64,000 nt of DNA from a virus. The translations under genes were made by a program, and so were the position numbers. Position 1 is the first letter of the stretch. The number at the start of each line of letters is the position of its first letter. The stretch spans positions 1 through 64,000 of IMG/VR virus record IMGVR_UViG_3300037502_002506, one strand, 5' to 3'. Below, one piece after another: positions 1 to 64,000 of this stretch. The notes under the pieces were generated by a model. It saw only the letters and a program-made list of their open reading frames with translations, was not told the origin of the DNA and ran no database searches.

Positions 1-65
1 CCTTCTATGTCTGGGACTTTTCCCATTCCTTTGGATCCCGACCATTTGCCTAACCATCCAAGCAT
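1..65 (-). CDS. partial gene at left window edge, unknown product
   Basis: An ATG at 65 opens a reading frame that runs leftward off the window without a stop (begins MLGWLGKWSGSKG). It lies just after the 73-705 fibre gene on the same strand, so it is probably the next gene of the tail operon. The ribosome binding site is weak (GTAGGT) and only 21 codons are visible, so function and even reality are uncertain. Confidence 0.4.
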   Translation of the reverse strand, partial: MLGWLGKWSGSKGMGKVPDIE

Positions 66-72
66 GGGATAC

Positions 73-705
73 CTACGCCGTCAAATCGCCAATAAGTACC
101 CAGGTATCTGTACCAGTTTTGATAAGAGTTGCACCAGAATACCTTGCAGCAATTTTCTTGTTAGAGTTTTTACTATTAATTATTACTCCTACTGTTGCAC
201 CAGCAAAAGTAACATTTCCAGTATTTAATCTTATTACATCTAATCTTTGACCAATTGCGAACGGTACAGCAGAATTAAGTGGAACAGTAATTGTTCTATC
301 AATAGTAGAATCAATTAATATTGTTTGTCCTGCGTCTCCAAGAACTAAAGAGTAGTCCGTTGTTTTTGTATTTAGATATGCGTTATCTAACATTCCTACC
401 CATGATGTGCCGTTATAAATTTGAACTTGGTTTATATCAGTACCACCATCAGTTTGTTCAACAAAACAAACAGTACCTTTTACTGGAGATGTAATTATTG
501 TATTTCTGGCAGCAGGATTTTGAAATCTGTTTACTCCACCCTTAGCACGAATAACGTCATTAACAGTTACTACAGATCCAAAAGTGTGTGCTGCATTCCA
601 GTTATATGCAACATTTGTATTAGCCGTACCAGCAACAGCATACCACGTATCTGACGCTTGATCATACATGTATGCTACTTTACTAGTTGAACTAACTGTT
701 GACAT
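73..705 (-). CDS. putative tail fibre/appendage protein
   Basis: A 210-residue protein with no catalytic motif. It is rich in Thr, Val, Asn and Gly with alternating hydrophobic residues, as expected for beta-structured fibre proteins. The C-terminus (residues 186-208, ARYSGATLIKTGTDTWVLIG) resembles the terminal segment of many phage fibre or appendage proteins. Its start overlaps the stop of the upstream 705-1184 gene by one base (TAATG), so the two are translationally coupled. Family assignment rests on composition and location. Confidence 0.6.
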   Translation of the reverse strand: MSTVSSTSKVAYMYDQASDTWYAVAGTANTNVAYNWNAAHTFGSVVTVNDVIRAKGGVNRFQNPAARNTIITSPVKGTVCFVEQTDGGTDINQVQIYNGTSWVGMLDNAYLNTKTTDYSLVLGDAGQTILIDSTIDRTITVPLNSAVPFAIGQRLDVIRLNTGNVTFAGATVGVIINSKNSNKKIAARYSGATLIKTGTDTWVLIGDLTA

Positions 706-1184
706 TAATATTTACCTCCCCAAAGTGTTGCTGTGCCAGAAACTAATGTTTGAGTACACGTAACAGATAGAGAAGAAATTACAGTTGTTTTTAAATATCC
801 TAAAGATGTAGTTAATCCCTGTGCTGATATAATTTGTTTTGAGTTTACGCTTACTGCATAATCTAAAATATCAACGAAATTATTAGATACTGCAGTAATA
901 GTATCAGAAAGTGTTCCTAGAGAAGGAATTGTGTTTCTTAAATAGTCTAATGCTGTTGTACTACCATTTACAACTAAAGTAAGAGCAGCATTTCCAGATG
1001 GGACTCCATTATGATATAGACCACTATAAACTATTTTTAGTCTATCGTAGGTTGCTGGTATAGACGAAAAGGTTAATGATGTGGATGTGTTATTGGCAGT
1101 TTTAGTATCTAACTGAGTCCACTTAATATATAAATCACTTGTAGTCAATCCACCTGAAGTAGAAGGATATACAGAATAACTCAT
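705..1184 (-). CDS. putative tail appendage protein
   Basis: A 159-residue Ser/Thr/Leu-rich protein of predicted beta character, with no signal peptide or membrane segment. The region around residues 20-75 (SLTFSSIPATYDRLKIVYSG) resembles the start of beta-sandwich modules in phage tail proteins. It overlaps the 1181-1483 gene by four bases (ATGA) upstream and the 73-705 gene by one base downstream. A role in the fibre or receptor-binding complex is inferred. Confidence 0.55.
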   Translation of the reverse strand: MSYSVYPSTSGGLTTSDLYIKWTQLDTKTANNTSTSLTFSSIPATYDRLKIVYSGLYHNGVPSGNAALTLVVNGSTTALDYLRNTIPSLGTLSDTITAVSNNFVDILDYAVSVNSKQIISAQGLTTSLGYLKTTVISSLSVTCTQTLVSGTATLWGGKY

Positions 1185-1483
1185 GCAACCTCAACTCCGC
1201 TTATATGAAATTTAACAGTGGTAGCAGATGCAGATCCTGAAATTGTGTCTGCTGCTTCTAATACCTGCTTCAATTCAAAAGTAGCCATGCTATTTGCTGC
1301 AAGTGTTGCTGCAGAAAGCAAAGCGGTACCATTAAGATTAATCGTAAAAGTAGCAGATACAGAATCTGTATTTGTTACACAGATATCAGTAACAATACCA
1401 GTTTTTCCAGAACCTACAGTATAAAGTGTAGTGTTAGATGTTGCTGCATTTCCACGGTACATTAATTTTGGTGTAGTAGCCAT
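1181..1483 (-). CDS. small beta-rich tail protein
   Basis: A 100-residue protein with regular Thr/Ala/Ser beta-strand patterns (TFTINLNGTALLSAATLAAN). Such short Ig-like or jelly-roll proteins are frequent in actinophage tail operons. A GGAGGA ribosome binding site lies immediately upstream. No enzymatic residues are seen. The structural role is inferred from the operon. Confidence 0.55.
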   Translation of the reverse strand: MATTPKLMYRGNAATSNTTLYTVGSGKTGIVTDICVTNTDSVSATFTINLNGTALLSAATLAANSMATFELKQVLEAADTISGSASATTVKFHISGVEVA

Positions 1484-1491
1484 ATCTCCTC

Positions 1492-2127
1492 CTAATACGC
1501 ACCCATCACGGATGAAATTATAATAGACTCAGTATCTACTTGTTGCCATTTGACTCCAAGTGGCTGAGTGTTATCTGCAGTTAATACAGTTCCATTTGCC
1601 CCTACAGACAAATTATCTATATTATTTGCAGAACTGCCAATAAGTATATCACCCTTTGCCTGAATAATATTCTTTAGGTCATTAATTCTTACCCATCCAA
1701 TATCGTCATAAACGTATGTATCTAATGCTTCTGAGTCTTTGTCTACCCATAAAACTCCATTAACCAAATTTTCTGTTGGAGCCTCATTAGTATAAAATGC
1801 TGATGCATATAAAGTTTCTACTGCTCCACCATTTGAGTCCGACGCCATAGCGATGTAGCCGTCTGTTGGAGAAACTAGTGCTCCAATTTGTGCAAGGGTA
1901 AGATAATCAGAACCTATTCCAAGTTCTTCTTGGTCTGTAACTCTATCGCTTAAATTTTGTAAATGCTTTGCTAGTGATGGATTTGGAAGTTGTGTAGGAT
2001 CTGTACTGGTTGTATCATAATCATAGGAGCCATACAGAAATGCCTTAAGGGCTGCTTGTATATCAGCCGTATCATCGTAACCTGGTTGCTTTGTATTCCA
2101 TAAGCCACCTATATTTTCAACTGCCAC
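1492..2127 (-). CDS. putative tail fibre protein
   Basis: A 211-residue protein. The N-terminal 60 residues look like an attachment domain. Residues 105-135 (VNGVLWVDKDSEALDTYVYD) and the C-terminal part (residues 165-195, ILIGSSANNIDNLSVGANGT then LTADNTQPLGVKW) match a motif common in phage fibre proteins. That motif typically sits next to trimeric shafts or chaperone-like tips. A fibre function is likely. Which receptor it binds cannot be said. Confidence 0.65.
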   Translation of the reverse strand: MAVENIGGLWNTKQPGYDDTADIQAALKAFLYGSYDYDTTSTDPTQLPNPSLAKHLQNLSDRVTDQEELGIGSDYLTLAQIGALVSPTDGYIAMASDSNGGAVETLYASAFYTNEAPTENLVNGVLWVDKDSEALDTYVYDDIGWVRINDLKNIIQAKGDILIGSSANNIDNLSVGANGTVLTADNTQPLGVKWQQVDTESIIISSVMGAY

Positions 2128-2144
2128 CTAAATCACCCCTTCGA

Positions 2145-2699
2145 TTATACCACCGAAATATGAAGGTTAGCCGTTCTGGATCCATTGATATCGATCCAAT
2201 TGGTGCCGTCAAATTCCTTGGCATAAAATGTTATTTTTAAATTTTGAATACTGCTAACAGTAACTACCTCAGTTTTTATAGAACTAACTATTGGGTATCC
2301 TGCTGGGGTAGAAAAAGTAACTTGTACACTAAAATTAGAAGCATCAGTATTTCCAACATATGAAGGATCTACAATATCTGCAATAGGAATATAACAATAA
2401 TTTTGTGTTGTAAAGTCTATGCTTGTATTTTTAACATAAGTGTTTGGAATTAATTTTGTAAGTGTTTGCCATTGTAATGTTCCTAATGCCTCAACATATT
2501 GATAAATCATTAAATATTCGTCATCTGTTGTAAGAAGGTTTATGTAAAGGTCAAATACATTTGGAGTCTGTCCAATATCTACAAGATCTGGTTTTCCATT
2601 ACCAGCATAGATTCTGCTTCCACGATCACCTTGTGGCCCAAAATCAACTTCTACTTCAACTATTTCTGGTCCGCCAAGAACTAATATATCTTCTGCCAT
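2145..2699 (-). CDS. tail protein with a short collagen-like start
   Basis: A 184-residue protein with one short Gly-X-Y run near residues 21-28 (GPQGDRGSR), followed by an acidic linker and a beta-rich C-terminal domain. The Gly-X-Y remnant relates it to the two full collagen-like proteins upstream, so it is probably part of the same fibre. The stop is two bases from the start region of the 2702-3121 gene. Confidence 0.6.
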   Translation of the reverse strand: MAEDILVLGGPEIVEVEVDFGPQGDRGSRIYAGNGKPDLVDIGQTPNVFDLYINLLTTDDEYLMIYQYVEALGTLQWQTLTKLIPNTYVKNTSIDFTTQNYCYIPIADIVDPSYVGNTDASNFSVQVTFSTPAGYPIVSSIKTEVVTVSSIQNLKITFYAKEFDGTNWIDINGSRTANLHISVV

Positions 2700-2701
2700 A
2701 T

Positions 2702-3121
2702 TTATCCTAGATTTGAAGAACTTGTAACTTGATCAATTATAGTTATAGTTCCTGTCATTAAAGTAACAATCATTGGATAGTCTCCACCATTTGCTGGCTT
2801 ACTTACTTGAACATCATAAACATAAGTTTTTGCTGGATCTAAATACTGAGAATCGCCTGGTCTTATTGCACACGTTACATAAGTTTTATCATCAGAAATT
2901 TTTGCATAACACTTGTGATACCCAGGAGCAGAATCTCCACCTCTGGCTTCTGCAAATGCAAAAACAGCACTGTCAAAATTAGCAGTTAATTGATTGTTAT
3001 CGTGATCATAAACGAATGGAGATAAAGAATAAACGCTTCCATCTGATGCTTTAGGATAGACACGAAACTCATAGGTGTCACCCTTATAATAGTTAATATT
3101 GTATGTACCTGGAAATGCCAT
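2702..3121 (-). CDS. putative baseplate/appendage protein
   Basis: A 139-residue protein beginning with an Ig-like or baseplate-upper-protein-like pattern (YKGDTYEFRVYPKASDGSVY). It is an apparent distant paralogue of the 4460-4846 product: both have an R/K-GDT core followed by beta strands and a conserved (V/F)DVQV strand. Each precedes or follows a collagen-like gene, which suggests it anchors the fibres. A GAGGA ribosome binding site is present. Confidence 0.55.
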   Translation of the reverse strand: MAFPGTYNINYYKGDTYEFRVYPKASDGSVYSLSPFVYDHDNNQLTANFDSAVFAFAEARGGDSAPGYHKCYAKISDDKTYVTCAIRPGDSQYLDPAKTYVYDVQVSKPANGGDYPMIVTLMTGTITIIDQVTSSSNLG

Positions 3122-3137
3122 AGTTCCTCCTCGTAAA

Positions 3138-3857
3138 TTATATCACAGACACGTATATAGAATTCATTATTACGGATGAGTCATAATCAGTTCTAATTTG
3201 AGGTACCGCTCCAGAATTCCACATAGCATTATCTTCTATAAAAAAATGTTGTGTTACGTACATATTATAAACATACTGATATTTTAATGATGCTACAAAC
3301 TGCGAAATCTCGGTGGTAGATTTAGGAAAGAACGTTCTTATCCAAATTTCAGTATTGTTATAGTTTGTAGTAAGTTCAAAATTATAAGTAACAAATACTT
3401 GGGATCCTAATTTTAAACCTTTAAAATTTAACATTCTTTGCTCTTTATTCCAAAGGCTTACAGATCCTTCTGGCAGATATTTTTCATTTGTATTAGATCC
3501 TTGACCATCTACCCAAACATTTACCCAACCATCGTCTCCATAATTAACGCCAAGATTTGTTGGTCTTCTATTATTATTAAAATATGATGCCCATCCCGCT
3601 TGCTGTCCAGACGAAGACAAAGAACTTAAGCCGTCTTTGCCAGGTGTGCCTCTATCGCCTTTAGGACCCTGAATCCCGTCTTTTCCTGCAGGCCCTTGAG
3701 GTCCAGGTACCCCTTCAGGTCCCTGTGGTCCCATCGGGCCAGGAACAGGAACATAATTAATTAAAACATCAGTGTTGGTAGTCTGAGTTTCTACAACTTG
3801 TGCAGCATAACTAGATTTTTTGCTTGAAGGAAAGTCCATGGATTTTGAGACTGCCAT
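3138..3857 (-). CDS. collagen-like tail fibre protein
   Basis: A 239-residue protein with a Gly-X-Y tract at about residues 38-76, including PGPMGPQGPEGVPGPQGPAG and then GKDG, KGDRG and GKDG units. This is flanked by a basic N-terminal segment and a 160-residue globular beta-rich C-terminus. Collagen-like tracts in phage proteins form trimeric shafts. Several prolines sit at the Y position before Gly, the position modified by collagen prolyl 4-hydroxylases, which is notable given the oxygenases encoded elsewhere in the window. Confidence 0.8.
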   Translation of the reverse strand: MAVSKSMDFPSSKKSSYAAQVVETQTTNTDVLINYVPVPGPMGPQGPEGVPGPQGPAGKDGIQGPKGDRGTPGKDGLSSLSSSGQQAGWASYFNNNRRPTNLGVNYGDDGWVNVWVDGQGSNTNEKYLPEGSVSLWNKEQRMLNFKGLKLGSQVFVTYNFELTTNYNNTEIWIRTFFPKSTTEISQFVASLKYQYVYNMYVTQHFFIEDNAMWNSGAVPQIRTDYDSSVIMNSIYVSVI

Positions 3858-3866
3858 GGATTAATC

Positions 3867-4460
3867 CTATAGATCTCCGACTTTATTTACTGTCAAAATA
3901 ATCGACGGTATAGAAGGAACTCCAACTGGAGTAACAGCGTCAGTAACTGCACCAATAGAAACGTTTGTAGATGCTGTATACCACATTAACTGAAAGTCTT
4001 GTGGAAGTGTATTACAATCAACAAAGAAGTTCCATGCAGCAACGCTATATGTTGTATTATTTGCCATATGAATTATTGTTGCGGTATCTGGAACATCCAC
4101 CCCATTATGTCTTAACCAAATATAAATCTCTGCAGAGGATCCACCTGTTTTTTGTAATTGTGCAGAGAATGCAATATTATAAATTCCAAGGTTTGCCATT
4201 GTAATATGTGATCCATCTACAATAGAAACTCCGTTGCTTACATCTGTTGAGTTTAATTCAAATGGTCTAATTGATCCGCCAGTTTGTATTGTTGTATCAA
4301 AAAATGATCCAAATTTTAAATTTGTAATTGATCCAGGTTCTCCTTGTGGGCCAGGTTCTCCTTGTGGACCCTGTAGTCCTTGTGGTCCTTGTGGTCCTTG
4401 TGGTCCTTGTTCTCCTGGAACTGATGCTCCTGGCATCGGGACTATCTTAATAACTGCCAT
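3867..4460 (-). CDS. collagen-like tail fibre protein
   Basis: A 197-residue protein from the ATG at 4460. That start was chosen because it overlaps the upstream stop (TAATG) and is preceded by GGAGGA. Residues 15-45 are a Gly-X-Y tract of GPQ and GEP units (about ten triplets). Residues 50-197 form a beta-sandwich of C1q/TNF-like appearance ([20 protein letters not shown]). Collagen followed by a C1q-like head is a known trimeric phage receptor-binding architecture. A longer frame upstream lacks a good start and is not supported. Confidence 0.8.
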
Positions 4461-4846
4461 TATAAACTTCCTCCTGGTGAAACATCTCCAATAACATATA
4501 TTGTTCCTACTACTGGAGTCCAAACTAAATCATCAACAATTACCTGAACGTCAAATAATAACTCTGCAACAGTTGATTTATATCCAGTTCCCCAGTTTTC
4601 TGTTGTTTCTGGTTCTGCTGTTATATCTACATATCCATCAAATGCGTTACAATTTAAAGAATCTAGTACATCTCCAAATTGATCGTACGCTGTACACTTA
4701 TATGTCCAATTTTCTGTATCGTAATATGTTACTTCGTCGTCTTGATAAAATTCAACACGTAATGTTGCTGTATCTCCACGAACTACTCTCCATTGTATAG
4801 TAACTGGATCAGCACCAAAAATTTCGGGAGCACAAGAATTTGCCAT
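4460..4846 (-). CDS. putative baseplate/appendage protein
   Basis: A 128-residue first gene of the leftward tail operon. The core ([19 protein letters not shown]) resembles N-terminal domains of baseplate upper proteins and Ig-like tail proteins. TATAAT lies 8 bases before the ATG on the minus strand, so the mRNA probably has almost no leader. It ends in a GGAGGA that serves the next gene. Confidence 0.55.
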
Positions 4847-4874
4847 AATAACAGATTATACCATGAAAAATGGA

Positions 4875-4919
4875 CTTGCTCCAAAGTCGGTGGGTATGAG
4901 AGACAGACCAAGGAGCAAG
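4875..4919. repeat. 8-bp inverted repeat with 29-base loop
   Basis: CTTGCTCC at 4875-4882 is perfectly complementary to GGAGCAAG at 4912-4919. It sits just upstream of the leftward tail operon. It could be an operator or an RNA hairpin. No T-run follows on either strand, so a terminator is unlikely. Confidence 0.5.
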
Positions 4920-4971
4920 CAATTAAAATTATATCATAACGGATAAAACGGACAAATGGTAATTATAGTTT

Positions 4972-4999
4972 TTGAACTATAAAATCTTTATGGTATAGT
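4972..4999 (+). promoter_or_regulatory. possible rightward promoter
   Basis: TTGAAC (4972-4977), a 16-base spacer and TATAGT (4994-4999) form a sigma70-like promoter pointing right. No plus-strand gene begins before 5443, so the transcript would start with a long leader crossing the repeats at 5014-5111. Confidence 0.4.
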
Positions 5000-5013
5000 G
5001 TTTATAGGGTTTG

Positions 5014-5111
5014 TGGGGGCTTTGCACTGAGAGATAATACTCACTTCTCAACATCAGATTGCTATATAAAAATCTATGGGGGGAGGGGGGGCTTTCCCTA
5101 AAAGATAATAC
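5014..5111. repeat. pair of imperfect direct repeats
   Basis: Two units at about 5014-5041 and 5084-5111 share GGGGGCTTT, then 7-11 variable bases, then AGATAATACT, about 70 bases apart. The second is preceded by a G-rich run. The function is unknown. They lie in the intergenic region between the tail operon and the 5126-5410 gene. Confidence 0.5.
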
Positions 5112-5125
5112 TTATATTATATATA

Positions 5126-5410
5126 TTACTTTTTATTAGAAATATAATCAATAAGAATTACATACATCTTATCGAGTTTTTTATCCATATCTCTTCTAAC
5201 CATATCTGCTTCATTTTGACGCTCTTTGATATCGTACATTTCTTTTTTTATGTCTTTGATTTCATCTCTCATTGAAGATCCAGAATTTGGTTTTAATTCA
5301 GACAAATAATGTTTAACCATCCACTTGATTCCATAAGCAATACCTGATAGAATAGTACAGATGCCTATTATTATTTCAATTACTAGAGCGGTTCCTTCTG
5401 TAGCAAACAT
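5126..5410 (-). CDS. membrane-anchored coiled-coil protein, possible holin accessory
   Basis: A 94-residue protein from the ATG at 5410. One transmembrane helix spans about residues 7-29 (ALVIEIIIGICTILSGIAYG). A charged coiled coil follows (about residues 45-85, heptads of Lys/Glu/Asp). This topology is typical of small phage membrane proteins near lysis or tail genes. A TATAAT on the minus strand lies 9 bases before the start. An upstream in-frame start at 5467 would overlap the divergent gene and is less likely. Confidence 0.6.
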   Translation of the reverse strand: MFATEGTALVIEIIIGICTILSGIAYGIKWMVKHYLSELKPNSGSSMRDEIKDIKKEMYDIKERQNEADMVRRDMDKKLDKMYVILIDYISNKK

Positions 5411-5442
5411 AACGAGTATATTATAAAGGGAATTTTTAAAAA

Positions 5443-6210
5443 ATGAAAACTGAGATACTTCAAACACTAGAGCATTCTACAAATTTAATAATATCCCCAG
5501 ATATGGATGGTTTTGTTTCGGCGCAGTTATTGAATCGTTACAACGGAGCAAAAATTGTCGGCACGTATGACAAGAATATTCTTTGTCTTTCGAACGGAAT
5601 TAGTCCTAGAGATTGTTTGTTTGTCGATTGCGATATAAATCATCCAGATTATGTTTCAATAGGCAATCATATGCGTTTAGCAAATGACAATATGTCGTCG
5701 AAAAGTTTTAACCCCAATATTCACTTCGGCATAACTAAGTACAGCGACAAGTTTCCATTCGCAACCGCTTATTTAATTGCGTTCGCAACAGGAATTCAAA
5801 CATCGGCGACAGAGATGATACGCATGGCATACGCTGACTCTACTCTACGCAATATGGATAATTACAGCGACAACATGCGAACATGGTCTGATAGGATGGT
5901 TTGTCCTGCAGTAGAGTATGTTATTTATGAAACCGAAGATGCCAGAAAAATTGACGACGGTATACGAATCAAATATCCAAACCAATCCTTTACGTCAAAG
6001 AGATATGGCAAAGATCGGTATATACAAACCCTTAATGAGGCTTTCGTCCAAGAGAAGGTTTCACATGAAACATTAACACATGGATATAAATATCAAACCG
6101 ATAAAGTTGGTTTGACCACCACCAAGAAATATATGTGTGATATTTTCTCATATGCTGAAGTATATTCAGGAGAATATTCTGTTACGTATTATGATATGAT
6201 GGATTGGTGA
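5443..6210 (+). CDS. DHH-like phosphoesterase-type protein
   Basis: A 255-residue protein. The N-terminus carries motifs of the DHH phosphoesterase superfamily (RecJ/NrnA/PPX1 fold): SPDMDG at 18-23 corresponds to motif I (H-x-D-x-DG), VDCD at 61-64 to motif II, and GNH at 74-76 replaces the DHH triad. Family members hydrolyse small RNA or DNA oligomers, cyclic dinucleotides or polyphosphate with Mn2+. The replaced His and Asp residues mean activity is not assured. It is followed by two small genes in an apparent operon. Assignment is from motif spacing only. Confidence 0.55.
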   Translation: MKTEILQTLEHSTNLIISPDMDGFVSAQLLNRYNGAKIVGTYDKNILCLSNGISPRDCLFVDCDINHPDYVSIGNHMRLANDNMSSKSFNPNIHFGITKYSDKFPFATAYLIAFATGIQTSATEMIRMAYADSTLRNMDNYSDNMRTWSDRMVCPAVEYVIYETEDARKIDDGIRIKYPNQSFTSKRYGKDRYIQTLNEAFVQEKVSHETLTHGYKYQTDKVGLTTTKKYMCDIFSYAEVYSGEYSVTYYDMMDW

Positions 6211-6407
6211 GAGATGATGTTAAGTTTACGGATTTATTTGATCCTAATCAGCCAAGAAGTGATAGGGCCTTAATTGAATCCCGCCTCGAAATATGCAATT
6301 CGTGTGAATGGTTTAACAAGCGTATGGTAAAATGTAAGAAGTGTGGTTGTTTTATGAAATTGAAGTCAACCTTAAAACAAGCAAAATGTCCGATAGGAAA
6401 GTGGTAA
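6204..6407 (+). CDS. small zinc-ribbon protein
   Basis: A 67-residue protein with Cys residues at CNSC, CKKCGC and CPIGKW, which probably bind one zinc ion. The pattern ESRLEICNSCEWFN ... CKKCGCFM is a recurrent small phage protein of unknown function. It overlaps the end of the DHH-like gene by seven bases, so the two are probably co-translated. Confidence 0.7.
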   Translation: MVRDDVKFTDLFDPNQPRSDRALIESRLEICNSCEWFNKRMVKCKKCGCFMKLKSTLKQAKCPIGKW

Positions 6408-6408
6408 T

Positions 6409-6600
6409 ATGAAAAAAGAAGAAGTTGTAGAGATTATGATTTATACCGTCAATAATTACAATATTGAAGGTGCCGAGAGGGCTGGTTTAAACCATGAACA
6501 AATTCAAAACATGTTAGATACTAGCAGGCCAGGATTAGAGTATATGTTTAATAGGATTTATGATGATCTTGTTAAAAAGGGTGCTCTTACGGCTGAGTAG
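6409..6600 (+). CDS. hypothetical small protein
   Basis: A 63-residue mostly helical acidic protein starting two bases after the preceding stop. No recognisable family. It converges with the minus-strand gene 6587-6802, overlapping it tail to tail by 14 bases. Confidence 0.6.
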   Translation: MKKEEVVEIMIYTVNNYNIEGAERAGLNHEQIQNMLDTSRPGLEYMFNRIYDDLVKKGALTAE

Positions 6601-6802
6601 GTTTACAAGAACAGTTTGAGCAACATTGTTCTTTGAAGATTTTTAATGCCAAACCATCGTTTTCTGGTCTGCCTAGATCTTCCCAAAACTTTTCTCTACC
6701 CATAGCATCTGTTTCTGGTATAACTGATGATTCATAGTTAGGGGATATACCACTTTTACACCAATCGAGATTTTGATCCCCCGCATTTTTTAGGTTTTCC
6801 AT
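6587..6802 (-). CDS. hypothetical Cys-rich-tailed protein, leaderless
   Basis: A 71-residue protein from ATG 6802. The start was chosen because TATAAT lies exactly six bases upstream on the minus strand, as at other genes here, giving a leaderless mRNA. The C-terminus has CCSNCSC, a possible metal site. No family recognised. Confidence 0.6.
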   Translation of the reverse strand: MENLKNAGDQNLDWCKSGISPNYESSVIPETDAMGREKFWEDLGRPENDGLALKIFKEQCCSNCSCKPTQP

Positions 6803-6913
6803 ATATTGATTATACACTAAATCTGAAAAATTTTTTAAAAACCATTTTTATGAAAATCTGAATATTTTTCAAAGATGCATGATACATAAATAATAAAAAT
6901 AAAAGCAAAAAAA

Positions 6914-6953
6914 TAGTGAGCACATAATGAAGGATCAGAGTTATGCGCTCACT
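6914..6953 (-). terminator. terminator of the leftward small-gene cluster
   Basis: AGTGAGCnCATAA pairs with its complement across a 13-base loop (13-bp stem, one mismatch). On the minus strand it is followed by a run of seven T. It lies just after the stop of the 6973-7164 gene. Confidence 0.75.
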
Positions 6954-6972
6954 ACTGGGGCAAGTTTTTATT

Positions 6973-7164
6973 CTATTCCGCACCCTGCCTTTTTCCAAAT
7001 AGCCACCCATGATGTATTCCAATGAGAGGTGCGTCAATATTTACCGCAATACCTACTGGAAGTGATGTTGAAAATGTAGAAATAAAAGTTTCTACTGTTT
7101 CTTTGTTAGGGAGATTTATTGTCTTACTCTCTCCGTTAGTTGTTGTTAGTTTTACTGGTATCAT
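6973..7164 (-). CDS. hypothetical small protein
   Basis: A 63-residue protein with a clear AGGAGA ribosome binding site. The N-terminus forms predicted beta strands (IPVKLTTTNGESKTINLPN). No family recognised. It begins inside the upstream 7136-7279 gene (29-base overlap) and is the last gene before the terminator. Confidence 0.6.
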   Translation of the reverse strand: MIPVKLTTTNGESKTINLPNKETVETFISTFSTSLPVGIAVNIDAPLIGIHHGWLFGKRQGAE

Positions 7165-7279
7165 TTTTATTTTCTCCTAATTGTATTTTATCATAATGTG
7201 AGCGGTCATAGTTAGCAAGTGTTCCACCATTAGCAAGGTGAGCCTTTCTGCGTAGTTGTTCTGCTGAGTAGTTAGCCAT
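7136..7279 (-). CDS. hypothetical small basic protein
   Basis: 47 residues (starts MANYSAEQLRRKAHLANGG). Its ATG overlaps the end of the 7272-7391 gene by eight bases and its 3' end overlaps the next gene, the tight packing typical of this arm. No family recognised. Confidence 0.5.
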   Translation of the reverse strand: MANYSAEQLRRKAHLANGGTLANYDRSHYDKIQLGENKNDTSKTNNN

Positions 7280-7391
7280 TTGCTACACACTCGCAAGGTT
7301 CAATGCTGTAATCGTATCTATCACCATAGAATACATAACCTTTTCCGTAGCATGATGAGCATTTGATTTCTATTGTTTTGTATAGTTTCAT
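7272..7391 (-). CDS. small DnaJ-type zinc-binding protein
   Basis: 39 residues with CSSCYGKGYVFYGD and CEC. The CxxCxGxG element is that of DnaJ zinc repeats. It is a clear relative of the plus-strand 10101-10313 product (CNLCEGKGVFYFGSG ... CEC). Preceded by GAAAGGATAA five bases before ATG. Confidence 0.6.
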   Translation of the reverse strand: MKLYKTIEIKCSSCYGKGYVFYGDRYDYSIEPCECVANG

Positions 7392-7440
7392 TTATTTATC
7401 CTTTCAATAATGTAAGTCTATCAGGTAGCACTGACAAGGA

Positions 7441-7617
7441 CTAGCCTTGCCAATGTTGAGAGTCATCACCCTCATCTACTCTAACAGTTTCGATAGTGTA
7501 GCCCCAACGGACTAGGCTATCTAGCAAGTCATTTATTTGATACTCGCTAACCATGAGGCGATTTACTACCTCTACTAGTGTGCCGTCTTTTTCGGCTGTG
7601 TAACTAAGTGTTTTCAT
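7441..7617 (-). CDS. hypothetical small protein
   Basis: 58 residues (MKTLSYTAEKDGTLVEVVNR), with GAAAGGATAA upstream of the ATG. Predicted to be alpha/beta. No family recognised. It is part of a run of leftward genes each with its own ribosome binding site. Confidence 0.55.
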   Translation of the reverse strand: MKTLSYTAEKDGTLVEVVNRLMVSEYQINDLLDSLVRWGYTIETVRVDEGDDSQHWQG

Positions 7618-7706
7618 TTAGTTATCCTTTCTATTTAGTAATCTTATCCTATACCCTGCCACTGACATTTTGGGGTGTCTGTGGGGTGTGTCCCCTGTGA
7701 TTTATA

Positions 7707-7826
7707 TCACTTGCAATCGCACACTTTGTGCTGCTTGTAGAATTGATGCCCACTCTTTGGGCAAGTTACATATTCACTAGGCTTGACTATCATATAGTCG
7801 TTTCTTGATTCGAAAATTGTGTTCAT
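7707..7826 (-). CDS. hypothetical zinc-binding peptide
   Basis: 39 residues (MNTIFESRNDYMIVKPSEYV) ending with a CPKSGHQF ... CDC arrangement that may bind zinc. GAAAGGATAAG precedes the start. Function unknown. Confidence 0.5.
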   Translation of the reverse strand: MNTIFESRNDYMIVKPSEYVTCPKSGHQFYKQHKVCDCK

Positions 7827-7911
7827 TTTCTTATCCTTTCTTTATTTTCTAATACTGGAAGTATAACAGAGGGGACTGACATTTTGACCCGTTTTTCGGG
7901 CGTGTCGTCCA

Positions 7912-8079
7912 TCAATTTTTGTGAGTTGCCTCACACTCTGGAGCACACTTAGATGGGAGGCTCCATAGGTACTTGAGGAGAGCCTTTCTCTCAGATAGTG
8001 AGATTTCAGGGTGATGTCCCTTGACACCTCCATGCTGATACTCATAAACGATTTTTTCTAATGTTTTATTTGATAACAT
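7912..8079 (-). CDS. hypothetical small protein
   Basis: 55 residues (MLSNKTLEKIVYEYQHGGVK), containing CAPEC and several His. It is first in the leftward small-gene cluster, preceded by GAAAGGATAT and by the promoter at 8111-8139. A frame on the same strand from 8045 is its shadow. Confidence 0.6.
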   Translation of the reverse strand: MLSNKTLEKIVYEYQHGGVKGHHPEISLSERKALLKYLWSLPSKCAPECEATHKN

Positions 8080-8110
8080 AACTAAATATCCTTTCTAAAA
8101 ATACAATAGT

Positions 8111-8139
8111 ATCCTATCACAAAAATATCAAAAAGTCAA
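8111..8139 (-). promoter_or_regulatory. leftward promoter of the small-gene cluster
   Basis: On the minus strand TTGACT, a 17-base spacer and TAGGAT with TGA immediately before the -10. It lies about 35 bases upstream of the 7912-8079 gene and matches the promoter family found on the plus strand. Confidence 0.65.
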
Positions 8140-8191
8140 GTCCTAACACGGCGTGTCGTGTGTGAATTAGGTCACATTTTCTGCCTCGCTG

Positions 8192-8213
8192 CGACACGCC
8201 CGACAGCGTCGGC
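8192..8213. repeat. GC-rich repeat, copy 1
   Basis: A 22-base GC-rich sequence (starts CGACACGCCCGACAGCG) is exactly repeated at 9740-9761. Each copy has an inverted GGCGTGTCG nearby (8152-8160 and 9825-9833). It contains a small hairpin (CGAC-AGC-GTCG). It lies between the divergent leftward and rightward promoters, so an operator or terminator role is possible. Confidence 0.6.
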
Positions 8214-8300
8214 AAAATGTCCGTTTTGTCCACTTACGTACGATGTGATTTTTCTCACAAAAATATTTTACAAAATGTCCGATTTATCCGCATTTTAGAT

Positions 8301-8329
8301 TTGAGATTGTCAGACCCCTGTGCTAGACT
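8301..8329 (+). promoter_or_regulatory. rightward promoter
   Basis: TTGAGA, a 17-base spacer containing TTGTCAGACCCCTGTGC, and TAGACT. It is followed by GAAAGGA and the start of the 8359 gene. This is the best example of the repeated promoter family in the early arm. Confidence 0.75.
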
Positions 8330-8358
8330 TACAGCATTAGAAAGAAAGGAAAAATGAA

Positions 8359-8541
8359 ATGAAAACTCCAATGTCGCTTAGAGAAATTGAGGAATTAGGT
8401 TTCTCTCTTGAAAGTAAAATTTGCGTGTTCTGCTCTCAAATAGTAGATGAAAGAATTTGCCTAAATTGCGGTGAATATAAAGGTGTAATAAATATCGTCG
8501 AAGCCGTAGGATACTACGGAAAAGAAATTCTCGGATACTAG
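8359..8541 (+). CDS. small zinc-ribbon protein
   Basis: 60 residues with CVFC (about residues 22-25) and CLNCG (34-38), a typical single zinc ribbon. Start chosen at the second ATG because the first, five bases earlier, meets a stop after two codons. GAAAGGA lies about 9 bases upstream. First gene of the rightward arm. Confidence 0.7.
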   Translation: MKTPMSLREIEELGFSLESKICVFCSQIVDERICLNCGEYKGVINIVEAVGYYGKEILGY

Positions 8542-8556
8542 AAAGGAAAACCGAAA

Positions 8557-8703
8557 ATGAATTATCAAGAACTAAAAGAGGCTCAAGATAAACAACGAGC
8601 CAAAGAAATGGAAAGAATTCGTCTAATGAATGAAATGTCTTTCGCTAATCGTAATCCTCGCCCTCTAAATAATGCCTATGAGTTAGGGAAATTAGATCGC
8701 TAA
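8557..8703 (+). CDS. hypothetical small basic protein
   Basis: 48 residues (MNYQELKEAQDKQRAKEMER), helical and highly charged. GAAAGGA precedes it. It follows the 8359 gene by 15 bases. No family recognised. Confidence 0.55.
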   Translation: MNYQELKEAQDKQRAKEMERIRLMNEMSFANRNPRPLNNAYELGKLDR

Positions 8704-8740
8704 ATGTGATATACCCCACAAAAATCAACGGCGTGTCGCC

Positions 8741-8769
8741 TTGATTTTGTCAGGGGAAAATGCTAAAAT
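8741..8769 (+). promoter_or_regulatory. rightward promoter
   Basis: TTGATT, a 17-base spacer (with TTTGTCAG) and TAAAAT preceded by TGC. It drives the 8800-9720 gene group. Confidence 0.7.
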
Positions 8770-8799
8770 TACAGAGTAATAAAATGAAAGAAGGTAAAA

Positions 8800-8997
8800 A
8801 TGAAAACTTATTCAATTCCAGACCTGCTAATTGGTCAGACTTACTACCCTCGCTCTATGGCGAGAAAATACCAGTATGGTGAAATCAACTTCGCTGAAAA
8901 GCGTGAGGATATTTACCTAAGCGAAGGCTATGAGCCTTTCGCAATTCGTTTCAATGGCAACAAGTGGGCTACTGTTGCGGTTAGGGTGGCTGACTAA
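8800..8997 (+). CDS. hypothetical protein
   Basis: 65 residues (MKTYSIPDLLIGQTYYPRSM), a predicted beta-barrel-like small protein. Ribosome binding site GAAAGAAGG. Coupled to the next gene by one-base overlap. Confidence 0.6.
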   Translation: MKTYSIPDLLIGQTYYPRSMARKYQYGEINFAEKREDIYLSEGYEPFAIRFNGNKWATVAVRVAD

Positions 8998-9113
8998 TGA
9001 AACTTCATGAATTTCAAGAATTAGTAAAAGCGCAACGCAAAGCGCAAGAATTGACAAACTTAGAGAAAATCGCTAAAATTGTATCAACAACGAAAGAAAA
9101 GGAAAATAACTAA
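8997..9113 (+). CDS. hypothetical helical peptide
   Basis: 38 residues (MKLHEFQELVKAQRKAQELT), a highly charged helix. TAATG overlaps with both neighbours (8800-8997 and 9113-9370), so it is translated as part of a coupled run. Confidence 0.5.
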   Translation: MKLHEFQELVKAQRKAQELTNLEKIAKIVSTTKEKENN

Positions 9114-9370
9114 TGACTAACGCAACTTACACAGATTTCCCCTTCACAGTAAAGGGAATCAACTTCATCTCACGAGTTTATTCTCACTCAGAAATGCTAA
9201 AAACAATTCTTAGCCTGCCTGCGGGAATTTTTGAAACCATGAATCAGGAAGCAGTTTCCGAAATTATTGGTGACCCTTCATTGCTAACTAATGATGAACT
9301 ATTGACAGAACTAGACAGAGTAAATGAAGGCGGAACTCATGCCTTTATTTTGTTAGGAGAAAATAACTAA
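9113..9370 (+). CDS. hypothetical protein
   Basis: 85 residues, acidic alpha/beta protein (MTNATYTDFPFTVKGINFIS). No family recognised. One-base TAATG overlap with both neighbours. Confidence 0.6.
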   Translation: MTNATYTDFPFTVKGINFISRVYSHSEMLKTILSLPAGIFETMNQEAVSEIIGDPSLLTNDELLTELDRVNEGGTHAFILLGENN

Positions 9371-9561
9371 TGACACTTTCTAAAACACACTTCAAGGCTA
9401 TTGCTTCAATCCTCGCAGATGTAAAAGATGAAATTCATCCGCAAGTCTATGAGGATTTAGTAGAAGGCTTCTCAACTTATTTCGGAACTAAAAACGAATT
9501 ATTTGATAAAGCAAAATTCGAAACCGCTTGCGGTGTTGATGAGTTAGGAATTATCGCATGA
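9370..9561 (+). CDS. conserved actinophage small protein
   Basis: 63 residues. The opening MTLSKTHFKAIASILADV and a later YFGTKNELFDKAKFETAC resemble a small helical protein common in large actinobacteriophages. Function unknown. Ends in an ATGA overlap with the next gene. Confidence 0.65.
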   Translation: MTLSKTHFKAIASILADVKDEIHPQVYEDLVEGFSTYFGTKNELFDKAKFETACGVDELGIIA

Positions 9562-9644
9562 GCAGATTTCTGACTACACTTGTTCAAATTTTTCTCATCG
9601 CTTCTATTTATTACACTATAAAACTTGCGACAAAAGAAAACTAA
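9558..9644 (+). CDS. tiny single-span membrane peptide
   Basis: 28 residues. Residues 5-21 form one hydrophobic helix (LTTLVQIFLIASIYYTI) with a short basic tail. The start overlaps the previous stop (ATGA), supporting translation by reinitiation. Function unknown. Confidence 0.45.
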   Translation: MSRFLTTLVQIFLIASIYYTIKLATKEN

Positions 9645-9720
9645 ATTCAAAACATGCGAGGTCTGCGGTAGAATTTTTGTCGCAGATCTAAAATGTTTTT
9701 TGTGCGCTGCTAAACAGTAG
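9625..9720 (+). CDS. small zinc-finger peptide (TTG start)
   Basis: 31 residues with CEVCG and CFLC, a two-CxxC zinc knuckle. The frame opens at TTG 9625, inside the 3' end of the membrane peptide gene. No ATG is available. The double CxxC is the main reason to accept it. Confidence 0.45.
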   Translation: MRQKKTKFKTCEVCGRIFVADLKCFLCAAKQ

Positions 9721-9739
9721 TTCAACTTTCAACTAATTC

Positions 9740-9761
9740 CGACACGCCCGACAGCGTCGGC
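9740..9761. repeat. GC-rich repeat, copy 2
   Basis: Exact second copy of the 22-base element at 8192-8213. It is followed directly by a consensus DnaA box TTATCCACA (9765-9773) and a near match (TATCCACAA, 9777-9785). Confidence 0.6.
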
Positions 9762-9834
9762 CACTTATCCACAGGATATCCACAATGTGAATTACGTTAC
9801 AATAAAAAAAATTCCCGAATTACGGCGTGTCGAT

Positions 9835-9863
9835 TTGCTTTCCAGAAATATTTTTGATAGGCT
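9835..9863 (+). promoter_or_regulatory. rightward promoter
   Basis: TTGCTT, a 17-base spacer and TAGGCT preceded by TGA, upstream of the 9893 gene. It lacks the TGTCAG spacer motif. Confidence 0.55.
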
Positions 9864-9892
9864 TGAAGCCTGAAAATGAAAGAAGGTAAAAA

Positions 9893-10048
9893 ATGAAAAA
9901 TATTCTAATCTCATATGTAATCGATGCTGATACGGATAAAGAAGCGATTAGTCATCTAAAGGCTTTGCTTTATTTGTTGCCACAAGACTATGCGAAAAAC
10001 TTTCAAGTTTTTGATATTTGTGATGTAGATAACAGCGTTTTGGCTTGA
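9893..10048 (+). CDS. hypothetical small protein
   Basis: 51 residues (MKNILISYVIDADTDKEAIS), alpha/beta. The start resembles small ferredoxin-fold regulatory proteins, but no family can be named. Ribosome binding site GAAAGAAGG. Its stop overlaps the -35 of the next promoter. Confidence 0.55.
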   Translation: MKNILISYVIDADTDKEAISHLKALLYLLPQDYAKNFQVFDICDVDNSVLA

Positions 10049-10073
10049 AAATGTCAGTAGCCTATGATAGGCT
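10045..10073 (+). promoter_or_regulatory. rightward promoter
   Basis: TTGAAA, a 17-base spacer starting ATGTCAG, and TAGGCT preceded by TGA. It precedes the five-gene group 10101-11206. Confidence 0.6.
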
Positions 10074-10100
10074 CAGAGTATTGAAAGAAAGGAAATAAAA

Positions 10101-10313
10101 ATGGATAAATTGGAATACGCACTACGACAGATTGCTAATTGTAATCTATGCGAAGGCAAGGGTGTCTTTTACTTTGGTAGCGGAGACTACTATGACTTTG
10201 AGGATTGCGAGTGTAATACTTATGGAATTATCTTTGATGAAACAGGCGAGGTAATTTTTGATAATGGACTACTAAGTGAGCCTGAACTACTAATGAGCGG
10301 AGAAGCACGATAA
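10101..10313 (+). CDS. small DnaJ-type zinc-binding protein
   Basis: 70 residues with CNLCEGKGVFYFGSG and CEC. The CxxCxGxG element is as in DnaJ zinc domains, followed by an acidic tail. It is a paralogue of the minus-strand 7272-7391 product. GAAAGGA precedes it. Its stop overlaps the next start (TAATG). Likely a zinc protein binding nucleic acid or protein. Target unknown. Confidence 0.65.
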   Translation: MDKLEYALRQIANCNLCEGKGVFYFGSGDYYDFEDCECNTYGIIFDETGEVIFDNGLLSEPELLMSGEAR

Positions 10314-10612
10314 TGGGAAGCAACATGGCTAACGAAATGGCAAGCGGTGTATTAGATGATTTAGGAATACACCTAGACATTGAAACTCAGATAGGAATTC
10401 ACTTATCTGCTAATCACTACCCTCCCGTACCCTCCAGCATGGTCAAGCCTTGTATTGAGGCTATTGACGCAGTAAATGATTTGGGACTATGGGACGCAGA
10501 CATAGAATTGCCTGAAGGAATATCGTGGCGAGGTAGCAATTATGCCCCTGCCCATGCTATTATTGAGGCACACCACCTAGAGGCTTGGCTTATTGAAAGA
10601 GAGGAATACTAA
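10313..10612 (+). CDS. hypothetical protein
   Basis: 99 residues, acidic and mostly helical, with several His (SANHYPPVPSSMVKPC and AHAIIEAHHLEAW). No family recognised. ATG 10328 (MANEMAS) is an alternative start. The 10313 start is chosen for the TAATG coupling. Confidence 0.6.
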   Translation: MGSNMANEMASGVLDDLGIHLDIETQIGIHLSANHYPPVPSSMVKPCIEAIDAVNDLGLWDADIELPEGISWRGSNYAPAHAIIEAHHLEAWLIEREEY

Positions 10613-10613
10613 A

Positions 10614-10766
10614 ATGAATGGATATAAATTCAGAACTGCGCTTGCTAAAATCGCACCTGATTATCAGATAGATGAGGATAATGACGGACAGATAATTATC
10701 TACACTAATCTAAAAGATGACGGAAATGACAACTATATTGAATTTGACCTAGATGAGGAGAACTAA
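10614..10766 (+). CDS. hypothetical acidic small protein
   Basis: 50 residues (MNGYKFRTALAKIAPDYQID) with a very acidic C-terminus. It starts two bases after the preceding stop region and ends two bases before the next gene. Confidence 0.5.
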   Translation: MNGYKFRTALAKIAPDYQIDEDNDGQIIIYTNLKDDGNDNYIEFDLDEEN

Positions 10767-10768
10767 AA

Positions 10769-10978
10769 ATGGAATACACTTATGCGCTAACTACTTCCTA
10801 TGACGGGGAACTAGTAAATACCCTGCGGGTTTCAGATTTACTTGAAGCCGTAAATGCGTGGGATAAATGCGTAGACTTTGGCGATGCTAAAGAATACGCA
10901 ACCTATAACTTATCAGACCCACTAGGTAAAATGTATACAAAAACTTTTTACCGAAATGGTGAAGTGAGCATTCGCTAA
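10769..10978 (+). CDS. hypothetical protein
   Basis: 69 residues (MEYTYALTTSYDGELVNTLR), beta-rich with no motif. GAGGAG in the end of the upstream gene serves as ribosome binding site. Abuts the next gene directly. Confidence 0.55.
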   Translation: MEYTYALTTSYDGELVNTLRVSDLLEAVNAWDKCVDFGDAKEYATYNLSDPLGKMYTKTFYRNGEVSIR

Positions 10979-11206
10979 ATGTCTGATACAATGATGAGCA
11001 TGGAATTGCGATTCGCTGATTATCTTCTGCCAAACCAATTGGCGGAAGGTGATCTCATCAAACTTGAAAACCAGTATCTAACTGTAAAAGAAATTAGCGA
11101 AACTAAAGAAGGATACAATTTAGTTTTAGCAGATGACTTTGATGATGAAGAAGAATATTTTATTCTTGATGATACAAAAATTGAATGGTATGTTTTTGTA
11201 GAATAA
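10979..11206 (+). CDS. conserved actinophage small acidic protein
   Basis: 75 residues. The pattern LAEGDLIKLENQYLTVKEIS followed by a (D/E)-rich strand resembles a small SH3- or beta-barrel-like protein frequent in large actinophages. Function unknown. Last gene of its group, followed by a CCCG-AAAAAG-CGGG hairpin. Confidence 0.6.
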   Translation: MSDTMMSMELRFADYLLPNQLAEGDLIKLENQYLTVKEISETKEGYNLVLADDFDDEEEYFILDDTKIEWYVFVE

Positions 11207-11315
11207 AATCCCGAAAAAGCGGGCCGACCAATTTATACCAAATGTCCGTTTTACGTAGTTTACGTAGAATCTCCCAAAATTTGTGATTTTTATTTGTTTG
11301 TGATATTATTATTTT

Positions 11316-11465
11316 ATGTTTAGAAAAAGCAAAGAAGAGTTGAGACGCATTCAAGAGTTGCGTAGATCCAATGCAGCCTCTGCCGTAAATAGCAAGCGTG
11401 TTTATACTAGACAAAGCAATAAAAAAATGATAGACTTATCAATGAAAGAAAGGGATGAGCAATGA
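11316..11465 (+). CDS. hypothetical basic peptide
   Basis: 49 residues (MFRKSKEELRRIQELRRSNA), strongly basic with possible nucleic acid binding. Ends with an ATGA overlap with the Gp88-like gene. Its ATG lies shortly after TATTATTATTTT, so its mRNA leader is short. Confidence 0.55.
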   Translation: MFRKSKEELRRIQELRRSNAASAVNSKRVYTRQSNKKMIDLSMKERDEQ

Positions 11466-12181
11466 AACTAAAACGCTCTAATGATAGGAAGGTGGCCAAT
11501 GCAGTCTCCCCAAATGGGAAAACGCCAACAATTGCTAACACTTTTGGACTACCTAGTGGTAAGGCTTACTCATGTCCTGGTGAGACCTCTGTATGCGCTA
11601 AAGTCTGCTACGCAGGAAAACTCGAAAAAATCTACAAAGGAGTAAGAGATACTCTATTACACAATTGGAATTTGCTAAAAGACGCAGACCATGACACAAT
11701 GGAAAATCTATTGCAAGAAATGATAGATGATTTCAAAAAAGATTGTGATAAGAAAGACGCCCCTAAACTATTCCGTATCCACTGGGATGGCGATTTCTTT
11801 AGCAAGGAATACGCATTCGCATGGAAACACGTAATCCTAAATAATCCTGATGTTCAATTCTGGGTTTATACTCGTGTAAAGATTGCTGCAGAAATGCTAA
11901 AGAATATTGATAATCTTAGTTTATATTTCTCTGCAGATAGTGAGAATATCAAAACAGCCGTAGAACTAAAACAAAATCATGGTGTACGCATGGCATACCT
12001 TGCACAGAATTTTGTAGCGGGTCAAGAAAAAATGAAAGAACTAATTTCTAAGCCTGGTGCTAAATGTCCTGAAAATGCAAAACGTATTCCTCTAATCTCT
12101 ACTAATGGCAGCGCATGCGTTAGTTGTGGATTGTGTGTTTATAATAAAGCAGATATTGTATTTAGTGCGAGTAAAAAATAA
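11462..12181 (+). CDS. Gp88-like protein
   Basis: A 239-residue protein matching the pattern of the mycobacteriophage gene product 88 family: LPSGKAYSCPGETSVCAKVCYA near the N-terminus, LFRIHWDGDFFSKEYAFAW in the middle, and a C-terminal CVSCGLC. The Cys clusters suggest an iron-sulphur cluster or zinc. Biochemical function is not established for the family. It is the largest enzyme-like protein in this arm apart from the DUF932 protein. The ribosome binding site is GAAAGGGATG. Confidence 0.75.
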   Translation: MKLKRSNDRKVANAVSPNGKTPTIANTFGLPSGKAYSCPGETSVCAKVCYAGKLEKIYKGVRDTLLHNWNLLKDADHDTMENLLQEMIDDFKKDCDKKDAPKLFRIHWDGDFFSKEYAFAWKHVILNNPDVQFWVYTRVKIAAEMLKNIDNLSLYFSADSENIKTAVELKQNHGVRMAYLAQNFVAGQEKMKELISKPGAKCPENAKRIPLISTNGSACVSCGLCVYNKADIVFSASKK

Positions 12182-12182
12182 A

Positions 12183-12242
12183 ATGCGTGTAGAGTATTTA
12201 TTGATAGCATGGCTAATACTTTACTTTTTTATTTCTCAATAG
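12183..12242 (+). CDS. tiny membrane peptide
   Basis: 19 residues, almost entirely hydrophobic (YLLIAWLILYFFIS). It begins two bases after the Gp88-like stop. Weakly supported on its own but similar to other one-span peptides in this genome. Confidence 0.3.
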   Translation: MRVEYLLIAWLILYFFISQ

Positions 12243-12341
12243 ATCCCCCGCAAAAAGTGGTCGGCCCCCAAAACCTATTTTGTCAAGTTACGACTATGTG
12301 ATTATGTTCACAAAAAAAATACCCCCAAAACCCTCCCCAAA

Positions 12342-12370
12342 TTGTATTTTTGGTATTTTTCTGCTAAACT
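12342..12370 (+). promoter_or_regulatory. rightward promoter
   Basis: TTGTAT, a 17-base spacer and TAAACT preceded by TGC, followed by CAGAAAGGA and the 12405 gene. Confidence 0.6.
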
Positions 12371-12404
12371 TATACTAAGACCCAAACAGAAAGGAAAAAC
12401 GCAA

Positions 12405-12572
12405 ATGACACTAGGCGGATACACTTATCAGGTAGGAGATTTATTTACTACCAGCAAGACAGGTGTGACAGGTCGTATTGAGAAGTTCGTTCCAATGCGT
12501 CAAAATGTCACTAAGGTCATGCTTCGCTTGGCAAATAATCAAACTAGATTTGCTATGGTGAAAACACACTAA
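12405..12572 (+). CDS. small paralogous protein (YxVGDxxT family), copy 1
   Basis: 55 residues from ATG 12405, chosen because GAAAGGA precedes it and an upstream frame extension lies over the promoter. The core YQVGDLFTTSKTGVTGRI is shared with the next gene (same length). Probably a small beta-barrel protein. Common in large actinophages, function unknown. Confidence 0.65.
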   Translation: MTLGGYTYQVGDLFTTSKTGVTGRIEKFVPMRQNVTKVMLRLANNQTRFAMVKTH

Positions 12573-12603
12573 TCTCAAAATGTGAGAAATATCAGGTTTC
12601 GGC

Positions 12604-12631
12604 TTGACATTATCTCTCAAAAATGTAATAA
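12604..12631 (+). promoter_or_regulatory. rightward promoter
   Basis: TTGACA, a 16-base spacer and TAATAA, about 40 bases upstream of the 12672 start. Confidence 0.5.
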
Positions 12632-12671
12632 TAATACAAGTAATAAAAACCAACTAACAAAGGAGAAAGAA

Positions 12672-12839
12672 ATGGCAGTAGCAACAGCAACTTACAAGGT
12701 AGGCGACACCTACACCTCACAGAAGTCAAAGGTGACAGGCGTTATTACTGAAATCAAGCCAAACACAGACGGAACAAGCGTTCGTGTAAAACTTGATGTC
12801 AATGGCTCACCTCGCTGGACAACTTGGACAGCAAAGTAA
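12672..12839 (+). CDS. small paralogous protein (YxVGDxxT family), copy 2
   Basis: 55 residues, core YKVGDTYTSQKSKVTGVI, paralogous to 12405-12572. AGGAGA lies 7 bases upstream. It has its own promoter at 12604 and a repeated 3' stem-loop at 12861, so it is an independent unit and may be abundantly expressed. Confidence 0.7.
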   Translation: MAVATATYKVGDTYTSQKSKVTGVITEIKPNTDGTSVRVKLDVNGSPRWTTWTAK

Positions 12840-12860
12840 TTCCTAAATAACAGGAAAAGT

Positions 12861-12886
12861 CCTGAGCATGACTACTAAAACTGCTC
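12861..12886 (+). terminator. repeated 3' stem-loop element, copy 1
   Basis: CCTGAGCATG, a short variable loop, then TAAAACTGCTC; GAGCA pairs with TGCTC. Same element as at 13451, 14297, 15481 and, on the minus strand, 33464. Always just 3' of a gene. Terminator or 3' processing element inferred. Confidence 0.55.
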
Positions 12887-12888
12887 AC

Positions 12889-12917
12889 TTGATTTCTAGC
12901 AGTAAAAATGCTAGACT
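12889..12917 (+). promoter_or_regulatory. rightward promoter
   Basis: TTGATT, a 17-base spacer and TAGACT preceded by TGC, directly after the stem-loop and before the 12952 gene. Confidence 0.65.
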
Positions 12918-12951
12918 ATAAATAACAACCCACTAAGAAAGGATAAAGTAA

Positions 12952-13371
12952 ATGGCACGACAGAAAGCAATTAGCGTGAAAATCGCTACAACTAAAGTCA
13001 TCAAGGCTTTAGAAACAAAACTAGCACAAATCCAAAAGGATAAGGCTAGTCAGAAATCAAACGAGGAAAAGTTTGATAAGGCTCTAAAGGCTTACAACAA
13101 AGAGGTAGCAAAGTTAGCACTAGATAAAATCTCTAAGGCAACTGACCTATCTGCTCACAAGAGATACAATGGAGAAGTCCAAGTATCCTTCGCTCTACCT
13201 GCTGGAACTATTGACCTACCTACTGAACCTGAAAGAGAGTTTCAGAGTTTCCATGAGTGGCAATACAAGGAAATGATAGAGGAAATTGAGAACGCAATTC
13301 GTATTCTCAAGATGACAGATGAGGAAGTAGTTTCTACTTCTACTTACAACGCTATCGCTAGATACTTGTAA
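12952..13371 (+). CDS. hypothetical helical protein
   Basis: 139 residues. Residues 1-65 are Lys/Ala-rich and coiled-coil-like, followed by a Pro-containing middle (SFALPAGTIDLPTEPERE) and a helical acidic C-terminus. Related proteins occur in other large actinophages without assigned role. GAAAGGATAA precedes the start. Monocistronic between a promoter and a strong terminator, suggesting high expression. Confidence 0.65.
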   Translation: MARQKAISVKIATTKVIKALETKLAQIQKDKASQKSNEEKFDKALKAYNKEVAKLALDKISKATDLSAHKRYNGEVQVSFALPAGTIDLPTEPEREFQSFHEWQYKEMIEEIENAIRILKMTDEEVVSTSTYNAIARYL

Positions 13372-13375
13372 AATT

Positions 13376-13400
13376 GAGAGGGGTGTAAAAGCCCCTCTCT
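13376..13400 (+). terminator. Rho-independent-type terminator
   Basis: GAGAGGGG and CCCCTCTC form a perfect 8-bp GC-rich stem immediately after the 12952-13371 stop. Confidence 0.75.
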
Positions 13401-13450
13401 CTATCCCCTGCGTTCCACGCTATTTATAGCAAGTGTCCCCTGGGGATCGT

Positions 13451-13474
13451 CCTGAGCATGACACTAAACTGCTC
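13451..13474 (+). terminator. repeated 3' stem-loop element, copy 2
   Basis: CCTGAGCATGACACTAAACTGCTC-type element with GAGCA/TGCTC stem. Here it follows another terminator and lies directly before a promoter. Confidence 0.5.
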
Positions 13475-13484
13475 CACCTCCAAC

Positions 13485-13514
13485 TTGACAAATGTCAGAC
13501 CCCAATGCTAAACT
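13485..13514 (+). promoter_or_regulatory. rightward promoter
   Basis: TTGACA, an 18-base spacer containing TGTCAGACCCC, and TAAACT preceded by TGC. Followed by GAAAGGA and the 13541 start. Confidence 0.75.
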
Positions 13515-13540
13515 TAGTATTAGAAAGAAAGGAAACTAAA

Positions 13541-13813
13541 ATGATAGCAACCGCTATAGCACTACAACAAGCAACACAAGAAGCAGTTCATGATGAAATG
13601 ACTATGGACATGGCTTCTCACTTATTTCACGCAAGAAATGAAATGTCAGATAATGATTTCGCAAGAGCATTATTTGAATATTCTGCTCTGCTCTCATCAC
13701 TAACAACAACTCTTGTAACCCATGTATTATTGACAGAGGAACAAGTAAATGCTATGATTAGTGATATCAAAGAATTTGATGAACTTGGAAAGGATGTAAC
13801 AAATGGAAACTAA
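13541..13813 (+). CDS. hypothetical helical protein
   Basis: 90 residues from ATG 13541, selected for the GAAAGGA site 9 bases upstream. All-helical, with hydrophobic C-terminal half (LFEYSALLSSLTTTLVTHVL). No family recognised. Overlaps the next gene by 11 bases. Confidence 0.6.
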   Translation: MIATAIALQQATQEAVHDEMTMDMASHLFHARNEMSDNDFARALFEYSALLSSLTTTLVTHVLLTEEQVNAMISDIKEFDELGKDVTNGN

Positions 13814-14213
13814 TGTAATTCATGCGACGGAGGAGTATCTTCGTAATCGAATCACAGAACTAGAGGAGCGAGTAAAGACTGTAGAAGAGTCTCATGCTCG
13901 TGTTGTACAGCGGGATTTTAGTACATCTGCTGCACTGAATGCAATGTCAGAGTCGCTACGTGACTGGACCGTGGAGAACCTAGAAAATGGCTCTATCAAT
14001 GATGAGCAGGCCTTGGAACTGGCGGAGATTGGTTCGTTTGAACTAACAAAAGAAGTAGAGGCTGAAGTCTCTGTAACTTACTACATAACATTGAATGTGC
14101 CTGCAGGAGAAAATGCTGAAGACATAATCAATGATATTGATTTCGACGCAATTGTATATGACACGGACCATGTTACACATGTTTCATCTAGTGTCGACAG
14201 TGTTGACATCTAA
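13803..14213 (+). CDS. hypothetical coiled-coil protein
   Basis: 136 residues. Residues 8-35 form a coiled coil (EEYLRNRITELEERVKTVEE). The C-terminal half is an acidic beta domain (VSVTYYITLNVPAGENAEDI). A structural or regulatory role is possible. No family named. Followed by a perfect terminator hairpin. Confidence 0.6.
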   Translation: METNVIHATEEYLRNRITELEERVKTVEESHARVVQRDFSTSAALNAMSESLRDWTVENLENGSINDEQALELAEIGSFELTKEVEAEVSVTYYITLNVPAGENAEDIINDIDFDAIVYDTDHVTHVSSSVDSVDI

Positions 14214-14219
14214 ATAAAT

Positions 14220-14246
14220 TTGCGTGGTTCATGAAAGGCCACGCAA
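14220..14246 (+). terminator. hairpin terminator
   Basis: TTGCGTGG and CCACGCAA form a perfect 8-bp stem with an 11-base loop, seven bases after the 13803-14213 stop. Confidence 0.65.
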
Positions 14247-14296
14247 TGTGCACGGATCTCTTCTTTCATCCTTTCTTTCAAAGAGACCGTGAGGGA

Positions 14297-14322
14297 CCTG
14301 AGCACGTCCACGTAAACTGCTC
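14297..14322 (+). terminator. repeated 3' stem-loop element, copy 3
   Basis: CCTGAGCACG ... GTAAACTGCTC with the GAGCA/TGCTC stem. It is followed by the recurrent AAAAAAGTGGTCGGCC and AAAATGTCCGATTTACG motifs and then a promoter. Confidence 0.5.
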
Positions 14323-14404
14323 ACCTCCAAAAAAGTGGTCGGCCCGTTTTGTCCTAAAATGTCCGATTTACGAAGTTACGATCAAAACGCCCGAATCCCA
14401 GGAT

Positions 14405-14433
14405 TTGCTTTTGTCAGACCGCTGTGCTAAACT
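14405..14433 (+). promoter_or_regulatory. rightward promoter
   Basis: TTGCTT, a 17-base spacer TTGTCAGACCGCTGTGC, and TAAACT. Drives the DUF932 gene. Confidence 0.75.
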
Positions 14434-14466
14434 TTAGATAATAAACAAAACAGAAAGGAATAAAAA

Positions 14467-15468
14467 ATGGCTCATGAATTAGAATCAGAAAAGTCATTCG
14501 CTAGTTTCCGTGAACCTGCTTGGCATGGTTTAGGAACCGTATTTACAGAGGAAGTTTCCACACGGGAAATGTTGTCTCTTGCTAATCTCCAGAATTGGAA
14601 TGTTAGATTGGAAGATGTTGTGATTCCAGAAAATCTCACATCAGATAAATCTTATCAGTATGTTGTGCGTACTAATCCGTTTGATAAAAATCAGACAGAT
14701 GTTCTTGGTGTTGTAGGTGAGCGTTATGTTCCACTACAAAATGAAGACCTATTCACTTTTGGTGATGCGATTCTTGATGGCGGTGGTCGTTGGGAAACAG
14801 CAGGTTCTCTAAAAGGTGGTCGTGTAGTGTTTGGCTCTCTTGCGTTAGAGCGTGAGACAGTTCTTGACCCTAATGGCGTTGCTGATGTTGTCAAGACTTA
14901 TCTTCTTGTCAATACATCACATGACGGTTCAGTTGCTATTCAAGCAAGTGTGACCCCCGTTCGTGTTGTGTGTGCTAATACTCTTGCCGTTGCTCTTGGT
15001 AGAGGTAAGCGTGGTATAAAGCAATCATTCAAGATTCGTCACACGCAATCTGCTGATGGTAAAGTTCAACAGGCTCGTGAGGCTCTAGGTGTTGCTAATG
15101 CATACATGGATGAGTTTTCTAAAATGGCTCAGTTGATGATTCAAAAAGAAATCACAGCGCAACAGTTCAATGACATTGTTTTGCTTGCGTATCCAAAGCC
15201 TGATGAGACTAAGAAGGGTGCATTGAAAAAGTGGGAAAATAAAATTGACACTATCAATGACATCTACACAGGTCAATTCAATGGCATGATTGCCAATACT
15301 GCTTGGGGTGCTTGGAATGCACTCACAGAAAGAATCGATTGGTATCGTGGAGGTAAGCGTGGTCTTACTGAATCAATCCTAATGGGTTCAAGTGGTTTTG
15401 ACCCTGCTATCACAGCAGAAAAAAATCGTTTGCTACAAGTTGTGAATTCAACTTTAGAATTAGTATAA
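14467..15468 (+). CDS. DUF932 / phage-plasmid-like protein
   Basis: 333 residues of the DUF932 (TIGR03299, phage/plasmid-like) family. Signature segments are FREPAWHGLGTVFTEEVST near residue 14, and RVVCANTLAVALG near residue 168, both typical. Family members occur on phages and plasmids, are often highly expressed early, and have no proven function. Monocistronic with its own promoter (14405-14433), GAAAGGA site and 3' stem-loop (15481). Length is normal for the family. Confidence 0.85.
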   Translation: MAHELESEKSFASFREPAWHGLGTVFTEEVSTREMLSLANLQNWNVRLEDVVIPENLTSDKSYQYVVRTNPFDKNQTDVLGVVGERYVPLQNEDLFTFGDAILDGGGRWETAGSLKGGRVVFGSLALERETVLDPNGVADVVKTYLLVNTSHDGSVAIQASVTPVRVVCANTLAVALGRGKRGIKQSFKIRHTQSADGKVQQAREALGVANAYMDEFSKMAQLMIQKEITAQQFNDIVLLAYPKPDETKKGALKKWENKIDTINDIYTGQFNGMIANTAWGAWNALTERIDWYRGGKRGLTESILMGSSGFDPAITAEKNRLLQVVNSTLELV

Positions 15469-15480
15469 ACTAATTCAACT

Positions 15481-15504
15481 CCTGAGCATGAGTATAAACT
15501 GCTC
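15481..15504 (+). terminator. repeated 3' stem-loop element, copy 4
   Basis: CCTGAGCATGAGTATAAACT-GCTC followed by ATTTTTTATTT, so this copy has the hairpin plus T-run of an intrinsic terminator. It lies 13 bases after the DUF932 stop. Confidence 0.65.
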
Positions 15505-15614
15505 TATTTTTTATTTGACAAAAGATCAAAAAAGTGGCCGACTAAAAATATCATCAAAAACTTTTATTACGTAACCGACTAAAAATGTCATGAATTTTTT
15601 TCATTACGTACAAC

Positions 15615-15643
15615 TTGCTTTTTCCCCTAGATTTTGGTAGAAT
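15615..15643 (+). promoter_or_regulatory. rightward promoter
   Basis: TTGCTT, a 17-base spacer and TAGAAT preceded by TGG, upstream of 15672. Confidence 0.6.
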
Positions 15644-15671
15644 AATAATAGAACCCATGAAAGGAAATATA

Positions 15672-15833
15672 ATGCTAGGATATACAACAGAGCAGGTAGA
15701 AAATATGGCTACTACTTTAAACTATTCTATTCATCATCATATTAATAATACTGTATTTGCTGATGAGGATAAGAAGGTATTGAGAGATCTAGAGGATTTC
15801 TTATGGGGATTATTGGCAGAGGGACGTGTTTGA
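15672..15833 (+). CDS. hypothetical small acidic protein
   Basis: 53 residues from ATG 15672 (GAAAGGAAA upstream). Helical and acidic with a His cluster (SIHHHINN). No family recognised. The next promoter begins in its last codons. Confidence 0.55.
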   Translation: MLGYTTEQVENMATTLNYSIHHHINNTVFADEDKKVLRDLEDFLWGLLAEGRV

Positions 15834-15858
15834 CATACCCTGCCTAATTTGCTAGAAT
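15830..15858 (+). promoter_or_regulatory. rightward promoter
   Basis: TTGACA, a 17-base spacer and TAGAAT preceded by TGC; near-consensus. It starts the 15888-17606 operon. Confidence 0.75.
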
Positions 15859-15887
15859 AATACAAGAACCCACAGAAAGGACCCATA

Positions 15888-16634
15888 ATGCCAAATTGGT
15901 GTTACAACTATCTAACTATCGAGGGCAATGAGCAAGACATTGCTAAAGTTAAAGCACAACTTAACCAACCATTTACTAAAATGCATGATACATTCAATAT
16001 GGAGACAGGTCAAATGGAGTTCACAGAGACCTCATACTCTAACCCTGTATTTGCATTCCATAATATATATAATCACACACAGGCAGGTATATCTGATGAG
16101 GATTATATGAAGCAACCTGACCATACCCTGCCAATTCAAGAGGCTATGATGTTTAAGGGTAATCATTGGTACGACTTTAATGTTCGTGAATGGGGAACCA
16201 AATGGGATGTGGCTGTCCGTGACGGAGAAGACTATCCTGAAACTGAGTTAAATACAGAGGACGACTGGTCAACTAGTTTGACATATAGGTTTAATACAGC
16301 ATGGTCACCCCCTGTTCCTGCTATTGAGAAGTTATCTCTTCAATATCCTAATCTAGAATTTACCTTGTCTTATGAAGAAGAGACTGGGTGGGGTGGAGAA
16401 GTTCTATTCGTGGACGGAAGCGGAAGCGAAATAGAATCCTATGAAAACAAGTGTAGAGATTGTGATTCAGTCAATACATTACAGTATTGTGATAACGATT
16501 GTGGAGAAATCTGTGATTCTTGTCACTATCTAGGCGAGGCAGACCTAGAGTGTGTTGCAGAGTGTGATGAGCACAAGATATACTTAGACGACGAACACGT
16601 ACCCAACTACAGAATGGACCAACCAAATGTCTAA
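15888..16634 (+). CDS. YubB-type ferredoxin-like (DUF1281-like) protein
   Basis: 248 residues. The start MPNWCYNYLTIEGNEQDI is the signature of the DUF1281/YubB ferredoxin-like domain found on plasmids and phages. The following region (NVREWGTKWDV, FNTAWSPPVPAIEKLS, EETGWGGEVLF) also matches that family. A Cys-rich tail (about residues 184-226, eight or more Cys in CxxC-like pairs) is an added zinc-binding module. Function unknown. It heads an operon. Confidence 0.75.
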   Translation: MPNWCYNYLTIEGNEQDIAKVKAQLNQPFTKMHDTFNMETGQMEFTETSYSNPVFAFHNIYNHTQAGISDEDYMKQPDHTLPIQEAMMFKGNHWYDFNVREWGTKWDVAVRDGEDYPETELNTEDDWSTSLTYRFNTAWSPPVPAIEKLSLQYPNLEFTLSYEEETGWGGEVLFVDGSGSEIESYENKCRDCDSVNTLQYCDNDCGEICDSCHYLGEADLECVAECDEHKIYLDDEHVPNYRMDQPNV

Positions 16635-16833
16635 TTACTTATTAGAGTATATGAAGATACATCTGGTCTCTATTGAACAAGACCAATCAGACGTATCAGA
16701 ACAAATGGAATCGCTTGACCCTAACTCTAAAGACTATGCTGAGTTAGACTTTGAATATAACTGGTTGGCAGGTCAGATTATTGCTACCCGCCACTTTATA
16801 CAGATTGGAGAAGAGCATGCAAACAAACTTTAA
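16627..16833 (+). CDS. hypothetical helical protein
   Basis: 68 residues, helical, acidic. Overlaps the previous gene by 8 bases and the next by 17, so part of a tightly packed operon. No family recognised. Confidence 0.55.
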   Translation: MSNYLLEYMKIHLVSIEQDQSDVSEQMESLDPNSKDYAELDFEYNWLAGQIIATRHFIQIGEEHANKL

Positions 16834-17101
16834 TCCAGATTACAATCTAGAGGAGCACATACAGTTAGCAGTAGATATGCGTGTGCCTGCTTTAGATATC
16901 ATGCATGGTGAACTTAAGAACCTAATGTATGAGGCTGAACTACAACTTGAGGAAGCACGTCGCATAGAACAAGATAATCATTACTCAGACGCTATGCAGT
17001 CCATGGAACGTACATATGCTGAGGGATATATTGACGCTCTTGTACATCTTTATAATTTAACTTATCAGTTATCATTTGCTATCGCAGAACGGGAGGAGTA
17101 A
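16817..17101 (+). CDS. hypothetical helical protein
   Basis: 94 residues from ATG 16817 (GGAGAAGAGC upstream). All-helical (LEEHIQLAVDMRVPALDIMH). Coupled to the next tiny membrane peptide gene by TAATG. Confidence 0.55.
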   Translation: MQTNFNPDYNLEEHIQLAVDMRVPALDIMHGELKNLMYEAELQLEEARRIEQDNHYSDAMQSMERTYAEGYIDALVHLYNLTYQLSFAIAEREE

Positions 17102-17184
17102 TGGAGATCTTGATCGGACTATTTCTAGTATTAATGGTACTAGGAGCAGCAGCAGGAGGGTATACAAATGAGCCAAAACTATGA
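17101..17184 (+). CDS. tiny single-span membrane peptide
   Basis: 27 residues. Residues 2-20 are hydrophobic (EILIGLFLVLMVLGAAAGG). Starts with TAATG coupling. Function unknown. Confidence 0.45.
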   Translation: MEILIGLFLVLMVLGAAAGGYTNEPKL

Positions 17185-17278
17185 GCAGTTGACATTAGAC
17201 CTACAATTTGATACACTAGAAGAAAACCCTACTACCGAAAGGACCCACCATGGGAGCACGTTGTACATTCGTTTTTAA
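17168..17278 (+). CDS. hypothetical peptide overlapping the next gene
   Basis: 36 residues (MSQNYEQLTLDLQFDTLEEN). It overlaps the membrane peptide gene at its 5' end and the 17250 gene by 29 bases at its 3' end, in different frames. GGAGGG lies just upstream. Confidence 0.4.
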   Translation: MSQNYEQLTLDLQFDTLEENPTTERTHHGSTLYIRF

Positions 17279-17606
17279 GCAGTCAGAAGACCAGGCAGTG
17301 GCCTTATACAGCCATTGGGGTGAATACTCTATTTATCCAGACCTGGCAGCAGCCCTGCAGCATGCAGCACCACGCCTAGGCGATGAGTCATACTACATAC
17401 GTATGGCTGTTAGTTATCTAATCAAGGATAATATTATGGACGAGACGGGGTATGGAATTTATGCCTGCAATCCTAATGACCTGGGATTCATGGACCATCC
17501 CGTGCTAATTGATTTAATTAATAAGACTGTAACTGATGACACTGGTATACATACTATACAAGATTTTATTAACTATCACAGTCTTGTGACGACGGTCACA
17601 TCCTAG
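17250..17606 (+). CDS. conserved actinophage protein
   Basis: 118 residues. The opening MGARCTFVFKQSEDQAVALY followed by SHWG is a pattern I associate with large actinophages. Function unknown. GAAAGGA lies 8 bases upstream. Last gene before a strong double terminator. Confidence 0.65.
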   Translation: MGARCTFVFKQSEDQAVALYSHWGEYSIYPDLAAALQHAAPRLGDESYYIRMAVSYLIKDNIMDETGYGIYACNPNDLGFMDHPVLIDLINKTVTDDTGIHTIQDFINYHSLVTTVTS

Positions 17607-17670
17607 GAGGGTTGGGTCCCCTCCGTAATAACGGGGGCGTAGGTAGCACCTTTCTTCTACTTGCGCCCCC
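17606..17670 (+). terminator. double hairpin terminator
   Basis: GGAGGG (17606-17611) pairs with CCCTCC (17619-17624), and GGGGGCG (17633-17639) pairs with CGCCCCC (17664-17670). Strong GC-rich stems in AT-rich DNA directly after a stop codon. Confidence 0.65.
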
Positions 17671-17705
17671 ACCTCTTATTTGATACAATGACTATAAGGA
17701 GAACT

Positions 17706-17918
17706 ATGAGAAAACACAGACTAACTGACGAGGAGAAAGTTGCCATGCGTATTTCCGCTATCGTATCTGACCTTCGCCTTGACATTGAGCAGGTGGGCGA
17801 GTATTTAGCAGTAATCGCACCAACAGTTTCCTACAACAGACTTATCACTATCGCAGAAAGCGCACAATACCACAAAGAGGAGAAATACAATGAGCAACAC
17901 CAATACAGACTTTTCTAG
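17706..17918 (+). CDS. hypothetical protein
   Basis: 70 residues from ATG 17706, chosen because AAGGAG lies five bases upstream. Helical with a basic start (MRKHRLTDEEKVAMRISAIV). No family recognised. Overlaps the next gene by 29 bases. Confidence 0.55.
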   Translation: MRKHRLTDEEKVAMRISAIVSDLRLDIEQVGEYLAVIAPTVSYNRLITIAESAQYHKEEKYNEQHQYRLF

Positions 17919-18165
17919 TAGATGTAGTATCTTGGGGGACTTGTGGGTAAATTACAAAAGCGAACCTGAGTTTGAGGATTTCATTGACTACAATGATATT
18001 GGTTTGCCATTAGCATTTGCTATCGCACAAGATATTATTCCTGCTTCCGAAATGGCTACAAAATATATCAACGAAACATGGGATTTATTTTTAGAGTCAC
18101 TTGGTGTAAAAGATACAGGATATTCTGGTCTTGATGAATTGCTGTCAGGATTTGACAATTTGTAA
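17890..18165 (+). CDS. conserved small protein
   Basis: 91 residues, acidic, helical (LGDLWVNYKSEPEFEDFIDY). Similar proteins are seen in other actinophages without assigned role. Last gene of the early arm, followed by an imperfect hairpin (CCCTGAAAACGGG) and the iteron region. Confidence 0.6.
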   Translation: MSNTNTDFSSRCSILGDLWVNYKSEPEFEDFIDYNDIGLPLAFAIAQDIIPASEMATKYINETWDLFLESLGVKDTGYSGLDELLSGFDNL

Positions 18166-18204
18166 AAAGCCCTGAAAACGGGTCGGTGCATTTTTCTTTG
18201 TTAA

Positions 18205-18909
18205 CAAACCATTACGAACCGACATAAATTTTTCCCAGATTTTGGGATTACGATCCAAACCAAAAAATCCCCAAACCATTTACCATAATATTTCTATATT
18301 GTCAAACCGATGTTATAATTTATATATGAGTCCAAGGCATTTTTATAATTACAGTAGGAATGATCCAAAAGGATATAAAGCCTTTAGCGATAATCTACAT
18401 AACTCTTTTGTAGCCTTTACTAATGTCATTAATTTAAGAAAGTTCTTTTCTATCTCCCTCCCGTTTTTGAGTCAGATGAAATCGGCAGAGCGATGTGACT
18501 TAGTTGCTATAAAGAGTGGACCTATAGATGTTTGGAACAATCCAGATGATCCTGGTAATGGATCTATCTTTATAGCAGTCCCGCCGACTTCGAGCGGGGC
18601 CGAAAATCCTGGCGGGAATAAGAAAAACACCAAACCATTACATAGAGACCTATATAAGTAATAACAAACCATTGTTTTTAAGGTTTTCAAACATTTTAAA
18701 ACATTTTTCCTGGATATAAAACATATTACGAAATTATCAGAAATTTCCCAGACTTTTGGCAATTTTTCTGCATAAATCTATTACGAAGATACTTGACAAA
18801 CCATGGTTTTGCAGATATAATGCCAAACCTTTTATACATGGTTTGACAGATATGGGGCATATATGGTATAAGGGTTTGGGGATATAGGGTTTGATAGATA
18901 TATGGTTTG
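18205..18909. repeat. iteron-like CAAACCAT repeats
   Basis: Seven copies of CAAACCAT or its complement occur at 18205, 18272, 18631, 18665, 18797 (forward), and 18838, 18902 (reverse). An eighth lies at 19478 inside the DUF1232 gene. The stretch is very AT-rich and also carries repeated ATTACGA motifs. Such density is far above chance and is typical of iterons or a regulator-binding array. Confidence 0.6.
18326..18661 (+). CDS. hypothetical protein, leaderless
   Basis: 111 residues from ATG 18326, six bases after TATAAT. Basic, with a Gly/Pro/Asn-rich end (WNNPDDPGNGSIFIAVPP). The C-terminal coding includes inverted repeats (CCCGCC/GGCGGG) that may be a terminator. No family. It sits inside the iteron region, so the frame could be fortuitous. 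Confidence 0.4.
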   Translation: MSPRHFYNYSRNDPKGYKAFSDNLHNSFVAFTNVINLRKFFSISLPFLSQMKSAERCDLVAIKSGPIDVWNNPDDPGNGSIFIAVPPTSSGAENPGGNKKNTKPLHRDLYK

Positions 18910-19053
18910 TGGTTTGACATTACGATCCCGCCTTAAAAAACGCTCCATGCTCCACTATCCTCCACTTCACTCCACTTTAACCCTATTTAATAAAAATATC
19001 AGTAAGATTTTTCTGTGGATAACTTGTGGATAACTTTTTGATATACTAAGATT
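18662..19053. other. AT-rich non-coding region, candidate origin
   Basis: No gene is visible over about 390 bases. It holds four of the iteron copies, long A/T tracts, a CTCCAC repeat cluster (18950-18980) and, at its right end, two head-to-tail TGTGGATAA DnaA-box complements (19013-19034). A third lies at 19233-19241. It also marks the change from rightward to leftward genes. Origin function is inferred. Confidence 0.45.
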
Positions 19054-19230
19054 ATGAGTCAAATAACAAGATGGTTTAAAGATAAATCCTATGCTATGTA
19101 TCTAGAAAAAATCAGGGAATACAACAAATCCTGGTCTGCCAAATGTTATTTTTGTAATAAGCCATCTATAGACTATGACTGTGAAGATCATTTAATTAGA
19201 CCAGTATGCCAGAAACATTATATTCATTGA
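19054..19230 (+). CDS. small zinc-finger protein, leaderless
   Basis: 58 residues with CYFCNKPSIDYDCEDH and a later C...H pair, likely one zinc. ATG lies six bases after TATACT. It is bracketed by DnaA boxes. A role in replication control is possible but unproven. Confidence 0.55.
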   Translation: MSQITRWFKDKSYAMYLEKIREYNKSWSAKCYFCNKPSIDYDCEDHLIRPVCQKHYIH

Positions 19231-19241
19231 CCTGTGGATAA

Positions 19242-19514
19242 CTATTCCTTATTGAGTATCTTTTTCAACAAATCTTTGGGGGTAGTCTTATCTTCATCTG
19301 ACAATCCACCATACTTATGAAGTAATTTTAAAAGCAGGGTAGCCAGAAATAAATCATCAGAATAAGCCATCCAAGGAAATAATATATCAAACAAATCTAC
19401 AGGTATGGCTATATAAACTAAACAAAATGTTACTGTGATTTTGACCCATAGAGGAGATCTTTTGAATTGAGCCTTATATGGTTTGATAATATCTTTTATT
19501 TTTTGCGAGGGCAT
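19242..19514 (-). CDS. DUF1232 (YkvA-like) membrane protein
   Basis: 90 residues. The central hydrophobic part (VKITVTFCLVYIAIPVDLFD, then ILFPWMAYSDDLFLATLLLK) matches the DUF1232 pattern YxxxPxDLxPDxxPxxGxxDD. These are small membrane-associated proteins of unknown role. Lies downstream of the GIY-YIG gene on the same strand. Confidence 0.75.
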   Translation of the reverse strand: MPSQKIKDIIKPYKAQFKRSPLWVKITVTFCLVYIAIPVDLFDILFPWMAYSDDLFLATLLLKLLHKYGGLSDEDKTTPKDLLKKILNKE

Positions 19515-19527
19515 ATAGATAAGTCTA

Positions 19528-19845
19528 TCATGTCTGTCTTATAGCCCTATTGACCATATTGATCAATCTTCTCTTGGTTATTTTCTTGGCATTAAATGTC
19601 TCCGTATATCCCCCATATGGCATATCCCCCTTATCCAGATAATGTCCATATCTCTCTCTTAGGGTTTGTAGTACTATAGATTCTATTCTTCTGGCTCCCC
19701 GCCGATCTTGAAAATACCAATAACAAACCAATTCCCATCCTTTGGTCTTATGCTGGCGAAACCTTTTACCAGTTATATCTCCAACCCCTATCTTTATGGC
19801 GTTATATTCTTTATGGTAGATAATATATAAGATGGTTGGGGACAT
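19528..19845 (-). CDS. GIY-YIG-like (T5orf172/MUG113-type) nuclease domain protein
   Basis: 105 residues from ATG 19845, which lies exactly six bases after TATAAT (leaderless). YIIYHKEYNAIKIGVGD gives the GIY-YIG-like first strands, and RFRQHKTKGWELVCYWYFQD continues the domain. An R-x3-E arrangement follows. Such domains cleave DNA. A stand-alone domain this short may be a homing-type or defence-related nuclease. Two more upstream ATGs exist in frame. Confidence 0.55.
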   Translation of the reverse strand: MSPTILYIIYHKEYNAIKIGVGDITGKRFRQHKTKGWELVCYWYFQDRRGARRIESIVLQTLRERYGHYLDKGDMPYGGYTETFNAKKITKRRLINMVNRAIRQT

Positions 19846-19942
19846 AGGCATATTATAGGCTATCAAACATATTGCTCGTTTAGAGCATAAGGGGTTTGTG
19901 TTTCTATTTTCCGCCGAACTTTAAATGGTGTATAATGTAATT

Positions 19943-20608
19943 ATGGATCCCATTTCGAAAGAAGAAGATACAAGTACTTATAATTTTGACGCTTTAAAAT
20001 CAAATGTTCCGTTTATTGTAAATGGACAGGTTGTAGGACAACACCCAGACTATTTCGATAGATCTGAAATCTATAAGCAAAATTTTGAAAAAATGGGTAG
20101 CGATTCAAAAAATATTAAAATTATTAAAAATTTTATTTCTGAAAGAGAATGTAAAATATTAATACAGTATATAAATACTTTTGCAATACCAAAGGAATAT
20201 CCAGTTAAATGGGATGAAAAACTTGAACCAATTGTTACAAGAAAATCATATGTAAATGTAGAACCTACATATAAATATGTTCCATTAGTACAAGATTTAC
20301 TAGAAAAAGAATACGGATTTCCAGTAAAAAATAAAAATGTATTTGTCGGTAGATGGGACGTAGGGGATAATTTAGATTTACATGTAGATGATTTAGGCAC
20401 AACCAGTACTAATCATATGGCAACACTTATATATTTAAACAGTGATTATGAGGGGGGAGAGATTGAGTTTCCAACTCACAACATATCTCACAAGCCTCAA
20501 GCAGGAGATCTCATAATGTTTCCTGGCAATATGCACTATGCTCATGAGGTAAAAACCATTACATCTGGATCAAGATATAGTATTCCGATGTGGTTTGAGT
20601 TTGTATAA
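19943..20608 (+). CDS. 2-oxoglutarate/Fe(II) oxygenase, prolyl 4-hydroxylase type
   Basis: 221 residues from ATG 19943, six bases after TATAAT (leaderless). A double-stranded beta-helix fold is predicted from the prolyl 4-hydroxylase pattern: iron ligands His147-x-Asp149 and His201, and 2OG-binding Arg211, with DYEGGEIEFPTHNISHKPQA and the GDLIMFPGNMHYAHEV block. The reaction couples 2OG decarboxylation to substrate hydroxylation. The substrate is unknown. It is a close paralogue of the C-terminal half of the 22050-23504 fusion, and is followed by a sulfotransferase-like gene. Confidence 0.85.
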   Translation: MDPISKEEDTSTYNFDALKSNVPFIVNGQVVGQHPDYFDRSEIYKQNFEKMGSDSKNIKIIKNFISERECKILIQYINTFAIPKEYPVKWDEKLEPIVTRKSYVNVEPTYKYVPLVQDLLEKEYGFPVKNKNVFVGRWDVGDNLDLHVDDLGTTSTNHMATLIYLNSDYEGGEIEFPTHNISHKPQAGDLIMFPGNMHYAHEVKTITSGSRYSIPMWFEFV

Positions 20609-20611
20609 GTC

Positions 20612-21247
20612 ATGAATGATGATTCATATATAATTAAAGATTGGGCTATAGTCACATTACCCCGTGTCGGAAGCCATTACTTACAGGAAAGAATATTTGC
20701 ACATACGGGCAAATTGATAGTAAAGTATCATGAACCAAAACCTCAAACCTGGGGCTATGCAATTAAGGGATTGCTTAAACGCAACAACCGTTTTTGGAGC
20801 GGATTAGAGGTAGATAAATTAAAATTAATAACCATAGTTAGAGACCCAAAAGATTTACTAATATCACATATTGCTTTATCTATAAAGCAAAAAGATACAA
20901 GATTTGTTATAGAAGATAATTTTTCATTAAATCTTGGTAATATTAAGGGTTTGATAGACAAATCTTGCAAACAGTACCTAGAACTTGAAGAAATTAGCAG
21001 TATAGTTATAGACTATAATCAATTAGTATCATTTCCATTTGAGGTTACTTCAGCCGTAGCCAATATTTTAGAAATTGATATAATTACAGATAAATATGAG
21101 ACACGCCTAGCAGATTCTGAAGGATATTCCGTAAGTAGTAAAGAGTTACCACAATATGATGATGTAAAAAATGTTATAAATGATATGGATCTCTCAGATT
21201 TTTATCAGGCTTACAATAAAATATTATCTAGGGCCATCACCCTATAA
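20612..21247 (+). CDS. sulfotransferase-like protein 1
   Basis: 211 residues. The N-terminal TLPRVGSHYLQERIF matches the 5'-phosphosulfate loop of P-loop sulfotransferases (TxPRSGSTxL). ITIVRDPKDLLISHIAL matches the 3'-phosphate loop (RDPxDxxxS). These bind PAPS and transfer sulfate to hydroxyl or amine groups. Shorter than typical bacterial enzymes (about 250-300). It starts three bases after the oxygenase stop, so the two may act on one substrate. Two diverged relatives are at 29611 and 31521. Confidence 0.7.
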   Translation: MNDDSYIIKDWAIVTLPRVGSHYLQERIFAHTGKLIVKYHEPKPQTWGYAIKGLLKRNNRFWSGLEVDKLKLITIVRDPKDLLISHIALSIKQKDTRFVIEDNFSLNLGNIKGLIDKSCKQYLELEEISSIVIDYNQLVSFPFEVTSAVANILEIDIITDKYETRLADSEGYSVSSKELPQYDDVKNVINDMDLSDFYQAYNKILSRAITL

Positions 21248-21281
21248 AAATAAACGTAAAAACGCTATATAATATATCATC

Positions 21282-21434
21282 ATGCTATCCCGTGAATCCA
21301 AAATAGACTCGATAATTGAAATTATTCACGATCAAATAAAAGGAAAGCATAAGGATAAGTTGGCAAGAAAGTTAGCCGAAGAAATATTAGAGGCAATTGA
21401 TGACGATGCCCCCAGTTGGTACGAGCATGGATAA
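21282..21434 (+). CDS. hypothetical small protein
   Basis: 50 residues (MLSRESKIDSIIEIIHDQIK), helical. TATAAT is eight bases before the ATG, so nearly leaderless. First of a run of tiny coupled genes. Confidence 0.5.
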   Translation: MLSRESKIDSIIEIIHDQIKGKHKDKLARKLAEEILEAIDDDAPSWYEHG

Positions 21435-21537
21435 AGAACAGATAAGGTATCTTTGCTATAGTTGTGGGGTTATATTTATGATAGATATTGATCTTGAGGA
21501 TAAATGGGAACATTGTCCGAGATGCTATAATAAATAG
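21427..21537 (+). CDS. small zinc-ribbon peptide
   Basis: 36 residues with CYSCG and CPRC, a minimal zinc ribbon. Overlaps the preceding gene by eight bases. Function unknown. Confidence 0.5.
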   Translation: MDKEQIRYLCYSCGVIFMIDIDLEDKWEHCPRCYNK

Positions 21538-21657
21538 ATGAAAGATGAGAAGTGCTATTATTGTGATAACAAGGCAGAATACAATCAGCCTGAAAAAGAG
21601 ACAGGCATCATAGTTGGTGTTTGTTTTAAACATTTTACATATATTTATGCAGGATAG
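21538..21657 (+). CDS. small zinc-finger peptide
   Basis: 39 residues with CYYC near the N-terminus and C-x3-H near the C-terminus, similar in plan to the 19054 product. Starts directly after the previous stop (TAG-ATG). Confidence 0.5.
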   Translation: MKDEKCYYCDNKAEYNQPEKETGIIVGVCFKHFTYIYAG

Positions 21658-21665
21658 GGGCATAT

Positions 21666-21767
21666 ATGGCGATCAATACTAAAGAGTGGTCTAAAGAAAC
21701 TAAAACAAGAATTATTCTTTCTACCCTCGTTATTTTGGCAGCATTTGTATTTTTTTCTTTCATCTAA
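21666..21767 (+). CDS. tiny single-span membrane peptide
   Basis: 33 residues with a hydrophilic start and a C-terminal helix (IILSTLVILAAFVFFSFI). GGGG lies about six bases upstream. Function unknown. Confidence 0.45.
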   Translation: MAINTKEWSKETKTRIILSTLVILAAFVFFSFI

Positions 21768-21802
21768 TATAGTGTATAATTAAAAGATGATTCGGGGATG
21801 CT

Positions 21803-22060
21803 TTGTCACAAGAAAATATTAAAAAAAGAAAGTTGTTGGATGGTTCTGAGGTTAATGATTATGACTATCCAATTGATTTAATTTTACATACTAAGGCTCC
21901 AGGTAAATGGAAAGTTATTGATCTTGAAACTGGGCAAGAATATTTGGGTTCTGAAATAACACATAGCACCTTTGGAGAGATTTTACGCACCAAAGTAAGT
22001 AATGGTAAAATAGGATCTTGGCTTAAAACTAAAAGGAGAGACGGATCTAATGTCGAATAA
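21803..22060 (+). CDS. hypothetical protein (TTG start)
   Basis: 85 residues read from TTG 21803 after GGGGA. An 11-codon leaderless frame (ATG 21787, six bases after TATAAT) overlaps the start in another phase and might be a leader peptide. The protein is basic with no family match. It overlaps the fusion oxygenase gene by 11 bases, so it may be needed with it. Confidence 0.5.
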   Translation: MSQENIKKRKLLDGSEVNDYDYPIDLILHTKAPGKWKVIDLETGQEYLGSEITHSTFGEILRTKVSNGKIGSWLKTKRRDGSNVE

Positions 22061-23504
22061 ACCAATAACCTTCCACTGGATGTGGAGGAGACACTGGCAG
22101 ATAAGTGACAGTATCGAAAACCTAGACCTTGATGGAATTCTACGTATGGCACAAGAATTAGATGGTGCAAACGTTAAGTCCGTTTTACTTCCATATGGTC
22201 CAGGTGGTATTGATTTTTCTTTAGTTATAAAAGACGCATTAGAAAAAACAAATCAATTAATTATGACAATTGCTTTACCTGCATATGGAACAAGTCCTGA
22301 CTATGCTGCTAAAATTTTAGAAACATTAAATCGTTTTGCTCCTGGAAGAATTGGAGTAAACCTTGTTGCTGGAAGATGGGGAGATGAAGGAAACAGCACT
22401 GCAGAAAAATTAGTAATAGATCATTATATGCATGACTCTTCACTTATTGATACCCTTGCAAAAAGGGTGGCAATATCAGAAGTTTGGATGGATAAGGTTA
22501 TGGCATTAATGGAAAAACATCAGCATAAAACACATATGGCTGTTGTTGGTTCCTCAGACACAACAATCAGGATAGCAAACAAGCATTGCGAATACATATA
22601 CGTAGATGATAATCTGTTACGTAATCCTGAGCAGTACGCAAAAATAACTAATTCAAAGCCAATCCTTATTGTAGATCCGCTAATAATTGAAAAGCCTGAA
22701 GACGTAGACAATGTTATCTATGACGAGAATGCTCCGCCAAGAAAACAATTTCATCATATAATTGGAACACATGATGAGGTTGTTTCTGCAATTAAAGGTA
22801 TTGCAGAAAAATTTAATATTTATGATTTTATGATACATACAGATCAAAAAGATATTAGCAAATTGTTAAAACTAGTAAAGGAATTTGATAAAGTGCAACC
22901 TAACAACAATGATATGGAACATTTTGATATATCGAATGATGACAGAAGGCCTGAAGGATCTACAATTCATCATGAGGTTTTTGAAAAATTAGGATCTAAG
23001 CCAGATAATTTAAAAGTCTTTACTAATTTTATTTCTCCAGAACAATGCAGCGCTATTATAGAAAGCATAAAAAATTCAGAGCCATCGTCTGAAAAACCAG
23101 TTCAGTTTAGCCCTGATGGGAATCCCCTGACTTTTAGAAAAGACTGGGATATAAATCCGTACATAGATACATACAATGACATTGTTCGTGGTGTTATTGA
23201 GGCAGAATATCCAGTTAGAGTAAAAAGCAGAAGTGCAAAAATTGCAGAGTGGACAAAGAATGATGTTTATGATTTACACATTAATGATCTAGGGATAAAT
23301 GATTTTAATAATATGTCTGTCACTATATATCTTAATGATGATTTTGAAGGCGGAGAATATTATTTTCCCACTCAAAATAAAATCTTTAAACCAAAGGCTG
23401 GAGATTTAATTATTTTTCCAGGGAACATGCACTATAATCACATTATAAGCAAAGTTACTTCTGGATCAAGATATACTATTCCCTTATGGTATACCTTTAT
23501 TTAA
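22050..23504 (+). CDS. luciferase-like monooxygenase fused to 2OG/Fe(II) oxygenase domain
   Basis: 484 residues in two domains. Residues 1-285 resemble the bacterial luciferase/alkanesulfonate monooxygenase TIM barrel (GRIGVNLVAGRWGDEGNS near 99-116, GSSDTTIRIA near 167-176), which uses reduced FMN or F420. Residues 305-484 are a prolyl 4-hydroxylase-like fold, paralogous to 19943-20608. In this domain the iron motif is His410-x-Asn412 instead of His-x-Asp, with His464 and Arg474 kept. Fusion of a flavin/F420 oxidase to a 2OG oxygenase-like fold is unusual. Both could act in sequence on one substrate. Confidence 0.8.
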   Translation: MSNKPITFHWMWRRHWQISDSIENLDLDGILRMAQELDGANVKSVLLPYGPGGIDFSLVIKDALEKTNQLIMTIALPAYGTSPDYAAKILETLNRFAPGRIGVNLVAGRWGDEGNSTAEKLVIDHYMHDSSLIDTLAKRVAISEVWMDKVMALMEKHQHKTHMAVVGSSDTTIRIANKHCEYIYVDDNLLRNPEQYAKITNSKPILIVDPLIIEKPEDVDNVIYDENAPPRKQFHHIIGTHDEVVSAIKGIAEKFNIYDFMIHTDQKDISKLLKLVKEFDKVQPNNNDMEHFDISNDDRRPEGSTIHHEVFEKLGSKPDNLKVFTNFISPEQCSAIIESIKNSEPSSEKPVQFSPDGNPLTFRKDWDINPYIDTYNDIVRGVIEAEYPVRVKSRSAKIAEWTKNDVYDLHINDLGINDFNNMSVTIYLNDDFEGGEYYFPTQNKIFKPKAGDLIIFPGNMHYNHIISKVTSGSRYTIPLWYTFI

Positions 23505-23511
23505 AATCAGA

Positions 23512-23667
23512 ATGAACATAAAAGATAAGATAGACAATGTATTGTTCAAAATTGGACAAGAAATAAAAATACATAAAATCAACCCTGATAATACTATTAT
23601 TGAAATAAATTATGACAAATATTCTGATGAGATTTTAAAATTATTTGAAGAATATAAACACTTATAA
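23512..23667 (+). CDS. hypothetical small protein
   Basis: 51 residues (MNIKDKIDNVLFKIGQEIKI), alpha/beta, charged. Follows the fusion gene by seven bases. Nothing recognised. Confidence 0.45.
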   Translation: MNIKDKIDNVLFKIGQEIKIHKINPDNTIIEINYDKYSDEILKLFEEYKHL

Positions 23668-23668
23668 C

Positions 23669-23697
23669 TTTACAAATCTATTGTATTGGTGTATACT
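23669..23697 (+). promoter_or_regulatory. promoter of a leaderless transcript
   Basis: TTTACA, a 17-base spacer and TATACT, ending six bases before ATG 23704. This is the clearest leaderless unit: both promoter boxes, correct spacing and no room for a ribosome binding site. Confidence 0.7.
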
Positions 23698-23703
23698 AAA
23701 GAT

Positions 23704-23811
23704 ATGATCAATAGGGTAGTAGTATGTCCTAAATGCAATAAAGAAATAGAAGTCAGAACTGGTATATTTGCCCATGATACACTTAATAGACATATGAAAG
23801 AGCATAAATGA
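23704..23811 (+). CDS. C2H2-like zinc-finger peptide, leaderless
   Basis: 35 residues. CPKC at 8-11 and two C-terminal His (HMKEH) form a C2H2-like finger. It may bind DNA or RNA. TATACT lies six bases before the ATG. Overlaps the next gene by four bases (ATGA). Confidence 0.6.
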   Translation: MINRVVVCPKCNKEIEVRTGIFAHDTLNRHMKEHK

Positions 23812-23975
23812 AAGAATATACTTTTCCAGATACAGATAAAGAAGGGTATGAAATTATTATCCCTAATAATGTAACAAAAGATATTATCCGTGACTACCTT
23901 CAAAAAACTTATTATTGGTCTATTGCTCTTGGGTCTTTTATAATTGGGTTTTTGGCTGGAGTAGTGGTATCGTGA
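23808..23975 (+). CDS. small tail-anchored membrane protein
   Basis: 55 residues. A soluble N-terminal part, then a C-terminal helix (SIALGSFIIGFLAGVVVS). Coupled by four-base overlaps to both neighbours (ATGA and GTGA). Confidence 0.55.
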   Translation: MKEYTFPDTDKEGYEIIIPNNVTKDIIRDYLQKTYYWSIALGSFIIGFLAGVVVS

Positions 23976-24346
23976 ATCAGTCAGATGAAATAAAAGAACC
24001 AAAATCTATTTTAGATAACTCAGTCGCAGAACATAAATCTCGTCCTCCATTACGATGGATCGCAAATTGGGCGGGATCAATAGCATCTTCAGGATTACTA
24101 GAGATATCATATCTAGAAGATGAAGGCAAAACAGATACATTTAGATATAAGTTTCATGCATGGAAATGGGATACATTCTGGCCACTATATAGAGAGTATG
24201 GAACTGCATATAGATTGAGAATGGATTTGAGCGGGGCAGAATGGGATGACTATGATGCTGATGGTATTCCATATTGGGATAAGTGGGAAGAATGGGATTT
24301 CGTAGATGAAGAGACAGATGATGCATTTAGGGTTATATATAAATGA
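23972..24346 (+). CDS. hypothetical Trp-rich protein (GTG start)
   Basis: 124 residues from GTG 23972, chosen because it overlaps the upstream TGA. Rich in Trp and acidic residues (YWDKWEEWDFVDEETDD). No family recognised. Coupled to the next membrane peptide gene. Confidence 0.55.
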   Translation: MNQSDEIKEPKSILDNSVAEHKSRPPLRWIANWAGSIASSGLLEISYLEDEGKTDTFRYKFHAWKWDTFWPLYREYGTAYRLRMDLSGAEWDDYDADGIPYWDKWEEWDFVDEETDDAFRVIYK

Positions 24347-24423
24347 AATACGCTATCGGTATCCTAATACTACTATTTGCTATACTTAACTACATGGCAT
24401 ACTTACAGGGAAGGACATATTAA
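24343..24423 (+). CDS. tiny single-span membrane peptide
   Basis: 26 residues, one hydrophobic helix (YAIGILILLFAILNYMAYL). ATGA overlap with the gene before and direct abutment with speD after. Confidence 0.45.
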   Translation: MKYAIGILILLFAILNYMAYLQGRTY

Positions 24424-24972
24424 ATGATTTATCACAAGCACTTATTGGTTAATGCTAAAGTAAAGAATCCAATAAATACAGAAGAAGAGGGAATTAATTT
24501 CCTTCGCAATTTAGTCGAAAAGATCGACATGAAGATTATTAAGGGTCCATTTGCATCCTATGTGGATAAAGATGGCAATAAGGGTCTAACAGGAATTGTA
24601 ATGATTGAGACCAGCCATATTGCTTTTCACATATGGGATGAAGTAGACCCAGGATTAATTCAATTTGATTTATATACTTGTGGTCAACTAGAATTCAATA
24701 AAGTTATTAATATCTTCAAAGAAACATTTAATGTTGTTGAATTTGATTATGTATTATTTGATCGTGAAAATGGATTTGTTGTAGAACAAAGCGGTCGGGA
24801 AGCCGATGGAGTTCAATACAACCAATACCCTGACGGCAAAACAGTCCCAAAAGAAATGCTAAATCCAAATATTGGAGGGTGGTTAAAACCAAAAAATCAT
24901 CAAGATGATACAGACTTTGACCCTTCAATCATAGAAGAAATATGGGGTAAAAAAATAGGAAAAAATAAATAG
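24424..24972 (+). CDS. speD: S-adenosylmethionine decarboxylase-like proenzyme
   Basis: 182 residues. GIVMIETSHIAFHIWDEVDP followed by YTCG fits the SpeD/SpeH core. Ser64-His65 is the expected self-cleavage site that makes the pyruvoyl group, and Cys86 is the expected proton donor. The usual Glu before Ser (ESH) is Thr here. The enzyme makes decarboxylated SAM for spermidine, though some diverged SpeD homologues decarboxylate ornithine or arginine instead. The C-terminal 60 residues are an extension. No spermidine synthase is seen nearby. Confidence 0.75.
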   Translation: MIYHKHLLVNAKVKNPINTEEEGINFLRNLVEKIDMKIIKGPFASYVDKDGNKGLTGIVMIETSHIAFHIWDEVDPGLIQFDLYTCGQLEFNKVINIFKETFNVVEFDYVLFDRENGFVVEQSGREADGVQYNQYPDGKTVPKEMLNPNIGGWLKPKNHQDDTDFDPSIIEEIWGKKIGKNK

Positions 24973-25028
24973 ATATTAAAAACAATTACAAATCCTAATA
25001 TAAAAAATAGTTTAAATGGTAAAGATAT

Positions 25029-25057
25029 TTGACAATTTATCTTGAATATTGTACAAT
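25029..25057 (+). promoter_or_regulatory. promoter of the secreted protease gene
   Basis: TTGACA, a 17-base spacer and TACAAT, near-consensus, followed by AAAAGGA before ATG 25088. Confidence 0.7.
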
Positions 25058-25087
25058 TATAATATAACCTAAACAAAAGGATTTAAA

Positions 25088-26284
25088 ATGAAAAAAATTA
25101 TCTACATTGTTTTTGCAAGTTTATTATTTTCTTCATCTCCATCAGTAGCAGTAGAGTTTGGCCAAGATGCGACTGGAGATCCAACTGCGGTGAAGGTTGG
25201 AGGCGCATCTGGGTTTTTGTATTCCGAGAGAATTGTTATAACTGTTGGGCACGTAATTGATAGCACTGGCGGTCTGGCTTATTGGGAGCGAAGTGGTGTC
25301 ATATATAAGCCAGGCATTGCTAGTATTGCAGGGCAAAGAGGCTACAAAGTTAAAAAGGTAATTATTCCAAGTACCTATGTTTACCCAGATTATGCAAATA
25401 ATATAATTTTCGATGATCTCGCCATAATTGTTTTGAGTGAGGACATTCCCGTAACAAAGAAGGCTGTTCTTGCAACAGAGGAGCAGATGAAACGTTTTGT
25501 GAGGGAAAAGTCTAAAGTTGAGTTGGTTGGTTATGGAATTACAAATGTAAATCAGAGAAATAGGCCATGGGCAGAAATCATTAATCGGCCACCAAACAGA
25601 CTTACAAGCACTTTATTGTCTCCTGAAGAGGTGCTTAACTTCTACAGACAATACACAGTGGATTGGAAGAAGATCAATAAGCCAGGTGTTTACGGCATAG
25701 TTCAAAATCGTGACCTGAAGCAGAGTCACATTTGTGATGGAGATTCAGGATCAGTATTTTTTGTCGAAGAAAATAATGTTCGTTATGTTCTTGGAACAAC
25801 TGGACTTGGACTGGTCAATAATAATTGTCAGGCACCAGAAAGATTGTCTCCGTTTCCTTCGATGAGTTGGATTGATCCCAAATCAAAGTTACCAAGTTTA
25901 ATAAAAGAGGCAGAAGAGATTGTTGCTGAAGATAGGAAAATAGAATTCGCTCAGGCAGAAGCAGTACGTCTTGCTGCAGAGTTGAAAGCAGAGCAAGAAG
26001 CAGAAGCGAAGGCAAAGGTTGAAGCAGAGGCCAAAGCAAAGGCTGAGGAAGAAGCACGGGCAAAGACTGAAGCAGAACTAAAAGCCAAGGCAGAAACGGA
26101 AGCGAAGGCTGAGGCAGAAATTGCAGCAAAAAATGTTGCAGCATTAGCAACTAAAAAAGCATTTGCTGGCAAAAGATGCACTAAACTAAACAAAACTACA
26201 ACTGTAGTAAAATTGGTCAAGTTTACTTGTGTCAAAAAGGGCAATAAACTTGTTTGGAATAACGGGGTAATCATAAATAACTAA
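25088..26284 (+). CDS. secreted trypsin-like serine protease
   Basis: 398 residues. Signal peptide at 1-22. The protease domain has His55 (TVGH), Asp110 (FDDLAII) and Ser220 (CDGDSGS), the full chymotrypsin-fold triad. Residues 288-355 are an Ala/Glu/Lys coiled coil. The C-terminus (about 358-398) has a two-Cys KRCTKLNKT ... VKFTCVKKGNKLVWNNG module that I associate with cell-surface proteins of freshwater actinobacteria. Likely acquired from the host; could degrade surface proteins or competitors' receptors. Own promoter and ribosome binding site. Confidence 0.8.
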   Translation: MKKIIYIVFASLLFSSSPSVAVEFGQDATGDPTAVKVGGASGFLYSERIVITVGHVIDSTGGLAYWERSGVIYKPGIASIAGQRGYKVKKVIIPSTYVYPDYANNIIFDDLAIIVLSEDIPVTKKAVLATEEQMKRFVREKSKVELVGYGITNVNQRNRPWAEIINRPPNRLTSTLLSPEEVLNFYRQYTVDWKKINKPGVYGIVQNRDLKQSHICDGDSGSVFFVEENNVRYVLGTTGLGLVNNNCQAPERLSPFPSMSWIDPKSKLPSLIKEAEEIVAEDRKIEFAQAEAVRLAAELKAEQEAEAKAKVEAEAKAKAEEEARAKTEAELKAKAETEAKAEAEIAAKNVAALATKKAFAGKRCTKLNKTTTVVKLVKFTCVKKGNKLVWNNGVIINN

Positions 26285-26294
26285 ATAGTTTTAG

Positions 26295-26368
26295 GGAGCA
26301 GTAGCCAAGTTGGTCAAGGCCCCGAACTCATAATTCGGCTATCGTAGGTTCAAGTCCTACCTGCTCTA
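26295..26368 (+). tRNA. tRNA with CAT anticodon (Met or Ile2)
   Basis: A 7-bp acceptor stem (G1-U72 first pair), anticodon stem CCGAA/TTCGG with loop CTCATAA, T arm GTAGG-TTCAAGT-CCTAC, A73. Without further identity analysis it could be elongator Met or lysidine-modified Ile(AUA). Confidence 0.85.
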
Positions 26369-26548
26369 CAAGGTCTATCCAGAATTCGACTCAGGATAGA
26401 TACAACTGCCCCGAAACTTTCGCAGGTGGAAGTCGTTAGATAACCCAGTCGAATGGGCCTAAGCAGACAGCATCTAGGGAGCAGAGCCAGTGGTTATATT
26501 CGCCGTAGAAACGGGTAGCGTGACTGGCACTTATAATTGCGTAGTTTA
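26369..26548 (+). ncRNA. structured RNA candidate between two tRNAs
   Basis: No good coding frame. Several complementary pairs are visible: TCTATCC/GGATAGA (about 26373-26401), CGACT/AGTCG, and GCCAGT/ACTGGC (around 26484-26530) enclosing a CGT-AGAA-ACG stem. GC content is higher than the surroundings. It may be a non-coding RNA or a processing scaffold of the tRNA transcript. No known family recognised. Confidence 0.4.
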
Positions 26549-26621
26549 GCCCTTGTAGCCCAGTGGTAGAGGCACACGACTTAAAATCGTGACAGCGTTG
26601 GTTCGAATCCAACCAGGGGCA
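26549..26621 (+). tRNA. tRNA-Leu(UAA) by anticodon, class I body
   Basis: Acceptor GCCCTTG/CAGGGGC, anticodon stem CACGA/TCGTG with loop CTTAAAA (anticodon TAA), T arm GTTGG-TTCGAAT-CCAAC, A73. The variable loop is only five bases, whereas normal tRNA-Leu has a long variable arm. The charged amino acid is therefore uncertain. Confidence 0.8.
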
Positions 26622-26649
26622 CGATGGTATACTTGATGTGGAGGAATAA

Positions 26650-27408
26650 ATGATTATACAAATTATTGGGCTGCCTGGTTCTGGCAAGACAGCACTTGCA
26701 CAGGCACTTAAAGAAAGAATTAATGCTATTCATCTTAATGCAGATGAAGTTAGATCAACGGTAAACTCCGATCTAGGATTTAGCAATGAAGATAGAATTG
26801 AGCAAGCAAGAAGAATGGGAGAAATGGCTAGGCTTATTGCCAAGCAAAATGTTGCCCCTGTCATTGTTGATTTTGTTTGTCCAACTGAAGAAGCGAGAGA
26901 GGCATTTGGTTTTGCAGATTTAGTGGTATGGGTTGATAGAATTAAGCAGGGCAGATTTGAAGATACCAATAAACTTTGGGCAGACCCTTGGCATTTTCAT
27001 ATAAGAATTCTTGATGGTTATACTATAGAAGAAGAGGTTAATACTGTAATTCAAACTGGATCATTATTTGACTGGTCTGCTCCAACTACTTTGCAACTTG
27101 GAAGATATCAACCTTGGCACGAAGGGCATCAGGCTTTAAAAGAAGAAGCCCATAAGAGAACACCACAGGTTCTTGTCGGTGTTCGTAATACCTATAAAAC
27201 ATCTGAAAAGGATCCATTGAAATATGACGAGGTGTCCGAATTTATTAAGCAGGATAATCCATTTAAAGATACGTTAGTATTACGACTACCCAATATTACC
27301 AATGTTGTTTATGGTCGTGATGTAGGATATAAGATTGAACAAGTAAAGTTAGGAGAAGACATTGAGTCTATTAGTGCTACTCAAAAGCGTAAAGAAATGG
27401 GTATTTGA
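26650..27408 (+). CDS. P-loop kinase / nucleotidylyltransferase fusion, copy 1
   Basis: 252 residues. Residues 1-130: kinase domain of APS-kinase/gluconate-kinase type with Walker A GLPGSGKTALAQ at 7-18 and LNADEVR. Residues 145-252: HIGH-type nucleotidylyltransferase (NMNAT/cytidylyltransferase fold) with LGRYQPWHEGHQALKEEA and the ISATQKRKEM signature. The pair could phosphorylate and then activate a small substrate. Strongly similar to 39049-39810, near-identical over residues 1-70. GGAGGA precedes the ATG. If the kinase makes PAPS it could serve the sulfotransferases, but this is speculative. Confidence 0.75.
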   Translation: MIIQIIGLPGSGKTALAQALKERINAIHLNADEVRSTVNSDLGFSNEDRIEQARRMGEMARLIAKQNVAPVIVDFVCPTEEAREAFGFADLVVWVDRIKQGRFEDTNKLWADPWHFHIRILDGYTIEEEVNTVIQTGSLFDWSAPTTLQLGRYQPWHEGHQALKEEAHKRTPQVLVGVRNTYKTSEKDPLKYDEVSEFIKQDNPFKDTLVLRLPNITNVVYGRDVGYKIEQVKLGEDIESISATQKRKEMGI

Positions 27409-27493
27409 TAATTCAAGTAATTCCTGGGCAGATAAAGAAGCAGAATTATTTATTAACTTTAAAGAAAAAATAGATGAGAGTAACGAAGAGTAG
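27374..27493 (+). CDS. possible overlapping small protein (GTG start)
   Basis: 39 residues (LLKSVKKWVFDNSSNSWADK) in another frame over the end of the kinase gene and the start of the DUF2061 gene. The composition is protein-like, but no ribosome binding site or homologue supports it. Confidence 0.25.
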   Translation: MLLKSVKKWVFDNSSNSWADKEAELFINFKEKIDESNEE

Positions 27494-27677
27494 ATCGTTT
27501 GCTAAAGCCTGGAGTTATAGAGTATTTGGCACCTTGACTTCTTTTCTTGTTGTGTATATAATTACTGGAGAGGCTGTTTTGGCTACCGCTATTGCATTTT
27601 GGGAAACCGTATTAAAAATAGGTGTATATTATTGGCACGAAAGAATATGGGACAAAATACAGTGGGGTAGAAAATAA
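27474..27677 (+). CDS. DUF2061 membrane protein
   Basis: 67 residues. YRVFGTLTSFLVVYIITGEA and AIAFWETVLKIGVYYWHERI-W are the DUF2061 pattern: two helices and a WHERIW end. Function unknown, though family members are often near sulfate assimilation genes in bacteria. A second copy is at 42361-42579; each copy lies within a few kilobases of a kinase/nucleotidylyltransferase gene. Confidence 0.75.
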   Translation: MRVTKSRSFAKAWSYRVFGTLTSFLVVYIITGEAVLATAIAFWETVLKIGVYYWHERIWDKIQWGRK

Positions 27678-27680
27678 AAT

Positions 27681-27752
27681 ACCTCTGTAACTCAGCGGAA
27701 GAGTAGCGGACTTCTAATCCGTTTGTCGCAGGTTCGATTCCTGCCAGGGGCA
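27681..27752 (+). tRNA. tRNA-Arg(UCU)
   Basis: Anticodon stem GCGGA/TCCGT (terminal G-T pair) with loop CTTCTAA (TCT), T arm GCAGG-TTCGATT-CCTGC, acceptor CCTCTG/CAGGGG. The first acceptor pair is an A1-C72 mismatch, which is unusual. Confidence 0.8.
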
Positions 27753-27768
27753 CTACAATTAAATACTT

Positions 27769-27841
27769 TGGTCTGTAGTTCAGTTGGTAGAACACTCGAC
27801 TGTTAATCGAGATGTCGCAGGATCGAGACCTGCCAGACCAG
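27769..27841 (+). tRNA. tRNA-Asn(GUU)
   Basis: Perfect acceptor TGGTCTG/CAGACCA, G73 as expected for Asn, anticodon stem CTCGA/TCGAG with loop CTGTTAA. The T loop is ATCGAGA rather than TTCGAAT, a deviation. Confidence 0.85.
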
Positions 27842-27869
27842 CCATGATACAATTTAGTGTGGAGTTAAT

Positions 27870-29474
27870 ATGTCAATAAACAAAATAGTAATTGTTGGCG
27901 GTGGATCTGCTGGATGGATGTCAGCAGCAACACTAATAAAAGCATTTCCAGATAAAGACATAAGTGTAATAGAATCTAAACATGTTCCAATTATAGGTGT
28001 TGGAGAGTCTACATTGGGTCAGATTAAACGCTGGACAGATTTTATAGGATTACAAGATAAAGATTTTTTAAAGGCTACAGATGCTACATATAAATTAAGC
28101 ATAAAATTTACTGATTTTTATAAAAAAGATTCTGGCGGATTTCATTATCCATTTGGAACCCCAATGGTATATAAAAATAGAAATCCATTTTACGATTGGC
28201 ATATTAAAAAATATATATCTCCAGAGACACCAGTTACAGATTTTGTAGAATGTTTATTTCCAGCAGCAGCATTATTTGCAAAAAATAAATACTCTGAAAA
28301 TCTTAATAATGAGTTCGATAATTTTGATACTAAGAGGGCTGTTGCATATCATTTTAATGCTGTTAAGTTTGGGCAGTGGCTTAAGGATTTTGTATGTTTG
28401 CCAAATGGAGTAAAACATATTGAAGCAACTGTTACTAATGTTATTAAAGATGATGAGGCAGGAATTAAATATCTTGAATTAGATAATAACGAAATTGTTA
28501 ATGCAGATTTGTTTGTAGATTGCACAGGCTTTAAAAGTCTGTTACTTGGTGAAACTTTAAATGAACCATATATTTCTTTTCAACATTTAATTCCAAATAA
28601 CGGTGCTTGGGCTGCACAGGTGCCGTACAAGGATAAAGAAAAAGAAATGGAATCCTATACAAACTGTACAGCCCTTGGAAATGGATGGTGCTGGAATACC
28701 CCACTATATTCTAGATTAGGAACTGGATATGTCCATTCAACAAAATTTATTACAAAAGAACAGGCGCTAGATGAGTTTAAGCAATACCTAATGTCAGATA
28801 AAATGATAATTCCTAGAACTAAAGAAGAAGTCGAAGATTTAAAGTTTAGATACATTGACATGAAAATTGGTATTCACGAGAGAACATTTGTAAAAAATGT
28901 AGTAGCAATAGGAATGGCTGCTGGTTTTATTGAGCCACTAGAATCTAACGGCTTATATACAGTACATGAATTTTTGTTTAAGTTAATAGATATATTACAA
29001 AGAGATAATATAAGTCAGTTTGATCGAAACATGTATAATCAATCAACTAAGTCTATATATCAAGGATTTGCTAAATTTGTATCCTTACATTATTTATTGT
29101 CTCACAGAGATGATACAGAATATTGGAGAAGCATTAAAAATGGAACCACAATAGATGTGGAAAATGAAATGCTAACTTCTTTATTTGATAAAGAAGATCC
29201 TTTTAATGATTTAGTTCAAAGATATATGACAAAACAGGAGCACCCTTTCGGTCCTGCTGGAATAACATACATAGCCACTGGAATGAACTTAAACATGATG
29301 AATATTGCTAGGGCAAAAGCGGATTACTTTGGAACAGGAATACCGCTAGGACATTCGGCCTTTCAATTTAATTCAATCTGGGAAGAAAGAAAGCAAAAAT
29401 GGAAGAATAATGCAATTAATGCACCGTCCTTATATGAGTATTTAAAAAATAATTATTTTGACGGAGAAGAATAA
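27870..29474 (+). CDS. flavin-dependent halogenase (tryptophan halogenase family)
   Basis: 534 residues. The FAD-binding VGGGSAGWMSAA is at 9-20, IIGVGESTLG follows at 41-50, and the likely catalytic Lys75 is in ATYKLSIKF. The WxWxIP motif appears as GWCWNTP. These enzymes use FADH2, O2 and halide to halogenate aromatic substrates. Halogenases are known in cyanophages. No flavin reductase is visible, so the host must supply FADH2. The substrate is unknown. Full length for the family. GGAG ribosome binding site. Confidence 0.85.
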   Translation: MSINKIVIVGGGSAGWMSAATLIKAFPDKDISVIESKHVPIIGVGESTLGQIKRWTDFIGLQDKDFLKATDATYKLSIKFTDFYKKDSGGFHYPFGTPMVYKNRNPFYDWHIKKYISPETPVTDFVECLFPAAALFAKNKYSENLNNEFDNFDTKRAVAYHFNAVKFGQWLKDFVCLPNGVKHIEATVTNVIKDDEAGIKYLELDNNEIVNADLFVDCTGFKSLLLGETLNEPYISFQHLIPNNGAWAAQVPYKDKEKEMESYTNCTALGNGWCWNTPLYSRLGTGYVHSTKFITKEQALDEFKQYLMSDKMIIPRTKEEVEDLKFRYIDMKIGIHERTFVKNVVAIGMAAGFIEPLESNGLYTVHEFLFKLIDILQRDNISQFDRNMYNQSTKSIYQGFAKFVSLHYLLSHRDDTEYWRSIKNGTTIDVENEMLTSLFDKEDPFNDLVQRYMTKQEHPFGPAGITYIATGMNLNMMNIARAKADYFGTGIPLGHSAFQFNSIWEERKQKWKNNAINAPSLYEYLKNNYFDGEE

Positions 29475-29496
29475 GTATGATAGTATATTTATTGTT

Positions 29497-29570
29497 GGTC
29501 CGTTAGTTCAGTTGGTTAGAACGCTACCCTGTCACGGTAGAGGTCGTCGGTTCAAGTCCGATACGGATCG
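29497..29570 (+). tRNA. tRNA-Asp(GUC)
   Basis: Acceptor GGTCCGT/ACGGATC, G73 as for Asp, anticodon stem CTACC/GGTAG with loop CTGTCAC, T arm TCGG/CCGA. All arms well formed. Confidence 0.9.
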
Positions 29571-29610
29571 CTAGAGCCTGGTGTATCCGTTATTGGTGTA
29601 TAATGATTGT

Positions 29611-30180
29611 ATGCAACAAAATAATTATTTGGTAAATGAGTGTGTCCCTCACCTACTTACATATAATAGAAGTGGGATGCATTTTTTTGATGATAATCTA
29701 TATGAAATAGAAAAAATTCATTTTACTCAATCACACCTTATAGAACAACTATTTGATGAAAACAACAATAAGAAAAGAGTGATAGTAACAATAGCAAGAG
29801 AGCCGACTGGAAGTATTCCTTCTTATATAGCACATCTTGGTAATTATTATTTAGAAAATGCTATCGATTTTGGAATTAGAGAAAAAATAACAGAGTATAT
29901 ACTAATGTATTCTTTCTTATGTGAACATGCAGACTATGTCATAGATTTTAATGATCTCATAAAATATCCAAAAATTGTAATTAAAAAATTATTAGAGTTA
30001 TTAAATATAGATAAAGATAAATATGTTTATTTTGAAAGAGACATTATACCTAGAAGTGAACACTATATTCCATCAAGCAAGTCGTTACCAAACTATAAAG
30101 AAAATCTGTTAGATGGCTATAATCTTGATTTATGTTATTATTACTATCATAAACTTTTAGAAAAGAAAATTATAATTTAG
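29611..30180 (+). CDS. sulfotransferase-like protein 2, leaderless
   Basis: 189 residues from ATG 29611, six bases after TATAAT. TYNRSGMHFF matches the 5'-phosphosulfate loop, and IVTIAREPTGSIPSYIAH the 3'-phosphate loop (REPxxS), both diverged. The Lys normally present in the first loop is absent, so PAPS use is uncertain. It follows the halogenase and tRNA-Asp. Confidence 0.55.
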   Translation: MQQNNYLVNECVPHLLTYNRSGMHFFDDNLYEIEKIHFTQSHLIEQLFDENNNKKRVIVTIAREPTGSIPSYIAHLGNYYLENAIDFGIREKITEYILMYSFLCEHADYVIDFNDLIKYPKIVIKKLLELLNIDKDKYVYFERDIIPRSEHYIPSSKSLPNYKENLLDGYNLDLCYYYYHKLLEKKIII

Positions 30181-30193
30181 TTTTATTTGTAAC

Positions 30194-30222
30194 TTTACAA
30201 AACTACTGAATCAATGTATAAT
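30194..30222 (+). promoter_or_regulatory. promoter before tRNA-Glu
   Basis: TTTACA, a 17-base spacer and TATAAT, about 20 bases before the tRNA-Glu gene. Confidence 0.6.
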
Positions 30223-30243
30223 GGTAATATGTCTACCAATCAT

Positions 30244-30318
30244 GGCACTATCGTCTATCGGATAGGACATCGCCCTTTCACGGCGGAAAGACGGGTTCGA
30301 TTCCCGTTAGTGCTACCA
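30244..30318 (+). tRNA. tRNA-Glu(UUC) with encoded CCA
   Basis: Acceptor GGCACTA/TAGTGCT, anticodon stem TCGCC/GGCGG with loop CTTTCAC, T arm ACGGG-TTCGATT-CCCGT. CCA follows A73 in the DNA (30316-30318), unlike the other tRNA genes here. Confidence 0.88.
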
Positions 30319-30359
30319 GTTTGGTATAATAGAATGACTACTAGTAGAAAGAAGAGCAA

Positions 30360-30929
30360 ATGAGAACTATCGGAGATAAGTTAGAGCCGTTTCGTATCAT
30401 TGGAGTAAAACCAGGTAGACTGGATGCTTCTGATGATGTATTTGAAGTATTGGATGAAAAATCATTTCCAGGAAAATGGAAGGTAATTGTATATTATCCA
30501 AAGGATTTTACATTTGTATGCCCGACAGAAATTGTGGCATATGATAAATTAGTTAACGATTTTAATGATCGTGACGCAGTATTGTTAACAGGATCAACAG
30601 ATAACGAGTTCTGTAAAATTGCATGGCGTAACGCACATGAAGATTTAAAAAAGACTAATTCTTGGTCTTTTGCAGATCAAATTCGTGAATGGTCTTGGGC
30701 AGAAGATGAAGGCTATACTGGACTTGCAAACCAATTAGGGATCTTAAATAAAGATGGTGTTGCACTTCGTGCTACCTTTATTGTTGATCCAGATAATGTT
30801 ATTCAACATGTAACTGTAAATAATCTTAATGTAGGTCGTAGTCCAGAAGAAACTCTTCGTGTACTTGATGCCTTGCAAACAGGAGAACTTTGTGCCTGCA
30901 ATAGAAGCCTTGGTGGAGAAACACTGTGA
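30360..30929 (+). CDS. ahpC: peroxiredoxin AhpC
   Basis: 189 residues, typical 2-Cys peroxiredoxin. Peroxidatic Cys54 lies in YYPKDFTFVCPTE, and C-terminal Cys178/Cys180 (ELCACNRSLGG) are candidate resolving and recycling residues. It reduces peroxides and peroxynitrite. It is coupled by a GTGA overlap to ahpD, the actinobacterial arrangement in which AhpD re-reduces AhpC. Probably protects the phage-infected cell from oxidative damage. It may also counter peroxide leaked by the flavin enzymes (inference). GAAAGAAG ribosome binding site. Confidence 0.9.
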   Translation: MRTIGDKLEPFRIIGVKPGRLDASDDVFEVLDEKSFPGKWKVIVYYPKDFTFVCPTEIVAYDKLVNDFNDRDAVLLTGSTDNEFCKIAWRNAHEDLKKTNSWSFADQIREWSWAEDEGYTGLANQLGILNKDGVALRATFIVDPDNVIQHVTVNNLNVGRSPEETLRVLDALQTGELCACNRSLGGETL

Positions 30930-31438
30930 GTTGGGTAGATGAAGTAAAGGAACTTGTTCCTGAGTATGCTAAAGACATTAAGTTAAATCTTGATGCTGTG
31001 ATCAATAGAAGTACTTTTGATTACGATTACTCTTCATCCCTTGCACTTGCAGCAGCCCTTGCAACAGGTAATCAGGACATTGTCGCTATGGTTTCTGATG
31101 GTGTTACAGATGAGGTAGAAAAAAATGCAGCCTTTACAGCAGCAGCCTTGATGGCACAGAACAATGTATGGTATCCATATACTGAGATGGCAGATGATCC
31201 AAATCTAACTGGATTACCAGCACAACTTAGAATGAATGCTATTGCATCTCATGGCGGTACAACTAAGGCGAAGTTTGAGTCGTATGCGCTTATTGCATCT
31301 ATTATTGGAAAATGTCATTTCTGTGTAAAGGCTCATTATGAAACCTTAAAACAAGAAGGATATACAACTGAACAACTTCGTGATATCGGAAGAATTGCTG
31401 CAACAATTAATGCTATCGCCAAGGTTGTCGTAGCGTAA
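30926..31438 (+). CDS. ahpD: alkyl hydroperoxide reductase AhpD
   Basis: 170 residues, GTG start overlapping the ahpC stop. Glu118, Cys130, Cys133 and His137 occupy the same positions as the catalytic relay of Mycobacterium AhpD (CxxC in GKCHFCVKAH); His is at 131 rather than 132. AhpD passes electrons from a lipoylated protein to AhpC. This supports an actinobacterial origin of the pair. Confidence 0.9.
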   Translation: MSWVDEVKELVPEYAKDIKLNLDAVINRSTFDYDYSSSLALAAALATGNQDIVAMVSDGVTDEVEKNAAFTAAALMAQNNVWYPYTEMADDPNLTGLPAQLRMNAIASHGGTTKAKFESYALIASIIGKCHFCVKAHYETLKQEGYTTEQLRDIGRIAATINAIAKVVVA

Positions 31439-31443
31439 TGGTT

Positions 31444-31515
31444 GCCTCCTTAACTCAGGGGTAGAGTACTCGCCTTGTAAGCGAGATGTCGTAGGTTCAA
31501 ATCCTACAGGAGGCT
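31444..31515 (+). tRNA. tRNA-Thr(UGU)
   Basis: Perfect acceptor GCCTCCT/AGGAGGC, anticodon stem CTCGC/GCGAG with loop CTTGTAA, T arm GTAGG-TTCAAAT-CCTAC. The acceptor's 3' strand AGGAGG sits seven bases before the next gene's ATG, so it could double as a ribosome binding site. Confidence 0.9.
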
Positions 31516-31520
31516 CTGAT

Positions 31521-32132
31521 ATGATTAACAATATGAGTAAAGAGATACATCTTATTACATATCCTAGATGTGGATCAACTTATCTTTCTAAATTATTAAG
31601 TGACAGTTTTCAAAAAGAAATTTATAGAAGACATCTTAATGGAACAAAGAAGATGGATCCCGAATATAGTAAAGATAACGATTATTATAATGATGCAGGA
31701 TCAAAATCTTTTAAAGAAAACAATTATGCAATTACCGTATTAAGAAATCCTGTAGACTCTATCTCATCTTTATGTTCTATGGAAAATTTTTATAATAAAA
31801 ATATTGATATTGATTTTAATATTAAACAATATACTGAATATTATATTTATTTTTTTAAAGATATTTTAAAAATTGTAGATTTAATGATAGATTTTAATGA
31901 TATCAATATACATAAAGATAATATTTTAAAATATGTAGGTGATAAAACTAATAATAGTATTATAAATAAAAATTATTCACCAGATATATCAGATCTTTCA
32001 GATCATCAATTTTTAAAATCTTCTAAAATAAATAAAAACTATGAATGCATTAAAGAAAAGGTTAAAAATAATGACTTAACTGAATGCTTTAACGTTTATA
32101 ATAGTTTGATAACAGAATGCAAAAAATTTTAA
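31521..32132 (+). CDS. sulfotransferase-like protein 3
   Basis: 203 residues (alternative start at 31533). LITYPRCGSTYLSKLL is a good 5'-phosphosulfate loop and TVLRNPVDSISSL a 3'-phosphate loop. Very Asn/Lys/Ile-rich, reflecting a more AT-rich composition than the neighbours and suggesting separate acquisition. The only ribosome binding site is AGGAGG in the 3' end of tRNA-Thr. Confidence 0.65.
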   Translation: MINNMSKEIHLITYPRCGSTYLSKLLSDSFQKEIYRRHLNGTKKMDPEYSKDNDYYNDAGSKSFKENNYAITVLRNPVDSISSLCSMENFYNKNIDIDFNIKQYTEYYIYFFKDILKIVDLMIDFNDINIHKDNILKYVGDKTNNSIINKNYSPDISDLSDHQFLKSSKINKNYECIKEKVKNNDLTECFNVYNSLITECKKF

Positions 32133-32153
32133 ATAGTTTAAAAACTATTTTTT
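32131..32153. terminator. bidirectional hairpin between convergent genes
   Basis: AAATAGTTT-AA-AAACTATTT, with a T-run after it on the plus strand. It separates sulfotransferase 3 from the leftward 32145-32285 gene. Confidence 0.6.
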
Positions 32154-32285
32154 ATCTTTGTTATACTCGCCGTATTTTCCAAGAACAGCCTTTACAGTAC
32201 CATCTTTACGAAGACGAACGATCATTCCATCTTTAATTTGTATAGGGTTAAACTTATCGTGTCTTTTAAATTTACCAGATGACAT
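32145..32285 (-). CDS. hypothetical small basic protein
   Basis: 46 residues (MSSGKFKRHDKFNPIQIKDG) with a beta-hairpin-like VRLRKDGTVKAVLG. TAATG overlap with the 32285-32566 gene. No family recognised. Confidence 0.5.
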   Translation of the reverse strand: MSSGKFKRHDKFNPIQIKDGMIVRLRKDGTVKAVLGKYGEYNKDKK

Positions 32286-32566
32286 TATTTTTGCTTTCTT
32301 TCAAAGGCAGAGCCTTCCCAAAATATCTTTTCTACTGGTATACAATTAGGAACCATTTTTCCATCTTGTTCTTTCATTCCTCTTTGTACGTATCCTTCCC
32401 AGCATGGGTTATCAGCCTTTATATTGCCCTCAGAGCGGTTTATAGCATAGATCTGTGCTGCAGCCTCAGAACGAGTCTTATGGCATCCCATAACCTCTCC
32501 TGTGTCCTTCATAGCGGGGTATCCAGAGCATCCTCCAGAACCTTTAGCACCTACATGATACGGCAT
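32285..32566 (-). CDS. conserved small phage protein, Cys-containing
   Basis: 93 residues. GGCSGYPAMKDTGEVMGCHKT then SEAAAQIYAINRSE resembles a module (CxGYxVxKDxxGxVxGCHxT...A) frequent in phage proteins next to head genes. Function unknown. TATACT lies seven bases before the ATG on the minus strand, so nearly leaderless. Confidence 0.6.
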   Translation of the reverse strand: MPYHVGAKGSGGCSGYPAMKDTGEVMGCHKTRSEAAAQIYAINRSEGNIKADNPCWEGYVQRGMKEQDGKMVPNCIPVEKIFWEGSAFERKQK

Positions 32567-32605
32567 AATAAATAGTATACCATATTCTTATGGTAAAATA
32601 GATAT

Positions 32606-32785
32606 ATGGAACAAACACTGACATCAGAGCAACAGGCAGAAATTCTTATTAATAAAATTATGCAAATAACAAAAGATAGGATTGTATCTATACTACAGCC
32701 AGAGTTTGATAAAATATCGGATGGACACTATCATTTTGATAAAGCACTAGCAGATGCTATTATTACTGATATTAAAAATGCTTAA
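32606..32785 (+). CDS. hypothetical helical protein, leaderless
   Basis: 59 residues (MEQTLTSEQQAEILINKIMQ). ATG lies six bases after TAAAAT. Overlaps the methyltransferase gene by eight bases, so it may help its translation. Confidence 0.5.
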   Translation: MEQTLTSEQQAEILINKIMQITKDRIVSILQPEFDKISDGHYHFDKALADAIITDIKNA

Positions 32786-33458
32786 AAAAATAATACAACC
32801 TTTAGGATATGATCAAGAAGTTTTATTCAAAACTAATGAAATTGAAAAGGCAATTCCTATATCCCAAAATCAATTAAACGATGCAAAACTCTTTACTTCA
32901 AAATATGAGTACGCAAAAACTTTAAATAAAAATATATCTTATTTAGAGATTGGAGTTGGTTGGGGATACTCTGCTCAAATGTTTATAGATACAACTAATG
33001 CTAAAAGTGCTGACCTTGTAGATGTTTATAATAATTGCGACGGTGTTGTTGCAGCGGGAGGACCTGCGCCCAAAGATAGTTTACTAACACATGAGGAGTA
33101 TATAAAGTCTAAATTTTCTTATCATCCTAATGTTAATATTATAAAAGGAGACGCAAGAGACATAGCACCTACCTTAAATAAAAAATATGATTTAATATTA
33201 TTAGATATGGAAAGAGAAAGATTTTTTATAAGAAATCTTTTATCAATTTGTTCCAAAATAACTAATGTAGATGGAATTATAGGATTAACCTCTTATATAA
33301 TTTATGATGGTATTTTTTATAATGAGTTGCGCCATGAGCAAGTAGGCGTATTTCAAAGTGTAAATGAATTTTTACACTTAAATAAAAATTGGTCTGTTGA
33401 TGCTATGGTGTTAAATGATCTTGGGTATCATGACATATATATTAAAAGAAAATCATAA
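32778..33458 (+). CDS. class I SAM-dependent methyltransferase-like protein
   Basis: 226 residues from ATG 32778. Motif I YLEIGVGWGYSAQMF, later INIIKGDARDIAPTL and YDLILLDMER fit the Rossmann methyltransferase fold (Methyltransf_24-like, as used on sugars or small molecules). The target is unknown. A longer in-frame start at 32754 lies inside the upstream gene and is not preferred. Confidence 0.65.
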   Translation: MLKKIIQPLGYDQEVLFKTNEIEKAIPISQNQLNDAKLFTSKYEYAKTLNKNISYLEIGVGWGYSAQMFIDTTNAKSADLVDVYNNCDGVVAAGGPAPKDSLLTHEEYIKSKFSYHPNVNIIKGDARDIAPTLNKKYDLILLDMERERFFIRNLLSICSKITNVDGIIGLTSYIIYDGIFYNELRHEQVGVFQSVNEFLHLNKNWSVDAMVLNDLGYHDIYIKRKS

Positions 33459-33463
33459 TAAAA

Positions 33464-33487
33464 GAGCAGTTTAGCCACATGCTCAGG
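33464..33487 (-). terminator. repeated 3' stem-loop element, copy 5 (minus strand)
   Basis: On the minus strand CCTGAGCATG ... CTAAACTGCTC followed by TTTT, immediately after the Hsp20 stop. Same sequence as the four copies at 12.9-15.5 kb, although 18 kb away on the other strand. Confidence 0.65.
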
Positions 33488-33498
33488 TGGTCTTTTAC

Positions 33499-33918
33499 TT
33501 ACTTGATTTTGATAGTTTTTGGTTTCTTTTCTTCGGGAATGTTTCTTTCCACAAAGACGCTAAGAATACCGTCTGCCATTTCAGCACGATCTACCTCCAT
33601 ATACTCTCCAAGAGCAAAGGTGCGTGTGAATTTTCTGGTTGCGATACCCTTATGAAGTACCTCAGAAGAGGACTCTTCGGCTTTCTCACCCTTGATAAAT
33701 AGACTTCCATTATCCACAGAAACCTCTACCTCGTCCTTGCTAAATCCAGCAACAGCCAAAGATAGTTTGTAAGTATCCTCATCTAACTTTACCAAATCAT
33801 ATGGTGGAAAAGATTGACGAGTTGCCTCACGATGGATATTTGAAAGACGGTCCAACTCTCTGTTGAAACCAATAAAAAATGGATCCTTAAATAGATCCAA
33901 TGCAAATGAACTTACCAT
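33499..33918 (-). CDS. small heat shock protein (Hsp20/alpha-crystallin)
   Basis: 139 residues. The alpha-crystallin domain (about 38-130) includes YKLSLAVAGFSKDEVEVSVD and GILSVFVERNIPEEKKPKTI, with the terminal KTIKIK (IxI-type) tail. It prevents protein aggregation. Such proteins are common in cyanophages and other large phages. A GAGGAATA site precedes the ATG. 3' stem-loop copy 5 follows. Confidence 0.9.
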   Translation of the reverse strand: MVSSFALDLFKDPFFIGFNRELDRLSNIHREATRQSFPPYDLVKLDEDTYKLSLAVAGFSKDEVEVSVDNGSLFIKGEKAEESSSEVLHKGIATRKFTRTFALGEYMEVDRAEMADGILSVFVERNIPEEKKPKTIKIK

Positions 33919-33989
33919 TATTCCTCCTTGTTAAGCGAGTTCGTTTATACCCCCCTTTGGGCAGGTACATATAAATTATAGCATAATAA

Positions 33990-34018
33990 AACAGGGATGT
34001 CAATTACCCATCCCTGTT
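33990..34018. terminator. hairpin terminator
   Basis: AACAGGGATG and CATCCCTGTT form a 10-bp stem with a short loop, in the gap between the Hsp20 and 34034 genes. On the minus strand it lies just after the 34034 stop. Confidence 0.7.
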
Positions 34019-34033
34019 CTAAACCAAATACTA

Positions 34034-34342
34034 TTAAAGCATTTGTGATGGCTTACCGCCACCGCCAGACTTCTTTTTTACAGTAGCCTTTTTCTTCTTT
34101 GCAGGAGCCTTTACTGAAATGTTTTCTAAAGCATCCTGTAATGCTTTGAGTGCAGGCATTCTGCCAAATGCGGTATCGTTTGGATTGAGTGCTCTCAATG
34201 CAACTGGTGCAATAGCAGCCACCAGCGAGTACGCAAGTGTCTTAGGATCTGTAACCCCAGACATATAGAGTGCAAGTGCAGCACCTAGAACTGATCGTCC
34301 GTATGATGCAAGCATTGCTTTGTTTTGTTCACTAAGTTTCAT
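34034..34342 (-). CDS. putative holin-like membrane protein
   Basis: 102 residues. A hydrophobic stretch with one or two helices (ASYGRSVLGAALALYMSGVT, then LAYSLVAAIAPVALRALNPN) and DTAFGRM resembles small actinophage holin-like proteins with an LNPNDxAFGR motif. A basic Lys-rich tail follows (KKKKATVKKKSGGGG). The holin role is inferred. GGAGG ribosome binding site. Confidence 0.6.
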   Translation of the reverse strand: MKLSEQNKAMLASYGRSVLGAALALYMSGVTDPKTLAYSLVAAIAPVALRALNPNDTAFGRMPALKALQDALENISVKAPAKKKKATVKKKSGGGGKPSQML

Positions 34343-34351
34343 TTTTTCCTC

Positions 34352-34510
34352 CTAGGATATGAATCTAGTTATGGCATCGTAACCTAGCCATAATCCAATT
34401 ATACCAGCAACCCCAGCAAACACGGGAGGGGCTGGAACTGGAAGTTTAAAGGCTGCAAAAATAACTCCGCATCCAAAGCCTGTCAATATTGAAAATACTA
34501 TCTCTTTCAT
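34352..34510 (-). CDS. XapX-like small membrane protein
   Basis: 52 residues. GFGCGVIFAAFKLPVPAPPV followed by FAGVAGIIGLWLGY fits the XapX domain (two helices around a PxPAPP motif). Function unknown. Four-base overlap (ATGA) with the zinc-ribbon gene upstream. Confidence 0.65.
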   Translation of the reverse strand: MKEIVFSILTGFGCGVIFAAFKLPVPAPPVFAGVAGIIGLWLGYDAITRFIS

Positions 34511-34698
34511 AACTCATTCTCCTTTATCTTATCTAATGGGGTTGGCAATGTTACCAACGTGCCACACTCCTTACAACTTCCATCTAAAAAATACAAGCCT
34601 ATCTCATAATCTAAGGGGTCAAATTGAACAGTAGCAACAAAATATACGCATCCACAATTTGGACAACTACAAGTTGGGATTCCTCTAGCGTCCATCAT
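34507..34698 (-). CDS. zinc-ribbon protein
   Basis: 63 residues with CSCPNCGC and CKECG, a classical two-knuckle zinc ribbon. Function unknown. Overlaps neighbours on both sides. Confidence 0.6.
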   Translation of the reverse strand: MMDARGIPTCSCPNCGCVYFVATVQFDPLDYEIGLYFLDGSCKECGTLVTLPTPLDKIKENEL

Positions 34699-35101
34699 TT
34701 ATCTCATTTGGCAAAAGATTTTTTAATTTTTTATATTCCTCAGATACTTTTTTAAGAGTATTGTAATGCGGGTATTGTGACATTAAAATTCCATATTCAT
34801 CAAAATAGTTAAATTCTTTATCTGCAATGTCTATAAACTCTTTAATGTTTTTTTGCAATTTTTCAATTTCATTAAATGCAAGTTCTCTAGTTTCACTTAA
34901 AAAATTAATCAGATGATCTTTTTCTATATCTTCATTGGACAATACCTTTTTCTTTATTGATTCATTATCCAACTTTAATTGTGTCATTAAAAATAATAAC
35001 TCTATATTTTTATTTTTTAATCTTATATTTTCAAAAACAACACTAAAGATAACAAAAATAACTATTATGAATACTATAAAGTCAAACATTAGAAACCTCA
35101 T
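34685..35101 (-). CDS. membrane-anchored coiled-coil protein
   Basis: 138 residues. An N-terminal helix (FIVFIIVIFVIFSVVF) is followed by long charged coiled coil, similar in plan to spanin- or holin-accessory proteins. Overlaps the next upstream gene by 20 bases. Function not assignable. Confidence 0.5.
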   Translation of the reverse strand: MRFLMFDFIVFIIVIFVIFSVVFENIRLKNKNIELLFLMTQLKLDNESIKKKVLSNEDIEKDHLINFLSETRELAFNEIEKLQKNIKEFIDIADKEFNYFDEYGILMSQYPHYNTLKKVSEEYKKLKNLLPNEINDGR

Positions 35102-35579
35102 GTGTTGGCCAATAATATTTACATGGAAGTTTGCGCTCAGGGCAACAAGGAGAGTTATTAATACTTGTTACTGCATATTGAAATTGTGAATAAAAAAGCG
35201 GATCTTTTTTAAATAAATTGGCACGATGAGTTGTTACAATACGAATTAATTTTTTTTCATCTTGGAAATACTCAGGCATATTATTGCCCCAATTTTCCCA
35301 ACACATTTCTTTTAATATGTTAAGATTTATTTCATTGTTTTCGGTCTTGATGCCACGACTTTTAGCCTCAGCAATCATAGCCTGTATATAAGACCACAGG
35401 CCTCGCTCAAAACCTTTCCACATCAATACTGCTGGATGATTACGCCAACCACCTGTAGGAGATTTACCAGATAAAACATTAAGAATCTGATAGCCTTCTA
35501 AGATTTGTTTGTTAAGTCGTTTATTATCAAGCATGTAAGCAGATACACTGTAATCGCTTTGTGGTAAAAATGTTTGCAT
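35082..35579 (-). CDS. pyrimidine dimer DNA glycosylase-like protein
   Basis: 165 residues. MQTFLPQSDYSVSAYMLDNK then RLNKQILEGYQIL and GWRNHPAVLMWKG fit the MSMEG_6572/DenV-related pyrimidine dimer glycosylase family. These excise UV-induced dimers, useful in sunlit water. TATAAT lies six bases before the ATG (leaderless). Full length for the family. Confidence 0.8.
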   Translation of the reverse strand: MQTFLPQSDYSVSAYMLDNKRLNKQILEGYQILNVLSGKSPTGGWRNHPAVLMWKGFERGLWSYIQAMIAEAKSRGIKTENNEINLNILKEMCWENWGNNMPEYFQDEKKLIRIVTTHRANLFKKDPLFYSQFQYAVTSINNSPCCPERKLPCKYYWPTHEVSNV

Positions 35580-35610
35580 ATACTAATTATACTCCCAAAC
35601 GTCAATTAAG

Positions 35611-36621
35611 TCAAAGATGCAATGAGTCTTTTTGATATAAATTATAAAATAAATCTGCAAAATGTTGTTGAACATGAATGCCTGGATGAGCATAGTCAGT
35701 TACCTTTTTATAATTTATAATAGAATAATCTGATCCTTGAAACCAACAAACGTCATCCTTAAACTCAGACCCATGATCTGAATTACAACTATTAGATACA
35801 AGACTGCCAATAGGTAATGTTTTTTGTGTTTGAAATATAGAAGTAAAATTTTTTAATTTAAAATCTTTAATTTTAATTAATTCTGTCATAACTAAATCAG
35901 TGTGTAGGTCCCATGTCGACCAATATAGTTTTATGTTATTTGTTAAACAAAATGATTCTAAAATATATATAAAGTTTACAGCATCTAAAATTAATTGGTG
36001 TGGAGAAACTGAATCTTCTATATTTGTTTTATCTTTTACTTCCATAAACAAAGAATCTTCATATAAAAGGGTAACTGGATTACAAAAGGTTAAATGTAAC
36101 TGATGCTTGTTTGGATCATCACGTACTATTTTACTTGACTTATAAAATTCGTGATCTGCAACAACCATGCTTCTAAAAAAATCTGGAAATAAACAAAAAA
36201 TTTCTTTTGGCATTTTGTTATTCCTACAATACTGAATGATATTAGTACAAATACTTTCTACGGATCCTCCAGGATTTCCTAAATTTGTAATATTCTTATT
36301 AAGTTTTTTTCCTAAAATGTTTGTCCATCTTCCTAATTCTGGAACCCCAATGCCAAAAGTTATAGAGCATCCAGATGCTATTGCAGTTGCATTTTCGTCA
36401 ATTTCTCCACGAAGACCAAGATGATTAATTTTGTAAGTATTCTGTTCATCAATAGTTGCAATATGAGAATCAGTTTGATTCCATTCTGTATCAACAGAAT
36501 TTTTAGCATTTGCAGGATAGAATCCTAAATGATTGTTGTCTGAAAAGTATTTTTCTAAATACCATTTATTTTCGCTATTTTCTCTATAAGCATCTAAAAT
36601 ATTTCTCGTTAAAAATGACAT
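35611..36621 (-). CDS. SGNH hydrolase-like protein 1
   Basis: 336 residues. ASGCSITFGIGVPELGRWTN matches block I (GDSxT/SxG), with Ser in GCS near residue 85. NLGNPGGSV corresponds to block II, and DYAHPGIHVQQHF to the DxxH block. The SGNH fold hydrolyses esters, often removing acetyl groups from sugars. The usual GDS Asp is Cys here, so activity needs testing. Downstream of three oxygenases on the same strand. Confidence 0.65.
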   Translation of the reverse strand: MSFLTRNILDAYRENSENKWYLEKYFSDNNHLGFYPANAKNSVDTEWNQTDSHIATIDEQNTYKINHLGLRGEIDENATAIASGCSITFGIGVPELGRWTNILGKKLNKNITNLGNPGGSVESICTNIIQYCRNNKMPKEIFCLFPDFFRSMVVADHEFYKSSKIVRDDPNKHQLHLTFCNPVTLLYEDSLFMEVKDKTNIEDSVSPHQLILDAVNFIYILESFCLTNNIKLYWSTWDLHTDLVMTELIKIKDFKLKNFTSIFQTQKTLPIGSLVSNSCNSDHGSEFKDDVCWFQGSDYSIINYKKVTDYAHPGIHVQQHFADLFYNLYQKDSLHL

Positions 36622-36622
36622 A

Positions 36623-37216
36623 TCATCTTGTTTCTCTTACAGAATCAGGAATTGTATTTTCTGTAGATTCATATTCATTTATATTTCCACGATAAGGTGA
36701 ACCTTCAAAATTAAACCACAATGTAGAAGAATATCGCTCTCCAGTATTTTTAAGCACTTCATGCAAATAATGCTGATTGCTAGGGAATGTAACAAAACTA
36801 TTTGCTTTTGGCTTAATTTTTAAATCATGCCACGGGAAGTTTATTTCTCCGCCAATATAATCATCATTAATGTAGTAGATTATAGCAAAATCTCCTGTTG
36901 TATCTACATGTTTATTCATGGAATAGTCTGTTTCAAATTTAATTAAATGAAGTTCGTGTTTGTCAAAAACACGAAACTTTACATTAAAATGTTCTTCACA
37001 CTTCTTAAAGCCAAGCCTAAAAACTTTATCTAATATGTCAATAATTTCTAAGGACAACCCTTTATCAAAACTAAAGTATTTGACTCCCCAGGGCTGAGTA
37101 TGCCAATCCTTAACATTAACCGTATAGTCAAGTAATTTTTTATGATCTTCTTCAGATAAAACATTTTCTGTAATATGTATATTTTCTACAGAGTTTCCAA
37201 AATCATATTCTGTCAT
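36623..37216 (-). CDS. 2OG/Fe(II) oxygenase, prolyl 4-hydroxylase type (tandem copy 3)
   Basis: 197 residues. MNKHVDTTGDFAIIYYINDD holds His-Val-Asp, NQHYLHEVLKNTGERYSS holds the distal His and the 2OG Arg. Third of three tandem paralogues (36623, 37220, 37864). All share the YINDDYIGGEI core, which indicates local duplication. Substrate unknown. Confidence 0.85.
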   Translation of the reverse strand: MTEYDFGNSVENIHITENVLSEEDHKKLLDYTVNVKDWHTQPWGVKYFSFDKGLSLEIIDILDKVFRLGFKKCEEHFNVKFRVFDKHELHLIKFETDYSMNKHVDTTGDFAIIYYINDDYIGGEINFPWHDLKIKPKANSFVTFPSNQHYLHEVLKNTGERYSSTLWFNFEGSPYRGNINEYESTENTIPDSVRETR

Positions 37217-37219
37217 AAT

Positions 37220-37822
37220 TTATCCATACCATTCTTTATTTTTATTAAATGTAGAGCCAGTAAACTGAAACCATATAGTAGAACTATATCTATCACCTTT
37301 AAAGATTGTGGACACTTCATGCATATAACCTTCGTTTCCAGGGAAAAAGATTAAACTATTAGGATCTGGTTTAATGTTTAAATTAAATTTTGGAAAACAA
37401 ATTTCTCCACCAATATAGTCATCGTTAATGTAATATATTACTGCAATATGGTTTTCTTCACTTGACAGCGTGTCTACATGTGCATCCAGGAACATGCCTT
37501 GTCTAAATTTAATTAAATTAAGTCTATGTTTGTCTACTGGATTGATCTCTACACCATATAAATTTGTGCACTTTTCATAGGCAAGTGTAAAAACTTTATT
37601 TAATATTTTAACAATTTCTTCTGGTAAATCGTCATGGAAAACAGATTCAGAATCCCATGGTTGTCGTCTCCACATCTTATTATTTTTTACATAATCAAGT
37701 ATAATTTTATGTTCTTCTTCAGACAAAACATTTCGTATGTATTGTATATTTTCTTCAGAGTCTCCTATTTTGGCAACATTATTTAAATAAATGTCATCTT
37801 TTTCAGAAGGATCGATAATCAT
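37220..37822 (-). CDS. 2OG/Fe(II) oxygenase, prolyl 4-hydroxylase type (tandem copy 2), leaderless
   Basis: 200 residues. Ligands in LDAHVDTLSSEENHIAVIYY and GYMHEVSTIFKGDRYSS. ATG lies six bases after TAAAAT on the minus strand, so it starts its own leaderless message with copy 3 downstream. Highly similar to 36623-37216. Confidence 0.85.
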   Translation of the reverse strand: MIIDPSEKDDIYLNNVAKIGDSEENIQYIRNVLSEEEHKIILDYVKNNKMWRRQPWDSESVFHDDLPEEIVKILNKVFTLAYEKCTNLYGVEINPVDKHRLNLIKFRQGMFLDAHVDTLSSEENHIAVIYYINDDYIGGEICFPKFNLNIKPDPNSLIFFPGNEGYMHEVSTIFKGDRYSSTIWFQFTGSTFNKNKEWYG

Positions 37823-37863
37823 ATACTTATTTTACCATACTCTCTAGGATACAACTTTTTGTC

Positions 37864-38517
37864 CTAATATTTCAATTGTTGGTTATAGATCTCACGAAGT
37901 TCTGTTGTTCCTAAAAATGTAGAACCAGCAAACTGAAACCTCATTGGAAAGGTGTATCTAAATCCTTCTAAAACCTCAAGTACTCCGTGAACATAGTTTT
38001 CGTTACCAGGAAACATAATTAAACTATTTGATTTAGGTTTAATTTTTAAATTATAATCTGGAAATTCTAATTCTCCGCCTTTATAGTTATCATTAATATA
38101 ATACATACAGACAATATGTTGGTGTTTTTGAGCGTCTGTATCTATATGGGGGGTCATCTTACTGCCCCTGCTCCACTTAGTTAAAAGATATTCACCCATA
38201 AAATTATCATTTGCTTCTATATCTATATCATAATAATCTATACATTTTATTCTAGCAGTTTGAAATATTTTTTTTAAAAGTTTAAGAATATTTTCTGGAA
38301 TTGCTTCTTTATGGGTTCTTTCGGTGGTCCATGGCTCTTTAATCCAAATTTGATTAGAATTATTTACAAAATAAGATAATGTTTGATATTCTTCATCAGA
38401 TAAAAAATTATCTACAATATATACATTTTTTGCAGAACTTCCTAACTTAGCAACATTTTTTAAATAAATTTCATCTTTTTCTAAATCAAGACGTTTTCTA
38501 AAAACTTCTTCATCCAT
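37864..38517 (-). CDS. 2OG/Fe(II) oxygenase, prolyl 4-hydroxylase type (tandem copy 1)
   Basis: 217 residues. MTPHIDTDAQKHQHIVCMYY has His-Ile-Asp, and NYVHGVLEVLEGFRYTFP the distal His and Arg. Most diverged of the tandem triplet, with the same YINDNYKGGELEFP core. Overlaps the 38517-38756 gene by one base. Confidence 0.85.
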   Translation of the reverse strand: MDEEVFRKRLDLEKDEIYLKNVAKLGSSAKNVYIVDNFLSDEEYQTLSYFVNNSNQIWIKEPWTTERTHKEAIPENILKLLKKIFQTARIKCIDYYDIDIEANDNFMGEYLLTKWSRGSKMTPHIDTDAQKHQHIVCMYYINDNYKGGELEFPDYNLKIKPKSNSLIMFPGNENYVHGVLEVLEGFRYTFPMRFQFAGSTFLGTTELREIYNQQLKY

Positions 38518-38756
38518 TATCCCATTCCTCCTTCTCTAACTAAAAGAACAATGGCTCCATTGTCCTCAAGAGCCTTCTTTACCCTTATCATATATTGTAC
38601 TGCAAGTTTTTTATCATCATCAAGCAAAGACATAAAAGATTTTTCTGAAGCACGAACGGTAATAAAACTATCATTATCTATTAAATCTAACTTAAATCCC
38701 TTGGGTGCAAAATGATCAAGAGATCGAAAAGCCTTACGCATAGCATCTGTATACAC
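38517..38756 (-). CDS. hypothetical protein
   Basis: 79 residues, alpha/beta (APKGFKLDLIDNDSFITVRA). No family recognised. One-base overlaps with both neighbours show a coupled operon leading into the oxygenases. Confidence 0.6.
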   Translation of the reverse strand: MYTDAMRKAFRSLDHFAPKGFKLDLIDNDSFITVRASEKSFMSLLDDDKKLAVQYMIRVKKALEDNGAIVLLVREGGMG

Positions 38757-39052
38757 TATAGCAATTCCTCTGGCTGTTTTCTAATAGCAGTAATAATTGC
38801 CTTTGTGCCTTCCCACCTTACACGACCAAGGCAACCTACATTATACTTTATATCACCTTCATACTTAGATGAAATAGCATACGCATACCCATGAATTTCA
38901 AAGTCACTTGCTAATGCTTGATTTCCATTAATAAAAATTCTCCATACAAGCGGATCGTCTGCCTCTGCTTTAGTATTAAATCTTAAAATAATATCATCAT
39001 ATGGGCGCATCCATCTATCTTTTATGATAGTCCAAATATATTTAATCTTCAT
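38756..39052 (-). CDS. hypothetical protein
   Basis: 98 residues (MKIKYIWTIIKDRWMRPYDD), beta-rich with a basic helix at the end. No family recognised. Overlaps the kinase gene by four bases. Confidence 0.55.
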   Translation of the reverse strand: MKIKYIWTIIKDRWMRPYDDIILRFNTKAEADDPLVWRIFINGNQALASDFEIHGYAYAISSKYEGDIKYNVGCLGRVRWEGTKAIITAIRKQPEELL

Positions 39053-39810
39053 AGACCCATTTCTTTTCTTTTTTGTGTTGCAGAAATAGAGTGAATTTGT
39101 TCGCCTAAATCTAATTGCTCAACCTTATAACCTACATCACGACCACATACAATGTTTGTAATGTTTGGTAATCTTAGCACCATTGCACTATCCATAAACT
39201 TATCTTTATCAATATAACCCTTTACCTGATCAAAGGTAAATGGGTCTTTCTCACTTGTGTTATAGGTATTACGGACTCCTACTAGTACCTGGCTTGTTCT
39301 CTTCCCCGCTTCTCTGTAGAGTGCGTGATGCCCTTCATGCCATGGCTGATATCTACCAAGCATTAATGTTGTTGGTGCAGACCAATCATGTAATTTAAAT
39401 TGTTTAATAATTTCTGTTGCCTTTTCGTCAGGATTCCATTCGTGACTAATAAAAGCCATATCAAAATTATTAGGAACTTCAAATATCTTATTAGTATCTT
39501 CGAATCTGCCCTCTTCGATAGTTTCCATATAAATCAAAATATCTGGTTTACCAAATGCTGCACGAGTTAATTCTGTCGGACATACAAAATCTACAATTAC
39601 TGGCGCTACATTTTGCTTTGCAATCAACCTCGCCATCTCTCCCATACGACGAGCCTGTTCAATCCTATCTTCAGCGGTAAATCCAAGATCAGAATTAACC
39701 GTAGCCCTGACTTCATCTGCATTAAGATGAATTGCATTAATGCGTTCTTTAAGTGCTTTTGCTAGTTCTGTTTTTCCAGAACCAGGAAGTCCTATAATTT
39801 GAATTATCAT
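39049..39810 (-). CDS. P-loop kinase / nucleotidylyltransferase fusion, copy 2
   Basis: 253 residues from ATG 39810 (GGAGAAAAA upstream; a 13-residue extension is not supported). Kinase Walker A GLPGSGKTELAK, LNADEVRATVN; nucleotidylyltransferase LGRYQPWHEGHHALYREA and ISATQKRKEMGL. Near-identical to copy 1 over the first 70 residues but different between about 85 and 135, where a substrate lid would lie. ATGA overlap with the WhiB gene. Confidence 0.75.
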   Translation of the reverse strand: MIIQIIGLPGSGKTELAKALKERINAIHLNADEVRATVNSDLGFTAEDRIEQARRMGEMARLIAKQNVAPVIVDFVCPTELTRAAFGKPDILIYMETIEEGRFEDTNKIFEVPNNFDMAFISHEWNPDEKATEIIKQFKLHDWSAPTTLMLGRYQPWHEGHHALYREAGKRTSQVLVGVRNTYNTSEKDPFTFDQVKGYIDKDKFMDSAMVLRLPNITNIVCGRDVGYKVEQLDLGEQIHSISATQKRKEMGL

Positions 39811-40094
39811 TTTTTCTCCATTGTTAGTGCTTGCCAAATCTCTGACCAATTATCGGAATCCTTGTGACTGTTAAATTCTTTTGATATTGATCCACCCTCT
39901 AAGTATATCCCACCCCAAACTCCCCACTCTTTACTAGAAATGCCTACGGCAAAACAAGTTTTTACTACTGGGCAGTCCTGACATAACTTATCTATGGCAG
40001 GTCTTAAAGACTCTTCTTCTTCATATTTTTCAAAAAATATATTTGTGTCGTAATCAACACAAGCAGCGCTATCTTTCCATTTTAGTTTGTGCAT
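39807..40094 (-). CDS. whiB: WhiB-family regulator
   Basis: 95 residues. Four Cys at 12, 38, 41 and 47 (CxxC within LCQDCPVVKTC) would hold a 4Fe-4S cluster, followed by the GVWGG turn at 58-62. WhiB proteins are specific to actinobacteria and their phages and usually bind the sigma-A region 4 to change promoter choice. The basic DNA-binding tail after GVWGG is short here. It could regulate the phage's own promoters or the host. Heads the operon with the kinase fusion. Confidence 0.88.
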   Translation of the reverse strand: MHKLKWKDSAACVDYDTNIFFEKYEEEESLRPAIDKLCQDCPVVKTCFAVGISSKEWGVWGGIYLEGGSISKEFNSHKDSDNWSEIWQALTMEKK

Positions 40095-40299
40095 TTATAA
40101 AACTTTCTGGTATATCCCAACCATTTTTTCCTGGTATAAACTTACGAGTCATATACCATTTTCCATCAATATATGCACCATATTTTGAGGTTCTACCCTT
40201 TTCAGATCTATATCTATTAATAACAGACCATCCATCCCAAAATAATGTATTGCTTGAGTTTACTATTTTTTCCATTTGCTCTAATGATTTAATATTCAT
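40069..40299 (-). CDS. hypothetical protein
   Basis: 76 residues, basic, with aromatic motifs (LFWDGWSVINRYRSEKGRTS). AGGAGAAG ribosome binding site. No family recognised. Overlaps the WhiB gene by 26 bases. Confidence 0.6.
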   Translation of the reverse strand: MNIKSLEQMEKIVNSSNTLFWDGWSVINRYRSEKGRTSKYGAYIDGKWYMTRKFIPGKNGWDIPESFINAQTKMER

Positions 40300-40307
40300 A
40301 TCTTCTC

Positions 40308-40658
40308 CTAGTATCTAAAGATTCCAACTTCTATATTTTTTAATTCTGCTTCCTTAACTAATTTTGAAACAGAATCGTTTGGTGTTGATAAAAATGCAAG
40401 ATAATTAAAGTCTTGTATGTTTTCTTCAATCCAAGAAGGAGGCACCTTATACATTTTAATCTTCTTGCCCCTTGATCTCATACTGCGTTCAGACACATTA
40501 ACAAATTCCATTACCATAGAATTTATTTTTGCTGGTCCTGCTGTATAAATATAAAAGTATGGATCATCCTCTTTAGCACTTGAGAGTGCTACCCCCATAG
40601 CACGAAGAAAAACCTGGTAGTCGTCAAATGACTTACTACCCTGCACTCCCACTATCAT
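40308..40658 (-). CDS. hypothetical Rossmann-like protein
   Basis: 116 residues. MIVGVQGSKSFDDYQVFLRA followed by YIYTAGPAKINSMV resembles the start of SLOG/YspA-like nucleotide-binding proteins (GSRxxxD...GxAxG). Assignment is tentative. Begins within the preceding gene. Confidence 0.5.
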   Translation of the reverse strand: MIVGVQGSKSFDDYQVFLRAMGVALSSAKEDDPYFYIYTAGPAKINSMVMEFVNVSERSMRSRGKKIKMYKVPPSWIEENIQDFNYLAFLSTPNDSVSKLVKEAELKNIEVGIFRY

Positions 40659-41061
40659 CTAAAGTCCCTTCTCGTAATTTATCTATAATAAATATCATCT
40701 TATCTAATTGTACCCTATTCATAGTCATTGTGTCAACCCTTCTTGTGGTTTCTTTGTTAACTGTTCCATCAATAGACATATCTGCCACATATAATGCATT
40801 ATCTTTAATCCAGTAGGCCCTGTTGTCCATAATTATTACTTTAATGTTATTTTTTGCCTCATGGATCTTAGATTGAGTTTTTTTAATTTTTTTAATTTTT
40901 GTGCCTTTCGGTAGTAACGGAAATATTAAAGAATGAATATGGCTTTGGCTATACCTTATAGGCTTTATTTTGCTTTCTTGTAATATATTATGTTTAGCCT
41001 GAAACTTTTCAAACAAATATATTAAAATAAAAGCCAATATAAATCCTGATATGTATTTCAT
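40636..41061 (-). CDS. membrane-anchored conserved protein
   Basis: 141 residues. One N-terminal helix (YISGFILAFILIYLF) then a basic linker and a beta-rich domain. I recall similar anchored proteins in other large actinophages. No function known. Confidence 0.55.
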   Translation of the reverse strand: MKYISGFILAFILIYLFEKFQAKHNILQESKIKPIRYSQSHIHSLIFPLLPKGTKIKKIKKTQSKIHEAKNNIKVIIMDNRAYWIKDNALYVADMSIDGTVNKETTRRVDTMTMNRVQLDKMIFIIDKLREGTLDDSGSAG

Positions 41062-41080
41062 TATGGACTTATTATACTAC

Positions 41081-41404
41081 CTATTGAATCAGATTGCGCT
41101 TAATCTCCTTAAGAGAAAATTGCATGTCTTCATCTAATTCATTAATATTTGTTTCATTAAAGGCACGACTAGTTAATGAAACCATCGGATTGTTTGAAGT
41201 AACATCCATATTGATAAATCCCAATTCCCAAAGTTTCATGGCAGAAGATATAAAATTATCTAATACCAATTTATGTAACTCAGGGTTTATCTTTTCTAAA
41301 TCTTTATTAAAGGTATACAGCATTTCTCCAGTATCTGGATCAAGTGCTGCTGGCTCTACTACCCCAGATAATACCAATTTGTCGAAATCACTTGGTTCTT
41401 GCAT
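41081..41404 (-). CDS. hypothetical acidic protein
   Basis: 107 residues from ATG 41404, chosen because GAGAAAAG lies upstream and an upstream start lacks support. Helical, acidic. Overlaps the SNase gene by 17 bases. Confidence 0.55.
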   Translation of the reverse strand: MQEPSDFDKLVLSGVVEPAALDPDTGEMLYTFNKDLEKINPELHKLVLDNFISSAMKLWELGFINMDVTSNNPMVSLTSRAFNETNINELDEDMQFSLKEIKRNLIQ

Positions 41405-41807
41405 TTTTTGACTTTTCTCGCTGTTGGGCAAGTACAGCAAAATCTTTTACCTTGGTATCTCCAAGATATCCCCAAGCATATCCATCCTCAATCATATGAT
41501 CATTAATAGATACGGTGTCTCCATTAACATAAAGCCAACCAAGAATTCTGCCATACTTCTCAGAAGAATCTGGTTTTTCAGTTTTAATTACTATTAACTC
41601 TGCGTCTTTTAATTTTGTTTTAAGATATTCTTTTGCTTCAAGTCCAAGACTTTTTTCAAACTTATCCTTGGTGCGTGATTCTGGAGTGTCAATACCAGCA
41701 AGGCGTACTCGTTGGGAGTAGGACACATTGAAGCCAAGGTCAATGTCCACATCAATAGTGTCTCCATCTACCACTCCCGTAATCTTTTTTACTCTATATT
41801 CGTACAT
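41388..41807 (-). CDS. thermonuclease (staphylococcal nuclease homologue)
   Basis: 139 residues. VVDGDTIDV near 12-20, RVRLAGIDTPESRTKDK near 33-49 (Arg35, Asp40 and Glu43 fit the catalytic set) and EKYGRILGWLYVNG complete the SNase pattern. It cleaves DNA or RNA with Ca2+. No signal peptide, so it acts inside the cell, perhaps on host DNA or mRNA. One-base coupling (TAATG) with the DUF7455 gene. Confidence 0.85.
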   Translation of the reverse strand: MYEYRVKKITGVVDGDTIDVDIDLGFNVSYSQRVRLAGIDTPESRTKDKFEKSLGLEAKEYLKTKLKDAELIVIKTEKPDSSEKYGRILGWLYVNGDTVSINDHMIEDGYAWGYLGDTKVKDFAVLAQQREKSKNARTK

Positions 41808-42064
41808 TAGTTCTCGCTTCCAACCTGTCGGTTTTCAATAAGTCGCTCTCTTTCGTCAACAATTTCTAATGCAAACTTCATCATATTGTCATACCCAATT
41901 GCATTATCCATTGCCTTATTGTAATGATGTCCACAAAACAATAGGTCAGACCCATTCTTTCCGATCACCTTTACATAAGCCTGAGCAGAGCAACGATCAC
42001 AACGATCTGTTGCATCAAGAAGCCATACCTTTTCTTCTTCTTTGCTCTTTAGCATACTGAACAT
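41807..42064 (-). CDS. DUF7455-like zinc-binding protein
   Basis: 85 residues. DRCDRCSAQAYVKV ... LLFCGHH is the signature of a small actinobacterial family (DUF7455) with CxxC and CxHH metal ligands. Function unknown. A frequent actinophage gene. Confidence 0.75.
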   Translation of the reverse strand: MFSMLKSKEEEKVWLLDATDRCDRCSAQAYVKVIGKNGSDLLFCGHHYNKAMDNAIGYDNMMKFALEIVDERERLIENRQVGSEN

Positions 42065-42065
42065 A

Positions 42066-42251
42066 TTATACCTTTCTATTATCAGTTTTATAAAAACCAG
42101 AGCCGTTAAAGGTGACTCCTATATTAGAGTATACACGAACTAAAGGTTTATCGCAAGTCTCGCAGGCATAACCTGGATCTTCATCAGACATCGATCTAAC
42201 TTTTGTATATCGTACAGCACATGCCATACAATCATATTCATATGATGGCAT
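42066..42251 (-). CDS. FmdB-type zinc-ribbon protein
   Basis: 61 residues. MPSYEYDCMACAVRYTKVRS with CETCDKP is the FmdB/CxxC_CxxC_SSSS zinc ribbon, ending in GSGFYKTD as typical. Probably a small regulatory or scaffold protein. One-base TAATG coupling upstream. Confidence 0.8.
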   Translation of the reverse strand: MPSYEYDCMACAVRYTKVRSMSDEDPGYACETCDKPLVRVYSNIGVTFNGSGFYKTDNRKV

Positions 42252-42361
42252 TATTTATTCTTTGTCTTAGCCTTTACCTGCCATACAGGAAGTTTTAAAT
42301 TGTCTCCAGACCACTCATAGCCTAGAAGTTTGACAACGAACTTAATAATTTTAATACGCAT
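42251..42361 (-). CDS. hypothetical basic peptide
   Basis: 36 residues (MRIKIIKFVVKLLGYEWSGD), basic amphipathic. Starts in the stop of the DUF2061 gene (TAATG) and ends in the start of the FmdB gene. Confidence 0.45.
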   Translation of the reverse strand: MRIKIIKFVVKLLGYEWSGDNLKLPVWQVKAKTKNK

Positions 42362-42579
42362 TATTTCACCTTCTTGCCAAATTTGGCCCAGACTCTTTCG
42401 TGAAGATAATAAAATGTCATCTCTAGTGCCATATACGATATCGCATATAGACCAACATATTCCCATTCAGCCTCACCATAAATTATATGACTTACTGCAA
42501 ATAAAATTCCAGCAACAAATGTAAAATGTACAAATGGCCAACTAATTGTTTTTAGCAGGCTTTTCTTTTTTGATTCCAT
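42361..42579 (-). CDS. DUF2061 membrane protein, copy 2
   Basis: 72 residues. LKTISWPFVHFTFVAGILFA and MALEMTFYYLHERVW follow the DUF2061 plan (two helices, xxHERxW). Paralogue of 27474-27677. GGAGG ribosome binding site. Confidence 0.7.
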   Translation of the reverse strand: MESKKKSLLKTISWPFVHFTFVAGILFAVSHIIYGEAEWEYVGLYAISYMALEMTFYYLHERVWAKFGKKVK

Positions 42580-42606
42580 AACTCCTCCTATTTATATTAT
42601 AGCACC

Positions 42607-44028
42607 CTACCTGCAGATTGTAAAGTTATATGTATTTTCCCATGCCGTGATGTCTTTTTCATCATTCAATAAAGGCTGTCCCTTTATGTTTAAACTTGTA
42701 TTTAGTAGTATTGGAACCCCAGTCATAGTATACCAATTAGATAGAACCTCGTATAGACCTGGATGCTGTTGTCTATTGACCGTCTGCACCCTTGAGGTTC
42801 CGTCTTTATGAACAACAGATGGTATTTTGTCTGGCCTTAAGCATTTTACAGCATACTGCATGTATGGCGATGAAAATCTCATGTCAAACCATTTATCAGC
42901 GTGTTCTTCCATAACTACTGGAGCAAAAGGTCTAAATAGTTCTCTTTTTTTAATAAGATTAACTTTATCTTTTATGAGTGGGTCTCTAGGATCAGCAAAA
43001 ATTGATCTATTGCCTAAAGCCCTAGGACCATACTCTGCTCTTCCTGTTGCTACTGCTGCCACCTTATCTCTAATTAAACTAGTAATAATTTGATTTACTG
43101 GATACTCCCCGCCTAAATCATGACCAAGGTATGGGCTTTTCCAATTTAAATGCTTTCCATAAAACGCTGCTGCTGCACCAAGAGATGATCCTGCGTCTCC
43201 AGGATTGGGCATAATCCATACATCATCAAACATTCTCCAAAGCATCGTATTCGCTGCACAATTTAAAGCACATCCCCCCATAAAAACAAGATTGCGCTTG
43301 CCTGTAAGTTTTTGTGCCATCGACATAAAGTTTACTAATCTATTTTCATATACCCGTTGTACTGCTGCTGCAATATCAAACTTATCTTGTTCTGTAATGG
43401 GCATATCCCAATCAAAAATGCCTTTATGAAAGTTATATTTTTGTTTTTGTAAGTCTGGGAAATATTCATTTACCTTAAGAAAATATTTTGACCAATCTCC
43501 ATATGCCGCCATGCCCATAAATATATATTCTTCTTCATTAGGTTTTAGTCCAACTAACTGCGTAAATGCCGAATAAAATAATCCAAAACTAAATGGATAA
43601 TTTTTTTTATAAACAGATTTTATATCTGATCCTTGACCCACCCAAATACTTGAAGTGTTATATTCTCCGATTGCATCTAATACAACTATGACCGCATCAT
43701 TAAACTTACTTGTATAGTACCCAGCGCAAGCATGTGAATAATGATGATTAAAATATTTAATTGGTAAATCCATTGGGATATTCGGCTTCCAATCAGCAGC
43801 CCCACCCTTTAAAAATATTCTTGATCTTTTCAACTGAGGATGCTCGTAGTATGCAATATGTGTTGGCGTCCCATAATTTAAGAGATCTAGGTAAATATCT
43901 TTATTGTTATACCAGTCATTTTTTTGCTTGCTGTACCTTTCTGCATGTCCAGAAAATAAAATTTCTCCGTCTTTAATTAAAGATACAGAAGCGTCATGAG
44001 AAGTTTCATTTATTCCAAGTATTATCAT
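42607..44028 (-). CDS. carbamoyltransferase (NodU/CmcH type)
   Basis: 473 residues. MIILGINETSHDASVSLIKD, YFNHHYSHACAGYYTS and GGCALNCAAN are the ASKHA (Kae1-like) domain. RAEYGPRALGNRSIFADPRD and the PILLNTSLNIKGQP end form the C-terminal part. It makes carbamoyl-adenylate from carbamoyl phosphate and transfers carbamoyl to a hydroxyl or amine. Known targets are antibiotics, Nod factors and, for some phages, modified bases. Shorter than the typical 550-600 residues. The substrate is unknown. A GT60-like gene and oxygenases lie upstream on the same strand. Confidence 0.85.
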   Translation of the reverse strand: MIILGINETSHDASVSLIKDGEILFSGHAERYSKQKNDWYNNKDIYLDLLNYGTPTHIAYYEHPQLKRSRIFLKGGAADWKPNIPMDLPIKYFNHHYSHACAGYYTSKFNDAVIVVLDAIGEYNTSSIWVGQGSDIKSVYKKNYPFSFGLFYSAFTQLVGLKPNEEEYIFMGMAAYGDWSKYFLKVNEYFPDLQKQKYNFHKGIFDWDMPITEQDKFDIAAAVQRVYENRLVNFMSMAQKLTGKRNLVFMGGCALNCAANTMLWRMFDDVWIMPNPGDAGSSLGAAAAFYGKHLNWKSPYLGHDLGGEYPVNQIITSLIRDKVAAVATGRAEYGPRALGNRSIFADPRDPLIKDKVNLIKKRELFRPFAPVVMEEHADKWFDMRFSSPYMQYAVKCLRPDKIPSVVHKDGTSRVQTVNRQQHPGLYEVLSNWYTMTGVPILLNTSLNIKGQPLLNDEKDITAWENTYNFTICR

Positions 44029-44029
44029 T

Positions 44030-44116
44030 TTAATAAATATACCTTCTATTATTGTCTGCCTTTTTTATTTTACGAATTAAAAAATAAAGTTTAATTTTTT
44101 TAATTATTTTTTTCAT
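44030..44116 (-). CDS. tiny basic peptide
   Basis: 28 residues, very Lys/Ile-rich (MKKIIKKIKLYFLIRKIKKA), amphipathic. GGAGAAGC and an ATGA overlap with the oxygenase stop support translation. It lies between the oxygenase and the carbamoyltransferase. Confidence 0.4.
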   Translation of the reverse strand: MKKIIKKIKLYFLIRKIKKADNNRRYIY

Positions 44117-44784
44117 GCTTCTCCTGTCGAATAGACCATTTCTCTCATATTATGATACCAATGAGGCAAGGAATACCTAGAACCGCTTGTTATTGGATAT
44201 ACTTCGTGAACATATAAAAAGTTAGAAGGAAAAAAAATAATACTTCCTGCAGGAGGCTTAATTTTTATTTTAGAATTTTGAAACTCTATCTCTCCACCCT
44301 CATAGTCATCGTTTAGATAACTTACAGTGGAAAGAATCCTACTGCTAATGCCGTGATCAATATGTGCAGGCAAAAATCCGCCAACTTCGTATCTTAATAA
44401 ATGAATGCTGAATTCTCTATTTTTTATATTTTTTCCACAAAAGGGATAAAGTGTGTTTGCATAATGATTGGTAGCAAAATCTAAAGATTCATATAGTTTT
44501 TTGGATATACTTAGTTGCTCATTAAAATAATAATCGCTAGGCTTTATGGCATGCCGTGGGGGTAAAAACTTTTGCCAACAAAAAGTTTCCATAGTTTTAG
44601 CGCTTTCATTTTGCCATGGCTTCCATGGCTTTATATTAGTAAAAGATGTTCCATGTTCTTTATTCTCGTATCTTTTATCTAAAGAGTTAAGGTCTTCTAT
44701 AATTTGTCCAGGTTCTTTAATTACATTTTTATATAATACTAAACCAAGATCTAAAATTTCATATTCTAGCAAGAGGATATACAC
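44113..44784 (-). CDS. 2OG/Fe(II) oxygenase
   Basis: About 223 residues if GTG 44784 is the start (GGAAGG close by); TTG 44772 is an alternative and no ATG fits. Core: FLPAHIDHGISSRILSTVSY (His-Ile-Asp), DDYEGGEIEF, LYVHEVYPITSGSRYSLP (distal His, Arg). The gene overlaps the end of the 44759-45355 oxygenase, so the two are probably made together. Confidence 0.75.
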   Translation of the reverse strand: MYILLLEYEILDLGLVLYKNVIKEPGQIIEDLNSLDKRYENKEHGTSFTNIKPWKPWQNESAKTMETFCWQKFLPPRHAIKPSDYYFNEQLSISKKLYESLDFATNHYANTLYPFCGKNIKNREFSIHLLRYEVGGFLPAHIDHGISSRILSTVSYLNDDYEGGEIEFQNSKIKIKPPAGSIIFFPSNFLYVHEVYPITSGSRYSLPHWYHNMREMVYSTGEA

Positions 44785-45355
44785 CAGCCTTCCATAAGCC
44801 TGGATTAGGATGATAATCTGGATCTGCATGTTGTGGCAGACTAGTATGCATAAAAAGCGCTGTAAATCTTTCACCACGGGTAACTGTAGTTATTCCATGA
44901 ATATATTCTGTTCCCGCTCCTGGAAAAAATACTGCAGAATACTGTTTTGGTTTATACTGAAAATCTTGGTTTGGAAAATAAATTACTCCACCATCATAAC
45001 TTTTTTCATCACTTAAATAAATAATTGTACTAAACTCAATAAAAGATTCGGGGTCTTGTGCATCAATATGTAGTCCGCCCTTAGTTCCAGGCACCCAGTG
45101 AGATCCAAAACCTTTAAACACATATATTGGATTTACAAATCCATTTAACGCTTTGTGCATTTCGTTAGATTTTTTCCCATATCTTATCATTATATCTTGT
45201 ACCGTTTTGTTGTATGGTAATGAAGTTCCGCCATATCTATCAGAGTAATACTTTGGGTATGGATTTTTTTCTGAATTAGGGTCTAGTTGTTGCTGAATTA
45301 GAGTCGCTGCATCATCTGGTGTAATAAAATTTTCTATAACTGTTATTCTATGCAT
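44759..45355 (-). CDS. 2OG/Fe(II) oxygenase
   Basis: 198 residues. GGLHIDAQDPESFIEFSTII (His-Ile-Asp), YDGGVIYFPNQDFQYKP, and EYIHGITTVTRGERFTALF (distal His, Arg). A more diverged member of the group. AGGAGATAA ribosome binding site and a TATAAT upstream. Coupled to the next oxygenase. Confidence 0.8.
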   Translation of the reverse strand: MHRITVIENFITPDDAATLIQQQLDPNSEKNPYPKYYSDRYGGTSLPYNKTVQDIMIRYGKKSNEMHKALNGFVNPIYVFKGFGSHWVPGTKGGLHIDAQDPESFIEFSTIIYLSDEKSYDGGVIYFPNQDFQYKPKQYSAVFFPGAGTEYIHGITTVTRGERFTALFMHTSLPQHADPDYHPNPGLWKAGVYPLARI

Positions 45356-45377
45356 AATTATCTCCTATTATACTGTA

Positions 45378-46208
45378 CTAGGTTATTTGTACCTTATTAT
45401 ATCCCGCTATAAATCTTGGGGCATTCATATTTTCAAGACTAATATTATAATCACTATAATAAACATCATCAACCTGATAAGGAATTTCTAGTATATCTCC
45501 AATGGATATACCGTGAAAAGATTCAAACTTATCATTATTTTCTTTTTTTATTATTGATAACATTTTGTTGTATCCATGATTTATTGAAAATGATTTGTAT
45601 GTATTGGAATTTTCTTGTATTTCCTTATGGTATAAATTAGTCGGCAATGAATATATGCTATATCCCTTATTTACAAATAGCAAAGACGCAAAAAGATCTT
45701 GTCCAATTTCTTTTAATTTTTTTAATTTAATTAAAGTCATTGCATCAATTTGAGAGCAAAATATTAAATCTGTATCAACATAATTTGTTTCTTTTATTGA
45801 ATCAGAGTATTGCCTGTCTACAACAACATGATGCTTATTTATAGATAATTTTGGCATACCGAATCCAGAAATTATTTGTTTATCATCAATGTTGGAAGTT
45901 AAATAAATATCCCATTCATTCATTAAAGAAATATTTGGATTTATTTCTAAATAATATTTACAATTACTATAATGCAATAAGGCCATGTTTCTGTAATAGG
46001 TTATAGATTTCATATCATCCCATTTAATATGATTATATACAATATCAGCATCTACTTTATTAAACAAAAAATCTCTATTGACATTATTTTGATCATAAAC
46101 ATAATAGGTTATGCCATTTTGGTTGCTTTGTTTACTTATTATATCTTGTAAATTTTCTAATAAGTTTTTATTTTTATAACCATAAACAAAAACTTTTATA
46201 GATGTCAT
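45378..46208 (-). CDS. GT60-like glycosyltransferase (Skp1 GnT1-type relative)
   Basis: 276 residues. The stretch near 67-100 (ITYYRNMALLHYSNCKYYLE then INPNISLMNEWD) matches the GT60 pattern (ARxxAxxLYxxxxYYLQxDSHxRFxxxWD). That family transfers GlcNAc to hydroxyproline of Skp1 in Dictyostelium. Here the DxH metal motif is INPN, so metal binding or activity may be lost or changed. Its location among prolyl-hydroxylase-like genes is suggestive. Abuts the next oxygenase-like gene. Confidence 0.55.
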   Translation of the reverse strand: MTSIKVFVYGYKNKNLLENLQDIISKQSNQNGITYYVYDQNNVNRDFLFNKVDADIVYNHIKWDDMKSITYYRNMALLHYSNCKYYLEINPNISLMNEWDIYLTSNIDDKQIISGFGMPKLSINKHHVVVDRQYSDSIKETNYVDTDLIFCSQIDAMTLIKLKKLKEIGQDLFASLLFVNKGYSIYSLPTNLYHKEIQENSNTYKSFSINHGYNKMLSIIKKENNDKFESFHGISIGDILEIPYQVDDVYYSDYNISLENMNAPRFIAGYNKVQIT

Positions 46209-46209
46209 G

Positions 46210-46878
46210 TTATACCAATGGAATCCAGTGTTGTGGCAATGCCGAAGTCATCCTTAAAGAAGCAAGTGGAGCAATGTCATATGCCAAAGTAATTCTTGGC
46301 CCATCCCAATCCCAGTCTCCCATCGCATGAGGGTGTCCCATTTCAGAAAGAATAAGCCTGTTGTCTTTATTATGATTTTCAATAATTAATTCATCTTTAT
46401 TTTCTAACTTATAAAAAGTTGATGAAGGCTCTGCCTTAATACAATAATACCCATGCCAAAATGGCGCCCAAGGACCGCCATGGTCATGCCAATTTAACTT
46501 TCCAAGTTTACGATCATTAATATTAAACCATCCCTGAATATAATATTTTTGCTGTTTAAAGTTAACCCCATAGTAATCGCAAGCCTCAAGGGTGAGATCT
46601 TTTACTGCAGAATAAACATTATAAATTTCTTCTGTGTAAAATTGAAAAACATTATACTCTGACCACTTAACGGTAGAAACGCTACCAGATTCGATCCAAA
46701 ATTTATCGTTTTCTGATCCCACTGGAGATACTCCACGCAAATTTGTATTTTGGATATCTCTATATACCTGAATTAGATCATTTGTCATTTGGTTTAAATC
46801 ATTATTTAAATACTTTTCAAAAAATTTATGTGGTTTGTTATAAGTTTTTGGTATATTATAAATATTAAAGCCTTGCAT
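46210..46878 (-). CDS. 2OG/Fe(II) oxygenase-like protein (cyanophage type)
   Basis: 222 residues. LGKLNWHDHGGPWAPFWHGY supplies a His-x-His region, GHPHAMGDWDWDGPRITLAYD a distal His and Arg. This looks like the beta-helix oxygenase-like proteins common in T4-type cyanophages. AAAGGAGAAAA ribosome binding site. Substrate unknown. Confidence 0.6.
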   Translation of the reverse strand: MQGFNIYNIPKTYNKPHKFFEKYLNNDLNQMTNDLIQVYRDIQNTNLRGVSPVGSENDKFWIESGSVSTVKWSEYNVFQFYTEEIYNVYSAVKDLTLEACDYYGVNFKQQKYYIQGWFNINDRKLGKLNWHDHGGPWAPFWHGYYCIKAEPSSTFYKLENKDELIIENHNKDNRLILSEMGHPHAMGDWDWDGPRITLAYDIAPLASLRMTSALPQHWIPLV

Positions 46879-46915
46879 ATTTTCTCCTTTTATGATTACT
46901 ATCTATTATACACTA

Positions 46916-47647
46916 TTAATAGTTTTTTCTTTGCCATGTAGATTTTTTATAATGTGCTGTAATGTGTGAGCGTCTTTTTTCTTCTTTTATTTTATTTTCC
47001 CAATGCTTCTCTTCGGAATAATCTAGTTCAAGAGACCAGTCTTCTCTTTTTATTGGAATCATTTGAAATAAAGGTGTACCTTTTTCTATAACCCCTTCAA
47101 AACCTCTTTTAAGAAAAAATGAAAAGAATACAGGCAGTCCCCAAATATCGCTATCCACTATTCCAGATGGACTATAAAAGGGCAAGTCATATCTATTAAA
47201 AGGATGAGTTATTAAAAGAGAATACCCTGGAGGGGTTTCATAATACCAAAACATTTTCCATCCAAAGTGGATTGGATGGCATTCTTTTGGAATAGCAAAA
47301 TCTACTAAAGGTCTGGTATCAATTAATGGAACTTCTGTTTTCCAAAATAAAGACGGCTTTTCATCTTTATCTAATACAACTTCAACATCTTCTGGCAATG
47401 TTTGAATGTATCCAGATGTCATAGCATCCATTAATGGATTACAAAGTTTAGTAGATACATCAGAGCCATCTTGACCTCGATCATTTACTGGATGTAAAAA
47501 ACTTTTACTATGACTTGATCCATGACGATAACCTGCTAAATCTTTATACCAGTCTGGCAAAACTGAAAGCGCTTTTACTGGAGGAGTATTATATAAACTA
47601 TTATTTGCATTGACTCCAGTTGGAGAAAATATTACTTTATTTACCAT
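46916..47647 (-). CDS. DUF6065-like protein
   Basis: 243 residues. IPKECHPIHFGWKMFWYYET, PPGYSLLITHPFNR, GIVDSDIWGLPVFFSFFLKR and VIEKGTPLFQMIPIKRE follow the DUF6065 pattern, a predicted beta-barrel family of unknown function also seen in marine phages beside oxygenases. Overlaps the 47637 gene by 11 bases. Confidence 0.55.
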   Translation of the reverse strand: MVNKVIFSPTGVNANNSLYNTPPVKALSVLPDWYKDLAGYRHGSSHSKSFLHPVNDRGQDGSDVSTKLCNPLMDAMTSGYIQTLPEDVEVVLDKDEKPSLFWKTEVPLIDTRPLVDFAIPKECHPIHFGWKMFWYYETPPGYSLLITHPFNRYDLPFYSPSGIVDSDIWGLPVFFSFFLKRGFEGVIEKGTPLFQMIPIKREDWSLELDYSEEKHWENKIKEEKRRSHITAHYKKSTWQRKNY

Positions 47648-48302
47648 ATTCTCTTTCTACTTTATCAATAATTTCTTTATTTTCAATAATTATATCACAT
47701 ATGGGTGTGTTAATTGGAATTACTCCGTAAATATAATCATTATATTTTTCTATATGGTCTCCTTCAGACTTAATTAAAAAATGAAACCAATCGCAATTCC
47801 AATCTTCATTCTGATTTAGTTTATAAAAATTTACCTTTGTATTTAAAATTTTAAATGGAGAATCTTCTATTTCTTTTATACTTAATGTTAAATTTTCATC
47901 AAAAATCCATGGTATGTAAAATTTATAACAAGCATTAAAATAACCTTGTAAATTACCAACAGATATTTCGGAAGGATAAAACTGTCTTTGCCATGTTTTG
48001 TCTAAAGCATATAATCCATCTCGCATTGGCTGAAACCATATTTCTGCATGTGTAAAATATCTTAAGTGTATTGTCTCGTTGTTTTTTATAATTTTTGGCC
48101 TTGGCCAAAACTCTTTGGCATAACCATTTATTGGTTTTAAAATATTATCATAGTAAAAACTATGAACAATGGGTTGTGATGATGCCCAAACCCCAGGCAT
48201 AGTTATGTTTGCCTTTACTATTTCTGTAAAACTTTTATTTTCTGAATTAATCCAAAATTCGGATCCGATTCTGTTTTTGTTTACTAATCTCTTTATATCC
48301 AT
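47637..48302 (-). CDS. hypothetical protein, possible relative of DUF6065
   Basis: 221 residues, aromatic-rich. Weak internal resemblance to its downstream neighbour (YGVIPINTPICDIIIENKE versus IEKGTPLFQMIPI; a PW-x-F/W core). Overlap with the DUF6065-like gene suggests the two proteins work together. No motif. Confidence 0.45.
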   Translation of the reverse strand: MDIKRLVNKNRIGSEFWINSENKSFTEIVKANITMPGVWASSQPIVHSFYYDNILKPINGYAKEFWPRPKIIKNNETIHLRYFTHAEIWFQPMRDGLYALDKTWQRQFYPSEISVGNLQGYFNACYKFYIPWIFDENLTLSIKEIEDSPFKILNTKVNFYKLNQNEDWNCDWFHFLIKSEGDHIEKYNDYIYGVIPINTPICDIIIENKEIIDKVEREYGK

Positions 48303-48311
48303 GACGTCACA

Positions 48312-48515
48312 TTAAATAAATATTCTAACTACATGTTCGCATGGGTCTCCCCCTGCTTCCCATTCCTCTAACTCTTCTTCACCCATATACTGATATCCCC
48401 CATCGTGGGTGTGACAGTATGGATCGCTAATCCAGCCTCTTTCAATACCGTTTTGCAACCAAATACCAAATTCTTGTTCCTCTGGAGACAAATCTTCCAT
48501 ACCCATATGATTCAT
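48312..48515 (-). CDS. conserved small acidic protein, leaderless
   Basis: 67 residues. GWISDPYCHTHDGGYQYMGE ... EEWEAGGDPCEHVVRIF is a pattern I recognise from actinophages. Two Cys and several His may bind metal. TACAAT lies six bases before the ATG. Confidence 0.65.
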   Translation of the reverse strand: MNHMGMEDLSPEEQEFGIWLQNGIERGWISDPYCHTHDGGYQYMGEEELEEWEAGGDPCEHVVRIFI

Positions 48516-48530
48516 ATATTTATTGTACTC

Positions 48531-49064
48531 CTAAATGCTTAGGATGTCAATAGGACCTTTGCAAGACGTGGAATGGGTAATAGCAGCATTTACTGCAAGT
48601 ACCGCCCTTTTCCTTGCATCCTTTTGTTTTTGTGTTGAATACAATGAGCCTAATGCTAAATCTCCACCAGAACCCATTGCTAAATAATCTTGTTCGTATT
48701 GTGTTAACGACATATCGGCTGCATTATGCTCATATATTTTTCCACGCACACAGATAATCATTCCAAAATCTGATGACGTAGATGTATCTACCCACCAACC
48801 TTCATAAAAATTACGCAAGGCTTTCAAAAACTTACTATACATAAACTTATCAATACTTCCACGACCCTCAAATTGTGGAGGCACAAATAAATGCCTTATC
48901 CTATCTCCGTCCATTGATCCAGCGTATCCAAATAGGTAGCCTTCTTTTTTCCATATCTTAGGACTTGAAGATATATTTACTGTATTGTCATCTGAGATAG
49001 CACGATCACCAGCCATCCATATTTTATTATTTACTTTGTCACGAACGACTGCGATACAAGTCAT
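48531..49064 (-). CDS. Ntn-hydrolase (HslV/proteasome-like) protein
   Basis: 177 residues. MTCIAVVRDKVNNKIWMAGD resembles the start of HslV and proteasome beta subunits, with Thr2 as potential nucleophile after Met removal and Asp near 19 (AGDRAIS). YLFGYAGSMDGDRIRHLF continues the pattern. No ATPase partner (HslU) is seen. It may be a protease or a related amidohydrolase. Next to lysis genes. Confidence 0.65.
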   Translation of the reverse strand: MTCIAVVRDKVNNKIWMAGDRAISDDNTVNISSSPKIWKKEGYLFGYAGSMDGDRIRHLFVPPQFEGRGSIDKFMYSKFLKALRNFYEGWWVDTSTSSDFGMIICVRGKIYEHNAADMSLTQYEQDYLAMGSGGDLALGSLYSTQKQKDARKRAVLAVNAAITHSTSCKGPIDILSI

Positions 49065-49119
49065 TACATACCCTTCTGTGTTTAGTATTTAGTATAGCAT
49101 TGAACTAAAAATGTGTCAA

Positions 49120-49713
49120 CTACTTAATAGTTTGTCCACATTCTGGACATGTTTTAGGCTTCTTAGCAGTCTTATTAGGCTTTGAAGATTCATCAGATTT
49201 CTTTACTGCTGCCCCGCCAAACTTGGGACGACCAAAACCTACGATAGATATCATTATATTCTTTTTATTTTTTTTATAGGCACGGAGTTGCTTACAAACC
49301 TCTCCACCATTTCTCTGACTGCCCTTTTTATTGCTTGAAGTATTGCCCTCAATGCACCAAACAGTACCATCGCCATTATCTTCAATAACAATACCTACGT
49401 GAGAAATTCTATCGACACCGTCTGATGGGAAATCAAAATAGGCGATATCTCCTGGTTCTGGATCTGCTAAGTCTCCATCAATCCATGAGCCTGCTTTCTT
49501 AAATGCAGCAGCACCACTTGGAGTATAAACGGTATTGGGAACCTTTACGCCTGCCTCATTTGCACACCACATAACAAATGAACCACACCATGGTTGAAAA
49601 TTGGCCTTAGCAAATTTACCATATTTAGTTTCATTATCTTTCGGACCTTCAATAGTTCCAACTTCACCCTTGGCTACTTCAATTAATTTTTCTGCTGTTC
49701 CCATTTCTGCCAT
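49120..49713 (-). CDS. CHAP-domain endolysin
   Basis: 197 residues. NFQPWCGSFVMWCANEAG holds Cys43, RISHVGIVIEDNGDG His105, CIEGNTSS Glu122/Asn124: a CHAP-type peptidoglycan amidase/endopeptidase. The C-terminus has a linker and a short CPECG motif, possibly half of a zinc ribbon or wall-binding tail. No signal peptide, so release needs a holin; candidates follow immediately. Overall similar to actinophage lysins. Confidence 0.8.
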   Translation of the reverse strand: MAEMGTAEKLIEVAKGEVGTIEGPKDNETKYGKFAKANFQPWCGSFVMWCANEAGVKVPNTVYTPSGAAAFKKAGSWIDGDLADPEPGDIAYFDFPSDGVDRISHVGIVIEDNGDGTVWCIEGNTSSNKKGSQRNGGEVCKQLRAYKKNKKNIMISIVGFGRPKFGGAAVKKSDESSKPNKTAKKPKTCPECGQTIK

Positions 49714-49715
49714 GA

Positions 49716-50129
49716 TTAATCCTTATCCCAATCAGTATCTACTGGCTGCTCTTCTGGCATAGCACCATCTGGTTTTTTAGCAAGTCTTGCTCTAACTTCA
49801 TCAAGTTCTGCATCAAGTTTATCTTCTGCCATTCTAATTTCTGAGTCTACTTTTTTATTATCCACTTGTGCTTGCATAATATCTTTTGCTCCACTTTGCC
49901 CAATCAATAAACCAGCAAGTGTTCCTGTGATAAATGTCGCTACTGATCCCAACACATTGAAGAACATCTTGTCGTTTTCTGACTGTGCTCCAATTGGTTG
50001 GGTTACAAATATAAGAGCGTACAAAATTCCTAACGATGTCGCTAATAAAATTGTTCCAAGCGTTATGCCAAGAATAAACTTAAGTCGTGCGTCAAGATCC
50101 TGCGGTGTTAATCTTTCTTTTTTACTCAT
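49716..50129 (-). CDS. putative holin
   Basis: 137 residues. Two helices (ILGITLGTILLATSLGILYA and VLGSVATFITGTLAGLLIGQ) and a charged coiled-coil tail. Directly upstream of the endolysin gene (two-base gap) and overlapping the lipoprotein gene, the classic lysis-cassette order. Confidence 0.65.
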   Translation of the reverse strand: MSKKERLTPQDLDARLKFILGITLGTILLATSLGILYALIFVTQPIGAQSENDKMFFNVLGSVATFITGTLAGLLIGQSGAKDIMQAQVDNKKVDSEIRMAEDKLDAELDEVRARLAKKPDGAMPEEQPVDTDWDKD

Positions 50130-50307
50130 CCTGTTTTCCTATCAAGTCTTTTGTACAAGTTCCTGTAGCCTCACATATAGGTGGGTTACACTCCGCCTTT
50201 TCCCAGTTTGCTGGATCCTGGCAAGGATAGCGATAGTGACCGTCATACCCGCAGCCACCAAGGCCTAATACAAGTATACACGATAATAAAATATGAGGAA
50301 TCTTCAT
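50122..50307 (-). CDS. small lipoprotein, leaderless
   Basis: 61 residues with a lipobox LGLGGC (Cys19) after a hydrophobic signal. The mature part has five further Cys (CQDP, CNPPICEATGTC), likely disulphides. ATG lies six bases after TATAAT. Could be a superinfection-exclusion or lysis lipoprotein; unproven. Confidence 0.65.
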   Translation of the reverse strand: MKIPHILLSCILVLGLGGCGYDGHYRYPCQDPANWEKAECNPPICEATGTCTKDLIGKQDE

Positions 50308-50324
50308 ATCTGTATTATACCAAG

Positions 50325-50534
50325 TTATTCTTTCTCTTCACGAAGCGGGATGGTGATAAGCCATAGGGCTATTGATATTAATGTGGCTACCCCCACTACC
50401 TGCTGGGCGGTACCTGTAAGGGTAAGCCAGGCGATAAAGAAGCCAAGGATGGTAAATACTTGGGCTATGCTCTCAATAATAGCAGCCTTAAACCACTTAA
50501 AGAGTCCTTTGACTACCTTCTTAATCATGTTCAT
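50325..50534 (-). CDS. small membrane protein, holin candidate 2
   Basis: 69 residues. Two helices (AQVFTILGFFIAWLTLTGTA and VVGVATLISIALWLITI) after a basic amphipathic start. GGAGG precedes the ATG. Holin-like topology and location. Confidence 0.6.
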   Translation of the reverse strand: MNMIKKVVKGLFKWFKAAIIESIAQVFTILGFFIAWLTLTGTAQQVVGVATLISIALWLITIPLREEKE

Positions 50535-50535
50535 A

Positions 50536-52161
50536 TTATAACCTCCTTAGTGACATAACTGAACTAACAATATTTCCTACCAAAATAACAGGTATAACTA
50601 CCTCTTGAACCTTTTCTCTTTGATCATCTGTCATATCTTTACCCCACTCTGATGGGTTTAAAACCTTAGATAAATCTATATCAGTCAATGCTGCTATTGG
50701 ATTTTCTAAAAACTTGTCTGCTTGTATTTCTGTTACAGCATCTGCTAATGTATAAGGCATAGGAGCGTCTGCATTTTCTTGTGCCCTTTCAGCAAACTCA
50801 ACAACGGCTGCTGCTACAGCAGGATTTTCTTTTGCTACTTCTGCAATAAGGGCAACTTCTTCTGCCTTAATGCCAAGATCTTCTGCCAACTCTTTCTTTG
50901 CCTCTGGATTTAATTCAGTCAAAAAGTTTGATACTGCTGACATTAATTTAGCATCATTAACGCTAATTAGTTTGTTTAACTTTTTAAGTTCTTCGTCAGA
51001 AATAGGGCTACCATCTGTGTTATCCTTATCTGGTGTTACTACAGGATCTTCATCAACAGGTTGCTCAGGTTCAGGCTCTGGGGTTGGATTTGTATCCGTT
51101 GGCTGAGGTGAAGGCTCTTCTAAAGGCTCTGGAGTTGGATCCGTCTCTTCGTTCTCCTTATCTGTGGTATCAGGGCTTGGAGTTGGATTGGGATCTTCTG
51201 GTTCAGTTTGCTCATCATCTGGCCAACGAGGATCCTCTGGAGTAACTATCTCTGGATCAACCTCAACATCAGGTTCAGGCAAATCTGGTTCTTCTGTAGA
51301 GTCAGGTGTTGGTGTAGGATCTGGCTCTGGGGTAACTTCTTCTACTGGCTCGTCACCATTAATAGAAGCAATAAGATTATTTAAGTCTGATATTTCATTA
51401 GCGAGTTGCGCTGCCTCTGCTACCTGCTCCTGCTGTTCTTCAGGCGTTATAGGGGCTTCTGTGGGCGTTGGAGAAGGTTCTGGAGATGGTTGTTGGGTAG
51501 GAGTAGGAGAAGGTTCTGGGATAGGCTCTGCAGCAAGTGTAGGGGCTGGATCAGAGGCTGATACCTGCGTAGCACCCCATTGCTCAAGAGACACGATAGA
51601 GCCATCATGCAATCGAACGCCTGTTCTAAGATTTTGATATTCTGGACCTTGATAACTATAGGACACTGCTATACCACCAGTATTAGTAATAGCCACTAAT
51701 ATATTTACTGTGCTTGGTTGTGCCCCATAGTTACCGAATGGAACCATGTTTAGGTTAATTTGAAATCCACCCTCTGAATAATATATATCCAAACCAGATG
51801 TACCGCTTGCTCCTGGAAACCAGTCCATTGAGTATAAGGAGATAGATGGCGTATTAGGATATGCCCAGTATGTGGGATCAGGTTGTCCAAATGTAATTAC
51901 TGAATTAGTTGTAGCGTAAATGTTTTCATACTGTACCCCGTCAAAAGTCACGGTAGTTGCAATTGGTATTTGATAAGATATGTCGTCACCTGAACAAGTA
52001 TCCATATGATTTACTGTAGGTTGTTCATCACCATTATATGCTGCTGCGATGGTTTGCGATTGAATATAGTTTACACAAGTAGCGTTAGCGTTTTCTGGAA
52101 GCCATAGGTTGAACCCAAAAGCCAATAAAGATGCTGTCAGTATTCGGGTTAATTTTTTAAT
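50536..52161 (-). CDS. secreted Pro/Glu-rich surface protein
   Basis: 541 residues. I place the start at ATT 52161 because GAAAGGA lies just upstream and the signal peptide (IKKLTRILTASLLAFGFNLW, ending ANA) begins there. The longer frame runs over the preceding terminator. Residues 30-215 form a beta domain (YENIYATTNSVITFGQPDPT). Residues about 215-400 are PTP/PEP/DPE repeats. The C-terminus is helical with a final hydrophobic segment (VVIPVILVGNIVSSVMSL). Possibly a cell-surface anchor or adhesin. Confidence 0.7.
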   Translation of the reverse strand: MKKLTRILTASLLAFGFNLWLPENANATCVNYIQSQTIAAAYNGDEQPTVNHMDTCSGDDISYQIPIATTVTFDGVQYENIYATTNSVITFGQPDPTYWAYPNTPSISLYSMDWFPGASGTSGLDIYYSEGGFQINLNMVPFGNYGAQPSTVNILVAITNTGGIAVSYSYQGPEYQNLRTGVRLHDGSIVSLEQWGATQVSASDPAPTLAAEPIPEPSPTPTQQPSPEPSPTPTEAPITPEEQQEQVAEAAQLANEISDLNNLIASINGDEPVEEVTPEPDPTPTPDSTEEPDLPEPDVEVDPEIVTPEDPRWPDDEQTEPEDPNPTPSPDTTDKENEETDPTPEPLEEPSPQPTDTNPTPEPEPEQPVDEDPVVTPDKDNTDGSPISDEELKKLNKLISVNDAKLMSAVSNFLTELNPEAKKELAEDLGIKAEEVALIAEVAKENPAVAAAVVEFAERAQENADAPMPYTLADAVTEIQADKFLENPIAALTDIDLSKVLNPSEWGKDMTDDQREKVQEVVIPVILVGNIVSSVMSLRRL

Positions 52162-52226
52162 AGTCCTTTCTTCCTCCAGATTAAATACAGGACTATTATA
52201 ACATTTTATTTGAAATAAAAGAAAAA

Positions 52227-52248
52227 GGGAGCCAGTTTCCTGACTCCC
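52227..52248 (-). terminator. terminator after the Ala-rich protein gene
   Basis: On the minus strand GGGAGTCAG-GAAA-CTGGCTCCC followed by TTTTTC, a textbook intrinsic terminator 20 bases after the 52268 stop. Confidence 0.85.
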
Positions 52249-52267
52249 CAATCTATTAATTTGTTAA

Positions 52268-53416
52268 TTACTTAACAAGTGTAACTTTTGCAGAAGGGTT
52301 CTTCTTGTTCCACTTCTTAGCAAGATCATTGAATGCCTTCTTCATTGCAGCGATTGCAGCAGCATTATCTGCCTTAACCTTTGCAAGTTCAGCAGCATGT
52401 GCAGCAGTTGCATCAGCAAGAGCCTTATCTGCAGTAACCTTAGCGGTTACGGCATCAGCCTTCAACTTAGCAATTTCAGCAGCAGCAGTAATAGCAGCAG
52501 CATCGGCAGCAGCCTTTGCAGCAACTGCATCAGAGGCAGCCTTTGCTACAGCAGCAGCAAGAGCAGCATCTGCAGTTACCTTATCAGCAGCACGAGCAGC
52601 CTTTTCTGCAGCGAGTGCAGCATTAGCAGTAGCAAGTGCTCCAGCAAGATCAGATACTGTTACGATTGCAGTCTGAGAAGTTGTTGCCAACTTAATTGTT
52701 GGAACAGATGTTGGTGCAGTAATAGATGCTCCAACGGCAACGGTTCCAGCAGTTGCAGGAAGTGAGATCTCTGATGTGTAACGACCTGTTACAAGAGCAT
52801 CAGCAGTTACTGTTCCAGCAGTTGCGCCACCGAGAGTAGTAACAGTTACTGTATCAGCAACAGCGTTGCCGAAAATATCTGCTACATCAAGAGTTGCAGT
52901 TACCTTGCCAGAAATATTTCCTGAAGCAGGGATTGACATCTTAAGATCGTATGCAGGACCTGCAACACCCTTAAGATAGATTGTTGTTGCTGCACCAGTT
53001 ACAGAAACTGTAACAGCAGAAGCAGCAGTACTTGTTGTGTATGCATAAACAGTCGCTGTTGTTGAAGCAGGTGTGACTGTGATTGATGAGGATCCAGCAG
53101 ATGCATTAACTGTTGAACCAATTGCAGATACGAGGCGTGTGTTCGCACCAACTGCAGTAAATGTTACTGGTGTTCCAGCAACGACAGTAGCAGTGATTAG
53201 AAGTGCTTCGTTGTTAGTAGCAGTTGAGGTATCTGCAACGCTTACTACGTTGTCAGATGGAACCTTAACTAGAAATGGTGAGGCTGCAGTACCTGCGCCA
53301 GAAACTTCAGTGGTTACGTCTACTGAAACGGTATTGGCACTTGCAGGTGTCACTACGAGTGTGCCCAGTGTCATGGCTGCAACCACGGCAAGAGCGATCT
53401 TCTTAAATGAATTCAT
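52268..53416 (-). CDS. secreted Ala-rich surface/coiled-coil protein
   Basis: 382 residues from ATG 53416 (AAAGGAGAAAAA). Signal peptide (FKKIALAVVAAMTLGTLVVT-PASA). Residues 30-260 are Thr/Val/Ala-rich Ig-like repeats. Residues 262-355 form a long Ala/Lys/Asp coiled coil. The end MKKAFNDLAKKWNKKNPSAK is basic. I associate this plan with freshwater actinobacterial surface proteins. Higher GC than its neighbours, which suggests transfer from the host. Lies between terL and the lysis genes. Confidence 0.7.
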   Translation of the reverse strand: MNSFKKIALAVVAAMTLGTLVVTPASANTVSVDVTTEVSGAGTAASPFLVKVPSDNVVSVADTSTATNNEALLITATVVAGTPVTFTAVGANTRLVSAIGSTVNASAGSSSITVTPASTTATVYAYTTSTAASAVTVSVTGAATTIYLKGVAGPAYDLKMSIPASGNISGKVTATLDVADIFGNAVADTVTVTTLGGATAGTVTADALVTGRYTSEISLPATAGTVAVGASITAPTSVPTIKLATTSQTAIVTVSDLAGALATANAALAAEKAARAADKVTADAALAAAVAKAASDAVAAKAAADAAAITAAAEIAKLKADAVTAKVTADKALADATAAHAAELAKVKADNAAAIAAMKKAFNDLAKKWNKKNPSAKVTLVK

Positions 53417-53443
53417 TTTTCTCCTTTTATTATTCATTTTGGT

Positions 53444-55219
53444 TTATATTGTTTTTAGTCTATCCAAATAGTCTTTTATATCTTCTATTTGACTAGGTTT
53501 ATATTGTATCACGTTCTCAGGGAGCGTGTCAACTCTACGAGGCTGTCCACGAAAAGTGTGAATGTCTACTTCAAGGTTTTGATCCCTTGGAGTATATGAT
53601 ATCGCACCAAAGATGGAACCGCAAACTGCGTCTGCAAGGTCCTTAGATTTCTTTCGTGGATGGTCTACTTTATCATTTTTCATAATCTTAAGTTCTGTTA
53701 ATTCTTCAAATAGTAATTCAATGGCAGGCATGGCAAGCCTTTCTTCGTATATAAGCATAGCCATATCTTCATAATGTTTCTTTGCTACAGATACCGTCTC
53801 TGTTCTTATGCCTACCGCCTGTAGTTCATTTTGAATATCAAATGATTGCCAACGGTCAAATGTAACAAGTCCTATATTAAACCCAAGTCTGCGTAGATTT
53901 TGTATCCACTGTTTTACTTCAGATAAATTGACTGGTCCTTCTACCTTCGGCTCCCACCATGCCACCGCATCGACAACCACTACTGGCGATATCTGTTCAT
54001 AATCTTTTATTACCTGCACATTAACCCACTTCTCAACATGTGAGATTGCTACCGCACATTTATCATGCTTTTGTGCAAGGTCAGCATGAACATAATAAAT
54101 TTTGTCTGGATCTGGTTTAAAGTTTTCTTCAAATCTTCTGAATTGGTCAAGTGGATTTCTTATTGTCATACAAGAACGAACCTTGTCTGCCTGCTTAAAA
54201 AATGCATCTGATGCATATGTAGGAACACAAGCAAAGCGCATCATTGCATCTCCTAGGTCTGTCATGAAAGCAATCTTAAAATCATCTACTTTTCTAGTAG
54301 GATTTACTTCCCATGTAGGTCTTTTAAGGGCAAAAACTCCAGGATATTTATATGACTTAATATGATCTTCGTCCCAGGCTATATCAAACCAGTTATCCTT
54401 GTCATCTTCTGGTAATAGTGGGTTAATTATAAATCTATGTGTTCTTGATATTATTTCTTTATCAGCAATTACTGCTTCATACCGCTCAGAAATGAAGTCT
54501 CCGTTATAACGGGGGAATGAAAGAAGAACTACTTTTCCAAGATCAGGGAAACGAGAATCCACTGACCCACGGAATGCTTTATAAATATTATCGGCAGTTT
54601 TACCTTGTTCATTTCCTGTTGCAACCTCAGATGCAAAACCAGAAATCTCATCAAGAACTGCAAGCAAAAGATTTAGACCCTCATGTGATTCTCTTTCTGA
54701 ATGTCCAGAGTAGACAGTAATTGATTTATCAAAGCCTATTGAGTCTACCTTTGCTTCATATTTACCAGCAAACCAAGGAGACTTTTCGATCTTAGTCTTA
54801 AAACCTTTAAAGAAAACATTCTTTGCTTGTTGTGCGTTAATAGCCACATTGATTAGGTCTATTGCATCTCCACTTGGTTTTCCGAAATATCTTGCAGGGT
54901 CTTTAAGACATAATAACTTATAGACAATATAAGCACAAGCAACAGTAGAGGTGAAGTCCTTCCCACTACCCTTCCCAAGTTGTAAAATGATTTCGTTTTT
55001 TGTGTATTTTTCATAATATCTTGCTCCTTCCTCTTCTCCCATAATGTTTTGTAAATCTTCTTTGCGATATATCTGACTCATTGCCTGGACTATATCGTAT
55101 TGAATATCTGATAATCCTGGTTGTCCTAAATAATCTGGAGACTCAACAAATGTCTTTGCATCTACTGGAGTTTCTTCAAAATGGTTATCGGCAAGTGCCT
55201 CAAGAAAATCATTGAACAT
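53444..55219 (-). CDS. terL: terminase large subunit
   Basis: 591 residues from ATG 55219. Walker A QLGKGSGKDFTST near residues 80-92, Walker B LLLAVLDEISGF, and nuclease motif YYVHADLAQKHDKCAVAI followed by Asp-containing DRWQ and later LADAVCG. It is the DNA packaging motor: ATPase plus headful or cos nuclease. It overlaps the small subunit gene by 11 bases. Full length. Confidence 0.92.
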   Translation of the reverse strand: MFNDFLEALADNHFEETPVDAKTFVESPDYLGQPGLSDIQYDIVQAMSQIYRKEDLQNIMGEEEGARYYEKYTKNEIILQLGKGSGKDFTSTVACAYIVYKLLCLKDPARYFGKPSGDAIDLINVAINAQQAKNVFFKGFKTKIEKSPWFAGKYEAKVDSIGFDKSITVYSGHSERESHEGLNLLLAVLDEISGFASEVATGNEQGKTADNIYKAFRGSVDSRFPDLGKVVLLSFPRYNGDFISERYEAVIADKEIISRTHRFIINPLLPEDDKDNWFDIAWDEDHIKSYKYPGVFALKRPTWEVNPTRKVDDFKIAFMTDLGDAMMRFACVPTYASDAFFKQADKVRSCMTIRNPLDQFRRFEENFKPDPDKIYYVHADLAQKHDKCAVAISHVEKWVNVQVIKDYEQISPVVVVDAVAWWEPKVEGPVNLSEVKQWIQNLRRLGFNIGLVTFDRWQSFDIQNELQAVGIRTETVSVAKKHYEDMAMLIYEERLAMPAIELLFEELTELKIMKNDKVDHPRKKSKDLADAVCGSIFGAISYTPRDQNLEVDIHTFRGQPRRVDTLPENVIQYKPSQIEDIKDYLDRLKTI

Positions 55220-55745
55220 CGTGGACAATTGTAATCACTTCATCTTTTTTAGCAATATCAGAAAGCCTACGCATGATCTCATCACGTATTTGTGGATATT
55301 CAGAAGCAATATCACGAAGAATTCCCATAAGTATTTCTTGCTTCTTTTCTATCTGCAACATTTCTTCTGCTAACTCTTTATTTTCTAATAGACCTGCTTT
55401 TTGAAGCATATCAATTCTTTTAGACTCAATATCCATAACAAGTTTTATGGCTTGTGTCTTAGCGCCTAAATTATTAGTCAGGCTGGCTTCATCTATAACT
55501 TCGTATGATTTTGCAATTAATTTGTTATAGTGAGTATCAGCAATAGCAAGTGCTTCTTTTGCACGAGCACGAATAGCATCATTAGCAGATGCCATAACTT
55601 TCCATTCATTAATATGCTGAACTACACGATTTCTTGGAATTGCCAAATCTTTAGATATTTTGGTAGCATCATTACCCTTTAGATATTCTCCTACTACTGT
55701 ATTAAGTTCATCAAGATGCTTGACTAAATCTTCTTCAGTTGACAT
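55209..55745 (-). CDS. terS: putative terminase small subunit
   Basis: 178 residues. N-terminal helix-turn-helix (GNDATKISKDLAIPRNRVVQ), central helical bundle and basic tail, as in small terminase subunits that recognise pac or cos sites. Position directly upstream of terL supports this. Overlaps the SGNH gene by 11 bases. Confidence 0.7.
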   Translation of the reverse strand: MSTEEDLVKHLDELNTVVGEYLKGNDATKISKDLAIPRNRVVQHINEWKVMASANDAIRARAKEALAIADTHYNKLIAKSYEVIDEASLTNNLGAKTQAIKLVMDIESKRIDMLQKAGLLENKELAEEMLQIEKKQEILMGILRDIASEYPQIRDEIMRRLSDIAKKDEVITIVHDVQ

Positions 55746-56703
55746 GATTCTCTTTCATATAAAAATCATACACTTCTGTTGACCAAAAGGAATGATATGC
55801 GGTTCCATAATGTATTTTATCCCTTGCAACCAAATAAAACTTATCTTCTTTATTTTTCATATGATAATTCTGTATCCAGTCTGGTGAAGGCCATGTAGTC
55901 TTATAAATTGAATCTAGTTCTACTGCATTGCTATTTAAAAAATTTGCCATTGGAGGGGACCAGGAAAATATAAATAATTGTATGTTATTCATTTTACAAA
56001 ATGTTTCTAGCATTAATAAATATTGATATATATATATAAATTTTTCATAAACAATTGCTGAGTCAATTGTGTTTTGAAAGGGCATAACAGAATGAAAATA
56101 TTTATCTTTAAAATATTCAAAGTTTTCCATTTTGTTCAAAGATATTTTATCTTTCCATTCTGTTTCTGTTGAAACTATGTTTTCTATTACAGTATAAAAT
56201 CTACAAACATCTGGCAAGTTTAAAAAAATTACATCTGGTTTAGAATAATTATTTATGTATCTGAAAATATCTGTTACAATCTGAAAAGTACTAATTGCTG
56301 GCATACTGATATTATAATAACCCGAAACTTTTTCTTTTTCTTTTATTTTATTATAAACTAAATAGGGCCATATTTCTTTAGAATAAAGACCTGTCCCATA
56401 GGTTACAGAGCATCCAGCAAATAATATATGTTTTCCATCATGCTCTTTTTTAAATTCATCAGATCTAAAATTTTGAGAATTCAAAGTCAGGGTATCAGGT
56501 TCATCAATATAATTAATAATCCATGGTTCATAATTCATATCGTCAGTGTCTAATTGATCAAATACAAAGGCATGATTCCTACTCGAAATAGATTTTAATT
56601 CTTTACCAAAAGCATTTAAAATTTTTACACGAGAAGAAACATTAAGATTCATACATCCAGCATAATTTGTTAAAAAAGTGTTTAGATTTTTTTTGTATGA
56701 CAT
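55735..56703 (-). CDS. SGNH hydrolase-like protein 2
   Basis: 322 residues. HILFAGCSVTYGTGLYSKEI has the block I Ser (GCS), NISMPAISTFQIV block II, FLNLPDVCRF block III, and RDKIHYGTAYHSFW the D-x-x-H block. Paralogue of 56706-57737 (shared EIWPYLVYNKIKEKEKVSGY) and more distant from 35611-36621. Predicted esterase or acyltransferase; the GDS Asp is Cys. Substrate unknown. Confidence 0.65.
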   Translation of the reverse strand: MSYKKNLNTFLTNYAGCMNLNVSSRVKILNAFGKELKSISSRNHAFVFDQLDTDDMNYEPWIINYIDEPDTLTLNSQNFRSDEFKKEHDGKHILFAGCSVTYGTGLYSKEIWPYLVYNKIKEKEKVSGYYNISMPAISTFQIVTDIFRYINNYSKPDVIFLNLPDVCRFYTVIENIVSTETEWKDKISLNKMENFEYFKDKYFHSVMPFQNTIDSAIVYEKFIYIYQYLLMLETFCKMNNIQLFIFSWSPPMANFLNSNAVELDSIYKTTWPSPDWIQNYHMKNKEDKFYLVARDKIHYGTAYHSFWSTEVYDFYMKENHVN

Positions 56704-56705
56704 AA

Positions 56706-57737
56706 TTATTGATTATGATCCTTTTTATACCAAGAATATGCTAATTCAGCCCAAGCATACTGATATGCAGTCCCCTCATGTATGCCATCTCTTGCGTTGA
56801 TTGTAAAATTATCATTTTTATTTAACAATATGTACTCAGCCATTAAATCCTGAGTTAATTTTATATCATCTTTAGTCCTAGAAATGTTTTTAAATGAATC
56901 CAAGTCTGTTTGATCTAAAAACCAATTTGTGCTTAAGTTATGAGAGAATATATATAATTCTATATTATTTGCTTTACAAAATGTTTCTAGCATCATTAAA
57001 TATTGATACACATATATAAATCTTTCAGCATGTATTAAGTGTTGCGTTTCTGGAGGCTTTCGTTCCCCTGCCCATACAGGTCTTGCTGCTATGTTATCAT
57101 CTTCTGCATTTAGCGGAACTGTATGATGCCAACTAGGAAATGTTTTTAAAAAATTAAATTCTTTTGGAAAATGAAGAACACGATCTTTGTAAATAGGCAT
57201 TGAGTAAAATCTTGATAAATTGGGTAAATTTATAAATATTGTATCTGGCTTTGAATAAGTATCAATATATTTAAAGATATCCGCAACAATTTCAAAAGTT
57301 CCTATTCCCGTAATTGCTAAATTATAATAACCAGAAACTTTTTCTTTTTCTTTTATTTTATTATAAACTATCCATGGCCAAATTTCATTATTGTAAAGTC
57401 CAACACCATAAGAATTTGAACATCCAGAAAACAATATGTGCTTTCCTTCATGTTCTTTTTTAAATTCATCAGATCTAAATAAAAGTGAATTAACCTGAAG
57501 GGGGTCTGGAGAATCTACATAATCTAAAATCCATGGTTGGTGTTCTGCTAGGTGCTCCAAAGTTTGATATGTTAGTCTATTTTGAGAAACGCTTCTAATC
57601 TCATCTATGCTTTTATTAAATGAAAATACTAGTTCTGGAAAAGAAAATCCTACTAAATTTTTATTGAGTGGATTTTCTACTCTTTCTCCGATGTTTACAT
57701 CTACTTCAGGGATATTGTGATATTTTAAGGTTTTCAT
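56706..57737 (-). CDS. SGNH hydrolase-like protein 3, leaderless
   Basis: 343 residues. HILFSGCSNSYGVGLYNNEI with Ser107, then NLAITGIGTFEIV, FINLPNLSRF and RDGIHEGTAYQYAW. ATG lies six bases after TATAAT. Tandem duplicate of the next gene, directly upstream of the terminase genes, a position suggesting late expression with structural genes. Confidence 0.65.
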   Translation of the reverse strand: MKTLKYHNIPEVDVNIGERVENPLNKNLVGFSFPELVFSFNKSIDEIRSVSQNRLTYQTLEHLAEHQPWILDYVDSPDPLQVNSLLFRSDEFKKEHEGKHILFSGCSNSYGVGLYNNEIWPWIVYNKIKEKEKVSGYYNLAITGIGTFEIVADIFKYIDTYSKPDTIFINLPNLSRFYSMPIYKDRVLHFPKEFNFLKTFPSWHHTVPLNAEDDNIAARPVWAGERKPPETQHLIHAERFIYVYQYLMMLETFCKANNIELYIFSHNLSTNWFLDQTDLDSFKNISRTKDDIKLTQDLMAEYILLNKNDNFTINARDGIHEGTAYQYAWAELAYSWYKKDHNQ

Positions 57738-57749
57738 AATATTATTATA

Positions 57750-58085
57750 TCACTCCCCGTTTTTTGCTTTTGCTATTTTTAATAATACTAAATATCCTAT
57801 TAAGTCATCAATGTCGTTATCACCTGGGTAATCTGTACCCTTCATAAGCCTATTTAATTTATCATCAATACGGACATGGAGTTGCTCTCTTGGTCCCGCC
57901 TTTGAAAATATACGGACAGGATCTAGGGCTGAATTGCCGTAAGCGATATTTTTCTTAACAAGCATATGTGCAATTTCATGGCAGGTAGACAAAATTTCTT
58001 TACCTGCTTCTGTACCTACTGTCAATAAGGATAAGTCATCGCATTCAAAATGATCTCTATCTGGAAATACTGGTTCTAAACTCAT
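57750..58085 (-). CDS. DUF1599/Nmad1-like (nucleotide modification associated) protein
   Basis: 111 residues. NIAYGNSALDPVRIFSKAGP, LHVRIDDKLNRLMKG and DIDDLIGYLVLL match the DUF1599 domain, named nucleotide modification associated domain 1 and related to MazG-type all-helical hydrolases. May clean up or modify nucleotides. ATGA overlap with the HTH gene upstream. Confidence 0.75.
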   Translation of the reverse strand: MSLEPVFPDRDHFECDDLSLLTVGTEAGKEILSTCHEIAHMLVKKNIAYGNSALDPVRIFSKAGPREQLHVRIDDKLNRLMKGTDYPGDNDIDDLIGYLVLLKIAKAKNGE

Positions 58086-58237
58086 CTTTTTGACTTCCTT
58101 AATCCAAATTTAGCAAGATATACATATATGGTTTCCACGCTTGCACCACACTCCTTTGCTATCTCTTGAGGAGTCTTCTTGTCTATAAAATATCTTTTAC
58201 GAAGCCAAGACTCGTTAGTATATAGTTTAGCAGCCAT
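58082..58237 (-). CDS. small helix-turn-helix protein
   Basis: 51 residues. WLRKRYFIDKKTPQEIAKEC then GASVETIYVYLAKFGLR is a clear HTH (resolvase or homing-associated type). Likely DNA-binding. It may regulate this operon. GGAG ribosome binding site. Confidence 0.7.
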   Translation of the reverse strand: MAAKLYTNESWLRKRYFIDKKTPQEIAKECGASVETIYVYLAKFGLRKSKR

Positions 58238-58239
58238 GA

Positions 58240-58812
58240 CTACTCCTTGTCAACCCCAATAGCCTTGTTCCAATTATTTATAGACCAATGCCCTATTCCA
58301 CAGGCATCAGCAACATCATTATCATCAATTTTTTTATTATAAATAATATCCAATAACTTTATTGTTCTTTGTTTACGAAAATCTCTTTCATATGATTTAT
58401 ACCATGACTCTGATTTACCTGGATTAGAAGATCTTATCTTAAACTGTTCTTCTTTGGTTAATCTTTTATTTCCTAAATAATTTTGCCAAGTTATCGGAGA
58501 TACCTTGCCTATTATTTTAATCCCTGCCAAGCCTGCTCCTCCTAAAATACCACCTTGAATTAAAGCAAGGTCTGCTGCAGTTTTTGGGGAATTCATAAAT
58601 ACAGTATGTTCAATAACAATAGCATCTATCAAATTATAATAATCAAATAATGCCTTAGATTTTTTACAAGCATCAGTTATTTTTTCATATATGTCATTAC
58701 CTTCAAATGTAATTTTGCCATATCGATCTAAATTTTTATTTGAGTAAATAGCAAATGCAATATTGTTAGTGCTGGCATCAATAGAACATATTGTTTTGGG
58801 CAAATTATTCAT
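58240..58812 (-). CDS. RuvC-like Holliday junction resolvase
   Basis: 190 residues. RNase H fold nuclease: SIDAST with Asp12, IVIEHTVF with Glu69, and the C-terminal DDNDVADACGIG holding the last acidic residues. Resolves recombination junctions before packaging. Overlaps the zinc-finger gene by eight bases. Works with RecA and the Cas4-like nuclease. Confidence 0.85.
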   Translation of the reverse strand: MNNLPKTICSIDASTNNIAFAIYSNKNLDRYGKITFEGNDIYEKITDACKKSKALFDYYNLIDAIVIEHTVFMNSPKTAADLALIQGGILGGAGLAGIKIIGKVSPITWQNYLGNKRLTKEEQFKIRSSNPGKSESWYKSYERDFRKQRTIKLLDIIYNKKIDDNDVADACGIGHWSINNWNKAIGVDKE

Positions 58813-59083
58813 TGAGTAGCCTTTTTATTTGCTTTAGTGTTTTATTAACTTCAGAAGGATTGATTAAGCAGTTATTGCACAAAGGCTCATCGTTATAAAT
58901 TGATAAACTTGTTTTGCACATTTTGCAAATCCTAACCTTTCCTTTTCTTTTTTGTCTTCGTTGAAGAATATATCTTTGTGCTATTTTTTCTTTTGTTGCT
59001 TCAGTTCTACATATTTCTGAACAATATATTTGATAAGAAACACTTGCGCTAAATAATTTATCGCACCAGTTACAGTTCTTCAT
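58805..59083 (-). CDS. double zinc-finger protein
   Basis: 92 residues with four Cys pairs: CNWC, CSEIC, CKMC, CNNC. The first pair with CSEIC resembles treble-clef fingers of HNH-type and ribosome-associated proteins. Nucleic acid binding likely. Overlaps the Cas4-like and RuvC genes. Confidence 0.65.
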   Translation of the reverse strand: MKNCNWCDKLFSASVSYQIYCSEICRTEATKEKIAQRYILQRRQKRKGKVRICKMCKTSLSIYNDEPLCNNCLINPSEVNKTLKQIKRLLNE

Positions 59084-59927
59084 CTTTAAGCAACTCCAGA
59101 GGTTTAATTTTAATTACCCCTGTCTCTGCTTCAGCACATGCCTTTTGAATTGGACACACCTTACATATTTTAGAATTAGATCTGTATGGCTTCTGTGGAA
59201 GTTGCCGATCTTTCCAACTACTATATGTTTCTCGCATCCAATCAAATGCCTGGTCTACCCACCGACGGTAATGATCGTTTACTACTACTGGCAACGTCAA
59301 TAACTCATGATTATTTTTATTTTCATAAATCATTACACCTTTGCCAATTTTCCAAACCTTCATATAAATAAGCAATTGCATAAGATGACCCATCTTAGGC
59401 TTTCTACTATTCTTTTTATATTCAAACCCTTCATTAGTAATTGTTTTGATTTCTCCAATTACACGTTCATCGTTAATACTAAGCATAACATCACCATATC
59501 CATCAAATGGCGGGTCTTCTGTTTTAACCCTAAACTCCATTGCTGGATGAGTTTGCTTATTATATTTTCTTGGAAGCGGATCCATCTCCATTGTCTCATC
59601 TAACAATCCCGATGACTCAATAGCCTCTTGAATTCTTCCATGACCAAGAGTTCCGTTTGTTCTGTTTGCTACGCCATACGCATCAGAGTTATCATAAAAT
59701 ACTGCCCCATCGAATGCTAGATACCAATATCTTGGACATTCCCCAGCACCATACGTTAATCCAGAAGCAGAAAAATTACTCTTTTTACTAAACTTAGGTT
59801 TAGTTTTAGCCATGTATCCAGATTCAATCTTTTCAATTAACCCCTCAATAAAACCATGGTCTTCGTTATTTTTTGAAACTTTTTTATCATTTTTTAACAT
59901 TACTTGTTGCAGTAAATTTTTTGTCAT
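59070..59927 (-). CDS. Cas4/RecB-like PD-(D/E)XK nuclease
   Basis: 285 residues. His96, Asp146 (FDGYGDVML), Glu159-x-Lys161 (GEIKTI) form the nuclease site. Cys64 (GECPRYW) with the C-terminal CKVCPIQKAC gives the 4Fe-4S ligands of Cas4-type exonucleases. No CRISPR array or other cas gene is in the window, so it serves phage recombination or replication with RecA. AAAGGATAAC ribosome binding site. Confidence 0.85.
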   Translation of the reverse strand: MTKNLLQQVMLKNDKKVSKNNEDHGFIEGLIEKIESGYMAKTKPKFSKKSNFSASGLTYGAGECPRYWYLAFDGAVFYDNSDAYGVANRTNGTLGHGRIQEAIESSGLLDETMEMDPLPRKYNKQTHPAMEFRVKTEDPPFDGYGDVMLSINDERVIGEIKTITNEGFEYKKNSRKPKMGHLMQLLIYMKVWKIGKGVMIYENKNNHELLTLPVVVNDHYRRWVDQAFDWMRETYSSWKDRQLPQKPYRSNSKICKVCPIQKACAEAETGVIKIKPLELLKDEEL

Positions 59928-59961
59928 TGTTATCCTTTGGTTAACTTAATTATAGCAGATA

Positions 59962-60270
59962 TCATCTGGTTATATATTTAAGAGCAGACACTAAATTATT
60001 AATAGACTCCGCTGCAGTATAGTATAAATTCTTTTTACCCCTGTCTGACTTGTCTACATTTGCCATCCATGTAGCCTTTAAAGACATTTTAGAGGCTATT
60101 GCTTGAAGTCTAACTATTTCTAGTGTAGCCACTTGCATGGGAATATCTGGCTTTAAAATAATCTTTGCTATTGTTGTTAAGGCAGTGGTAAACTCTTCAT
60201 CTTTCATGTATTCAGCAATTTCTACAAGACCATTTATTTGCTCAAGTGTTGTTTTTTGTTCATCAAGCAT
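59962..60270 (-). CDS. conserved helical protein
   Basis: 102 residues, all-helical with basic C-terminus (MANVDKSDRGKKNLYYTAAE). It resembles small proteins I recall from other actinophage replication modules. Function unknown. Overlaps the oxygenase gene by eight bases. Confidence 0.55.
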   Translation of the reverse strand: MLDEQKTTLEQINGLVEIAEYMKDEEFTTALTTIAKIILKPDIPMQVATLEIVRLQAIASKMSLKATWMANVDKSDRGKKNLYYTAAESINNLVSALKYITR

Positions 60271-61081
60271 TGTTATTTTTTCTTTCTATAGCATCTTGAT
60301 ATCTTGCCTCTAATTCTCTTATTTTAGCCAGCCGTATTAATCCATCTTCTTTTTCTAATTTTTCCATTTTTTCTTGCCATGCATTATTATATTCATCAAA
60401 TTTACTTTTTTCTTTCCACTCTTGGAATCTAATTTTTCTGGCTTCTGGGTCACGTGCTGGAATATTTAATTCATCAAAATCTTTTTGAACTGCAAAGTGT
60501 GCTGTCCAAACCTCACAGTTATCGTCTTCTTTTAATAGAATAGGATCTCTCCAATGAATTGTACCTGCCCCCCAGAAAAGCAATAAATCTCCATATTCCA
60601 GATCAAAACGATAAAGTTCTCCATTAACATCGATAACTATTGGCCAACTAATATTAGCATCTAGTTGATAATCTATTGTTAATTTAGTAAAATAATTATC
60701 TGAATCAAAATGTGGTGGAAGTTTGGGTGATATTGCAAGATCTGTTTCATTTCCTCTGTTTTCAAATGCATTTGGGTTATGCTTTTTGTTGTAAGAAAGA
60801 TAACTGTTGTGTGTCATTTTAACTTCTTCTCCAACAAAATCAGACGCAAAATCTTCTATTTTTTTTAACAATTTACCAGCAACTTTTAGTTCTATTTGTT
60901 CTCTAGCAAGTTCTGGAAGAACTAGAGGGGAGTAAAAACCACCTGGTGGCAAACCTTTTCCATGATTTATTAATTCTTTTATTTCTTTAACCTCGTCATC
61001 AGAAAAAAATCCTTTTATAACATGGGGGATGACATCTTCATATTGTCCGAATTTTTTTGGTTTATATGCTGCGTTTATCAT
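60263..61081 (-). CDS. 2OG/Fe(II) oxygenase-like protein with coiled-coil tail, leaderless
   Basis: 272 residues. PKLPPHFDSDNYFTKLTIDY gives His-Phe-Asp, and FWGAGTIHWRDPILLKED the distal His. A C-terminal charged helix (about 215-270) is unusual for the family and may bind a partner. ATG is six bases after TATAAT. It sits inside the replication/recombination operon, unlike the other oxygenases, so a nucleic-acid-related substrate is conceivable. Confidence 0.75.
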   Translation of the reverse strand: MINAAYKPKKFGQYEDVIPHVIKGFFSDDEVKEIKELINHGKGLPPGGFYSPLVLPELAREQIELKVAGKLLKKIEDFASDFVGEEVKMTHNSYLSYNKKHNPNAFENRGNETDLAISPKLPPHFDSDNYFTKLTIDYQLDANISWPIVIDVNGELYRFDLEYGDLLLFWGAGTIHWRDPILLKEDDNCEVWTAHFAVQKDFDELNIPARDPEARKIRFQEWKEKSKFDEYNNAWQEKMEKLEKEDGLIRLAKIRELEARYQDAIERKNNNA

Positions 61082-61088
61082 ATATATA

Positions 61089-61388
61089 TTATACCACTTT
61101 CCTAGAATCCAAACTTATCAATTCTTCTAATATAGAAAACTCAAGTACTGCCAATCTTACCTTCTTATTATCTTTTCCAATAACAACTATAATCGCAGGA
61201 TCATTGTTATTTTTTATTGCATCGGTAACTGCTTTGGCCCAGACATCCTGATTGAGAGTAAAAGATTTTGATACCTCCTTAAAATCTATAGTAAAATTAT
61301 TCCAGGTTGCGTCACCCTTTTTAATTCCTCTACCAGAATTTTTATGTTGCTTGGCACCTATTCTTTTGCTTTCACTTTTTTCACTCAT
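61089..61388 (-). CDS. putative resolvase/nuclease-like small protein
   Basis: 99 residues. Starts with KRIGAKQHKNSGRGIKKGDA, then FTIDFKEVSKSFTL with acidic residues spaced as in a minimal PD-(D/E)XK core (GD ... DFKE). Resembles small proteins annotated as Holliday junction resolvases in actinophages. Moderate certainty. Confidence 0.5.
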   Translation of the reverse strand: MSEKSESKRIGAKQHKNSGRGIKKGDATWNNFTIDFKEVSKSFTLNQDVWAKAVTDAIKNNNDPAIIVVIGKDNKKVRLAVLEFSILEELISLDSRKVV

Positions 61389-61557
61389 ATTTTTTTACCT
61401 TTTTATATCCAACTTTAAATAATTGAACTTCTGATAAGTGTTTATCTGAGCACATCCAGGTTGCCATGCCTGTTGCAGGATAAAGTCTAATTGTTCTTAC
61501 TTCTTTTTTACAAATCTTACAGGGAAACTTTCCTTCGTAGATAGTATACTTATCCAC
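61381..61557 (-). CDS. small zinc-binding protein (GTG start)
   Basis: 58 residues from GTG 61557 that overlaps the recA stop. CKIC and a later CSDKH give a zinc site. Ends QLFKVGYKKVKKYE. Function unknown. Eight-base overlap with the next gene. Confidence 0.6.
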   Translation of the reverse strand: MDKYTIYEGKFPCKICKKEVRTIRLYPATGMATWMCSDKHLSEVQLFKVGYKKVKKYE

Positions 61558-62563
61558 TAATATTATTCTTAATCATATCTTGTAGATCAAGATCCTCTCT
61601 TACTCTGCTAACAAATCCTTCTCTACCCTGAACTTTAGAGCCGTCTGGTAAAAGATACCAGGCTCCTGTTCTTTCCACAATTCCCATTAATTCAGCAGTG
61701 TCCACGAGATCAGCAATAGAGTCAATTCCTAAATTGCTACCTCTAAAATAAAAATCATACTCACCAGATTGAAATGCTGCTGAAGTTTTTGAAAATTGAA
61801 GATCCCAGCGAATTTTTCTACCAACTTTTTCTTCAATTGCCTTGTCTCCGACATATATCTTTCCCTTGATTGCTTGATTTTCTGACTCTGAAGAAAATAA
61901 TTTAACTACAGTAGACGAATAAAATTTTGTAGCCTGGCCTCCAGTTGGCTGCTGACTTGTGTACATTGCACTAATATTATTTCTTGACTGACTAATTAAA
62001 AGTAATAGGGTTGGCTTAACTTTATTATTTGCATAATTAAGCATTTTCCATGCATTACTGAAGTCACGAGACTCGGCACCTATTTGTTTTGTATTTTCTA
62101 ATTGTTTTAATTCTGTAGAATCTTTTTCAAAATAAATTGCTGGCAATAAAGATGTAATTGAGTCTACAACAATAATATCAACACCAGCCTCTATTAAACT
62201 TACCCCTACATCCACCATCTCATTAATAGTTCTTGCTTGTGAAACAATTAGTTTGGATGTATCAACGCCTAGTTTTTCAGCCCAACTTTTGTCATATGAC
62301 ATTTCAGCATCAATCCAAGCGCATACTTTTCCTTCTGATTGTGCAAGAGCAATTGTTTGCAAGCATAATGATGATTTTGCACTTGACTTGCTGCCCCAAA
62401 CTAGTACCTGTCTGCCGTAAGGAAATCCGCCATTCAATGCACGATTAAGACCGTAACTTGGTGTTGCTGCATATTCTGTTTTTGGAACTTCATCACCTAC
62501 AAGAATATTTTTTCGTAGTTTGGGATTTAGTTGTGCTAATACATCTTCAAGGCTAACTGACAT
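61550..62563 (-). CDS. recA: RecA-like recombinase
   Basis: 337 residues. Walker A region WGSKSSAKSSLCLQ at 56-69, Walker B VDIIVVDSITSLLP, and loop region QQPTGGQATKFYSS. In Walker A the Gly before Lys is Ala62, a deviation from GxxxxGK[ST]. Catalyses strand exchange in phage recombination-dependent replication. Overlaps the dnaE stop by 11 bases. Length near normal for RecA. Confidence 0.9.
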   Translation of the reverse strand: MSVSLEDVLAQLNPKLRKNILVGDEVPKTEYAATPSYGLNRALNGGFPYGRQVLVWGSKSSAKSSLCLQTIALAQSEGKVCAWIDAEMSYDKSWAEKLGVDTSKLIVSQARTINEMVDVGVSLIEAGVDIIVVDSITSLLPAIYFEKDSTELKQLENTKQIGAESRDFSNAWKMLNYANNKVKPTLLLLISQSRNNISAMYTSQQPTGGQATKFYSSTVVKLFSSESENQAIKGKIYVGDKAIEEKVGRKIRWDLQFSKTSAAFQSGEYDFYFRGSNLGIDSIADLVDTAELMGIVERTGAWYLLPDGSKVQGREGFVSRVREDLDLQDMIKNNISG

Positions 62564-64000
62564 TTATATCCTCCAATATTACTGTACCGTCTTTAGTTTT
62601 ACCTAATTCAAACTTATATGCATGGCCTTCTTCAATCTTCATATATGCCTTAGCAAAGGCAGTAGGGAATACTGTTACTGGATGAAGTTCTCTAGATGTA
62701 TCTGCTAGAGTCAGCGATGCCATTTTCTTTCCTGCTTTCGTTATTCTAGGTTTAAATGATACCACAAATAACTCATCATCTTTGTATGGAAGCATTCTGT
62801 AGTTTAGAAATTTAATTAATGCAGCATCTGAGTTTTTTATTTCGTCCACAGGAATAGCACTAACAATTCTATTATCAGAACAGAGTGCAATATAACTTCG
62901 TCCAGCCTCAATTGTAGTTTGCTCTTCATCAAACACACCTATACTTCCTGTTTTATCTAATATTTCAACACGAGACCAACCTTTACCACGCTTGATACCT
63001 TTAACCATTCCCATAAGAATAAAGGATCCCTTTTCCTCAAAGTCTTCTACAGGATTAATAAAGGCGTGATAGTGTGACGGAACTGTTTGTGTAAATTCTG
63101 GTAAACCCAAATACTCATAAAGATTTTCACGGATCTCATTATCATTTCTAGGATTATCTGGGAATGTAGCAGCACCAATAATTCTTAATGCTTCTAGTGC
63201 TCTACTATTTACTCCATTCCCTTTCGTAAACGTAAAATCTCTAAGTTCTTCAAAAGATTTAAAAGGTCGTGCCGATATATATCGTTCTGCAATCTTGTCA
63301 GAGATAAACTTGATCCCCGAGAGTCCAAACCGAATACCCTTACCCTCAATCTTAAAATCGATATCCGAATCATTAATGTGAGGCAACTTAATGCTAATGC
63401 CCATTCTCTTCGCTTCAATAAGATATTCAGTTCGTGCATCTTTGTCCCTTTCATTTTTTAATAATGAGTACATAAACTCAATTGGATAATAATATTTTAG
63501 CCATGCCGTCCAATACGAGAGCGTAGAGTAAGCAACCGCATGAGACTTGTTGAACGAATAACCCGCATGCGCCTCAAAGTCATGCCATAAATCACGAGCC
63601 TGATTAGGACTAACAAACTTACTAGCACCATCAACGAACCTATCACGAAAAGCATCAAATTCTCTAGCATCTTTCTTTTTACCAATGATCTTACGAACCT
63701 TGTCCGCTTCAGACCAAGACATCCCTCCAAGTTCAACGCAGGCCTGCATGACCTGCTCTTGGTATAGGATACACCCATATGTTTCTTGTGTGAATGGTTT
63801 CATGGTTTGATGCAGATAATTTACTGCCTGTCTACCGTGCTTGCGTTCAATATAGTCCTTGCCAATAGTATTCATTGCACCTGGACGAACCAAGGCATTG
63901 GAAGCAGCAAGTTCTGCTAAATTCTTTACACCCATCTTAACAAGTAGGTTGGTATAAGGTGTGGCTTCACATTGGAACACACCCTTTGTATATCCCTCAG
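62553..64000 (-). CDS. dnaE: DNA polymerase III alpha subunit, C-terminal part
   Basis: About 480 residues visible; the gene continues beyond the right edge (upstream codons read EGYTKGVFQCEATPYT, the GVFQ-ES-type motif of DnaE). TYGCILYQEQVMQACVELGG, AGYSFNKSHAVAYSTLSYWT and WLKYYYPIEFM are typical of the DnaE fingers. An OB-fold region is near VMGMVKGIKRG-type sequence (ILMGMVKGIKRGKGWSRVEI). The replicative polymerase of the phage. Coupled to recA. Confidence 0.9.
   Translation of the reverse strand, partial: EGYTKGVFQCEATPYTNLLVKMGVKNLAELAASNALVRPGAMNTIGKDYIERKHGRQAVNYLHQTMKPFTQETYGCILYQEQVMQACVELGGMSWSEADKVRKIIGKKKDAREFDAFRDRFVDGASKFVSPNQARDLWHDFEAHAGYSFNKSHAVAYSTLSYWTAWLKYYYPIEFMYSLLKNERDKDARTEYLIEAKRMGISIKLPHINDSDIDFKIEGKGIRFGLSGIKFISDKIAERYISARPFKSFEELRDFTFTKGNGVNSRALEALRIIGAATFPDNPRNDNEIRENLYEYLGLPEFTQTVPSHYHAFINPVEDFEEKGSFILMGMVKGIKRGKGWSRVEILDKTGSIGVFDEEQTTIEAGRSYIALCSDNRIVSAIPVDEIKNSDAALIKFLNYRMLPYKDDELFVVSFKPRITKAGKKMASLTLADTSRELHPVTVFPTAFAKAYMKIEEGHAYKFELGKTKDGTVILEDINVS

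Follow-up and report, generated by a model that had tools for sequence, protein, structure and literature searches.

What does a prolyl-hydroxylase-like domain do when its iron-binding site is altered and it is joined to a luciferase-like enzyme? This question is raised by a fusion gene found in the window, i.e., the whole stretch of viral DNA analyzed in this study, 64,000 nucleotides in length (positions 1 to 64,000 of the IMG/VR record IMGVR_UViG_3300037502_002506). The source record contains 66,323 bases and may be a fragment. The fusion gene, its domains, and its upstream neighbors are listed in Table 1.

Table 1. Positions of the fusion gene, its domains and metal-site residues, and the genes located upstream of it in the window.
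Feature	Position	Strand	Basis or distribution
Intact prolyl-hydroxylase-like paralogue, H-x-D...H...R	19925..20608	+	PF13640
Sulfotransferase-like gene	20612..21247	+	PF00685, 25.6 bits
Small gene, 85 codons, TTG start, overlaps the fusion start	21803..22060	+	Upstream position in relatives
Fusion gene, 484 aa: luciferase-like and degenerate prolyl-hydroxylase-like domains	22050..23504	+	Intact ORF
Luciferase-like (SsuD-type) TIM-barrel domain, residues 1-285	22050..22904	+	Sequence, conservation, and Foldseek matches
Low-confidence linker, residues 286-304	22905..22961	+	pLDDT <50
Prolyl-hydroxylase-like domain, residues 305-484, without the H-x-D...H triad	22962..23501	+	PF13640; ligand columns
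H410-I411-N412: first His kept, ligand Asp replaced by Asn	23277..23285	+	Ligand columns of the family alignment
H464, distal His position	23439..23441	+	Tyr in 68/70 majority-clade copies
R474, Arg expected to hold the 2OG C5 carboxylate	23469..23471	+	Invariant, 185/185 copies compared

The open reading frame of the fusion starts with an ATG codon. Its C-terminal domain matches the 2OG-FeII_Oxy_3 family (Pfam: PF13640) at residues 403-481 with 36.9 bits, the gathering score being 27. An AlphaFold model of the fusion, built with 29 family members as input (pLDDT 77), resembles MsuD, SsuD, SfnG, and the F420-dependent PepI (Foldseek against PDB, E-values from 6e-13 to 1e-10). All the top PDB matches of the N-terminal half belong to the bacterial luciferase-like monooxygenase family and share its TIM-barrel fold; phage luciferase-like and phage 2OG proteins were matched as well. 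Thus, the two-domain architecture proposed in the first-pass annotation, a TIM barrel (residues 1-285) followed by a prolyl-hydroxylase-like fold (residues 305-484), was read correctly. In some phages, the two parts are encoded by adjacent genes, and the loss of a stop codon could mimic a fusion. Nevertheless, the same full-length in-frame fusion was found in at least 80 loci from many metagenomes. In one viral scan, 132 relatives were found, and the best 80 of these 132 all contain the complete fusion, represented by 53 distinct sequences. A frame or assembly error between the domains is excluded by these independent contigs, and the chance that the fusion arose artificially during sequencing or assembly is negligible.

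The luciferase-like half, herein referred to as LLM, scores 12.2 bits against the Pfam luciferase family (PF00296), below the gathering score of 27.9. Weak matches were found to the alkanesulfonate monooxygenase model NF001939 (E = 1.2e-7) and to the SsuD and MsuD chains in PDB (E-values from 8e-4 to 2e-3). The NCBIfam cut-offs for alkanesulfonate monooxygenase are missed (NF001939, 30.9 versus 510 bits; TIGR03565, 29.2 versus 518.2 bits), which rules out a plain SsuD. The fold of LLM is shared with the FMNH2-dependent sulfonate/sulfone monooxygenases SsuD, MsuD, and SfnG (Foldseek E-values from 6e-13 to 2e-12), to which it has weak sequence similarity at residues 25-127 approximately. In contrast to these enzymes, which are about 380 residues long, LLM has about 285 residues, is followed by an extra C-terminal domain, and carries an invariant signature of its own (HWMWRRHW, GRWGDEGN, YDFMIHTDQ). 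The F420-dependent oxidoreductase KvPepI is similar to LLM in length and fold (target-normalised TM-score of about 0.71), but the identity is just 12-14%. Two luciferase-like proteins of uncultured Caudovirales, A0A6J7WN64 and A0A6J7WQ01, have the same fold (target-normalised TM-scores of 0.82 and 0.72, respectively) but are standalone proteins of about 250 residues that are 17-18% identical to the phage fusion. Judging from these similarities, LLM would be an FMN- or F420-type TIM-barrel enzyme, the choice between the two cofactors being undecided. The synthesis of F420 was reported to be absent in freshwater Nanopelagicales and present in marine Actinomarinales (PMC7771536).

No cellular relatives of the luciferase-like domain were found in 84,980 species genomes scanned by short peptide patterns. 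Among annotated phages, none was found with the same domain at useful similarity; the matches were limited to ssuD-annotated genes of Acinetobacter phages (best E = 2e-3). The open-access literature contained nothing relevant on a phage luciferase-like/2OG protein. The earlier statement that no protein with this architecture has been described thus stands for the annotated phages, the 84,980 species genomes, and the open-access papers, UniProt and InterPro being outside the scope; it does not extend to unannotated viral contigs, many of which have the fusion.

Metal-binding positions were compared in 79 distinct LLM-linked domains, including 69 fused ones and 10 encoded by an adjacent gene. 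This set was pooled from five viral-contig scans, each represented by the best 80 of its matches, with queries from both of the clades formed by the linked domains. Since there are two such clades, herein referred to as the majority clade and the window clade, the 79 sequences do not correspond to 79 events. Residues H410, N412, H464, and R474 of the fusion align with the H, D149, H, and R of the upstream paralogue, the ORF of which (from 19925) has its second ATG at 19943. The triad H-x-D/E...H was found in none of the 79 linked domains, the window copy included, whereas H-x-D...H is present in each of the 106 unlinked paralogues encoded at these loci among the matches listed. The lone apparent exception among the unlinked paralogues is a fusion copy broken by a frameshift (L274:3372-4741); its LLM and oxygenase parts are in different frames, with the break between about 3956 and 4046, and this copy is disrupted or mis-sequenced.

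The commonest pattern in the linked domains is P-x-D...Y, the P being replaced by S, A, or R in others, and four copies have P-x-N...Y with no canonical ligand left. In the majority clade, H410 is lost in 70/70 copies and H464 in 68/70. In the window clade, H-x-N was found in seven of the nine distinct copies, all seven retaining both H410 and H464; the other two, L015 and L016, have L/Q-x-D...H and have lost H410. No alternative set of metal ligands is conserved among the linked domains. On the other hand, R474, matching the Arg/Lys that binds the 2OG C5 carboxylate, is invariant in the 79 linked and 106 free copies, and Y427, a Tyr of the core strand, never varies in the copies compared. The change in the linked domains is specific to the metal site: in every group, R474, Y427, F439, and the GG motif show little or no variation. 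The presence of Asn412 in place of the ligand Asp, with Asp149 kept in the paralogue, had been noted in the first-pass annotation and was borne out by the alignment, from which its orientation toward the metal site was judged as well; it is one detail of this wider pattern. Additionally, a scan with the majority-type domain yielded 36 close relatives (at least 73% identity), every one located directly behind an LLM part, after which the identity of the matches drops to about 30%. Phage prolyl-hydroxylase-like 2OG oxygenases (PHROG 61 and PHROG 2297; PF13640) have the fold, the core motifs, and the 2OG-pocket Arg in common with the linked domain, but their complete H-x-D...H triad never occurs in it.

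The two halves of the fusion differ in conservation: columns with at least 97% identity make up 169 of the 285 in the LLM half versus 38 of about 180 in the oxygenase half. In nine other loci, LLM (283-287 aa) and the oxygenase-like part (180-184 aa) are encoded by two adjacent genes. In phylogenetic trees, these split forms are located inside the fused majority clade, so the two parts seem to have been joined or split repeatedly. A single origin of the degenerate domain has tree support of 94/91; the alternative topology, grouping the window-type domain with the neighboring intact paralogues, was not rejected (p-AU 0.19). The first 180 or so residues of LLM are common to both clades, and residues 183-282 differ. 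L016 is chimeric, with majority-type sequence to about residue 262 and window-type sequence from there on. The switch point lies near the border between the two domains, as though the oxygenase-like part could be swapped as a module.

A small gene of 80-90 codons was found directly upstream of the LLM gene in 78/78 distinct cases, overlapping its start mostly by 4 to 16 bases, and translational coupling of the two genes is likely. The small gene of the window has no Pfam match, and its AlphaFold model is uninformative (pLDDT 47). Its product shares similarity with the tail at the C-terminus of PHROG 4098, a T4-like phage protein of 559 aa, exemplified by gp041 of Escherichia phage EcS1 (L132:983-2662), which is encoded between the genes for arabinose-5-phosphate isomerase and phosphoheptose isomerase. 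Therefore, this short domain exists in two forms, on its own and as part of a large protein. In 55/63 loci, the second gene upstream (position -2) of the LLM gene is an intact prolyl-hydroxylase-like one. In the window, a sulfotransferase-like gene stands between the intact paralogue and the module. Sulfotransferase-like genes follow the module in many loci, and the one in the window may belong to this modification island. The DnaE-like polymerase and the terminase are 58 and 56% identical, respectively, to their counterparts in Streptomyces phages; because of this resemblance, an aquatic actinobacterium is the probable host, and the phages with the fusion probably form an aquatic family infecting actinobacteria.

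Other genes for modifying enzymes were observed in the same DNA. Several small proteins that resemble sulfotransferases and have a P-loop of the PRSGSHYF type, most of them below the Pfam cut-off, are encoded near oxygenase genes at 20612-21247, 29611-30180, and 31521-32132 of the window, and such proteins are also encoded downstream of the module in L100, L107, and L121. Five more prolyl-hydroxylase-like 2OG genes or pieces are located on the minus strand (36626-37216, 37223-37822, 37867-38517, 44116-44877, and 44762-45355). The oxygenase domain of the fusion was matched at seven places in the 66-kb record, at 44116-44877 over its second half only. A gene for a flavin-dependent tryptophan halogenase (27870-29474; Pfam E = 2.4e-100; PHROG 2928, E = 2.9e-137) encodes a second enzyme of the reduced-flavin type in this phage. 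The window also contains two copies of a kinase-like P-loop gene with the same N-terminal sequence (26650-27408, which also has a weak cytidylyltransferase-like domain, and 39052-39810) and a gene for a NodU/Nol-like carbamoyltransferase (42610-44028; PHROG 1601, E = 4.9e-103). Seven tRNA genes are scattered among the auxiliary genes at 26295-31516 rather than forming one array.

The protein is rather likely to be a luciferase-like enzyme carrying a pseudo-oxygenase module for docking or substrate recognition. Because conservation is concentrated in the LLM half, this half is taken as the catalyst; the TIM barrel, of FMN or F420 type, would be the active enzyme. The prolyl-hydroxylase fold was retained, but the domain most likely no longer acts as a 2OG/Fe(II) oxygenase and is probably a binding module instead. 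It probably has a substrate or partner in common with its intact upstream paralogue, which it would bind and deliver to the active site of the luciferase-like half. The occurrence of both fused and split forms fits a physical partnership of the two parts, and the small overlapping upstream gene probably encodes a third, co-translated component. A more specific proposal, which we put forward tentatively, is that the pseudo-prolyl-hydroxylase serves a luciferase-like oxidoreductase as a substrate-presenting or 2OG-sensing module, together with the small co-translated protein, and that the catalytic and pseudo-catalytic neighbors act on the same target.

The first-pass annotation had considered the domain to be inactive, a scaffold, or catalytically altered, the last by analogy with 2OG-dependent halogenases. 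In these halogenases, the ligand Asp is replaced by Ala or Gly and both His are kept. In the window protein, this ligand position is altered too, but to Asn, and most relatives keep D412 and have lost both His. A halogenase-like site was rejected as unsupported by this family-wide ligand pattern, and the family data favor an inactive domain or a scaffold. Human AspH is a natural 2OG oxygenase that, like the window protein, has no ligand Asp; two His suffice for its activity, and its variants left with one His ligand are still active (PMC8252765). Therefore, the window clade could keep iron chemistry at a two-His site (H410 and H464), possibly in an altered form, and the protein would then be bifunctional. 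The retention of both His in most window-clade copies and the invariant R474 agree with such a site, but H410 is lost in L015 and L016 of the same clade. The argument from AspH, which keeps both His, is weaker for the majority clade because of its loss of H410 and, nearly always, H464; this clade nonetheless has the same partner and gene order. On balance, a residual iron enzyme is unlikely.

The loss of the metal site and the divergence of the domain, which is faster than that of LLM, could also point to a decaying relic without function. However, the dN/dS of the degenerate domain is 0.14-0.17 (pairwise median of 0.14-0.16; 0.15-0.19 as a ratio of sums), compared with medians of about 0.10 in the LLM half and 0.23 in the intact paralogue. 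Purifying selection acts on the degenerate domain, which, with a value below that of the intact paralogue, is not decaying. Moreover, it is nearly always full length and, when unfused, is kept as a separate adjacent gene, making a relic very improbable. It is also conceivable, though improbable, that the pseudo-oxygenase is a regulatory subunit pairing with the intact paralogue, or a 2OG sensor reporting the nitrogen/carbon state of the host to the LLM enzyme. The frequent position of the intact paralogue at -2 and the retention of R474 and Y427 in every copy despite the lost metal ligands are in line with such a role. Against it, AspH that had lost Fe ligands showed an apparent Km for 2OG about 100- to 200-fold higher (PMC8252765).

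Pseudoenzymes are well known among kinases. To our knowledge, few clear-cut natural examples exist among 2OG oxygenases. A single changed ligand can too readily be taken for novel chemistry. In the viral loci compared here, one fold is represented by 106 intact and 79 degenerate copies, and the two kinds are separated strictly by pairing with an LLM enzyme. The role of an oxygenase fold without a metal site is thus directly testable, with the intact control encoded next door. With the LLM enzyme and its pseudo-oxygenase, the known repertoire of phages of aquatic bacteria is extended by a conserved redox module that has apparently not been described before.
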